24,884 nucleotides of DNA from a virus. Location: positions 1 through 24,884 of the IMG/VR virus record IMGVR_UViG_3300006735_000233; one strand, 5' to 3'. The position numbers and the translations under genes are program-made. Positions within the stretch are counted from its first letter, which is position 1; every line of letters starts with the position of its first letter. The notes under the pieces were generated by a model, which worked only from the letters and a program-made list of their open reading frames with translations, had not been told where the DNA came from and did not search any database. Below are positions 1 through 24,884 of the stretch, piece by piece.

Positions 1-1043
1 GCGTCAGCTCCTTCTAAACCAAACTTTTCTTTGTAAGCGTCAATAACTTGCTTAATAACATCATTATTATTTTTTAATCTATCTGATGTTTTAAATATTT
101 TTTCACCAATCGCCTGTATTCTTGCTACAAGAGATGGTGCTCTGATAGCTGACAATGTAGGCTTTACACCAAAACCACCTCGAACAACTGTGCCATCTTC
201 TTTCGTAACAACACGATTAACAGCTTCAATCTTTTCATCAGCAGATAATCTTGCAAAATCTGCTGGTTTAATTATATTACCAGCTTCATCAATTGGTGGT
301 GATGTTGACAGTCCTGCTGTATCTAATTCAGTGGCAGTAAGGTCTTTACCTGGCGTAACTCCACGTCTAACAGCTCTAAAAGCACCTGCAGCTAAACCGA
401 ATGTTAAATCGCTAACAAAACCTATCGCTGCTTCTTTACCTACATCACCAGCTATGTCTTTAATGTCTTGTTTTTGTACACCAGCAATAGTTTCGCCTAA
501 CTCTTCTACAGCCTGACCTCCACCAGCACCTATACCAGCACCTATGGCAGCACCAACAATAGGTATAGGTATAGCTAATTGACCAGTTATGGCTCCAGTT
601 ACACCACCAACTAACTCTGGTGCTATGCCTGCAAGATCAGAAAAGTCGTACTTACTAAAACCTTCTTCATCAACAAGAATATTTCTATCTGTCTCTTGTC
701 CAAACTTAGCTGCACCAGTAGGTGTAAGAGCTAATCTACCTCTATTATCTCTTAGAAAATCATCATCATTTAGATCAAATTTACGAAGTATTGCATCTTC
801 TTCTTCATTTGTTTCTGCTACACTTAATGCAGAACGCAAAGCATTACTTCTTATACCAGTGCTAGAGTCGAACAATTGTTCGAGTTTATCAGCAGCATTT
901 GGCTCTTGTTTTGATACTCTTCGACCAGCACCAGACTGTCTTATAATGTTATTAATCTGTATTGATTCTTCAAGAGTTGGTTTATCACCTGCTATGGTGA
1001 TATTTACTTTACCCTGTGGTGTATTTAAAACAACTTTACCCAT
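1..1043 (-). CDS. Large internal virion/ejection-type protein, N-terminal part (runs off left edge)
   Basis: The ATG at 1043 follows directly after the TAA stop of the upstream gene. The frame stays open to the window edge, giving 347 residues with the C-terminus missing. The N-terminus (MGKVVLNTPQGKVNITIAGD) is soluble and fairly acidic. At about residues 146-178 lies a Gly/Ala/Ile-rich hydrophobic stretch with repeated GxxxG spacing (for example IVGAAIGAGIGAGGG), a glycine-zipper-like membrane segment. The rest is Ala/Lys/Glu-rich and probably helical. It is the last gene of a run of probable internal proteins in a podovirus-like operon. In that position such proteins often enter the host envelope during DNA ejection. 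That role is inferred from position and the membrane segment; no enzymatic domain is visible in the part present. Confidence 0.8.
   Translation of the reverse strand, partial: MGKVVLNTPQGKVNITIAGDKPTLEESIQINNIIRQSGAGRRVSKQEPNAADKLEQLFDSSTGIRSNALRSALSVAETNEEEDAILRKFDLNDDDFLRDNRGRLALTPTGAAKFGQETDRNILVDEEGFSKYDFSDLAGIAPELVGGVTGAITGQLAIPIPIVGAAIGAGIGAGGGQAVEELGETIAGVQKQDIKDIAGDVGKEAAIGFVSDLTFGLAAGAFRAVRRGVTPGKDLTATELDTAGLSTSPPIDEAGNIIKPADFARLSADEKIEAVNRVVTKEDGTVVRGGFGVKPTLSAIRAPSLVARIQAIGEKIFKTSDRLKNNNDVIKQVIDAYKEKFGLEGAD
868..883. repeat. 16-bp perfect palindrome, family GAACAATTGTTC
   Basis: TCGAACAATTGTTCGA is perfectly self-complementary. It lies inside the coding sequence of the leftmost gene, where it encodes Leu-Glu-Gln-Leu-Phe-Asp. 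The same CGAAC-AATT-GTTCG core recurs at 22567-22580, and a 12-bp version lies at 7698-7709. Near matches (12 of 14) lie at 4455-4468 and 16306-16319. Confidence 0.6.
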
Positions 1044-2981
1044 TTATCTCTTCGTCAAATCTATGTTTATTGATCCATCACTACCAACTGTAGCACCATA
1101 TACACCTTCTGTTCCAAAAGTTATAGCTTCATTTATAACTTTTAATGTATCATTGTAGCTTTCATCACTCATATGATTTTTTCTTTGTCCAAATTCATTA
1201 AAAATACCTTCTAATGTCCTTTGTGGTGCATCAAAAATAACACGAAGTTGTGCAAAATTCTCTAAATTTTCTTCTAAAGGTTTTAATGGACTTATCTTAC
1301 CAAGTAATTCTTGTAGTCTTTTAATGTCACCTTCAGAAATACCATTACCAGTTTCTTTTGTTAAAAACTTTTTGTACTGCGAGATAAGTCTTCTTTGTAA
1401 TATTTCTATTTGTTTTTCTTCGCTAATATTTAATTCACCTTTGTTTAATTTAAAGTCTTTTGCATAATTATCATTCCCAATACCTAAAGGTTTAAGTAAT
1501 CTTTTACCTCTTTCTAAAATAATAGTAACAGCAGATGCGTCACCTTTATTAGCCAAAGCTCTTGTAAGATCTTCCATTTGATTAATGCTATCTTTAGCTT
1601 CCAATACATTTCTATAAGCATCAGCATGAGATTTAGCCTCAGATTGAGCATTTAAAAATACAATGTTATTGTTACCAGCTACGTAACCCTTGTTAATTTT
1701 AAGGTTAGGTTGATTCAACAATCTTGCTTCTGTGATTTTGCCTTTAGGATCAACGCCTTTATTAGCAAACTCAAGTCGTTTAATAAGCAAATCATTGCTA
1801 AGTTTCATTTGCTCAAGTGCCTGCTTATTAGCATAACCTCTAAATTCTTTAGCCACTGAAGCTAAAGCAGTTCTTTTTTCTTTAGCTTTAGCTAATTCTG
1901 CTGCACGATCTGCTTTCTGTTCTTGTAAGGCAAACTTACCAGCAGCTATTTGACCAGCTCTTGCCTCTTTTCTAGCTGCTTCAAATTTAGGTAATGCCTC
2001 TTGACCAGCACGACCAACTTCGCCAAGTATGTTGGACAAGTTAAAACCTTTACCAGCTCTGTTTTGCATCAGTGATAACCCTAATGCCATGAGTGCAGCT
2101 CTATTGTCAGGCTCTCCTGATATATCTATACCTGTTGCCTTTGCAAAGTCTTTTTTGTAATCATCTATAGTCTTAGTTGTTTTAGTTTCAGTGCCATCAC
2201 CATACATATTTTCTATATCTTTCATAGCATCTGTAAATAATTGTGCTTGAGCAGCCTTCTTTTTTACTTCAGGATCAGTAACTGCTTTAAGCTCTTCTTC
2301 TGTATATGTATCTGTGTAATCAAGATCTTCATCAGGTGCTGATGCTGTAATTTGTTCACTCTCTGCACGTTTAATTGCATCTTGCTCTGCTTGAAACTCA
2401 CCAGGTAAATCCTGTGTTGCATCTGCTACTTTTGTATCGGTTGTGACCGTGCCTGCAAACTCGTCAGCAGTCGACTTACTTTTAGATGCTTTATCAAGTA
2501 TTGCTTTTTTTTGAGCAGCCTCTCTTTCTGCTAAAGTTTGTCCTATTATGGGATTAGGACCAAGAGCACCTCTTGGAACAGTTGTATCTACAGGTAACCC
2601 TAATTCTAATCCACCTGTGCCAGTTGCCATGCGTTGTGCTTGTTTTTGTCTTCCTAGCTCGGTAAATAATGGATCAGTTAATGCAGTTCCTGTGGTTGAT
2701 ACCAAAGCATCTATTGGAGTTTTTATTCCTTTGTAAACATTACCTAATGCTTGAGGTATATTTAAAAAACTCTCACCTAATATAGAAGCACCTTGACCAA
2801 GAAGAGTGTCAGCATCTTTACTACCTAGAGCACCAGTGTAATCTTTAAATCCAAGAACATTTAAAAACTCTTGATTTTGATCTGCTTGTCTATTTAGTTC
2901 TTTTAAAAATTGTGAACCTAAATTTCTTTGGGGGACTAATTGATCTACTAATCCTTGTGATAATGTCTGCTTTGGAGCCAT
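1044..2981 (-). CDS. Probable internal virion protein, Ala/Lys/Glu-rich with coiled coil
   Basis: This 645-residue protein starts at an ATG preceded by an AAGGTAG ribosome-binding site. Its stop directly abuts the start of the next gene. Residues 1-120 are mixed and Gln/Leu-rich. Residues 160-280 are acidic, Thr/Asp/Glu-rich and probably disordered. Around 290-325 is a conserved-looking stretch (NRAALMALGLSLMQNRAGKG). Residues about 330-400 are a strong Ala/Lys/Glu/Arg heptad-rich helix, probably a coiled coil. No catalytic motif is visible. Length, composition and its place between two other helical structural proteins fit a podovirus internal or ejection protein. I recall similar proteins in uncultured marine phages but cannot name a family with confidence. 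Confidence 0.85.
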   Translation of the reverse strand: MAPKQTLSQGLVDQLVPQRNLGSQFLKELNRQADQNQEFLNVLGFKDYTGALGSKDADTLLGQGASILGESFLNIPQALGNVYKGIKTPIDALVSTTGTALTDPLFTELGRQKQAQRMATGTGGLELGLPVDTTVPRGALGPNPIIGQTLAEREAAQKKAILDKASKSKSTADEFAGTVTTDTKVADATQDLPGEFQAEQDAIKRAESEQITASAPDEDLDYTDTYTEEELKAVTDPEVKKKAAQAQLFTDAMKDIENMYGDGTETKTTKTIDDYKKDFAKATGIDISGEPDNRAALMALGLSLMQNRAGKGFNLSNILGEVGRAGQEALPKFEAARKEARAGQIAAGKFALQEQKADRAAELAKAKEKRTALASVAKEFRGYANKQALEQMKLSNDLLIKRLEFANKGVDPKGKITEARLLNQPNLKINKGYVAGNNNIVFLNAQSEAKSHADAYRNVLEAKDSINQMEDLTRALANKGDASAVTIILERGKRLLKPLGIGNDNYAKDFKLNKGELNISEEKQIEILQRRLISQYKKFLTKETGNGISEGDIKRLQELLGKISPLKPLEENLENFAQLRVIFDAPQRTLEGIFNEFGQRKNHMSDESYNDTLKVINEAITFGTEGVYGATVGSDGSINIDLTKR

Positions 2982-2990
2982 ATTTCTACC

Positions 2991-3914
2991 TTACTTAGAA
3001 TTTGTACCACCAAAAGGTGCAATCTGTGACAATGTTGTATAAGCTCCAACACCTTGTAAAAATGGGTTTGCACTAGGCATTGTGGCTTGTTGGAATGTTG
3101 ATGGCATTGAAGCACTAGGCATTCCTTGTAATAAATTTTGTCCGAGTTGCAATCTTGTAAATGGTTCTTGTGCTTGTGACAATAAGTTTGCTCGATTAGC
3201 GTCTAATTGTGCCTGTTGTTGTCCTTGTCTTAATGCACCAAGTTGAGATAGTTGTGAAACATCTGCTTGACCTAAAGCTTGTTGTAATCTGCCAATATCA
3301 CTTGTTGTACCAGCTAGAGTTCCAAATGCTTGACCAAGACCACCTGATAATCGACCTGCATTTTGTGCTGCTTGCAAAGCAGTTGTAAAGCCTTGTGATA
3401 ATAATCTTGATAGAGTATCACCCTTAACTTGTTGTAATCCTCTCTCTGTTTCAGCTCTTTGGACTCCCTCTCGTGATCCACCAAAGGCTCCTGATTGAAT
3501 TGCTCGTGCATCTGCTCCAGCTCTTCTCATGTCAGCTTGCCTGTTAAGCTCTCTCATAGAGGCATCAATAACCTGCTGTTGAAAAGGATTTTGAAATTGT
3601 TCGATAGCATCTGGCTGTAAAAATTGCAATCCTGATGTAAGTGCTTGCTGTGCAGCTAAAGTTTGATCTCTAGCACCTTCTATAAATGGTCTGAATGACC
3701 CAGTTAGGTTTTCTCCTAACGTAATTGCCTTTTCTCTTAATGGATCCATACCAGCAATTTGAAAACCAGGAAGATTTAAAGGAGAATCAATTAACCCTGG
3801 AGATGTTTGATCTTCACCATCAAATATACCAAAAGCTGATTGCAATAATCTTTTTTGCAAGCCCTCTAAAAAAGGGGGTAATCTTTGTATATTTTCAACT
3901 GTTTGTGTTGACAT
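2991..3914 (-). CDS. Gln/Ala-rich structural protein (probable internal/ejection protein)
   Basis: This is a 307-residue protein whose ATG overlaps the TAA of the upstream gene (TAATG), so the two are probably translationally coupled. It is very rich in Gln, Ala, Leu and Gly and almost free of Cys. Residues about 100-170 hold an Arg/Ala/Gln helix with a Gly break (AIQSGAFGGSREG). Residues 185-260 are a long Gln/Leu-rich helix (QLGALRQGQQQAQLDANRAN). The C-terminal 45 residues are Pro/Ser/Met-rich and probably flexible. This fits an alpha-helical internal virion protein that leaves with the DNA. No enzymatic motif is seen; the role is inferred from position and composition. Confidence 0.8.
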   Translation of the reverse strand: MSTQTVENIQRLPPFLEGLQKRLLQSAFGIFDGEDQTSPGLIDSPLNLPGFQIAGMDPLREKAITLGENLTGSFRPFIEGARDQTLAAQQALTSGLQFLQPDAIEQFQNPFQQQVIDASMRELNRQADMRRAGADARAIQSGAFGGSREGVQRAETERGLQQVKGDTLSRLLSQGFTTALQAAQNAGRLSGGLGQAFGTLAGTTSDIGRLQQALGQADVSQLSQLGALRQGQQQAQLDANRANLLSQAQEPFTRLQLGQNLLQGMPSASMPSTFQQATMPSANPFLQGVGAYTTLSQIAPFGGTNSK

Positions 3915-4714
3915 TATGCCCTCTTCTCTAAGTTATCCATCATATTGTATGCTCTTTGTATGCCTTTACGTGAATTACCATCACCTAATCCTTTAACAGC
4001 ATCTTTTGTCAAAACAAATTCACCAGCCATTAACATTGCAGGAACATCATCTTTTGTTCCTGATCCTTCAGATGGATCTATGCCACCAGTTCTTCTAGGA
4101 AAATCCATTATATTACCACCATCTGCAGCATATGTTATGCCACCTATTCTTCCACCAGGTCCTCCTGCACCAAATGGTCTTTTTTCAAATGCTGTTCGAT
4201 CGTCAGTTGGCTCATCACTACCTGATAATAATTGAGCTAACAGACCTGCAGTTAAACCCTCACCCATTGGAGTATTTAACAGTCTTGCCAATAAATTATC
4301 GCCACCAACACCAGCAGACTTAAGCAACTCTGCACTAAATGTTCTTGGTTTAAAAGTCTCAGCAATTCCTTTGGTTGCTGCCTCTGTTGGAACTGAGCTC
4401 ACTCCCATTTTCGCAGCAATTTCTGGGTTTCCAGCCATTGTTTTTGCTCCAGACTGAGCAATTGTTCGGTTTGCAGCTTGACCAGCAGCCTGTTCTGCAC
4501 CACTAAAACTATCAAAAGCAGCACCACCAACACCTGCAATCAACGCATCTCTTAACGCATCTTTAGTTTTGCCACCCATTAATTTAGAAGTTAAAGCTCC
4601 AGTAACGGCTCTTTGAAAGAAAGGACTCATACCAGTAGTGCCAAGTGCAGCAGGTCCTAAAAACGCTCCAATAGCTATGGGTGCAACAGATTTTAATAAC
4701 TTACCTAAACTCAT
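3914..4714 (-). CDS. Membrane-active/virion protein with C-terminal DDVPAML-GEFVL motif
   Basis: This is a 266-residue protein. The N-terminus (residues 9-27, VAPIAIGAFLGPAALG) is hydrophobic and Gly/Ala-rich, and a second Gly/Ala stretch lies at 58-70. The middle is Ala/Thr-rich and low in charge. Residues 182-200 are a Gly-rich linker. Residues 220-245 carry the motif KDDVPAMLMAGEFVLTKDAV, which recurs at the C-terminus of many phage tape-measure and tail-associated proteins; its exact function is not established. The gene sits between the tail-protein genes and the internal-protein genes, which suggests a role in DNA delivery or in linking the tail to internal proteins. Its stop overlaps the next start (TAATG). 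Confidence 0.8.
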   Translation of the reverse strand: MSLGKLLKSVAPIAIGAFLGPAALGTTGMSPFFQRAVTGALTSKLMGGKTKDALRDALIAGVGGAAFDSFSGAEQAAGQAANRTIAQSGAKTMAGNPEIAAKMGVSSVPTEAATKGIAETFKPRTFSAELLKSAGVGGDNLLARLLNTPMGEGLTAGLLAQLLSGSDEPTDDRTAFEKRPFGAGGPGGRIGGITYAADGGNIMDFPRRTGGIDPSEGSGTKDDVPAMLMAGEFVLTKDAVKGLGDGNSRKGIQRAYNMMDNLEKRA

Positions 4715-4746
4715 GGCTCTATATTAACCTATATTTATTATTACGT

Positions 4747-4974
4747 CTATGTCTTAACTTTAATTGTTCCATTATCGTTAAATAATGATCCTGCTTCTAA
4801 ACCCTCACTTGATGTTGGTAAATCAGTAAGTGTTATTTTTGTACCACGTAATTCACCAGGATTTTGCAATTGATTAACCAACTGACTTAAACTTCTTACC
4901 ATCTCACTAAAATATTGTGGATCATACTCATCTGGTGGCAAGGAGAAATTTGGTGGTACAAGTTGTCTACTCAT
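4747..4974 (-). CDS. Small conserved structural-region protein, unknown function
   Basis: This 75-residue protein has an ATG that overlaps the stop of the upstream stabilisation-like gene (ATGA), which favours translational coupling and a real gene. The N-terminus is Pro-rich (LVPPNFSLPPDEYDPQYF). A short amphipathic helix follows (MVRSLSQLVNQLQNPGELRG), then a beta-like C-terminus ending in NDNGTIKVKT. Small proteins of this layout are common next to tail genes in marine podoviruses. I do not recognise a named family and see no motif. Confidence 0.75.
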   Translation of the reverse strand: MSRQLVPPNFSLPPDEYDPQYFSEMVRSLSQLVNQLQNPGELRGTKITLTDLPTSSEGLEAGSLFNDNGTIKVKT

Positions 4975-6773
4975 CTATCTCCATCCCTTCTTAAATCAAC
5001 TCTATTTGTTCCAAGTCTCCAATTAACTTTTGGTGTAGTGCTTTCAACTCTTAATCCAAAAGATCTGCCTCTTAATCTTAAATGATTGATTTCTGTTGAT
5101 GATGTTACAATATTTTCAGATGTTTTTACAAAACCACCATTAGGAGATCTTTGTGCTTTTAATGAAAACAAAGCTTTTTTATCGCTTTCATTTATATCAT
5201 TATCACTATTATCAAAGCTAACGTCAGGTATCATTCTTCTCAAAAATACAAATTGATCACCATCTTGTATATCTATAGGACTTGATTGTATAAATGATGT
5301 AAAAGCAGTGCCATCATTATCATTACCCTTTTCATGGTTGTACAAAAGATTAGAGTCAGTGGCTATAGGATATTGATAAACTCCACGATCTAACCACGAA
5401 CTTCTTTTTAAGTTACCTACATACCATATTTTTTGATCATAATTATACACTACATATTTATCATTTTCTCCATCACCACCATTTGATACTGAATTTGTGG
5501 TTGATGGATAAAACCAAAAGACCTCTCCAAAAGCTGAATTTACTCCTGCATAAACTTTACCTGCTTGATTTTCATTAAAATCTCCAAGTACAAAATCTCT
5601 AACAGAACATGGAATCACTTGGACACGACCATCATATATATAAAAACGATCATAGCCCATCCACATAACAGCATCACCTACAGCAATTGCACTGTTAAAT
5701 CCACGGACAGTTATCGCACTAGCTAATTGATTTATACCAAAAGTAAAAGGTGGTCCTATAAATTGCATACTATGTACAGAAGTATCTGTTAAAATAATTA
5801 TTTCTCTTCTTGTTTTGACTGCTGTAATTATCTCTGATCCTGAACCTATTCTTAAACTACCTGCAGTATTTGTAGCAGATGGTGTCCAAAAAAAAGGATT
5901 TTCTTGAGAGCTAAATCTAACTAAAAGTCTATCTTGTTCCTGAGAACCTAAAGGACTTGCTCCAAAACAAATAACATGACGATCTCGTTCAGAGACTATT
6001 ACTTTTCTTGATTTAAAAGGAGCTGCGTCAGATAATTCTAAAAATGACTTAGCCCGTGTGCTTGTGCCAAGAGTTTTGTCCCAGTAAAATAAAAAACCAT
6101 CTCTCTGATTAAATATTAAATCCTCTCCAAAATTATCTTGAGACCATAAACGTAGTGATTCTCCAGTAATTGTATCGTTGGATCTTTCTCCCCATCCTGT
6201 AAAATCATCAGTGGAATTTGTATTACCAGTGGCTAACTGTACAATACTTCCGTCAGCATGAGCAGATGCTGTTGTTCCCTCAGATCCTCTTGTAACTGTT
6301 AAATTATTTGAAGAGACATTTGTAACTGTTAATAATTCATTATCAATCAATATAACATCTGTTGCGACAATTCCAGAAGCAGTAGTGACAGTAAGCGTTG
6401 TATCAGAATTAGAAAATTCTGCACCCTCATTTATTGTTGTAGTTAAAGCAAAGCTATTTGTACCACCCCATTTTCCTGCACCCCAACCAGTACCAGGCAC
6501 AACAGTGTTTATACCTATATTAAACTGATATTCGGCATCAGCAGAGCCAGCTCCTGTAAGAGCTGCATCAGCATTACCACTTAAAGTTATTACATAATTT
6601 GCACTATCAGTTACAGATGTTATAGAAAATTCATTGTCTAGTTTAGTATTTAGAGCACTGTTTCCAGTATTAGCGTTACTAAATGTAACGAAACTACCAG
6701 TTCCAGCTCCATGATTAGGATCATTAACAGTTACCGAAGCAGAAGATGTAGTTGTTGTAAATGTTATTGCCAT
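4971..6773 (-). CDS. P22-stabilisation-like tail protein, C-terminal (main) part of a split gene
   Basis: I place the start at the ATG at 6773 (600 residues), four bases after the TAA codon of the upstream gene begins (TAA-A-ATG). An in-frame ATG at 6806 would add 11 residues, but has no ribosome-binding site and overlaps the upstream gene. The protein is beta-rich. An N-terminal Thr/Ser/Asn domain is followed by the motif GTGWGAGKWGG near residue 95. Next comes an inserted repeat-like domain containing TVTRGSEGTTASAHADGS (about 158-176). The long C-terminal domain begins at RLWSQDNFGEDLIFNQRDG. The layout matches podoviral stabilisation-type tail proteins (P22 gp10-like). In related phages I recall this region being fused to the RPGINKE-type domain encoded here by the separate upstream gene. 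Confidence 0.8.
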   Translation of the reverse strand: MAITFTTTTSSASVTVNDPNHGAGTGSFVTFSNANTGNSALNTKLDNEFSITSVTDSANYVITLSGNADAALTGAGSADAEYQFNIGINTVVPGTGWGAGKWGGTNSFALTTTINEGAEFSNSDTTLTVTTASGIVATDVILIDNELLTVTNVSSNNLTVTRGSEGTTASAHADGSIVQLATGNTNSTDDFTGWGERSNDTITGESLRLWSQDNFGEDLIFNQRDGFLFYWDKTLGTSTRAKSFLELSDAAPFKSRKVIVSERDRHVICFGASPLGSQEQDRLLVRFSSQENPFFWTPSATNTAGSLRIGSGSEIITAVKTRREIIILTDTSVHSMQFIGPPFTFGINQLASAITVRGFNSAIAVGDAVMWMGYDRFYIYDGRVQVIPCSVRDFVLGDFNENQAGKVYAGVNSAFGEVFWFYPSTTNSVSNGGDGENDKYVVYNYDQKIWYVGNLKRSSWLDRGVYQYPIATDSNLLYNHEKGNDNDGTAFTSFIQSSPIDIQDGDQFVFLRRMIPDVSFDNSDNDINESDKKALFSLKAQRSPNGGFVKTSENIVTSSTEINHLRLRGRSFGLRVESTTPKVNWRLGTNRVDLRRDGDR

Positions 6774-6774
6774 T

Positions 6775-7353
6775 TTAAGAAATACCCACTGTAACTGTTG
6801 ATTCATTTGTAACAGATATTGTTACATTACCTACTGCTGTATTCATTCCTATGTCTACTAGTGTTGTATTTGTAATAATTGTTGGAGTGCCAACTGCTGT
6901 TGTGCCAACTACTTTTAATTCATCTACTGGATTTTCTGACTCTACAGAAATTGTCTGTGCATTGTCTATTACAACTGTACCCACTGCACTAGTTCCTGCA
7001 TTTCCAGTTACCAATGATTTTATAGTATCTCCATCAAAGTCAACAGTTGTCACACCATTTTCAACTTTTCTTCTTATTGGAGTTATGTCTTTTAAATCAA
7101 GGGATTCTTCAATATAAAATTTTATTTCTGTACCAATACCAAGGTACTTATCACCCTCTAAATTTGCCCATGCATGTAAAGATCTAGATGTCCCTAAAAA
7201 AGTGGTGACTGCATATTTTTCCCATCCACCAAGTTTTTCTGGATAACCAAAACGAAAACGAATAAGATCGCAATCATTCCAACCACCTTTATTGGAATAA
7301 GATGTTGTTTCTTTGTTAATACCAGGTCTAAATTTTAAAGATGTAATTGGCAT
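6775..7353 (-). CDS. P22-stabilisation-like tail protein, N-terminal part of a split gene
   Basis: This is a 192-residue protein. Residues 1-90 carry the recognisable start of the marine stabilisation-like tail family (SLKFRPGINKETTSYSNKGG, then WNDCDLIRFRFGYPEKLGGW and YLGIGTEIKFYIEE). After about residue 95 it turns into low-complexity Val/Thr/Gly beta repeats (TTAVGTPT, NTAVGNVTIS), resembling the repeats of the fibre protein at 14954-16300. It stops with TAA just before the ATG of the main C-terminal gene. The ATG at 7353 has no Shine-Dalgarno sequence: the 20 upstream bases are all A/T-rich. This is unusual here, and it lies next to the accessory cassette. It probably works as one complex with the downstream gene product. 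Confidence 0.8.
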   Translation of the reverse strand: MPITSLKFRPGINKETTSYSNKGGWNDCDLIRFRFGYPEKLGGWEKYAVTTFLGTSRSLHAWANLEGDKYLGIGTEIKFYIEESLDLKDITPIRRKVENGVTTVDFDGDTIKSLVTGNAGTSAVGTVVIDNAQTISVESENPVDELKVVGTTAVGTPTIITNTTLVDIGMNTAVGNVTISVTNESTVTVGIS

Positions 7354-7372
7354 AGTAAAATAATATTACAAT

Positions 7373-7957
7373 TTAATGTGAAAAATGTCTATACCAACCC
7401 GTGGCTATATATTTAATATTACTAATAGGTGGATTACCTCTATGAGTGTGAGTAAAATAGGCTGGAAATAAAACCATAGATCCTATTTTCGGCTTAATTC
7501 TCATAGAATAATTTAAAAACTCAAGCTCTCCACCTTCTTCAACATCATTTAAAAAAATGCTCCAAGCTAAAAATCTTGTTTTGCTTTCGTATGGACCAGC
7601 GTTATTTTCACTATGCCAATTATGAAAGCCACCAGAAATAGGCGTTTCTTGAAATTTAAAGTTTTCAAAAAAAATATTACCATCTTCAAAAAATGAAGAA
7701 CAATTGTTCGGAAAAATTTGTTTGTATAAATTTAAATATTCATCTAATGCTTTTGAAAAAACTTTAGAACAATCATCTGTGGTCATGGATTCTAAAGTTG
7801 ACTGCCCATCCCATTGTTTGTCTACTCTTTGTGGTTGATTCGAAACTATAAAATTATTTTGTGAATTTAATTTTTCAATAATTTTTTCACAAATTTTTGG
7901 TTTTATAGCATTATCAATAGTAACGATAAAGTTTTTTACATCCACTATTTTATCCAT
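7373..7957 (-). CDS. 2OG-Fe(II) oxygenase-like protein, HxE variant (cassette)
   Basis: This 194-residue protein has a strong GGAGG ribosome-binding site before the ATG at 7957. The double-stranded beta-helix core is recognisable. The first metal pair is probably H115-S-E117 in FHNWHSENN, with Glu in place of the more common Asp. The beta-turn EEGGELEF lies at 140-147. The distal ligand lies in YFTHTHRGNPP (H170 or H172). K182 in IKYIATGWYR sits where the 2-oxoglutarate-binding Arg/Lys is expected. It belongs to the prolyl-4-hydroxylase-like oxygenases common in marine phages. Such enzymes use Fe(II), O2 and 2-oxoglutarate to hydroxylate a protein or small molecule; the substrate cannot be told from the sequence. 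It is the last gene of the cassette. Confidence 0.88.
   Translation of the reverse strand: MDKIVDVKNFIVTIDNAIKPKICEKIIEKLNSQNNFIVSNQPQRVDKQWDGQSTLESMTTDDCSKVFSKALDEYLNLYKQIFPNNCSSFFEDGNIFFENFKFQETPISGGFHNWHSENNAGPYESKTRFLAWSIFLNDVEEGGELEFLNYSMRIKPKIGSMVLFPAYFTHTHRGNPPISNIKYIATGWYRHFSH
7698..7709. repeat. 12-bp palindrome GAACAATTGTTC
   Basis: A perfect 12-bp palindrome lies inside the oxygenase gene at 7373-7957, followed by G so that the right flank also matches the 14-bp form CGAACAATTGTTCG. It is part of the repeated palindrome family found at 868-883 and 22567-22580. Confidence 0.5.
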
Positions 7958-7972
7958 TATTAAAGTCCTCCT

Positions 7973-9109
7973 CTACCAAAACATAAGATATGCGTCACCA
8001 ACTCTTGAAAGAACATATTGTTTCATTCTTTTAAAAGCAAAATCTAAATCATTTAATAAAATTTCAATGTCCTCTGTGCCAGTATAAATTCTTAAATATT
8101 GACCAGACGGCACATAACTTGATTTTAATTTTCTAATTTTAGATACGTCTGTTGTTGCTAATAAACTATGATTCCCCCCCCACGAAGTGCCTATTTTAAA
8201 TATCTTACAATTATTTACTAATTCATTTACAGCTTCTTTTGAAATATTATCTTTAAACTCCACAGCAAAAACACCAGAAGCACCTTTAAAATATTTTTTC
8301 CATACTTGATAATCTGGATGACTTTCTAAAGCAGGGTGAATGACTTGTTTTATTTCTTCTTTACTTTCTAAAAACTTTGCTATTTCAATACTATTATTAG
8401 ATGATTTTTTTAATCTAATAGACAATGTATCTAAACCTCTTAGAACTAAATAAGCATCATCAGAACTAACACATATTCCACTGTTTCTGCACCATCTTTG
8501 TAGTTCTGATAAATATTTTTTGTTAGCTAAAGTCACACCCATCAATACATCCGAATGACCTGAGGCGTATTTACTTATAGCTTCAATAACAATATCAGCA
8601 CCAAAATCAAATGGATTTAAATATAAAGCAGTTGCCCAAGTATTATCTACAATGGATTTTAAATTACGTTTTTTACAAATTCGAAGTACATTTTTTACAT
8701 CTGCTAATTCAAAGGTATATGCACCAGGACTTTCAACATAGATTGCTCTTGTATTTCTTTTTATTAAAGTTTCTAATTTTTTTAAATTTCTTGGATTATA
8801 AAAAGTAAACTCTATTTGTAGTCTAGGAAACTCTTGTTCAATGTATCTTCTTGCAGATTCTAGTACACAGTCTGGTATCAAAATATGATCTTTTGATTTT
8901 AAAATTGACATCAATGCTACTGTTATAGAAGTCATACCAGAAGGTGTTAAAACGCAACCATGTGCATTATAAAGATTAGACAAACGATTAATTAATAAAT
9001 TAGTTGTTGGTGTACCCTCTCTTCCATATTTATTTTTAGTTCTAAAATCTTCCATGTTAGAACTTGTAATTGTAGTTGCTCTATGGATGGGTGGAGACAA
9101 TGTACTCAT
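7973..9109 (-). CDS. metC-like: Cystathionine beta-lyase-like PLP enzyme (MetC family)
   Basis: This 378-residue protein matches the full length of the Cys/Met-metabolism PLP family. Visible landmarks are YGREGT (28-33), the phosphate-binding loop TPSGMTS (55-61), VESPGAYTFE (125-134), the pyridine-nitrogen Asp in DNTW (155-158), and the Schiff-base lysine K180 in SKYASGHSDVLMG. RGLDTL (224-229), the substrate-side SWGG (309-312) and R340 in LRIYTG follow. GHSD after the lysine and SWGG near the C-terminus are typical of cystathionine beta-lyase rather than gamma-synthase. The expected reaction is cystathionine to homocysteine, pyruvate and ammonia, though C-S lyases of this fold are promiscuous. 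Its ATG overlaps the stop of the upstream oxygenase gene (ATGA). It is not a standard phage gene. An eight-G run encodes part of SWGG. Confidence 0.9.
   Translation of the reverse strand: MSTLSPPIHRATTITSSNMEDFRTKNKYGREGTPTTNLLINRLSNLYNAHGCVLTPSGMTSITVALMSILKSKDHILIPDCVLESARRYIEQEFPRLQIEFTFYNPRNLKKLETLIKRNTRAIYVESPGAYTFELADVKNVLRICKKRNLKSIVDNTWATALYLNPFDFGADIVIEAISKYASGHSDVLMGVTLANKKYLSELQRWCRNSGICVSSDDAYLVLRGLDTLSIRLKKSSNNSIEIAKFLESKEEIKQVIHPALESHPDYQVWKKYFKGASGVFAVEFKDNISKEAVNELVNNCKIFKIGTSWGGNHSLLATTDVSKIRKLKSSYVPSGQYLRIYTGTEDIEILLNDLDFAFKRMKQYVLSRVGDAYLMFW
8174..8181. repeat. Homopolymer C8 (G8 on the coding strand) inside the metC-like gene
   Basis: Eight consecutive C on the plus strand read TCG-TGG-GGG-GGG-AAT on the coding strand and encode Ser-Trp-Gly-Gly-Asn. 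No other G/C run of this length was noticed in this AT-rich window. The tract is currently in frame. Confidence 0.7.
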
Positions 9110-9687
9110 GGAATTTGAACATCTACTTTAATATTACCTGAACATATTACACTATCTCGACCAAAAGATCTGTGTGGCAACCAACCTGGAAATAGTATTA
9201 TATCTCCTTCTTGAACTGTTATTTCATGTTCTTTATTTTCTGCTATAAATAAAATTTTTCTAATATCATCACATTTTAAATACCAAACAAAACTATAATA
9301 ACCAGGTGCAGATCGATGTGTATGTAATTCAAAATGTGTTTGTTCTGTAAACTCAGTCATCCACATATCCATCATATCCATGTTTTTCGGATATCTTACA
9401 ATAGCGTCTCTTAAACTAGTGCAGTAATGAGTGCAATCAACAAACAAGTCTAACAACACATTTGAAATATATGGTTTAATGTATTTATCTTGTATTTCTA
9501 TAATTTGATGTAAGTCCATTTTACTAAAAAACTTTGGCTCAACACAAGATCTTACTTTATTATTTACTACATATTCATTCTGTATGGGATATTTTTTTAC
9601 ATCATCAATAAAAGACTTGTTAATACTTCTTGTTATTTTACCAAGAGCTATTTTTGTAGGTGTCATTATTGAATATACGGAGTTCAT
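9106..9687 (-). CDS. 2OG-Fe(II) oxygenase-like protein (2OG-FeII_Oxy_5-like) (cassette)
   Basis: This is a 193-residue protein. Its ATG overlaps the stop of the QueC-like gene (ATGA), and its own stop overlaps the metC-like start in the same way. The motif HFELHTHRSAPGYYSFVWYL (118-137) supplies the first metal histidine (H122 or H124). EGDIILFPGWLPHRS (160-174) supplies the distal one (H172). The H-x-H with a following Ser/Gly/Tyr strand, and the FPGWLPH strand, resemble the putative 2OG-Fe(II) oxygenase family PF13759 found in cyanophages and pelagiphages. Residues 1-80 are a helical N-terminal part without clear motifs. The substrate is unknown; a cupin-like non-catalytic role cannot be excluded because the acidic ligand is not obvious. 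Confidence 0.82.
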   Translation of the reverse strand: MNSVYSIMTPTKIALGKITRSINKSFIDDVKKYPIQNEYVVNNKVRSCVEPKFFSKMDLHQIIEIQDKYIKPYISNVLLDLFVDCTHYCTSLRDAIVRYPKNMDMMDMWMTEFTEQTHFELHTHRSAPGYYSFVWYLKCDDIRKILFIAENKEHEITVQEGDIILFPGWLPHRSFGRDSVICSGNIKVDVQIP

Positions 9688-10370
9688 AATGGATTACCTT
9701 CTTTATCAATAATACCATATTTTTTATGTGATTTACATTTAGGACATATATCACAAGTCCAATCACCTGAGTTACAACTTCTAACTAATTTTTTTAAATC
9801 CATTTCCAAAGAATCCCAAGATTCTTTTTTGTTTTTAAAACTATCTATGCCAGTGCCTTTGTAAATTGTAGCTGGAGTGCAATACTGAATATCTTGATTA
9901 GTGCCTCTATTTCCTACATCCAAAAAATATTGAAAGTTTTCGTGAGTGAAATATCCAGGATAAGTGCCTAAACCATAAAAATCATCAGGGTTGTATCTAT
10001 CTTTTAAGATATCGTCAGAAAAAGTAAAATGCCCTATCCACATTTTTTTTATTCCATAAGTATTACAGAACTGAGAAGCAAAAAAAGCACCCCATTGATT
10101 ATCAGAACCAAAATAACTGCGTTCATCATGCTCGTCTAAAGTTGTTAACACAGTGGCTTGTGAATACTCAAAGTCACCATATTTTTCTCTCACATATTTA
10201 AGAACATTATTCGCTGCAATGTTTTGTAATCTAATTCTTGGTTGTGCTCTTTTTGCCCAACCCATTTCAATATAAAGCACTCTTACTTTTTTCTTTTCTT
10301 GCAAAAAGTGTTTTAGTAATACTGTGCTATCTATACCCCCTGAGAAAAGAAGTAATTCTGTATCACTCAT
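9684..10370 (-). CDS. queC-like: QueC-like PP-loop ATPase with Cys4 zinc site (cassette)
   Basis: This is a 228-residue protein, the usual length for QueC (7-cyano-7-deazaguanine synthase). The N-terminus has the PP-loop SGGIDS (10-15) that binds and cleaves ATP to AMP and pyrophosphate. The C-terminus has C199-x6-C206-x2-C209-x2-C212, like the zinc-binding cysteine cluster of QueC. Between them, WIGHFTFSDD (111-120) lies where QueC has its substrate loop, but the match there is weak. True QueC converts 7-carboxy-7-deazaguanine to preQ0. No queD, queE, folE or transglycosylase gene is in the window, so the substrate may differ. QueC-like proteins also occur in antiphage operons (QatC, type IV CBASS), so the fold is used outside queuosine synthesis. 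It is coupled to the downstream oxygenase by an ATGA overlap. Confidence 0.85.
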   Translation of the reverse strand: MSDTELLLFSGGIDSTVLLKHFLQEKKKVRVLYIEMGWAKRAQPRIRLQNIAANNVLKYVREKYGDFEYSQATVLTTLDEHDERSYFGSDNQWGAFFASQFCNTYGIKKMWIGHFTFSDDILKDRYNPDDFYGLGTYPGYFTHENFQYFLDVGNRGTNQDIQYCTPATIYKGTGIDSFKNKKESWDSLEMDLKKLVRSCNSGDWTCDICPKCKSHKKYGIIDKEGNPL

Positions 10371-10375
10371 ATAAA

Positions 10376-11011
10376 CTAACCCTTTGGAAAATTTTCAGAA
10401 ATAAGAGTGGGTCTTGAATATGCTCTGTCATTAATATACTCAAGTCTTGGTCCTGCTCCAAAGTAATTTATATTAATAGTTATTCTAAAAGGAACATTAG
10501 TTGGCGAGGAGCTTGAATGTGGTGTTGCTGCATTAAAAATCAACAATCTGTTTTCTATGGCTTCTATCTCTGTGCCATCTGCCATGTAAGTTGGAGCATC
10601 ACACGCAGTCACATAAAACAAAGCTCCTTGATGAAACATTTCATAATCTATATGTGGTGCGTGTATATTATGAGCTCCTGTTCTAACATACAAGTTAGCT
10701 TTAATTCTCATCAAAGCATTAATATGTATTTTGGATGTCAAGTTTATAAATGGATTTATATCAACATCTTTTCTCCATTGATCTGTTGCATAGTCTTGGA
10801 CATTAAATATAAGTTTAGCAAGATAAAAGTCTTCATTTGATGTATCGTATGCATTTATTTTTTGACTTACATTCCAACCCATTCCTGTAGTCATATAATC
10901 CTTCAACAAACCAAAATCTTGCAACGGAAGAAAATTGTCCCACACAGCATAATAACAGTCACCAAAGGTGCTAAACTCGCTACACTTTTTTGTAAATTCA
11001 TTTTTATCCAT
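10376..11011 (-). CDS. 2OG-Fe(II) oxygenase-like protein with HxD...H...R (cassette)
   Basis: This is a 211-residue protein with an AAGGA ribosome-binding site nine bases before the ATG. The facial triad is easily placed: H120-I-D122 in HAPHIDYE and H165 in NAATPHSSSSP. R176 in FRITININYF is the expected 2-oxoglutarate-binding arginine. The strand FHQGALFYVTACDAPTYM between them fits the double-stranded beta-helix. Families with this layout are common in marine phages, where they are annotated only as oxygenases. It differs strongly from the other four in the cassette, so a simple local duplication is unlikely. The substrate is unknown. Confidence 0.87.
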   Translation of the reverse strand: MDKNEFTKKCSEFSTFGDCYYAVWDNFLPLQDFGLLKDYMTTGMGWNVSQKINAYDTSNEDFYLAKLIFNVQDYATDQWRKDVDINPFINLTSKIHINALMRIKANLYVRTGAHNIHAPHIDYEMFHQGALFYVTACDAPTYMADGTEIEAIENRLLIFNAATPHSSSSPTNVPFRITININYFGAGPRLEYINDRAYSRPTLISENFPKG

Positions 11012-11022
11012 ATCTATTCCTT

Positions 11023-11586
11023 TTATCTAAATGATGGACCAAGAAACCAACTCACTAGACTATACCTGATACCTTTAGTGACTGGTTGGACTCCGTGATT
11101 TAAATAAGACGGAAAGAAAACAACTGTTCCTTGTTCTCTTGCATCTTCTTGTACAAAATTTTGTTTATCGTCTGGAAACTCTAACTGACCACCTTCATAA
11201 TATTCAGGTGATGTAAGTTGTGCAGACATCGATAGTTTTCTAACTGGTTGATTTGGTGGGTTTTCGTAAAAACCATCTATATGTGGTTTGTAAAAACCTT
11301 TATTTTTTTCATCATATTTAGTTAATTGAAATGTTTCTGGTTCTATTAAAGTAAATTGATAAAATTCTTTGTTAACTCTATCTACTAATTCAAGTATTGG
11401 TTTATATAGTTCAAAATATTTAAGGCTACCATTAAAAAAACAAATTTCACTATCTCTTATTTTTTTGTTTACCTCGCCATCTCCAATACTACCTTTGAAA
11501 ACCATCTCATTTTTTTGTAGCTTAATTATGTTCTCACAAAATTCTGAAGATAGTGCTTTTTTTGCTACAATTATGTTTCTTTTCAT
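11023..11586 (-). CDS. PKHD-type 2OG-Fe(II) oxygenase / prolyl hydroxylase-like protein (cassette)
   Basis: This 187-residue protein shows the classic PKHD/PiuC-type signature. H102-I-D104 sits in YKPHIDGF and the turn EGGQLEF at 131-137. VVFFPSYLNHGVQPVTKGIR (155-174) holds H164, and R174 precedes YSLVSWFLGP. All residues for Fe(II) and 2-oxoglutarate binding are present, so it should be catalytically competent. Members of this family hydroxylate proline or related residues in proteins, or act in iron-linked processes; the target here is unknown. Its ATG overlaps the stop of the first cassette gene (ATGA), so the two are translated together. Confidence 0.9.
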   Translation of the reverse strand: MKRNIIVAKKALSSEFCENIIKLQKNEMVFKGSIGDGEVNKKIRDSEICFFNGSLKYFELYKPILELVDRVNKEFYQFTLIEPETFQLTKYDEKNKGFYKPHIDGFYENPPNQPVRKLSMSAQLTSPEYYEGGQLEFPDDKQNFVQEDAREQGTVVFFPSYLNHGVQPVTKGIRYSLVSWFLGPSFR

Positions 11587-12122
11587 TGTGTGACTGCCGT
11601 GTCATGGTATAAATCTGGTCTTTTGTCGTACTTATATTCTGGATAATATTGACCATCTTTTTCTATATAATGAAGAAAGACTTGACGATGCCAATCATAT
11701 TTAAGTTCGTGTCTCCAATGCTCTTGAACACAACCATTATATATAACACCCTCACCAACATTTAACTTAAAAATTTCATCCTCTACATTTATCGACCATA
11801 TATCTTCTTTGTGAGAGGCATCTATACAAAGAGTTACACTCACTTCACAACTGGGTCTATCTTTGTGAGGTGGACAATCTTGTGTTTTAAAATAAGTTCT
11901 CCAAAAAGAATAGGTTGGCACTAATTCTTTTCCATAAGATTCTTCTATTTTTGGTTTAATAAAATTTAGTAAATTTTCAAAAACTGGATCAGCGTACACA
12001 CTTTTTGATCCAGCAAACATTTCATCTTTACTTGGTTGTATTTGATTTTCTACATGTGCCATATGCATAGACAAACATCTAGCATGGTCTTGTTCTAAAA
12101 GTTTTAATTTTTTATTGATCAT
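11583..12122 (-). CDS. 2OG-Fe(II) oxygenase-like protein, first gene of the cassette
   Basis: This is a 179-residue protein. The metal pair is probably H86-K-D88 in PPHKDRPSCEVSVTL. The distal histidine lies in GCVQEHWRHEL (H135 or H138). HRQVFLHYIEKDGQYYPEY (145 onward) gives the end of the beta-helix and a candidate 2-oxoglutarate-binding Arg (R146). The pattern HxD, then a CID...W strand, then GEGVIYNG is typical of phage and marine bacterial 2OG oxygenases of unknown substrate. The gene starts after a 52-base gap. Its ribosome-binding site (AAGG) lies at the edge of a hairpin. The leader AAGGTAGCAAAAG is nearly the same as the one before the gene at 17058-17777. Confidence 0.86.
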   Translation of the reverse strand: MINKKLKLLEQDHARCLSMHMAHVENQIQPSKDEMFAGSKSVYADPVFENLLNFIKPKIEESYGKELVPTYSFWRTYFKTQDCPPHKDRPSCEVSVTLCIDASHKEDIWSINVEDEIFKLNVGEGVIYNGCVQEHWRHELKYDWHRQVFLHYIEKDGQYYPEYKYDKRPDLYHDTAVTQ

Positions 12123-12132
12123 CTTTTGCTAC

Positions 12133-12152
12133 CTTATAGATAAATCTATAAG
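12133..12152 (-). promoter_or_regulatory. Hairpin overlapping the ribosome-binding site of the cassette's first gene
   Basis: On the minus strand CTTATAGA-TTTA-TCTATAAG forms a perfect 8-bp stem with a 4-base loop. The last A-A-G of the right arm is part of the AAGG Shine-Dalgarno before the ATG at 12122, so folding could hide it. The stem is AT-rich and weak. A TTGACT at 12166-12171 followed by TATAGA with a short 15-base spacer could be a promoter, but this is only a weak match. The gap holds nothing else. Confidence 0.35.
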
Positions 12153-12174
12153 AAATAAAGATATAAGTCAAACA

Positions 12175-12555
12175 TTATGACCAAGGAAAAGAAGCTACGA
12201 AATTACCATCAGAATCATTACTGCCTTTAGGAGAAGAGCCATTAACTTTTTCTTGAAAGTCAATATCAGCCTCTATCTCTGCTTTAATATTTGCTAGTAT
12301 TGAAGAATCTATTCTGTTTTCAACCCATGTCTTAACATCTGCTTCTTTAACAGATCCATATGCAGTAAAGCTACTATCTATATTGTCTACATTCATGTCT
12401 AAATCAAAACCACCTTCAGCAGATATGCTACCAATTGTTTCACTAGTTCCTGTCAATGTTGCATCAACCCTAAGTATAGCATCAGTGTAAGTTTTTCCAC
12501 TTTTTGTAATATTTTTTGTGTATAATTTATTTATTTTCCAAGCATATGTTGCCAT
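12175..12555 (-). CDS. Small tail-region protein starting MATYAWKI, unknown function
   Basis: This 126-residue protein is coupled to the adhesin gene by a TAATG overlap. The beta-rich first half (MATYAWKINKLYTKN, TYTDAILRVDATLTGT) is followed by an acidic helix (VKTWVENRIDSSILANIKAE) and a Ser/Gly/Asn-rich tail ending in ASFPWS. Phage proteins with a MATYxWxI start, a beta sheet and a VxxWVE helix occur next to tail fibre genes in cyanophages and marine phages. Function is not known. Its position directly downstream of the adhesin makes a fibre partner or chaperone a reasonable guess. Confidence 0.8.
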   Translation of the reverse strand: MATYAWKINKLYTKNITKSGKTYTDAILRVDATLTGTSETIGSISAEGGFDLDMNVDNIDSSFTAYGSVKEADVKTWVENRIDSSILANIKAEIEADIDFQEKVNGSSPKGSNDSDGNFVASFPWS

Positions 12556-13859
12556 TATTCCGTGCCTCCTGAAACTGTGCCATTATTTGTAAAAGTTACG
12601 TTTGAAAATCCTTCTATTGATTTACCTGCTGCTCCAACGGCTCCAGCAGAACCACCACTAGAACCTGATGTTGATGAACTGGTGCCAGTTGTTCCTGTAG
12701 ATCCAGCAGAACCATCTGCTCCAAAATCTCCACCAGCACCTCCAGTAGCACCTGCACCACCATTTCCAGCAGAACCAGTTGATCCACTTGATCCACTTGA
12801 TCCAGAATCACCACCTGGTTGATTGTTAAAACCTCTACCTAAACCACCAGCACCACCAGCACCACCATTATGTCCAGTTACTTGTGTTTGCTGTTGTTGT
12901 GATTGTGGGTATTGTCTGTAAATAGCGTATCTTATTGATTGTCCCCAACCTTGTAATTCCATAGAAACACCTATAGGACTTGATTGCTGTTGAGGACCTC
13001 GGTAATAAGTATATTGACCTTGAGTATATGATGTAGAGTTATAAGGTAAATTAACAGTGCCTGGTGGTCCACCTCCAAATCTTGCTCTTGATCCATAAGT
13101 GTTGTTAGTTGTACCTTGATAAAGTGTAAAAGCATTTGATGCTGGACTTTGGTATGGACCAGGTGAACCATTTAATCGAACCCACATAGAAGCATTATCA
13201 CCTGGTGAATGTTGATAGGTTGGACCTTGTTGAGCAGTGGTCTGTTGTTGTTGTTGTTGAGAAAGATTGCCACCTTTACCTCCTCCTCCACCACCAGAGC
13301 CACCTCCACCTCCAGCTAGTAAACTTCCATTATTTACAAAAGTCACTGCTACAGAGGCTTTGAAAGCATCACCACCAGCAGATCCAGCAGACCCAGCACC
13401 ACTATTAGCACTTCCACCTGATCCACCTGCTCCACCAGCACCCATGATAGTTCCATTATTTGTGATAGTAATTGTACCATCACCACCACTATCTGCCTCA
13501 AGAGCATATTCAGAAGTGTTGTTTGTTCCTAAAGTTACTGAATCTGGAATGACTACATTTTTTGGATAGTCTACTCCATAATCTGTAGATCCAAACAAGT
13601 CAGATAAGTTTTGATCTGTAGCACCAGAGGAATATGTAAATGTAAAACTTTTAGCTTGATCGTAAAAATCACTTACATCTAAAGCACCACTTTCTGGAAC
13701 ACCTGCTGCATCATTTGTGGCAGGATTAGAGGGATGCTTTGCTCTAATGTTTGAGCCACCTCTGTAAAGATCGCCAAGACTGATGGCACTTGAACCACCA
13801 ACAAATTCTGTTCTTAACGCTGAAAACGATAGAGATTGTCCAGAGCTTGGTATCGTCAC
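12555..13859 (-). CDS. Gly-rich tail adhesin, gp38-like polyglycine protein
   Basis: This is a 434-residue protein starting with GTG at 13859, preceded by a full GGAGG ribosome-binding site. Residues 1-70 resemble the N-terminus of marine phage fibre proteins (SLSFSALRTEFVGGSS, ISLGDLYRGG). From about 128 it alternates strands of type TITITNNGTIMG with glycine runs at 139-164, 182-197 and 332-412, and ends with VTFTNNGTVSGG. This NNGTI/Gly-run design resembles T-even gp38-type adhesins, whose polyglycine loops pack into a sandwich and carry variable receptor-binding loops. Residues 198-330 are Gln/Tyr/Pro/Ser-rich and would be the variable part. Around 350-395 Gly falls mostly every third residue, collagen-like but nearly without Pro. 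It probably binds the host surface at the fibre tip. Confidence 0.8.
   Translation of the reverse strand: MTIPSSGQSLSFSALRTEFVGGSSAISLGDLYRGGSNIRAKHPSNPATNDAAGVPESGALDVSDFYDQAKSFTFTYSSGATDQNLSDLFGSTDYGVDYPKNVVIPDSVTLGTNNTSEYALEADSGGDGTITITNNGTIMGAGGAGGSGGSANSGAGSAGSAGGDAFKASVAVTFVNNGSLLAGGGGGSGGGGGGKGGNLSQQQQQQTTAQQGPTYQHSPGDNASMWVRLNGSPGPYQSPASNAFTLYQGTTNNTYGSRARFGGGPPGTVNLPYNSTSYTQGQYTYYRGPQQQSSPIGVSMELQGWGQSIRYAIYRQYPQSQQQQTQVTGHNGGAGGAGGLGRGFNNQPGGDSGSSGSSGSTGSAGNGGAGATGGAGGDFGADGSAGSTGTTGTSSSTSGSSGGSAGAVGAAGKSIEGFSNVTFTNNGTVSGGTE
13243..13259. repeat. Short (TTG)n tract encoding a Gln run in the adhesin
   Basis: The tract reads as five uninterrupted TTG units plus a partial one (CAA on the coding strand) and encodes six Gln at about residues 201-206 of the adhesin. 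A related Gln-rich stretch, QSQQQQ, is coded near 12890. In-frame slippage here would change loop length without breaking the gene. Confidence 0.6.
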
Positions 13860-13862
13860 CGA

Positions 13863-14954
13863 TTAACCTCCGTTAATAATTTGTTGCTTAAGCTGTTTTA
13901 ATTCATTGCTAAGTTCTTTGACTGCTTCCATCAAAACTGCTGTTAACTTACCGTAGTCTACAGATTTTGTTTGCATCTCATCATCTGCTGTTAACACTAT
14001 TTCTGGTACAATAGTTTCCATATCTTGTGCTAGAACACCAACTTGAGTTTTAGCATTTTCAACATCGTTTCTTTTGTAATAAATACCTTGCATCCTCATA
14101 ACTTTTTCTAAGGCATTATCAATAGGACTTATGTCTGTCTTTAATCTTTTATCAGAAAACGCAGTTACATCATTATTAAATGTTGCAGCACCTGCAGCAG
14201 ACATATCTATTGTTAAAGCAGTTATTTCACTTGTTGAATCTTGTCCTTTAATAATAAAGTCTTTATCGTCAACATCTGTGGCTATTACAAAATCACTTGA
14301 GGAATTTATAAATTTTGCGATTGTTGTGCCACCATCCTTAAAAATAATGTCTGCACCATCTGCATCTAAAGTGATATCTCCAGCAGAATCAAGTGTAATA
14401 GGATTTGCTGCTATTGTTACTCCAGTTGTACCATCATGTGTTAATGTTACATCATTGTCAGCACCCATGTTTAATATAGCAGAATCTGAGGTTAAACTTA
14501 GATCGTCTTGAACTTTTAAATCAACTACTGATAAAGACGCAAAAGCATCAGCGACTGCTGCTCCACTTCCTGCACCATCTAAATAAACTGCTTTAGCATC
14601 TCCAGGAGGAATAGTTACATTAGCACCACTACCTTGTGATATAATTATATTTTGTGATCCACTTGTTCCGTTTTCAATAATATGCACTCTTTTCATCGTA
14701 TTTGGACCGATAGTGATTGTGCATGCTGAATCTAATGTACCAGTATATTTAATATACATCGCTCTACCAGCATCACTAGCTCCATCTGCTATTGTACTTG
14801 TATGAGTATCAGCATTTGTCGTTATGGCTTCTGTGCCAAATCCAAGTGCTTCACCAATTAATTCTAAATTTGTATTTGTTGATGTACCCCAAGTTCCAGA
14901 TTCGTCACCTGTGGCTATCTCTTTCAACCTTAAATTATTAACATATGTTGCCAT
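13863..14954 (-). CDS. Tail fibre protein with C-terminal S74 intramolecular chaperone domain
   Basis: This is a 363-residue protein. The N-terminus (MATYVNNLRLKEIATGDESG, then TWGTSTNTN) is a common start of marine phage fibres. The middle is made of Asp/Thr/Ile beta repeats (SAGDITLDADGADIIFKDGG) that form trimeric shafts. The C-terminus from residue 267 is a Peptidase S74 chaperone: S267-D-K-R-L-K272 gives the Ser/Lys dyad. QVGVLAQDMETIVPEIV, DYGKLTAVLMEAVKEL and a terminal coiled coil follow. In this family the domain guides trimerisation and then cuts itself off just before the Ser. The start overlaps the stop of the upstream gene (TAATG). The gene lies between the repeat protein and the adhesin. 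Confidence 0.92.
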   Translation of the reverse strand: MATYVNNLRLKEIATGDESGTWGTSTNTNLELIGEALGFGTEAITTNADTHTSTIADGASDAGRAMYIKYTGTLDSACTITIGPNTMKRVHIIENGTSGSQNIIISQGSGANVTIPPGDAKAVYLDGAGSGAAVADAFASLSVVDLKVQDDLSLTSDSAILNMGADNDVTLTHDGTTGVTIAANPITLDSAGDITLDADGADIIFKDGGTTIAKFINSSSDFVIATDVDDKDFIIKGQDSTSEITALTIDMSAAGAATFNNDVTAFSDKRLKTDISPIDNALEKVMRMQGIYYKRNDVENAKTQVGVLAQDMETIVPEIVLTADDEMQTKSVDYGKLTAVLMEAVKELSNELKQLKQQIINGG

Positions 14955-16300
14955 TATGCGACCCTTTCAATCCAATTAGCCAATTGATCTGGCACAATTA
15001 AACTATAAACTTGCTCCTCGCCAGTAGAGACAGTAGCACTAACTCCTGTTAAAGATAACACACAAGACCCTATTTGTGCAACTCTATCTGAAGAAATATC
15101 TGATCCAAACAAATTATCGCCCTGTAATGATTGTGTAAGTGAGAAAGTTAATCCTGCTAATCCAGACACTACAGGACTTACATCAATGATTACTGTTTCA
15201 TTACCTAATCCAGTTGTTCCGACAACAGTTGTAACAGGTGCTCCAGTTGTTGTTAATAGGTCATAAACAATTGGAGTGTTAGCAGTATAACCCATCAAAT
15301 TGTGATTGTAACATTGGTAATGTAAAGTAGGTGCTTTTTCTGGAACAGTTATTAAAACATGCCTGTTTGTAGCTCCGTTAAAATTTGTATCATTTACATA
15401 TTCACTCTGAGTAACTTCAACGTCATCTAAATAATAAGTTATACCATTGGAATATGCAGTGCTTTTAGCTGCATCTTCATAAAAATTAATCGGATGACCA
15501 TCATTACTACTATGACTTTGATCCAATTTATAGGTGTTACGTTCATAAAGATCTAATTCAACGTCTGCTGTGGCAGTTGATCCGTCAATTGCATATTTAT
15601 TTGTTGACCCTTGATTGTAATAAGGATGATTTGAAGGATTACCAGAAACAACTGTAACTGTATAAGTTATTGTTGTAGCAGAATATGCACTTATTAATAT
15701 TGATGCAGAAACACCAGTAGCTGAAACAACTGCTCCTGCAGTTACGGACTCATCACCAAAACCTATTGTACCAGTTAATCCAGTTTCAACAACTCTAGCT
15801 CCAGCAGCAGCCAACACATCTCCAACTGCCGTTGTTCCTGCAACTCCAGTAACACTGAATGTACATGTTCCAGTAATTGTAGGAGTCTGAACAAGAGCTG
15901 ATGCAACATTAGTAGCTGGTGTTATGGTTTGCCCAACATCAGCAAATACACCACCACCCCATATGTGATCACCCCAAGCAGAGCTACCCCAACCAGATAA
16001 AAATCCAATTGTGGCTTCAAAACCAGTAACAGTTACACTTATAGGAATTGAAGCTACAGCGTTGCCAACAGACCCAGTGCTAGAAATTCCACTAACTGTT
16101 GTAACGTGCACACTGCTGGCTAACACAGTGCCTATAGATCCAGTTGCTTGTAAACCAGTTTCTACTACTGTAGATCCAGCAGTAGTGCCTTCATCACCAA
16201 CGGCTGTCGTACCAGCAACACCAGTAACGGCAAAAGAGGTGTTACCAATGCCACCCCATCCAACAGCACCCCAAGTGCCTTGTCCCCAGCCGTTAGCCAT
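14954..16300 (-). CDS. Beta-repeat tail protein with embedded cupredoxin-like domain
   Basis: This is a 448-residue protein. It starts with a Trp-Gly-rich motif (GWGQGTWGAVGWGG), repeated at 103-117 (GWGSSAWGDHIWGGG). Val/Thr/Gly repeats then include a duplicated unit (VTGVAGTTAVGD at 25-36 and 150-161). Residues about 211-345 form a different domain with a type 1 copper-site pattern: H269 in GHPINF, and C330, H333 and M336 in YQCYNHNLMG. The C-x2-H-x2-M spacing is that of amicyanin-like cupredoxins. Related domains in marine phage proteins share the YxLDQSxSSN...HP and C..H..MG pattern. The rest is beta-rich with a short hydrophobic C-terminus. Whether copper is bound is not shown by the sequence. 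It is probably a tail or fibre component. Confidence 0.82.
   Translation of the reverse strand: MANGWGQGTWGAVGWGGIGNTSFAVTGVAGTTAVGDEGTTAGSTVVETGLQATGSIGTVLASSVHVTTVSGISSTGSVGNAVASIPISVTVTGFEATIGFLSGWGSSAWGDHIWGGGVFADVGQTITPATNVASALVQTPTITGTCTFSVTGVAGTTAVGDVLAAAGARVVETGLTGTIGFGDESVTAGAVVSATGVSASILISAYSATTITYTVTVVSGNPSNHPYYNQGSTNKYAIDGSTATADVELDLYERNTYKLDQSHSSNDGHPINFYEDAAKSTAYSNGITYYLDDVEVTQSEYVNDTNFNGATNRHVLITVPEKAPTLHYQCYNHNLMGYTANTPIVYDLLTTTGAPVTTVVGTTGLGNETVIIDVSPVVSGLAGLTFSLTQSLQGDNLFGSDISSDRVAQIGSCVLSLTGVSATVSTGEEQVYSLIVPDQLANWIERVA
15266..15670 (-). other. Cupredoxin-like domain region within the tail repeat protein
   Basis: Residues about 211-345 of the 448-residue protein lack the Val/Thr/Gly repeat pattern of the flanks. 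They contain the ordered ligand set His269, Cys330, His333, Met336 expected for a mononuclear type 1 copper site, or a structural remnant of one. Confidence 0.6.
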
Positions 16301-16305
16301 AGAAC

Positions 16306-16319
16306 CTCACAATTGTTCG
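16306..16319. repeat. Degenerate copy of the CGAACAATTGTTCG palindrome
   Basis: This 12-of-14 match lies in the 20-base gap before the ATG at 16300. On the minus strand it reads CGAACAATTGTGAG, and its GAG merges with the GAGG ribosome-binding site of the repeat-protein gene. It is one of the two copies of this palindrome family that lie outside coding sequence. Confidence 0.35.
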
Positions 16320-16320
16320 G

Positions 16321-16776
16321 TTAAGCTATACGAATAATAGCGTTAGAAGCGTCAGCAGTTGGAAATTGAATTGTAAATGTACCAGATGTTGAAGTCTTGT
16401 TAGATGTAAAATCTAATACACAAACAGCTTTGTTACTATCGGAACTATTGTAAATTAAAGCTCCCATTGCAGTAATTGTTGCAGTTGTAAAACTTAAATC
16501 TGCAAAATCTGTGAACGCAGTAGTACCAGATGTAGTTGGATCTACTCTTGTTAAACTTGCTCCACCTGTTGTATATGAACCACTTGAGGTTACTTCACCA
16601 GTTGTAACAAGTGCAGTTGTTGCTGCACCTAATGTTGCAGTTGTTGATGATTTAGCTCCAGTGCCTTCTGCAAAAAGTGCTAACTTAAAATCATCACCAC
16701 CAGAGTTTTTAAAATTGTGTACACCTTCTAATAACTCTTTTTTGAAGGAAGTACACATTGCTTGTGCTATAGCCAT
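16321..16776 (-). CDS. Conserved marine-phage virion-type protein (MAxAQAMCTSFK family)
   Basis: This 151-residue protein has a strong AAGGAGAC ribosome-binding site. The pattern MAIAQAMCTSFKKELLEGVH, Thr/Ser-rich strands, AFTDFADLSF, ALIYNSSDSNKAVCVLDF and a final FPTADASNAIIRIA is one I recognise from many uncultured marine phages. It is always found in the tail/fibre region. It is beta-rich with a short N-terminal helix, suggesting a virion or decoration protein. Its molecular role has not been established as far as I know. Confidence 0.85.
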   Translation of the reverse strand: MAIAQAMCTSFKKELLEGVHNFKNSGGDDFKLALFAEGTGAKSSTTATLGAATTALVTTGEVTSSGSYTTGGASLTRVDPTTSGTTAFTDFADLSFTTATITAMGALIYNSSDSNKAVCVLDFTSNKTSTSGTFTIQFPTADASNAIIRIA

Positions 16777-16777
16777 A

Positions 16778-17065
16778 TTAGAGTCTCCTTATATATTCAG
16801 CCGTTTCCTTTTGACCACTTGATCTCAAGGCTTGAATTATAGTACCACGCTCTTCTCTTCTTGCCAATAGAAGATAATGATACAACACTTTTTTAAGATG
16901 CTCTCTAAATTGATTAGCTTGTTGTCTTATATGTGGTGGTGCTTGATCAGAAATACTAACTATTTTATCAACAGCTAAATCTGAAATCTGTTCATTGCTT
17001 AATCCACCTTGATCTGAAGTCTTAACATTTACACTTCCTACTTCCGAAACACTTACGTTAAACAT
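16778..17065 (-). CDS. Small conserved phage protein, helical C-terminus
   Basis: I choose the ATG at 17065 (95 residues, MFNVSVSEVGS) rather than the in-frame ATG at 17080. An AGGAG ribosome-binding site seven bases ahead fits it exactly, and the upstream candidate start would place this site inside the gene. The N-terminal part is beta-like. The C-terminal two thirds are helical, with RQQANQFREHLKKVLYHYLL and a basic end. Similar small proteins are common in the same place in marine podoviruses; function is unknown. It overlaps the end of the upstream gene by 8 bases. Confidence 0.85.
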   Translation of the reverse strand: MFNVSVSEVGSVNVKTSDQGGLSNEQISDLAVDKIVSISDQAPPHIRQQANQFREHLKKVLYHYLLLARREERGTIIQALRSSGQKETAEYIRRL

Positions 17066-17777
17066 TTTTTTTCTCCTCATATGTTACACCTGGAATATCT
17101 TCTCTACCAATTATGTTAGGCGTTGCATCCAATGGTTCTGGTGGTTCTAATTTTGATTTTTTTGTAATTAACATACTACCTTGTGTTGTAGTAGAAACAA
17201 GTGGATCATCAAGTCTATGATAGCCATACAGTTTTTGATCCTCTGAAACATTAGTATCTAATAAAGAAGAATTATTTGCTATGTGTAACTTTATTCCCTT
17301 TGATACTGCAATTGCCAACCAAAATTCACAACAAGCTCTACCTGCTTCTGCAAAGTTAACTGCCTTGTGTGTAAAATCTATACCGTATAAATGCAAATCA
17401 GAGACTTCTTCTGCCACTGCATAAGCAAGTGCATAAGCAACCGTATTGTTAAGATAAGCATATTTAGTTTTTTTAAGCACCTTTTGTAGAGGATATTCTA
17501 CAACATCAGGACATCTCTCATCTAATGTACAAGAAAAAATAGGTACATTGAGTTTAACTTTTAATCTATCTGACATTATATTAGTTTGCTTTCCTGCATT
17601 AGGTGTGTCAAGAAATCTTGATGGAGGGTCCATCATAAAACACTTGTCATGGTATATTACACCTGACATTGCATTAATAGCCCATACCTCATCAAATTTT
17701 TCACTTCTAATTTTGGCTAATATATATTCTGAAAAACTATTGCCAAGACCAACAATAGCTATGCTTTTGTTTTTCAT
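17058..17777 (-). CDS. Rossmann-like protein, resembles MptE/DUF115-type phage proteins
   Basis: This is a 239-residue protein. The N-terminus is a hydrophobic strand followed by G10-L-G-N-S14 (KSIAIVGLGNSFSEYIL), a nucleotide-binding-type loop. VWAINAMSGVIYHDKCFMMD (31-50) ends in Asp, as in DUF115/6-hydroxymethylpterin-pyrophosphokinase-like families. YGIDFTHKAVNFAEAGRACC (131-150) and EFWLAIAVSKGIKLHI complete an alpha/beta core. The last 60 residues are Pro/Glu/Lys-rich and probably flexible. Proteins of this type occur often among structural genes of marine phages with no known role. The family assignment is a resemblance only. The ribosome-binding site is AAAGGTAGC. Confidence 0.8.
   Translation of the reverse strand: MKNKSIAIVGLGNSFSEYILAKIRSEKFDEVWAINAMSGVIYHDKCFMMDPPSRFLDTPNAGKQTNIMSDRLKVKLNVPIFSCTLDERCPDVVEYPLQKVLKKTKYAYLNNTVAYALAYAVAEEVSDLHLYGIDFTHKAVNFAEAGRACCEFWLAIAVSKGIKLHIANNSSLLDTNVSEDQKLYGYHRLDDPLVSTTTQGSMLITKKSKLEPPEPLDATPNIIGREDIPGVTYEEKKNV
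17073..17077 (-). promoter_or_regulatory. Ribosome-binding site deciding the start at 17065
   Basis: AGGAG on the minus strand followed by seven A residues and ATG. It supports the start at 17065 and argues against the longer form from 17080. Confidence 0.8.
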
Positions 17778-17788
17778 TTTTGCTACCT

Positions 17789-18433
17789 TTATTGTTTTGG
17801 AATCCTAACTAATCCCTCTCTATATGCATCTGTATTTTCTTGTGCCTCACCATATATCTTTAGTCTGCTCATGGCTTCAGTAAATCTTGCAGTATATAAT
17901 TGAATTAAATCTGACTCACCTTTCATAAAAGTATATGCTTCAATTAAACTAGCATATAATAAAGCATCAGGAGCATTAGTGCTTATCCAAGTGCTGCCTG
18001 AGTCATCCGTTGTAAGCGATGCAGGTCTATAATAGTAATGCAATTCCACTGCATAGCTAGAATCTGGAGTTGGAGCCACAATAAAATTATCGACATCAAA
18101 AGATGAATAAAATCTGGGAGTACCTGTGGTTGCAGGATTTGGTGTAAACTCTTGTATGAAATTAACATCTTTTTGTAAAAGAAAAATATTTGTACTGTCT
18201 TTTACAAAAGATAATGAAAAAGTTGCAAGATAATCAGAGGGCTTCTGCAAAAATTTATTACTAGCTGTCATCGTTCCAGTAGCGTTTTTTCTAAAGTAAT
18301 CTAAATCAACAACTTTAAAAATTCTTTCTTCAGCATTTTTAATAAAAAAAGGTATTTCAGCTACAAATACAGACTCATCGTTTTGAGTCCATTCTTTAAT
18401 AGAATTTGTTAAAGTTGTTAATGTAAAACTCAT
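17789..18433 (-). CDS. Head-tail adaptor, SU10-adaptor-like
   Basis: This is a 214-residue protein that starts inside the stop of the upstream gene (ATGA). EIPFFIKNAEERIFKVVDLD (about 25-44) followed by FRKNATGTM and FLQKPSDYLATFSLSF matches the adaptor (gp6/SU10-type) family that joins the portal to the tail of podoviruses. The C-terminal part is helical (APDALLYASLIEAYTFMKGE, RFTEAMSRLKIYGEA), as in these adaptors. It lies two genes downstream of the gp4-like protein, which supports a neck function. Confidence 0.8.
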   Translation of the reverse strand: MSFTLTTLTNSIKEWTQNDESVFVAEIPFFIKNAEERIFKVVDLDYFRKNATGTMTASNKFLQKPSDYLATFSLSFVKDSTNIFLLQKDVNFIQEFTPNPATTGTPRFYSSFDVDNFIVAPTPDSSYAVELHYYYRPASLTTDDSGSTWISTNAPDALLYASLIEAYTFMKGESDLIQLYTARFTEAMSRLKIYGEAQENTDAYREGLVRIPKQ

Positions 18434-18744
18434 GTTATGCTCACTGTAACTGTACCAACCGAAGCTGTAGCACTAAAACTTGTTAATAAACTTCCTAAGT
18501 TACCTAATCCAGTATTAGTATAAACTATAAACTTTTTATTGTCATCCTCCACATCTGGTCTAGCATCTCTTATTGCTTCAAGATCAGTTCTTATTCTTGG
18601 TGGTGTTAGTTGTGGATGTTTTTCTTCATATTCGTCATATCCAACAATGCTACCATTCCATTCTTTTCTCATATCTTTAATACGATAACGAAATCCAGAC
18701 CTGTCAGATATCCTATAAGCATATTTACCTTTAGCAAAAGCCAT
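18430..18744 (-). CDS. Small conserved neck-region protein
   Basis: This 104-residue protein is coupled at both ends: TAATG with the gp4-like gene before it and ATGA with the adaptor gene after it. The conserved-looking part is YAYRISDRSGFRYRIKDMRK, EWNGSIVGYDEYEEKHPQL and LEAIRDARPD. The last 35 residues are a Ser/Thr/Val beta strand region (NLGSLLTSFSATASVGTVTV). I recognise the RISDRSGFRYRIKDMRKEWNG block from marine phage genomes, where it sits between neck proteins. Function is unknown. Confidence 0.85.
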   Translation of the reverse strand: MAFAKGKYAYRISDRSGFRYRIKDMRKEWNGSIVGYDEYEEKHPQLTPPRIRTDLEAIRDARPDVEDDNKKFIVYTNTGLGNLGSLLTSFSATASVGTVTVSIT

Positions 18745-19412
18745 TAGCCAACCTTATAGTAATCAAGTTTTGGAGTAATACTAAAAGAAGATCTATCTCT
18801 ATCTTCGCCTATTGCTCTCTCAAACTCCTCTTCATACACAGTTTTGAGTAATTGTATTCTGTCAGGAGCTCTTTTCATTGCAATATAATATGCAAGTCCA
18901 GCAGTTAAACACGGAAAAAATCTAAATGGTATCTCAAGTGTGTTAACTTGTGTGTCTGCATCCTGCATTCTAGTTAAAGCATCATAAACCAAAACATCTG
19001 TGCTATTTTCTGGTGTAGGATAGAGTTTTAAATTAGGTGTTATTTGTCTATCAAGAAAATATTGTGTTGGTCTACCAGTAGTTGATTTAGTTGGAATGTT
19101 AATGTAAGTGTCCCTACTAATTCTACTCATGCTAAAATCAGTTCCACTTCTTCTGACAACAACAGATAGGACATCAATAATGTCAGTATTGAAACTGTAT
19201 TCAGTTGTTCCTGATGTTAAAGCTTGAGTTCTTTGTTCGATGGTCCATTGATTCAAGCCACGATTTGCCCATTCAGCTAACATGATGTTCATTGAACGTC
19301 TAGCTGTTTGCAAATCGTAGCCTGTTCTAGCTTGTAAACCACATCTCTCAAAAGCCTCTTCAATGTACTCTGCTACATCTAACTCAAAGTTTGTGGAACT
19401 TGAGGTTGTCAT
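18744..19412 (-). CDS. P22 gp4-like neck / tail accessory protein
   Basis: This is a 222-residue protein. The helical N-terminus (DVAEYIEEAFERCGLQARTG, then LQTARRSMNIMLAEWANRGL) and the Trp-rich WTIEQRTQALTSGTTEYSF match P22 tail accessory factor gp4-type proteins. In podoviruses these bind under the portal and close the head. RRSGTDFSMSRISRDTYINI, a TTGRPTQYFLDR beta hairpin and a helical C-terminus follow. The start overlaps the stop of the small Met-rich gene (TAATG). Together with the stabilisation-like protein it identifies the phage as podovirus-like. Confidence 0.85.
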   Translation of the reverse strand: MTTSSSTNFELDVAEYIEEAFERCGLQARTGYDLQTARRSMNIMLAEWANRGLNQWTIEQRTQALTSGTTEYSFNTDIIDVLSVVVRRSGTDFSMSRISRDTYINIPTKSTTGRPTQYFLDRQITPNLKLYPTPENSTDVLVYDALTRMQDADTQVNTLEIPFRFFPCLTAGLAYYIAMKRAPDRIQLLKTVYEEEFERAIGEDRDRSSFSITPKLDYYKVG

Positions 19413-19579
19413 TAGGCTTTACCACCTTTTTTCATTTTTTTAGCCATGCCACCACCACGCATTTTCTTTGCAGCCATGCCACCACCTCTCATTTTTTTTA
19501 CTTTGCCACCCATCATCATTTTAGCAGCTTTAGCCATGTCTTTTGACATGGACATCATTTTTCTTGGACTCATTGCCAT
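19412..19579 (-). CDS. 55-residue Met/Lys/Gly-rich repeat peptide
   Basis: This short gene is easy to miss. It starts at ATG 19579, seven bases or so after an AGGAG site at 19586-19590, and stops at 19412, where TAATG couples it to the gp4-like gene. The peptide has only a few residue types: Met, Lys, Gly, Ala and Arg dominate, with near-repeats KKMRGGGMA and KKMRGGGMAKK and an MMMGGKV block. It overlaps the upstream gene by 10 bases. Such low-complexity Met/Lys/Gly peptides recur in marine phage structural operons, but I know no function. Nucleic-acid or membrane contact is possible from its charge. Confidence 0.75.
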   Translation of the reverse strand: MAMSPRKMMSMSKDMAKAAKMMMGGKVKKMRGGGMAAKKMRGGGMAKKMKKGGKA

Positions 19580-20133
19580 TTTAGTCTCCTTTTAAGTTGG
19601 TTATAGTATTTTTGTCTTTGCTCATAAATTTCTTCAACATTGTACTCATTATAATATTTATCATAATAACCAAGTTTCATCAATTTATTTGCACTTTCTT
19701 GAAGCTTTGTTAATCTTTGCACGAATATCAAAGCATATTCCTCATCTACTATTTCTGCAAAAGTGCCATCATCAATTAGCTCATTTACATCATCGTCAGG
19801 GTGGAATCCCATTAACCAAATATCATTTTGGTCAAATTTATCTTCATGTATTAATCTATTCAAAATAGTCAAATTATTGTGAAATATTTCATTATTTTCA
19901 TAAGATAAATCAACAACTATAACTAAATCTTTAGAATCATGGAATTTATTTATTAAAGTATATACTATGTCATAACTTTCTGTGGTTTTTAGTGCAAAAC
20001 CAACTTTATTATTTTTCCAAGCAGACTTTGCATAAGGACATGAAGGTAAATTGTTATAGTTTTTATTGGGTGTTTCTAAGGCATACTTTGACCAAGATTT
20101 AATTTCTTTAAAAATTTTATGCTCTTGTATCAT
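19570..20133 (-). CDS. Conserved hypothetical protein with CPYAK motif
   Basis: This is a 187-residue acidic protein, clearly unlike the basic small proteins before it. The N-terminal block has EIKSWSKYALETPNKNYNNL followed by PSCPYAKSAWKNNKVGFALK. The middle is alpha/beta (DLVIVVDLSYENNEIFHNNL), then IWLMGFHPDDDVNELIDDG and an acidic helix. The C-terminal 50 residues are Tyr/Lys/Glu-rich. I recall similar proteins in marine phage genomes but no function. CPYAK together with the HPDDDVN stretch might form a metal or active site, but this is only a guess. Start and stop are coupled to its neighbours. Confidence 0.8.
   Translation of the reverse strand: MIQEHKIFKEIKSWSKYALETPNKNYNNLPSCPYAKSAWKNNKVGFALKTTESYDIVYTLINKFHDSKDLVIVVDLSYENNEIFHNNLTILNRLIHEDKFDQNDIWLMGFHPDDDVNELIDDGTFAEIVDEEYALIFVQRLTKLQESANKLMKLGYYDKYYNEYNVEEIYEQRQKYYNQLKRRLKWQ
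19586..19590 (-). promoter_or_regulatory. Ribosome-binding site of the 55-residue peptide gene
   Basis: AAAAGGAGACTAA precedes the ATG at 19579. The site lies inside the 3' end of the upstream gene and is one reason to accept this very small gene. Confidence 0.7.
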
Positions 20134-20411
20134 TTTTTCTTTTTTCTCCTAGCTGCTTGAACTCTTCTAGGCTTACCTGCTGGTTGACCTAATCTTTTCT
20201 TTTGAGCTATACGTTTTCTTTTTTCAGAAGCTGACATCTCAGATCCAGTTTTTGGAGTTTTACTGGATATTCTTTTTGATGGTCTGCAATAAGGTGTGCC
20301 ACGTTTTTCACCTTTTTGTCTGCCACAAGGCTTGCCAGTTCTTTGATCCTTCCAATCTTCTTTAAACCATCGTTTAAGTGATAAACCAGCTTTTGTTTTA
20401 CGAACAGCCAT
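20130..20411 (-). CDS. Small very basic protein with Cys pair (CGRQKG...YCRPSKR)
   Basis: This 93-residue protein is rich in Lys and Arg along its whole length and ends in RRKKKK. The recognisable part is LSLKRWFKEDWKDQRTGKPC, GRQKGEKRGTPYCRPSKR and ISSKTPKT. I know this block from phage and large eukaryotic virus genomes as an uncharacterised family. Cys29 and Cys42 could pair or bind metal. It is coupled to both neighbours (TAATG before, ATGA after). The strong charge suggests DNA or RNA binding, perhaps DNA condensation in the head; that is an inference. Confidence 0.85.
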   Translation of the reverse strand: MAVRKTKAGLSLKRWFKEDWKDQRTGKPCGRQKGEKRGTPYCRPSKRISSKTPKTGSEMSASEKRKRIAQKKRLGQPAGKPRRVQAARRKKKK

Positions 20412-20857
20412 TATCTAAACTTTGTTACTTTTCGTCTATTATTCATAACTACACCACAACCTCGTGCAATGTTTGGATTTTTTGTTTTTCTTTTCCTAGT
20501 TTGTTTTGGAACAGAGCCACCATTTTTAAACATTTTAGTAACATTACCTTTTGAATCTACAGTAAATTTAGCTCTAGATGGTCTAGAATCAAACATCTTA
20601 TTAACTTTTCTAATGGCTTTTTCTATATTTTTTTTATTAAATTTTGGTGTAGTTCCGACTTCTTCAAATTTGACATCACCACCATTAGCCATTTGCACAA
20701 CGCCACCCATTGCTTTTTTCTTAGCTTTCTTTTTACCACCAGTTCCGTAATTCGCTGCTCCTACCTTTCGGCATTTAGCAATGGCTCCTGATGCATAAGC
20801 TGATGGAAAAACTCTATAACGAGCTTTTACTTTATGATAACAAGCGTCTTTAGGCAT
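20411..20857 (-). CDS. Basic protein with PSAYASGAIAKCRKVG motif
   Basis: This is a 148-residue basic protein. The N-terminal DACYHKVKARYRVFPSAYAS followed by GAIAKCRKVG (4-33) resembles a DUF5872-type domain seen in phages and giant viruses. A Lys/Gly-rich linker (GTGGKKKAKKKAMGG) follows, then a short alpha/beta stretch (KNIEKAIRKVNKMFDSRPSR, FTVDSKGNVTKMF). The Arg-rich end NIARGCGVVMNNRRKVTKFR resembles a C-terminal signature I recall in small marine phage proteins. It overlaps the preceding gene by 8 bases and the next by TAATG. Nucleic-acid binding is likely from charge; function is otherwise unknown. Confidence 0.85.
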   Translation of the reverse strand: MPKDACYHKVKARYRVFPSAYASGAIAKCRKVGAANYGTGGKKKAKKKAMGGVVQMANGGDVKFEEVGTTPKFNKKNIEKAIRKVNKMFDSRPSRAKFTVDSKGNVTKMFKNGGSVPKQTRKRKTKNPNIARGCGVVMNNRRKVTKFR

Positions 20858-21035
20858 AATATCTTCCTTTCAATACTTTCCAACAGGTACACCAATATTT
20901 TCTCTTCATACATTGAGGACAATCACTTAGTGGTTTTCCTGTTGCTCTTAGAACTTCTCCTTTTTTTAGAGGCACAATGTGCTTTTTCAGAAAATCCTTT
21001 AGGTCTTCTGCAATTGATTTTCCTCTTTCTCTCAT
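20850..21035 (-). CDS. 61-residue Cys-rich small protein, zinc-ribbon-like
   Basis: This short gene has a GGAAG/GGAG ribosome-binding site before the ATG at 21035 and overlaps the next gene by 8 bases. The first half is an amphipathic helix (SIAEDLKDFLKKHIVPLKKG). The second half has C39-P-Q-C42 and C49-T-C51, a CxxC-x6-CxC arrangement that could hold one zinc ion. The stretch LRATGKPLSDCPQCMKRKYW looks conserved rather than random. Function is unknown. An overlapping 59-codon frame starts at 21102 and may be an alternative or additional product. Confidence 0.7.
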   Translation of the reverse strand: MRERGKSIAEDLKDFLKKHIVPLKKGEVLRATGKPLSDCPQCMKRKYWCTCWKVLKGRYYA

Positions 21036-21102
21036 TGCTCCACTTCCTTTTTTGGGGAGGTTTTGACACTTGACGTGACATTTGTGACCTGCCCATAACC
21101 AT
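20923..21102 (-). CDS. Possible overlapping 59-residue basic ORF
   Basis: The ATG at 21102 overlaps the TAA of the 52-residue membrane protein gene as TAATG, the same junction used by many real genes in this window. The predicted peptide (MVMGRSQMSRQVSKPPQKRK onward) is extremely basic and overlaps the zinc-ribbon-like gene in another frame, ending at a TGA. The downstream part is probably just a shadow of that gene, so only the first 20 or so residues look natural. It may be a genuine short gene, or the original start of the neighbour before a frameshift. Low certainty. Confidence 0.25.
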   Translation of the reverse strand: MVMGRSQMSRQVSKPPQKRKWSNERKRKINCRRPKGFSEKAHCASKKRRSSKSNRKTTK

Positions 21103-21260
21103 TAAAAAAACTTCTCAAGAACTGCTACTCCTATAATTACTCCATAGATACCCCACAAACGAGTATCTAATTTGTTAAGTTTGTTATTAATACCGTCAAA
21201 TCTAGCATTACATACAGACTCATGTTTTTCTAACATTTTTAATAATTCTTTACTCGTCAT
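21102..21260 (-). CDS. 52-residue one-helix membrane protein, holin/XhlA-like
   Basis: The ATG at 21260 follows directly after the TAG of the upstream DUF6321-like gene, with a GGAAG site before it. The N-terminal 34 residues are a charged amphipathic helix (MTSKELLKMLEKHESVCNAR, then FDGINNKLNKLDTR). The C-terminus is one membrane helix (LWGIYGVIIGVAVLEKFF). This N-in helix plus C-terminal membrane span is the layout of XhlA-type holin-associated proteins and other small phage lysis proteins. No endolysin is near, so a lysis role is inferred. Alternatively it may be a small virion membrane protein. Confidence 0.75.
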   Translation of the reverse strand: MTSKELLKMLEKHESVCNARFDGINNKLNKLDTRLWGIYGVIIGVAVLEKFF

Positions 21261-21545
21261 CTAACACTTCCATCTTCTTCTTGCTTGTCTTAACCTACTA
21301 TTAGGATTTTTGGCTGCTTTTGGAAATTTCTTCATTTGTCCAGCAGATCTAGCACAAAATGACTTTCTTCTTTTTGCAGCCTTACTACCTGGTTTAACTT
21401 TTCCTGTTACGGCAGTCTTAAGTTTACTGCCAGGATTGTCACGTTTATAACGTGCAACCCCAGCTTTAGTCATACCTGCTCCACTTTTAGTGGAGCGAAA
21501 GTATTTTTTAGTTTTAGGAGGCTGTTTATCCTGCTTCCTAGTCAT
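21261..21545 (-). CDS. DUF6321-like basic protein
   Basis: This is a 94-residue protein in which about one residue in three is Lys or Arg. The sequence KKYFRSTKSGAGMTKAGVAR, NPGSKLKTAVTGKVKPGSKA, AKRRKSFCARSAGQMKKFPK and the end RLRQARRRWKC is the highly conserved DUF6321-type pattern. It is found in many marine phages and also in large eukaryotic viruses. The function of the family is unknown; its charge and conserved RRKSFCARSAGQM block suggest DNA or RNA binding. It starts at a TAATG overlap with the upstream virion protein and is followed immediately by the membrane protein gene. Confidence 0.9.
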   Translation of the reverse strand: MTRKQDKQPPKTKKYFRSTKSGAGMTKAGVARYKRDNPGSKLKTAVTGKVKPGSKAAKRRKSFCARSAGQMKKFPKAAKNPNSRLRQARRRWKC

Positions 21546-21946
21546 TAATAGCTCTTTCTAACCTGCATAATTACAGTGTAAGTATCTGCTGAACTATGTC
21601 CTACAGTTGTAAACTTAATGTCACCAGTGACACCAGAACTAGCAGGATTTACCAAACCACCGAAAGATGTGTAATCGTGATGTCCACTTTGATTTTCACC
21701 AAGTTCTATACAAAAATCGTCAGTTGTAGCATCAAATAAAACTTTTACTTTCATGCCATTGCACTGCCACCACATTTTTTCAATTGTAGCTCTTGTGCAA
21801 GCTTCACCACGAACATTTTTTTGTAATGCAGAAACATCAACTTTTGTTACTGCGTCTTCACCACTCCCGTCAGAGATATTAGTAAATTTAAAAACAGCAA
21901 TCTGATTACCATCTTGTAAGGTTTGAGAGGTAACTGCGTCTGCCAT
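21545..21946 (-). CDS. Conserved marine-phage virion-type protein (beta-rich, KFTNISDGSG)
   Basis: This 133-residue protein has a strong AGGAG ribosome-binding site. It contains VTSQTLQDGNQIAVFKFTNI-SDGSGEDAVTKVDVSAL, an aromatic and Cys-containing core (TIEKMWWQCNGMKVKVLFDA), HHDYTSFGGLVNP and IKFTTVGHSSADTYTVIMQV. This pattern is common in uncultured marine phages next to head genes. It is almost all beta strand and is probably a minor head or decoration component. No enzymatic motif is visible. Confidence 0.85.
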   Translation of the reverse strand: MADAVTSQTLQDGNQIAVFKFTNISDGSGEDAVTKVDVSALQKNVRGEACTRATIEKMWWQCNGMKVKVLFDATTDDFCIELGENQSGHHDYTSFGGLVNPASSGVTGDIKFTTVGHSSADTYTVIMQVRKSY

Positions 21947-21958
21947 ATTACTCTCCTA

Positions 21959-22465
21959 TTATTGATCAGCGAAAGCAGGTGCTGTTGTTGATGTAACAGT
22001 GCCAAATATTTGATAATTAGTTGTATCTTTACCTACAATCGTAATATCAAATGCTTGTGGCACATTTAATTGTACACTACTGTTTGAGCTGCCATTTGAA
22101 AACACAGTTGCATTATCTGCGTTTGTGTCTAAATGAGTGATTCCACCAATATAAAAGTTTGTGTTACCAGGTGTGATTATAAGAGCATCTGTTGCATCAG
22201 CAGCTCCACCTGCATAGACAAATCTAAATACTGATCCAGCCACAGGTGCTGGAAGTGTATATGTATTGTCTTGAGTTCCATCTGGTACAAGTAAAATTCT
22301 ACCACTATGAGTAGCATTTGTAAGAGTTACATCACCATCAGATAGACTTACTGGACCATCTCCAAATGTTGTTATTTCTGTAATAGCTCCAGTAGTTGTA
22401 TTTTTGCTGACAGTTTTGATCGTACTTTCAGATCTTAAAGGTCCTGAAAAGGTTGTATTAGCCAT
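21959..22465 (-). CDS. Virion-type beta protein, possible head decoration or fibre protein
   Basis: This 168-residue protein has a clear AAGGAG ribosome-binding site. MANTTFSGPLRSESTIKTVS is a typical start for small marine phage virion proteins. Asp/Thr/Gly/Asn-rich strands follow, such as HSGRILLVPDGTQDNTYTLP and GSVFRFVYAGGAADATDALI, and FDITIVGKDTTNYQIFGTV. There are no Cys and few Lys, as expected for a surface beta protein. It is the first gene after the terminator that closes the capsid unit, so it may be transcribed from its own promoter, which I could not locate with confidence. Confidence 0.8.
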   Translation of the reverse strand: MANTTFSGPLRSESTIKTVSKNTTTGAITEITTFGDGPVSLSDGDVTLTNATHSGRILLVPDGTQDNTYTLPAPVAGSVFRFVYAGGAADATDALIITPGNTNFYIGGITHLDTNADNATVFSNGSSNSSVQLNVPQAFDITIVGKDTTNYQIFGTVTSTTAPAFADQ

Positions 22466-22527
22466 GATTATCTCCTTGTCTTGGCAAATGTCGAAGTTGA
22501 TTCTTCGTCAAGGTATTTTAAGTATAT
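22466..22527. other. Short gap between terminator and virion-type gene
   Basis: This gap holds the AAGGAGATAATC ribosome-binding site and a small inverted repeat (CGAAG-x6-CTTCG). TATACT and TAAAAT candidates for a -10 element lie near 22515-22527, but no -35 at the right distance was found. A promoter is possible but not supported. Confidence 0.3.
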
Positions 22528-22557
22528 ACAAAAAAAAGGGGTCTGAAAAGACCCCTT
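22528..22557 (-). terminator. Rho-independent terminator after the major capsid gene
   Basis: On the minus strand, AAGGGGTCT-TTTC-AGACCCCTT forms a perfect 9-bp stem with a 4-base loop and runs into a tract of about eight T. It lies some 25 bases after the capsid gene stop and faces the direction of transcription. It is the only strong terminator noticed in the window and probably limits read-through from the heavily expressed capsid unit. Confidence 0.9.
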
Positions 22558-22566
22558 AATAAAAAA

Positions 22567-22580
22567 CGAACAATTGTTCG
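22567..22580. repeat. 14-bp palindrome CGAACAATTGTTCG at the end of the capsid gene
   Basis: This perfect 14-bp palindrome lies immediately beyond the capsid stop codon and before the terminator. It is identical to the core of the palindrome at 868-883. The form CGAAC-N4-GTTCG is also that of Bacillus-type LexA boxes, though nothing else here links it to SOS control. Confidence 0.55.
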
Positions 22581-22581
22581 C

Positions 22582-23490
22582 TTATGCTCCTGGTGAACCA
22601 AACACACATCTTGGATCTGAAAAACCAAAGGCATAACGCTCTCTAGCTTTGTATCTCATATTACCAGTATCGAAATCAGCTTCCATACTTGTACTTAATG
22701 GTGTTCTTTCAAAATACTTGAAACCATTAGGTGCATCTGTCTTTAAGAAAAACGCATCTGTGTCTGTTAAGAAATGGTTAATTGTATAACCTTCTGGTAA
22801 CATACCCATATTTTTAATTGCGTTTAAATCATTGTCAGAAGTACCTGTTCTTAATGTTGATTCAAGTAATCTGTCAGCAACAAATTGTAACGCTGGTGGA
22901 ACAATAAGCTTCATACCTCTTAAAGCCACAATCATATTTCTCTCATCAACAAATTGTGAAATGTCGATAAGAGCATTTTCTAATGATGTCTCATTAAGGT
23001 CTGCAGCGACTGTAAATTCATTTCTGAATGTACCACCACCACCTAAAGGATGATCTGTTGCACAAAGCTCTTTACCATCACCACCTGTGAAGCTTGAATC
23101 AAACGCATTATTCAATACTGCAGCAGCTTTGATTTGCTTTGTATGTGACATTGATCTTGCTAACGCTCTTGTATATCTTCTACCAAGTTGATCATACAAA
23201 TTGTCTTCCATTGCTTCCTCTGTAAGTGCGAAAGCTAATGAAATTGTTTCCATTGTATAACGTGAAGTATATACTTCGTTTGCATCGTCAAATGCTACAC
23301 CAGCACCTTCAGATTTTGTTTGTGCATTACCAAAACCAGAAAGCATAACTTCTTCTTCGAATGCTCGATCTGAAGTTTCTGTCTCAAATATTTCAGTATG
23401 CTGATTGTCGTAACGATCATATTCCATGCCGAATAAAGCGTTAAGACCAGGTTCTAACTCTTTGACGAGTTGTGCTCTTGAAATAGCCAT
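22582..23490 (-). CDS. Major capsid protein, HK97-fold, gpT-like
   Basis: This is a 302-residue protein with a strong AAGGGAG ribosome-binding site. ELEPGLNALFGMEYDRYDNQ, FEEEVMLSGFGNAQTKSEGA, the loop/strand YTMETISLAFALTEEAMEDN-LYDQLGRRY and CATDHPLGGGGTFRN match the Mu gpT-like major head subunit family. The C-terminal part (MKLIVPPALQFVADRLLEST, RYKARERYAFGFSDPRCVFG) also fits the HK97 fold. The length is close to the family norm. It forms the icosahedral shell together with the conserved protein just upstream. It ends before the strong terminator. Confidence 0.9.
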   Translation of the reverse strand: MAISRAQLVKELEPGLNALFGMEYDRYDNQHTEIFETETSDRAFEEEVMLSGFGNAQTKSEGAGVAFDDANEVYTSRYTMETISLAFALTEEAMEDNLYDQLGRRYTRALARSMSHTKQIKAAAVLNNAFDSSFTGGDGKELCATDHPLGGGGTFRNEFTVAADLNETSLENALIDISQFVDERNMIVALRGMKLIVPPALQFVADRLLESTLRTGTSDNDLNAIKNMGMLPEGYTINHFLTDTDAFFLKTDAPNGFKYFERTPLSTSMEADFDTGNMRYKARERYAFGFSDPRCVFGSPGA

Positions 23491-23503
23491 AATCTAATCT
23501 CCC

Positions 23504-24088
23504 TTACGCTAATCCTGCACCCTTTTGTCCAAATATGCTATTTTGAATAACTACTTGAACATTGGTTGCATCGGAACTTACATCGCTGTTCTCTGGATCT
23601 TGCGAAATATCAATCGCTTTCAGAGGTAAACCAGCAGTGGTCGCACCTGTTGTTACATCCAATTCTGCACCTGATATACCAGTAACAGTAGAACCTGCAC
23701 TTGTATATACGATGTCAAAATTACCAAATAAATCTGCAATAGGAAATGCAGCATCACATTGAATCTCATAGATAACATTTGGATCATCTATAATAAAAGC
23801 TTCAATGTCAGAAGCATTTGTACTTGCAGGATAAAAGTTAGAAAAAGTTTCCTTTTTCGTGGTTGGGTCAGTAAACCTACAACCATTGAACACTCCAACT
23901 ATTGGAACAGTACCACCATCTGCGTGTACTTCAACAGTACCACCAGTGACTTGAGCAACCATGTCACCTTGGAAAATAGCAGTTCCGTAATTGGCAGCGA
24001 TTCTATATCGGCTTTGTCCACCATGAAAGGCTTGTCCACCTATCATTTTTAAAGGACGCATTCCAAAAGCAGCATCTTGATTTGCCAT
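23504..24088 (-). CDS. Conserved head protein, probable decoration/cement protein
   Basis: This 194-residue protein has an AGGAG ribosome-binding site. MANQDAAFGMRPLKMIGGQA, GGQSRYRIAANYGTAIFQGD, IVGVFNGCRFTDPTTKKETF, IDDPNVIYEIQCDAAF and the closing Asp/Thr-rich strands are a pattern I recognise from a very common protein directly upstream of the capsid gene in marine phages. It is beta-rich with no catalytic motif. Its position and abundance in such operons fit a head decoration or stabilising protein. That role is inferred. Confidence 0.85.
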   Translation of the reverse strand: MANQDAAFGMRPLKMIGGQAFHGGQSRYRIAANYGTAIFQGDMVAQVTGGTVEVHADGGTVPIVGVFNGCRFTDPTTKKETFSNFYPASTNASDIEAFIIDDPNVIYEIQCDAAFPIADLFGNFDIVYTSAGSTVTGISGAELDVTTGATTAGLPLKAIDISQDPENSDVSSDATNVQVVIQNSIFGQKGAGLA

Positions 24089-24105
24089 TTTACACTCCTG
24101 TAAAT

Positions 24106-24570
24106 TTAATCATTTAAAATTTTCTTCCCACCAAATCGAACTTGTGATTTTCTTTCTGGCTTTAAGATTCTACCAGCAGATGATTCTGGTTGGTTAGCCA
24201 ACTCTTGATCATAAACTGACATTTGATTTGAAGTTTTTTTGGCGAAATATTCATTTCGACTATCAGCAACTTCCTCTGGGACTCGTGCTAATAATAAACC
24301 TCCTTGACCAATTACTCCAGCATTCTTGCCTTCATCGACCACAGGGGTGTCAAAATCAGGATACTCCTCTGCACGTACTAATTCATATCCTTCTCTTCTT
24401 CGTTTATAGACATTTTGCTTATCGTCAAAATCCATAACACGTTCTCTTATCCACCTGTGTTTATACCCCACAGGAGCTTCGGGTGCATCTAAGGTTGAAG
24501 GCGGCTTCCAATCAACTTTTCTTTCCTGTTTTTCACGAGTAGCAGACTCTCGATTTGATCTATCAGCCAT
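24106..24570 (-). CDS. Conserved head-region protein of unknown function
   Basis: I start it at ATG 24570 (154 residues, MADRSNRESATREKQERKVD). An AAAGGAG site at 24577-24583 gives ideal spacing and the upstream gene stops just before it; the longer in-frame start at 24654 lies inside that gene. APVGYKHRWIRERVMDFDDK, GYELVRAEEYPDFDTPV, NAGVIGQGGLLLARVPEEVA and the end RKSQVRFGGK form a set recurring in marine phages between portal/scaffold and capsid genes. It is highly charged and helical at the N-terminus. A scaffolding or capsid-assembly role is possible. Confidence 0.85.
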   Translation of the reverse strand: MADRSNRESATREKQERKVDWKPPSTLDAPEAPVGYKHRWIRERVMDFDDKQNVYKRRREGYELVRAEEYPDFDTPVVDEGKNAGVIGQGGLLLARVPEEVADSRNEYFAKKTSNQMSVYDQELANQPESSAGRILKPERKSQVRFGGKKILND

Positions 24571-24571
24571 C

Positions 24572-24884
24572 TTATGCTCCTTTTTGCAATTTGAGTTTTT
24601 GTTGTGCATATTTATCGTATGGCACACCAAGTCTATCAGCAGTGCGTCTTTCACTTTCAGTTAAGACCACTCTCTGTTTACGTCCAGTTTTGACAGAAGC
24701 TCTGCCATTGACAGGTGCAACAGTTTGGACATTACTATTGCTCTGATCTTGTGGAAACAACTTAGACATTTCTTTATCTATCTCTTCATAGTATCTGTCA
24801 TCTGTAGCATCATACATAGTTGATACTTTTTTATCAGCTAACATCAAAGCTAAGTTCTTTTCAATTTCATCATCTTTACCATAC
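24572..24884 (-). CDS. Head-assembly protein, C-terminal part (start beyond right edge)
   Basis: The frame is open to the right edge, reading YGKDDEIEKNLALMLADKK before the Met-Leu at 24844. The true start is therefore probably outside the window, and neither the TTG at 24847 nor the ATG at 24844 needs to be used. About 103 residues are visible. DEIEKNLALMLADKKVSTMY and DATDDRYYEEIDKEMSKLFP are helical and acidic; a Gln/Asn/Ser linker follows. The end (RKQRVVLTESERRTADRLGV, PYDKYAQQKLKLQK) is basic. This layout fits a scaffold-type or other capsid-assembly protein and recurs at this place in marine phages. Function is inferred only. Confidence 0.75.
   Translation of the reverse strand, partial: YGKDDEIEKNLALMLADKKVSTMYDATDDRYYEEIDKEMSKLFPQDQSNSNVQTVAPVNGRASVKTGRKQRVVLTESERRTADRLGVPYDKYAQQKLKLQKGA
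24577..24583 (-). promoter_or_regulatory. Ribosome-binding site deciding the start at 24570
   Basis: AAAGGAGCATAAG-ATG on the minus strand. It selects the 154-residue form over the 182-residue form. Confidence 0.8.

Follow-up and report, generated by a model that had tools for sequence, protein, structure and literature searches.

The late operon of a marine, pelagiphage-type podovirus contains seven consecutive genes for enzymes, five of which resemble oxygenases. The window analyzed here, the whole 24,884-nucleotide stretch of IMG/VR record IMGVR_UViG_3300006735_000233, represents part of the genome of an HTVC023P-type podovirus, and its capsid protein is 69% identical to that of pelagiphage HTVC023P. 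A sequence-only reading had described positions 7373-12122 as a late cassette of five 2OG-Fe(II) oxygenases, a MetC-like PLP enzyme, and a QueC-like ATPase acting together on a virion protein, a nucleobase, or a small molecule. All seven open reading frames were confirmed to be intact, to start with ATG, and to lie on the minus strand in the late direction (Table 1). Three of the six junctions do overlap, as that reading had stated, each by 4 bases (A/B, D/E, and E/F), and the other three are gaps of 11, 5, and 15 bases. The relevant unit begins upstream of this interval, at the adhesin gene and the small gene that follows it. PADLOC identified no defense system, and the only labels it returned were QueC-like and CRISPR-associated 2OG. 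A candidate programmed frameshift at positions 6775-6806 was rejected in favor of gene fission, because the phase of this TAATG-type junction varies among relatives, with all three phases represented and some in frame after the stop.

Table 1. Features of the adhesin-oxygenase locus, in the order of transcription.
Feature	Position	Strand	Description
Adhesin	12555..13859	-	434 aa; gp38-like polyglycine protein (predicted fold); family 23% Gly; putative substrate of the cassette
Adhesin, hypervariable segment	12885..13223	-	About residues 213-325; from alignment; low-confidence part of the AF2 model
Small partner gene	12175..12555	-	126 aa; DUF7936, PF25590 (8e-10); between adhesin and gene A; from synteny
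Gene A	11583..12122	-	179 aa; putative Fe(II) oxygenase; phrog_2954 (1.4e-42)
Gene B	11023..11586	-	187 aa; 2OG-Fe(II) oxygenase (PKHD-like); PF13640 (5e-16)
Gene C	10376..11011	-	211 aa; 2OG-Fe(II) oxygenase; phrog_274
Gene D	9684..10370	-	228 aa; QueC-fold PP-loop enzyme with remodeled substrate site; optional
Gene E	9106..9687	-	193 aa; cupin/2OG-like protein; phrog_81 (1.8e-17); optional
Gene F	7973..9109	-	378 aa; diverged MetC-family PLP protein; optional
Gene G	7373..7957	-	194 aa; 2OG-Fe(II) oxygenase; PF13640 (3.7e-12); optional

The five oxygenase-type genes are not equivalent: judged by their conserved residues, three are canonical (B, C, and G) and two are not (A and E). The site H102-x-D104...H164...R174 of gene B and the site H115-x-E117...H172...K182 of gene G are each invariant in 18 sequences, and H120, D122, H165, and R176 of gene C are invariant in 28. 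Genes B and G score above the Pfam cut-off for 2OG-FeII_Oxy_3. Gene C by itself has no Pfam match, and 15 of the 28 members of its family match PF13640. The metal triad, the Arg or Lys residue, and the superfamily profile match assign these three proteins to the 2OG-Fe(II) oxygenase superfamily. When the other families were compared with B using hhalign, no significant relationship was obtained (probabilities of 0.2% for A-B, 1.9% for C-B, and 24% for E-B), and superfamily membership was therefore judged from the residues and by scanning members individually. In an alignment of 20 diverged sequences of gene A, the residues H86-x-D88-R89...H135-W-R137 are invariant (W136 nearly so) and the usual Arg some 11 residues past the distal His is not conserved; no member of this family scores above the cut-off for any Pfam 2OG model. 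Gene E has three invariant His residues (H122-x-H124...H172), no 2OG-binding Arg was found in its alignment, and its match to PF13759 (1.4e-4) falls below the cut-off. The earlier claim that metal and cosubstrate residues can be placed in every oxygenase therefore holds for B, C, and G but not for A or E.

Two annotations carried by homologues of these genes were also evaluated. None of the 33 members of the gene A family, labeled "ferrochelatase" in phage records, matches the Pfam ferrochelatase model at E values up to 1, and none of the 28 members of the gene C family, labeled "DNA endonuclease V" (T4 DenV), matches the Pfam pyrimidine-dimer excision family at E values up to 0.1. Both labels have been widely propagated. 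The lack of support for them bears on what has been inferred in print about iron metabolism and DNA repair.

The structural model of the gene D product is most similar to QueC (3bl5, Z 14.6), followed by Cap9 (9nto, Z 14.2) and QatC (9y02, Z 12.7). With these enzymes it shares the fold, the SGGxDS loop (SGGIDS at residues 10-15), and the four-Cys zinc motif (C199/C206/C209/C212, CX6CXXCXXC); the loop and the four Cys are invariant in 23 sequences, with the sole exception of a single D14 replaced by Glu. It differs from them in that the canonical QueC substrate motifs YxQxHxxE, VPxRN, and YPDC (PMC13329287) are missing, as they are from 23 of 23 gene D homologues, and in conserved residues of its own (D90, W93, K181-K182, and R197). 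The description of D as QueC-like thus stands for the loop, the zinc motif, and the model but not for the substrate motifs. A profile scan of genome contigs yielded no bacterial homologue.

The QueC fold of D, a very weak AlkB-like match of gene A, and published proposals that link cyanophage 2OG proteins to DNA repair would all be consistent with a queuosine-type pathway for a hypermodified DNA or RNA base. We consider this highly improbable. Nine D-bearing records, all of them incomplete fragments, contained no match to the PTPS/QueD, radical SAM, or TGT families, D does not have the motifs that bind a deazaguanine substrate, and the cassette is located in the tail operon. Among the three targets originally offered, a nucleobase made by a 7-deazaguanine pathway thus lacks support. 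A second proposal is that D, as a Cap9/QatC-like enzyme, modifies some phage protein by adding a group at its N-terminus. In its favor, the structure ranked second among the matches to D is that of Cap9 complexed with the protein it has modified, and QatC provides a precedent for an enzyme of this fold that is without the Tyr/Asp recognition pair and yet acts in a protein complex (PMC13279940). However, no cassette, adhesin, or partner protein begins with Met-Gly, and the Met-Gly starts among other virion genes do not track D, so that this role for D appears improbable.

The PLP site reported for gene F was confirmed. The Schiff-base residue Lys181 is found within SKYASGHSD, and the match to PF01053 (Cys_Met_Meta_PP) has an E value of 4.6e-96. 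F scores under every NCBIfam equivalog cut-off shown, and it is accordingly assigned to the family and not to a particular reaction. Its best bacterial relatives are 27-32% identical and come from unrelated phyla, and the gene is thus uninformative about the host. In the phage collection, the matches to F show approximately 30% identity, and some of them probably stem from host DNA inside phage records.

An AF2 model of the upstream adhesin (mean pLDDT 72) was matched to the gp38 proteins of Salmonella phage S16 (6f45_D, Z 19.1, 216 residues aligned, rmsd 5.0) and Escherichia phage PP01 (9v85_A, Z 18.3, 192 residues aligned, rmsd 2.5), with the next-best match at a Z of 6.0. An alignment of 18 homologues places a hypervariable segment between Gly-rich blocks, and this segment probably forms the receptor-binding loops. 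On the predicted fold, the Gly-rich blocks, and the hypervariable loops, all of which are features of the receptor-binding tips of S16 and PP01, the protein is assigned as a gp38-like polyglycine-II adhesin. The enterobacterial gp38 phages S16, PP01, and T2 possess no PF13640 protein, whereas five oxygenase-type genes follow the adhesin here and at least three do so in relatives.

The distribution of these genes was determined among 45 dereplicated relatives. At least three oxygenases are present in 17 of the 17 relatives with a Gly-rich adhesin and in 0 of the 28 others; the corresponding Fisher value of 9e-13 overstates the pairing because the rows are related. On the tail-protein tree, the combined state of Gly-rich adhesin and A-B-C requires 9 changes, at least 7 of which are forced by supported branches. 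Wherever a close relative has this adhesin and a readable region, A-B-C accompanies it in the same order; the module is found in none of the 21 alternative-adhesin lineages. A PF13640 protein is encoded on none of the contigs (32-58 kb) of eight relatives that do not have a Gly-rich adhesin. The same order is kept in dozens of related loci, and therefore the A-B-C arrangement is not due to chance. Extended to A-B-C-D, the order is still kept in many relatives, which agrees with the earlier view of a co-selected late cassette rather than random gain, and among relatives the core genes are not single and scattered.

Genes D, E, F, and G are missing from many relatives that retain A-B-C, and the order beyond C is variable. 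The scheme in which D amidates, F supplies sulfur, and the oxygenases act in succession is not supported. The coming and going of D-G is what would be expected of an accessory-gene hotspot beside the fiber genes whose members share no function. For the whole cassette we find this an unlikely account, since A-B-C is constant in order, always accompanies the same adhesin, and is absent from the alternative-adhesin lineages; the strict co-occurrence argues against a hotspot for A-B-C, and E-G may still be genes of this kind.

Thirteen cyanophages and pelagiphages were sampled, and in 11 of them (HTVC033P, HTVC023P, HTVC008M, Mosig, S-CAM8, S-SSM5, P-RSM4, Sf-CH11, S-CREM1, syn9, and S-ShM2) the oxygenase array and a Gly-rich tail protein lie no more than 5 kb apart. 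The Gly-rich family beside these arrays is mostly PF21722, different from the adhesin in the window, and the pairing recurs in these independent phages. Like the locus in the window, the arrays of syn9, S-CREM1, S-CAM8, Mosig, and HTVC023P contain homologues of A, B/G, and C in the tail region near Gly-rich tail proteins. They differ in carrying other tailoring enzymes, tryptophan halogenases or carbamoyltransferases, in place of D and F. Neither D, the adhesin, nor its small partner had a match in the phage collection at an E value of 1e-5, where a simple-sequence filter may hide the adhesin.

The co-location of 2OG genes with "ferrochelatase" (gene A) homologues in HTVC023P-type pelagiphages, the phage type of the window, is already known from PMC9599517, where it is related to iron; for the terms searched, no mention of tail fibers or of QueC was found in that work, which draws no link to an adhesin. 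Searches of the open-licence literature retrieved nothing on 2OG enzymes with glycine-rich tail proteins or on prolyl hydroxylase in cyanophage tails. Besides that published relation to iron, the MetC-like and QueC-fold enzymes, the amino-acid-binding protein that adjoins D in some phages, and the halogenases elsewhere could point to auxiliary metabolic genes that make a small molecule or boost host metabolism, for example that of iron or heme. We judge this unlikely, because the ferrochelatase label fails, the conserved residues of gene A being HxD...H, and because the presence of the genes follows the adhesin and not the remaining genome.

Because the enzymes and the glycine-rich adhesin travel together strictly across related viruses, the enzymes probably modify the adhesin. 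We propose, with a probability of about one-half, that these genes constitute a tailoring module of the upstream, putatively receptor-binding adhesin, with A-B-C as the core and D-G as optional add-ons. A virion protein is thus the best of the three targets first suggested, as the cassette tracks the adhesin type. In this proposal B, C, G, and probably A would hydroxylate side chains, either those of the adhesin or those of its small partner, in reactions that require Fe(II), O2, and 2-oxoglutarate. Hydroxylation in the late phase would alter the chemistry of the loops, the stability of the protein, or its binding to the receptor. More tentatively, D might activate a carboxylate with ATP and join it to an amine, whether directly on the protein or to form a building block. 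F might make or remove an amino- or sulfur-bearing group.

The strict pairing would also be expected if the enzymes instead alter the host surface or the receptor bound by the adhesin, protecting progeny or blocking superinfection, with linkage to the adhesin reflecting receptor matching, and the carbamoyltransferases of the other arrays could modify glycans. This also seems unlikely to us, since no surface-modifying enzyme family was recognized in the cassette of the window, a surface change is not usually brought about with three or more stand-alone 2OG proteins, and a position in the late operon suits virion proteins better.

Certain observations run against tailoring of the adhesin. The gp38-type adhesins of S16, PP01, and T2 fold and work without a PF13640 protein, and physical linkage by itself would cause the adhesin and the enzymes to move together. 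In S-SCSM1 the array and the sole Gly_rich_2 gene are 25 kb apart, and in S-RIM32 the nearest such gene, which scores below the cut-off, is about 8 kb away. Relatives of gene A are found also singly, amid replication genes. One or two oxygenases occur in three relatives that have no Gly-rich adhesin (L019, L021, and L032), and in four D-bearing loci (L118, L120, L121, and L126) D is opposite in strand to the tail genes, adjoins an amino-acid-binding protein, and is accompanied by no Gly-rich adhesin.

Few viruses of the ocean are as common as cyanophages and pelagiphages, and their many 2OG oxygenases had no accepted role. The co-location of these oxygenases had been read in terms of iron metabolism or DNA repair, and the tie to an adhesin is the main new result of this work. 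It provides a direct hypothesis that can be tested on the tail proteins of virions already in culture. More speculatively, marine phages may subject their polyglycine receptor-binding proteins to a dedicated multi-enzyme pathway of post-translational modification, in which hydroxylation would be combined with lineage-specific halogenation, carbamoylation, or QueC-fold ligation; diversity in receptor recognition would then arise from chemistry in addition to sequence, and the QueC fold would have acquired a further protein-directed role.

The window record is linear, has 24,884 bases, and is probably a fragment. The virus was assigned as an HTVC023P-type podovirus from its capsid protein, which shares 69% identity with the capsid protein of pelagiphage HTVC023P; we infer a SAR11 host. 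The seven cassette genes, labeled A-G in order of transcription, are listed below. Four-base overlaps are found at A/B, D/E, and E/F, and the remaining junctions are gaps of 11, 5, and 15 bases. The G+C content of A-G (0.285-0.335) is slightly under the window mean of 0.354. Contigs L002 and L003, from two other metagenomes, carry the cassette and the tail proteins at 99-100% identity to the window, and thus the cassette is not an assembly artifact.

Genes of the cassette; all genes under consideration are on the minus strand
Gene	Position	Strand	State
A	11583-12122	-	intact
B	11023-11586	-	intact
C	10376-11011	-	intact
D	9684-10370	-	intact
E	9106-9687	-	intact
F	7973-9109	-	intact
G	7373-7957	-	intact

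The sequence-only reading of a seven-gene cassette was largely right, except that the cosubstrate residues could be placed in B, C, and G and not in all five proposed oxygenases. B and G score over the Pfam cut-off for 2OG-FeII_Oxy_3 (PF13640), and H102-x-D104...H164...R174 of B and H115-x-E117...H172...K182 of G are kept across 18 homologues each. C itself has no Pfam match; 15 of 28 homologues in its family score against PF13640, and just five columns (H120, D122, F159, H165, and R176) are invariant. On this basis B, C, and G are assigned as canonical 2-oxoglutarate (2OG) oxygenases. A is likely an oxygenase, judged from the H86-x-D88-R89...H135-x-R137 kept in 20 strongly diverged homologues; the conserved arginine is absent from its usual position in these proteins, and no Pfam match rises above the cut-off. 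In the alignment of E, a candidate oxygenase, three invariant histidines are arranged as HxH...H and the 2OG-binding arginine was not found. The labels "ferrochelatase" (phrog_2954, the family of A) and "DNA endonuclease V" (phrog_274, the family of C) are common in phage records such as NC_008296.2, NC_015290.1, and MN698239.1. Neither label is supported by family models for the homologues of A and C; the proteins so labeled are of the HxD...H oxygenase type and match no ferrochelatase or endonuclease V model.

F is assigned at the family level, to the Cys/Met-metabolism PLP proteins (4.6e-96), since it falls under each specific NCBIfam cut-off shown. D matches chiefly through its N-terminal ATP-loop region, with QueC (1.4e-4) slightly below the cut-off. 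Its AlphaFold2 model (pLDDT 75; residues 116-136 poor) matched QueC 3bl5 (Z 14.6), Cap9 9nto (Z 14.2), and QatC 9y02 (Z 12.7). SGGxDS (with one Glu replacing Asp) and four zinc cysteines are conserved in 23 homologues, and the canonical QueC motifs YxQxHxxE, VPxRN, and YPDC (PMC13329287) are absent from all of them. The QueC-like assignment proposed earlier is therefore retained for the fold of D, and D is not a canonical QueC. In this respect D resembles QatC: the deazaguanine-recognition pair has been lost there too, and the substrate assigned to that enzyme is a protein (PMC13279940). D was found at 39 loci, all on viral contigs, and in no bacterial genome by the scan used. On L118, L120, L121, L122, and L126, D and oxygenase genes adjoin a gene for a solute-binding protein of family 3, of the amino-acid-binding type and with an apparent signal peptide; these genes and the tail genes are on opposite strands in L118, L120, L121, and L126, and not in L122.

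Gene 12555-13859 is upstream of A and is separated from it solely by a 126-aa gene (12175-12555). In homologues of its 434-aa product, a hypervariable segment is flanked on both sides by Gly-rich blocks. The AlphaFold2 model has a mean pLDDT of 72; values are mostly >80 in the Gly-rich parts and low in the variable segment and at residues 1-38. It matched gp38 of S16 (Z 19.1) and PP01 (Z 18.3), the next match listed being at 6.0, and from this model the protein is taken as a putative polyglycine-II receptor-binding adhesin. The product of 12175-12555 is a DUF7936 protein that also sits between the gp38-like adhesin and A in relatives, and it could be a fiber chaperone, an adaptor, or a modification substrate.

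Searching with the tail protein encoded at 4971-6806 yielded 80 related viral loci, which dereplication at 97% identity of this protein reduced to 45 lineages. Two main alternative modules occupy the same site. The first starts with the adhesin gene and continues with the DUF7936 gene, A, B, and C; insertions occasionally interrupt this order, and D, E, F, G, or further genes resembling oxygenases may come after C. The second has an adhesin of ~850 aa and a protein of ~190 aa, without an oxygenase. At least three oxygenase-type genes were found in 17/17 lineages with a Gly-rich adhesin versus 0/28 of the others (Fisher 9e-13, which is overstated since the lineages are related), and no PF13640 protein was found anywhere on the contigs (32-58 kb) of eight relatives without a Gly-rich adhesin. 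A-B-C is thus associated with the Gly-rich adhesin. On the tail-protein tree this state requires nine changes, at least seven of which are forced by supported branches, and therefore the whole module has been swapped many times between lineages. The unit suggested previously is improved by an upstream extension to the adhesin. The seven-gene co-occurrence was recovered in part: the A-B-C order is kept with the adhesin, D-G are optional, and solitary homologues of A exist.

The tail/virion protein region at 4971-7353 is undivided in phages that are more distant; in the 45 nearest lineages a gene fission has split it into two genes. The junctions are TAATG-like and occur in all three phases; translational coupling is probable, and the second gene probably begins at the ATG at 6773. 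Elsewhere, a 239-aa protein (17058-17777) is unusually conserved for its region (77-95% identical in several relatives compared) and has no convincing match in Pfam, NCBIfam, or PHROG.

Homologues of A and C were found in 156 and 228 records, respectively, from cyanophages and pelagiphages. Thirteen records, each with at least three oxygenase genes, were inspected. A Gly-rich tail protein, mostly PF21722, lies within 5 kb of the array in 11 of the 13 (HTVC033P, HTVC023P, HTVC008M, Mosig, S-CAM8, S-SSM5, P-RSM4, Sf-CH11, S-CREM1, syn9, and S-ShM2), although these are fewer than 11 independent cases (the cassettes of S-CAM8, S-SSM5, and P-RSM4 are of a single type) and the fiber region is favored by both kinds of gene, which raises the chance expectation. 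The exceptions are S-SCSM1, with its Gly-rich gene 25 kb off, and S-RIM32, at about 8 kb and below the cut-off. The arrays often hold further enzymes. Tryptophan halogenases occur within those of syn9, S-CREM1, and Sf-CH11 and in the wider region of HTVC008M and S-ShM2; carbamoyltransferases accompany those of S-CAM8, S-SSM5, and P-RSM4 and, among the D-bearing contigs, L123. Such halogenases or NodU-type carbamoyltransferases are in or adjoin the arrays of NC_008296.2, OP535465.1, PV340848.1, NC_021530.1, GU071097.1, NC_015283.1, and L123, hinting at a broader range of tailoring reactions.

Co-location of 2OG genes was already known. In 80 genomes of HTVC023P-type phages, 2OG genes and "ferrochelatases" were co-located and discussed as iron regulation (PMC9599517), and for the nine 2OG genes of cyanophage S-SZBM1 a DNA-repair idea was cited (PMC9146016). 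A link to glycine-rich tail proteins was not found in text searches of the open-licence literature, and the tie to the adhesin improves on the sequence-only interpretation, which was partly right. Three observations count against tailoring of the adhesin. The gp38 adhesins of S16, PP01, and T2 lack PF13640 oxygenases, whereas the window adhesin, which matches the S16 and PP01 fold, has an array; the solitary homologues of A are placed among replication genes; and on four contigs D is opposite the tail genes, beside an amino-acid-binding protein. The main rival explanations are that the enzymes modify the host receptor or that they serve auxiliary metabolism. The simplest reading is that A-B-C would act late in infection to hydroxylate either the adhesin or the partner protein, with the substrate, residues, products, and benefit as presumed elements of this proposal, and that D-G may add further chemistry in some lineages.

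Follow-up and report, generated by a model that had tools for sequence, protein, structure and literature searches.

A putative cupredoxin domain with a type 1 copper ligand set in a probable tail protein of a marine phage

The locus and its probable tail protein

The window analysed here is an entire viral record, a stretch of DNA of 24,884 bases. Its major head protein is 67–70% identical to those of phage DSL-LC04, phage 023Pt_psg01 and the Pelagibacter phages HTVC023P and HTVC027P and, therefore, the window very probably belongs to a marine phage like these. The first-pass annotation of the sequence had proposed a cupredoxin-like domain at 15266-15670 on the minus strand, which corresponds to residues 211-345 of the 448-residue protein encoded at 14954-16300 (Table 1). 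Translation and reading of the codons confirmed that H269, C330, H333 and M336 are present in the order, at the residue numbers and in the C-x2-H-x2-M spacing that had been given; the histidines of the protein are located at positions 65, 112, 225, 263, 269, 314, 327 and 333. Val/Thr/Gly repeats had also been described around the domain. They are found in the protein in degenerate form, but the DNA at 14900-16400 contains no tandem repeat.

Table 1 Genes and domain features of the window. Residue numbers refer to the 448-residue protein; numbering within the domain is given in brackets.
Feature	Position	Strand	Basis
2OG-Fe(II) oxygenase	7373-7957	-	above cut-off
Cys/Met-metabolism PLP enzyme	7973-9109	-	Pfam
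2OG-Fe(II) oxygenase-like protein, weak	9106-9687	-	below cut-off
QueC/PP-loop-like protein	9684-10370	-	Pfam
Protein without Pfam match	10376-11011	-	
2OG-Fe(II) oxygenase	11023-11586	-	above cut-off
Protein without Pfam match	11583-12122	-	
448-residue protein with copper-site domain, virion, probably tail appendage	14954-16300	-	ORF; beside Peptidase_S74 gene
C-terminal flank, residues 350-448	14954-15253	-	common to domain-less relatives
Putative cupredoxin domain, residues 209-349 (141 residues)	15254-15676	-	AlphaFold2, PDB fold matches
M336 codon, axial Met ligand (M128)	15293-15295	-	codon read; unchanged in 297 copies
H333 codon, second His ligand (H125)	15302-15304	-	codon read; unchanged in 297 copies
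C330 codon, Cys ligand (C122)	15311-15313	-	codon read; unchanged in 297 copies
H269 codon, first His ligand (H61)	15494-15496	-	codon read; unchanged in 297 copies
N-terminal flank, residues 1-205	15686-16300	-	common to domain-less relatives

The gene adjoins 13863-14954, which encodes a Peptidase_S74 tail-fibre chaperone (PF13884, E 5.9e-16), and the relatives of the domain are annotated as tail or baseplate proteins. From this position and these relatives we infer that the 448-residue protein is a tail protein, as had been stated before. The assignment is reasonable, but it does not come from the flanks: the sole significant PHROG match of the protein was phrog_30742 over residues 187-394, this match was reproduced by the domain alone, and the flanks alone gave no significant match in PHROG. 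A Gly/Gln-rich protein of 434 residues (12555-13859, minus strand), which matches phrog_10745 (unknown function), also adjoins the tail-fibre genes.

A block of metabolic genes (7373-12122, minus strand) is set between the structural genes and possibly encodes a modification pathway. Several iron enzymes had been claimed for the same operon; two 2OG-Fe(II) oxygenases were indeed above the cut-off, but the third candidate, at 9106-9687, was below it. No link between the 2OG-Fe(II) proteins and the copper-site domain was found.

Predicted fold of the domain

The structure of the 141-residue domain was predicted by AlphaFold2 from a 51-sequence alignment (A4) made up of the window and viral relatives, which gave a model with a mean pLDDT of 94 and a pTM of 0.88. 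In a monomer prediction of the full-length protein the domain was the sole confidently folded part, and the mean pLDDT elsewhere was poor (45). The top match of the domain model in the PDB by Foldseek was the cupredoxin AcoP (E 3.1e-3), followed by multicopper oxidase, nitrite reductase, laccases, rusticyanin and nitrosocyanin; no PDB match reached an E-value of 0.001 or better, and some Ig domains were among the weak matches. VIA-align placed the first domain of the Hyphomicrobium nitrite reductase (2dv6_A) on top (Z 8.7, rmsd 3.2, 104 aligned residues), and the best 50 listed entries all belonged to the cupredoxin superfamily.

Comparison of profiles pointed in the same direction. Alignment of the domain profile with four PF00127 proteins from cellular genomes by hhalign gave an E-value of 4.3e-6 (for a single comparison), which improved to 2.1e-8 when a fifth, bridging PF00127 protein, with a G-H-P-F and a C-x2-H-x2-M motif of its own, was added; with the more divergent profile A2 it was 1.9e-4 (again for a single comparison). 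PF00127 (Copper-bind) and PF13473 (Cupredoxin_1) did not match the window protein or the domain at an E-value of 1 or better, none of 20 members of A2 matched these two models at 0.1, and no cupredoxin model of Pfam or NCBIfam was above the cut-off for the domain. A sequence search of the PDB with the single sequence found nothing, and a profile search gave weak matches (E 0.1 to 0.4) that included plastocyanins and pseudoazurin and also two antibody chains. The C-x2-H-x2-M spacing is that of amicyanin; with amicyanin, plastocyanin and other PF00127 proteins the domain has the predicted fold, the order of ligands and the spacing in common. The type 1 copper proteins of PF00127 are soluble or single-purpose electron carriers, whereas the domain of the window is built as a module into a virion protein and is missed by the Pfam models.

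Because a Z-score of about 8 alone is rated middling by the note of the tool itself, the weight of the assignment lies in fold, ligands and profile all pointing the same way. The segment is most likely a true cupredoxin domain that is homologous to the blue copper proteins and has a His-Cys-His-Met type 1 site. Structure prediction with a search against cupredoxin folds had been proposed as a check of the first-pass annotation, and a barrel other than that of cupredoxins was not obtained; together with fold search, profile comparison and the conservation of the ligands described below, this supports the central claim that the domain is cupredoxin-like and has all of the type 1 ligands.

Conservation and loss of the ligands

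In 20 diverse copies of the domain seven columns were invariant (Y49, H61, F65, Y120, C122, H125 and M128 in domain numbering), the four ligands among them. A larger set of 297 nucleotide-distinct copies, partly retrieved by patterns over the ligands and restricted to copies with letters in all four ligand columns, had 94 well-covered columns, only four of which had no amino-acid change on the tree, and these were exactly the four ligands. By parsimony the codons had nevertheless changed synonymously 63 times for H61, 63 times for C122 and 60 times for H125; methionine has only one codon. An earlier count of 227 of 227 copies with intact ligands was set aside, since the retrieval and the seed model had partly favoured the motif.

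For a sample blind to the ligands, two DNA patterns that lie outside of them were used to scan the viral collection, which gave 211 loci among the matches listed. Such pattern scans prefer copies near the consensus, and the copies are to be read as samples of these matches. A script assigned the 211 distinct copies to canonical (191), altered spacing (2), deviating (13) and cut (5). The 13 deviating copies were re-read by eye: L530, L558 and L404 proved canonical, since the pattern of the script for the first His had been too narrow, L552 was cut and L485 was a partial copy. Six copies cut by contig ends and the partial one were removed, which left 204 complete copies. Among these matches, all four ligands were kept in 196 of the 204, with standard spacing in 194 and with one or two inserted residues in the other two (L524 and L415). 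The ligand set is thus not a product of chance, and this strong retention of the full type 1 site speaks for a role of the metal.

The proposed conservation of the ligands across phage homologues therefore holds for the large majority, but the full site is missing in 8 of the 204 copies. Cys and the second His were lost together in seven (L402, L423, L440, L444, L477, L479 and L543), two of which (L444 and L479) apparently represent one lineage, and in one copy (L592) the axial Met alone was changed, to Tyr. Loss of Cys alone or of the second His alone was not observed among the 204. A type 1 copper site predicts just this pattern, in which the axial ligand varies and Cys and His disappear only jointly; axial ligands do vary among cupredoxins. 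Since the domain persists in the seven copies without Cys and His, copper is not indispensable to the module everywhere. The idea that ligand-less copies always share their protein with an adjacent intact copy was rejected, as this applied to only one of the seven losses of Cys and His: in the viral protein L477 a ligand-less copy is followed by an intact one. The large proteins of S-RIM2 and P-RSM1 also contain a degenerate copy.

These data bear on the possibility that the domain is a metal-free, Ig-like scaffold whose residues are retained for folding alone. Some copies have neither Cys nor the second His and presumably still fold, the modular spread resembles that of phage Ig-like domains, and the top Ig-like Pfam match of the window protein was Ig_7 with an E-value of 0.081, albeit below the cut-off (13.7 against 27.3 bits); no Ig-like Pfam model was above its cut-off for this protein. 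The ligands as the only unchanged columns of 94, the joint loss of Cys and the second His, the single change of the axial Met on its own and the ranking of cupredoxins ahead of Ig folds by both Foldseek and VIA-align make this reading quite improbable. By the same token, a role in stabilisation of the fold alone, one of the functions considered by the first-pass annotation, is weakened by the near-invariant ligands and their concerted loss. A likeness in use is a different matter: phage Ig-like accessory domains are, like the domain of the window, exchangeable beta-sandwich modules of the virion surface and may work alike, although they are not known to have a metal site. That the site binds another metal in nature has a very slim chance. 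Cupredoxin sites do accept other metals in vitro, but His-Cys-His-Met is the classic copper ligand set and the PF00127 homologues from cellular genomes belong to a copper family.

Distribution and exchange among virion proteins

By tblastn with the domain of the window, 143 of 50,697 phage records were found at an E-value of 0.01, and a second query found 178 phage records at 0.001; with the second query the domain was not found in 72,556 plasmids. The carriers among the names listed are phages of Synechococcus, Prochlorococcus, Pelagibacter and Methylophilales as well as uncultured or unnamed phages, including marine viruses. In viral contigs two queries yielded at least 597 and at least 594 confirmed relatives. 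A redox or copper-binding domain on a phage tail had been called unexpected, a view that needs amending since the domain is widespread in marine phages, where it recurs in T4-like baseplate wedge proteins, T7-type tail fibres and the tail fibres of pelagiphages and methylophages. The carrier in P-HM2 is annotated as gp7, "baseplate wedge initiator", those in EXVC032P, Mosig, Melnitz and Bellamy as tail fibres, and S-TIM5 has the domain in a virion protein; the carriers annotated as tail fibres include those of Pelagibacter and Methylophilales phages.

A further 44 loci with the domain were found in bacterial and archaeal genomes. Phage genes are among them, for example L361 in a Pelagibacteraceae contig, which has a T7 tail-fibre N-terminal domain at its start (E 5.6e-37) and the copper-site domain near the other end. 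Some other loci look cellular, for example L368 of marine group II archaea, where the protein at 5026-6303 (plus strand) begins like a lipoprotein, continues with a collagen-like stretch and ends with the copper-site domain.

Presence and absence of the domain in one and the same protein were analysed in 80 relatives, kept from a search with residues 1-205 of the window protein. The domain was present in 59 of the 80, although in two of these it is incomplete and the Cys-His-Met stretch is absent; 14 full-length relatives lacked it, and seven were not judged (three were cut by contig ends, and in four the frame at the start of the match was very short). The domain-less relatives, 12 of them distinct, are 291-293 residues long; in the 12, the flanks are 55-71% identical to those of the window protein, and the gap lies at the ends of the domain. 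Such clean domain-less relatives show that the domain is gained and lost as a unit, and that related phages can do without it in this protein.

The module is common to different virion proteins. In 023Pt_psg01 (L168, 2995-4092), L398 and L543 the domain is followed, in frame, by a stretch like the start of the window protein at 18744-19412, which itself belongs to phrog_12985; the copy in L543 that precedes this stretch is the ligand-less one mentioned above.

A possible role in host contact

Taken together, we favour a reading in which the domain is a true type 1 cupredoxin that serves as an exchangeable module of virion surface proteins in marine phages, mostly tail fibres and proteins of the baseplate, and that probably acts in host contact; as a whole we give this a probability of about 60%. 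The type 1 site would hold copper within the virion, and the loaded module would serve in adhesion or recognition at that end of the tail appendages which meets the host, with the metal holding the ligand loop in shape and perhaps touching the receptor. Binding of copper in the virion is the firmer part and is quite likely, whereas action of the copper-loaded module as an adhesion or recognition domain in host contact is evenly balanced. The latter is suggested by the nature of the carriers as tail fibres and baseplate proteins, by the position of the domain near the far end of the T7-type fibre L361 and by its passage from one phage to another, as recognition modules typically show.

Known blue-copper domains carry electrons or form part of copper enzymes, and a type 1 site could also be redox-active here, exchanging an electron with a partner on the host surface or in the periplasm, or sensing the redox state there, and so triggering a change in the tail. 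The ligand set for electron transfer is complete in 196 of 204 copies, which is beyond the need of a scaffold, and many carriers are cyanophages. Yet the domain is also found in phages of non-photosynthetic hosts, no docking partner is known and the site is lost in some copies, so that we consider a redox function unlikely. A more far-reaching proposal is that the virions of many abundant ocean phages (of cyanobacteria, SAR11 and OM43) are copper metalloproteins and that a swappable blue-copper tail module recognises the host by copper chemistry, in the sense of redox sensing or a copper-dependent trigger, and decays repeatedly as a unit once it is unused; this is doubtful at present.

The copper itself could also be a bait for a metal-uptake receptor of the host. 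In known cupredoxins, however, the type 1 site is buried and rigid, and the window protein has no H-x-H pair. Such a Trojan horse is therefore highly unlikely, although the hosts are marine and there is a precedent for iron in tail fibres with H-x-H motifs, as proposed in PMC11705849. There, an iron-binding H-x-H site was proposed for tail fibres of the T4 gp37 type; a metal site on a tail appendage is common to both proposals, whereas fold, ligands and metal differ. According to PMC3037559, cyanophages carry petE, which encodes plastocyanin, as a metabolic gene. petE likewise is a cupredoxin gene of marine phages, but it stands alone and serves the metabolism of the host, whereas the domain of the window is fused into structural proteins.

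Cupredoxins and petE of cyanophages are already known and iron sites of tail fibres have been proposed, whereas a cupredoxin as a module of virion proteins appears to be new: the open-access literature searched, including passages of PMC11705849, PMC9004378 and PMC3037559, contained no description of a phage virion with such a domain. If the preferred reading of an exchangeable type 1 cupredoxin on the virion surface is true, the blue-copper fold would have a new location, as a plug-in of tail and baseplate proteins of phages, and probably a new function, and the virions of abundant ocean phages would carry an easily measured colour and metal signal. It would also bear on host recognition by phages of hosts that are hard to study and on a possible copper-carrying pool in seawater. 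The domain, at present annotated just as "tail fibre", "baseplate" or "hypothetical", would gain a name.

Copper-bind models do recognise another part of one viral carrier. The first 266 residues of a large viral structural protein (L340, 3-800, plus strand) have two stretches that match Copper-bind (PF00127) and also one YHYH domain, above the cut-off, and the protein contains copies of the window's domain as well. The Copper-bind copies have the C-x2-H-x2-M motif too, but they are shorter and plastocyanin-like and are partly cut by the end of the locus. Outside of phages, the structures predicted in BFVD for "beta-sandwich proteins" from Pithovirus and Marseillevirus records (A0A481Z6J5, A0A481YWX9 and A0A481Z7Q7) resemble the domain with E-values of 5e-7 to 2e-5.
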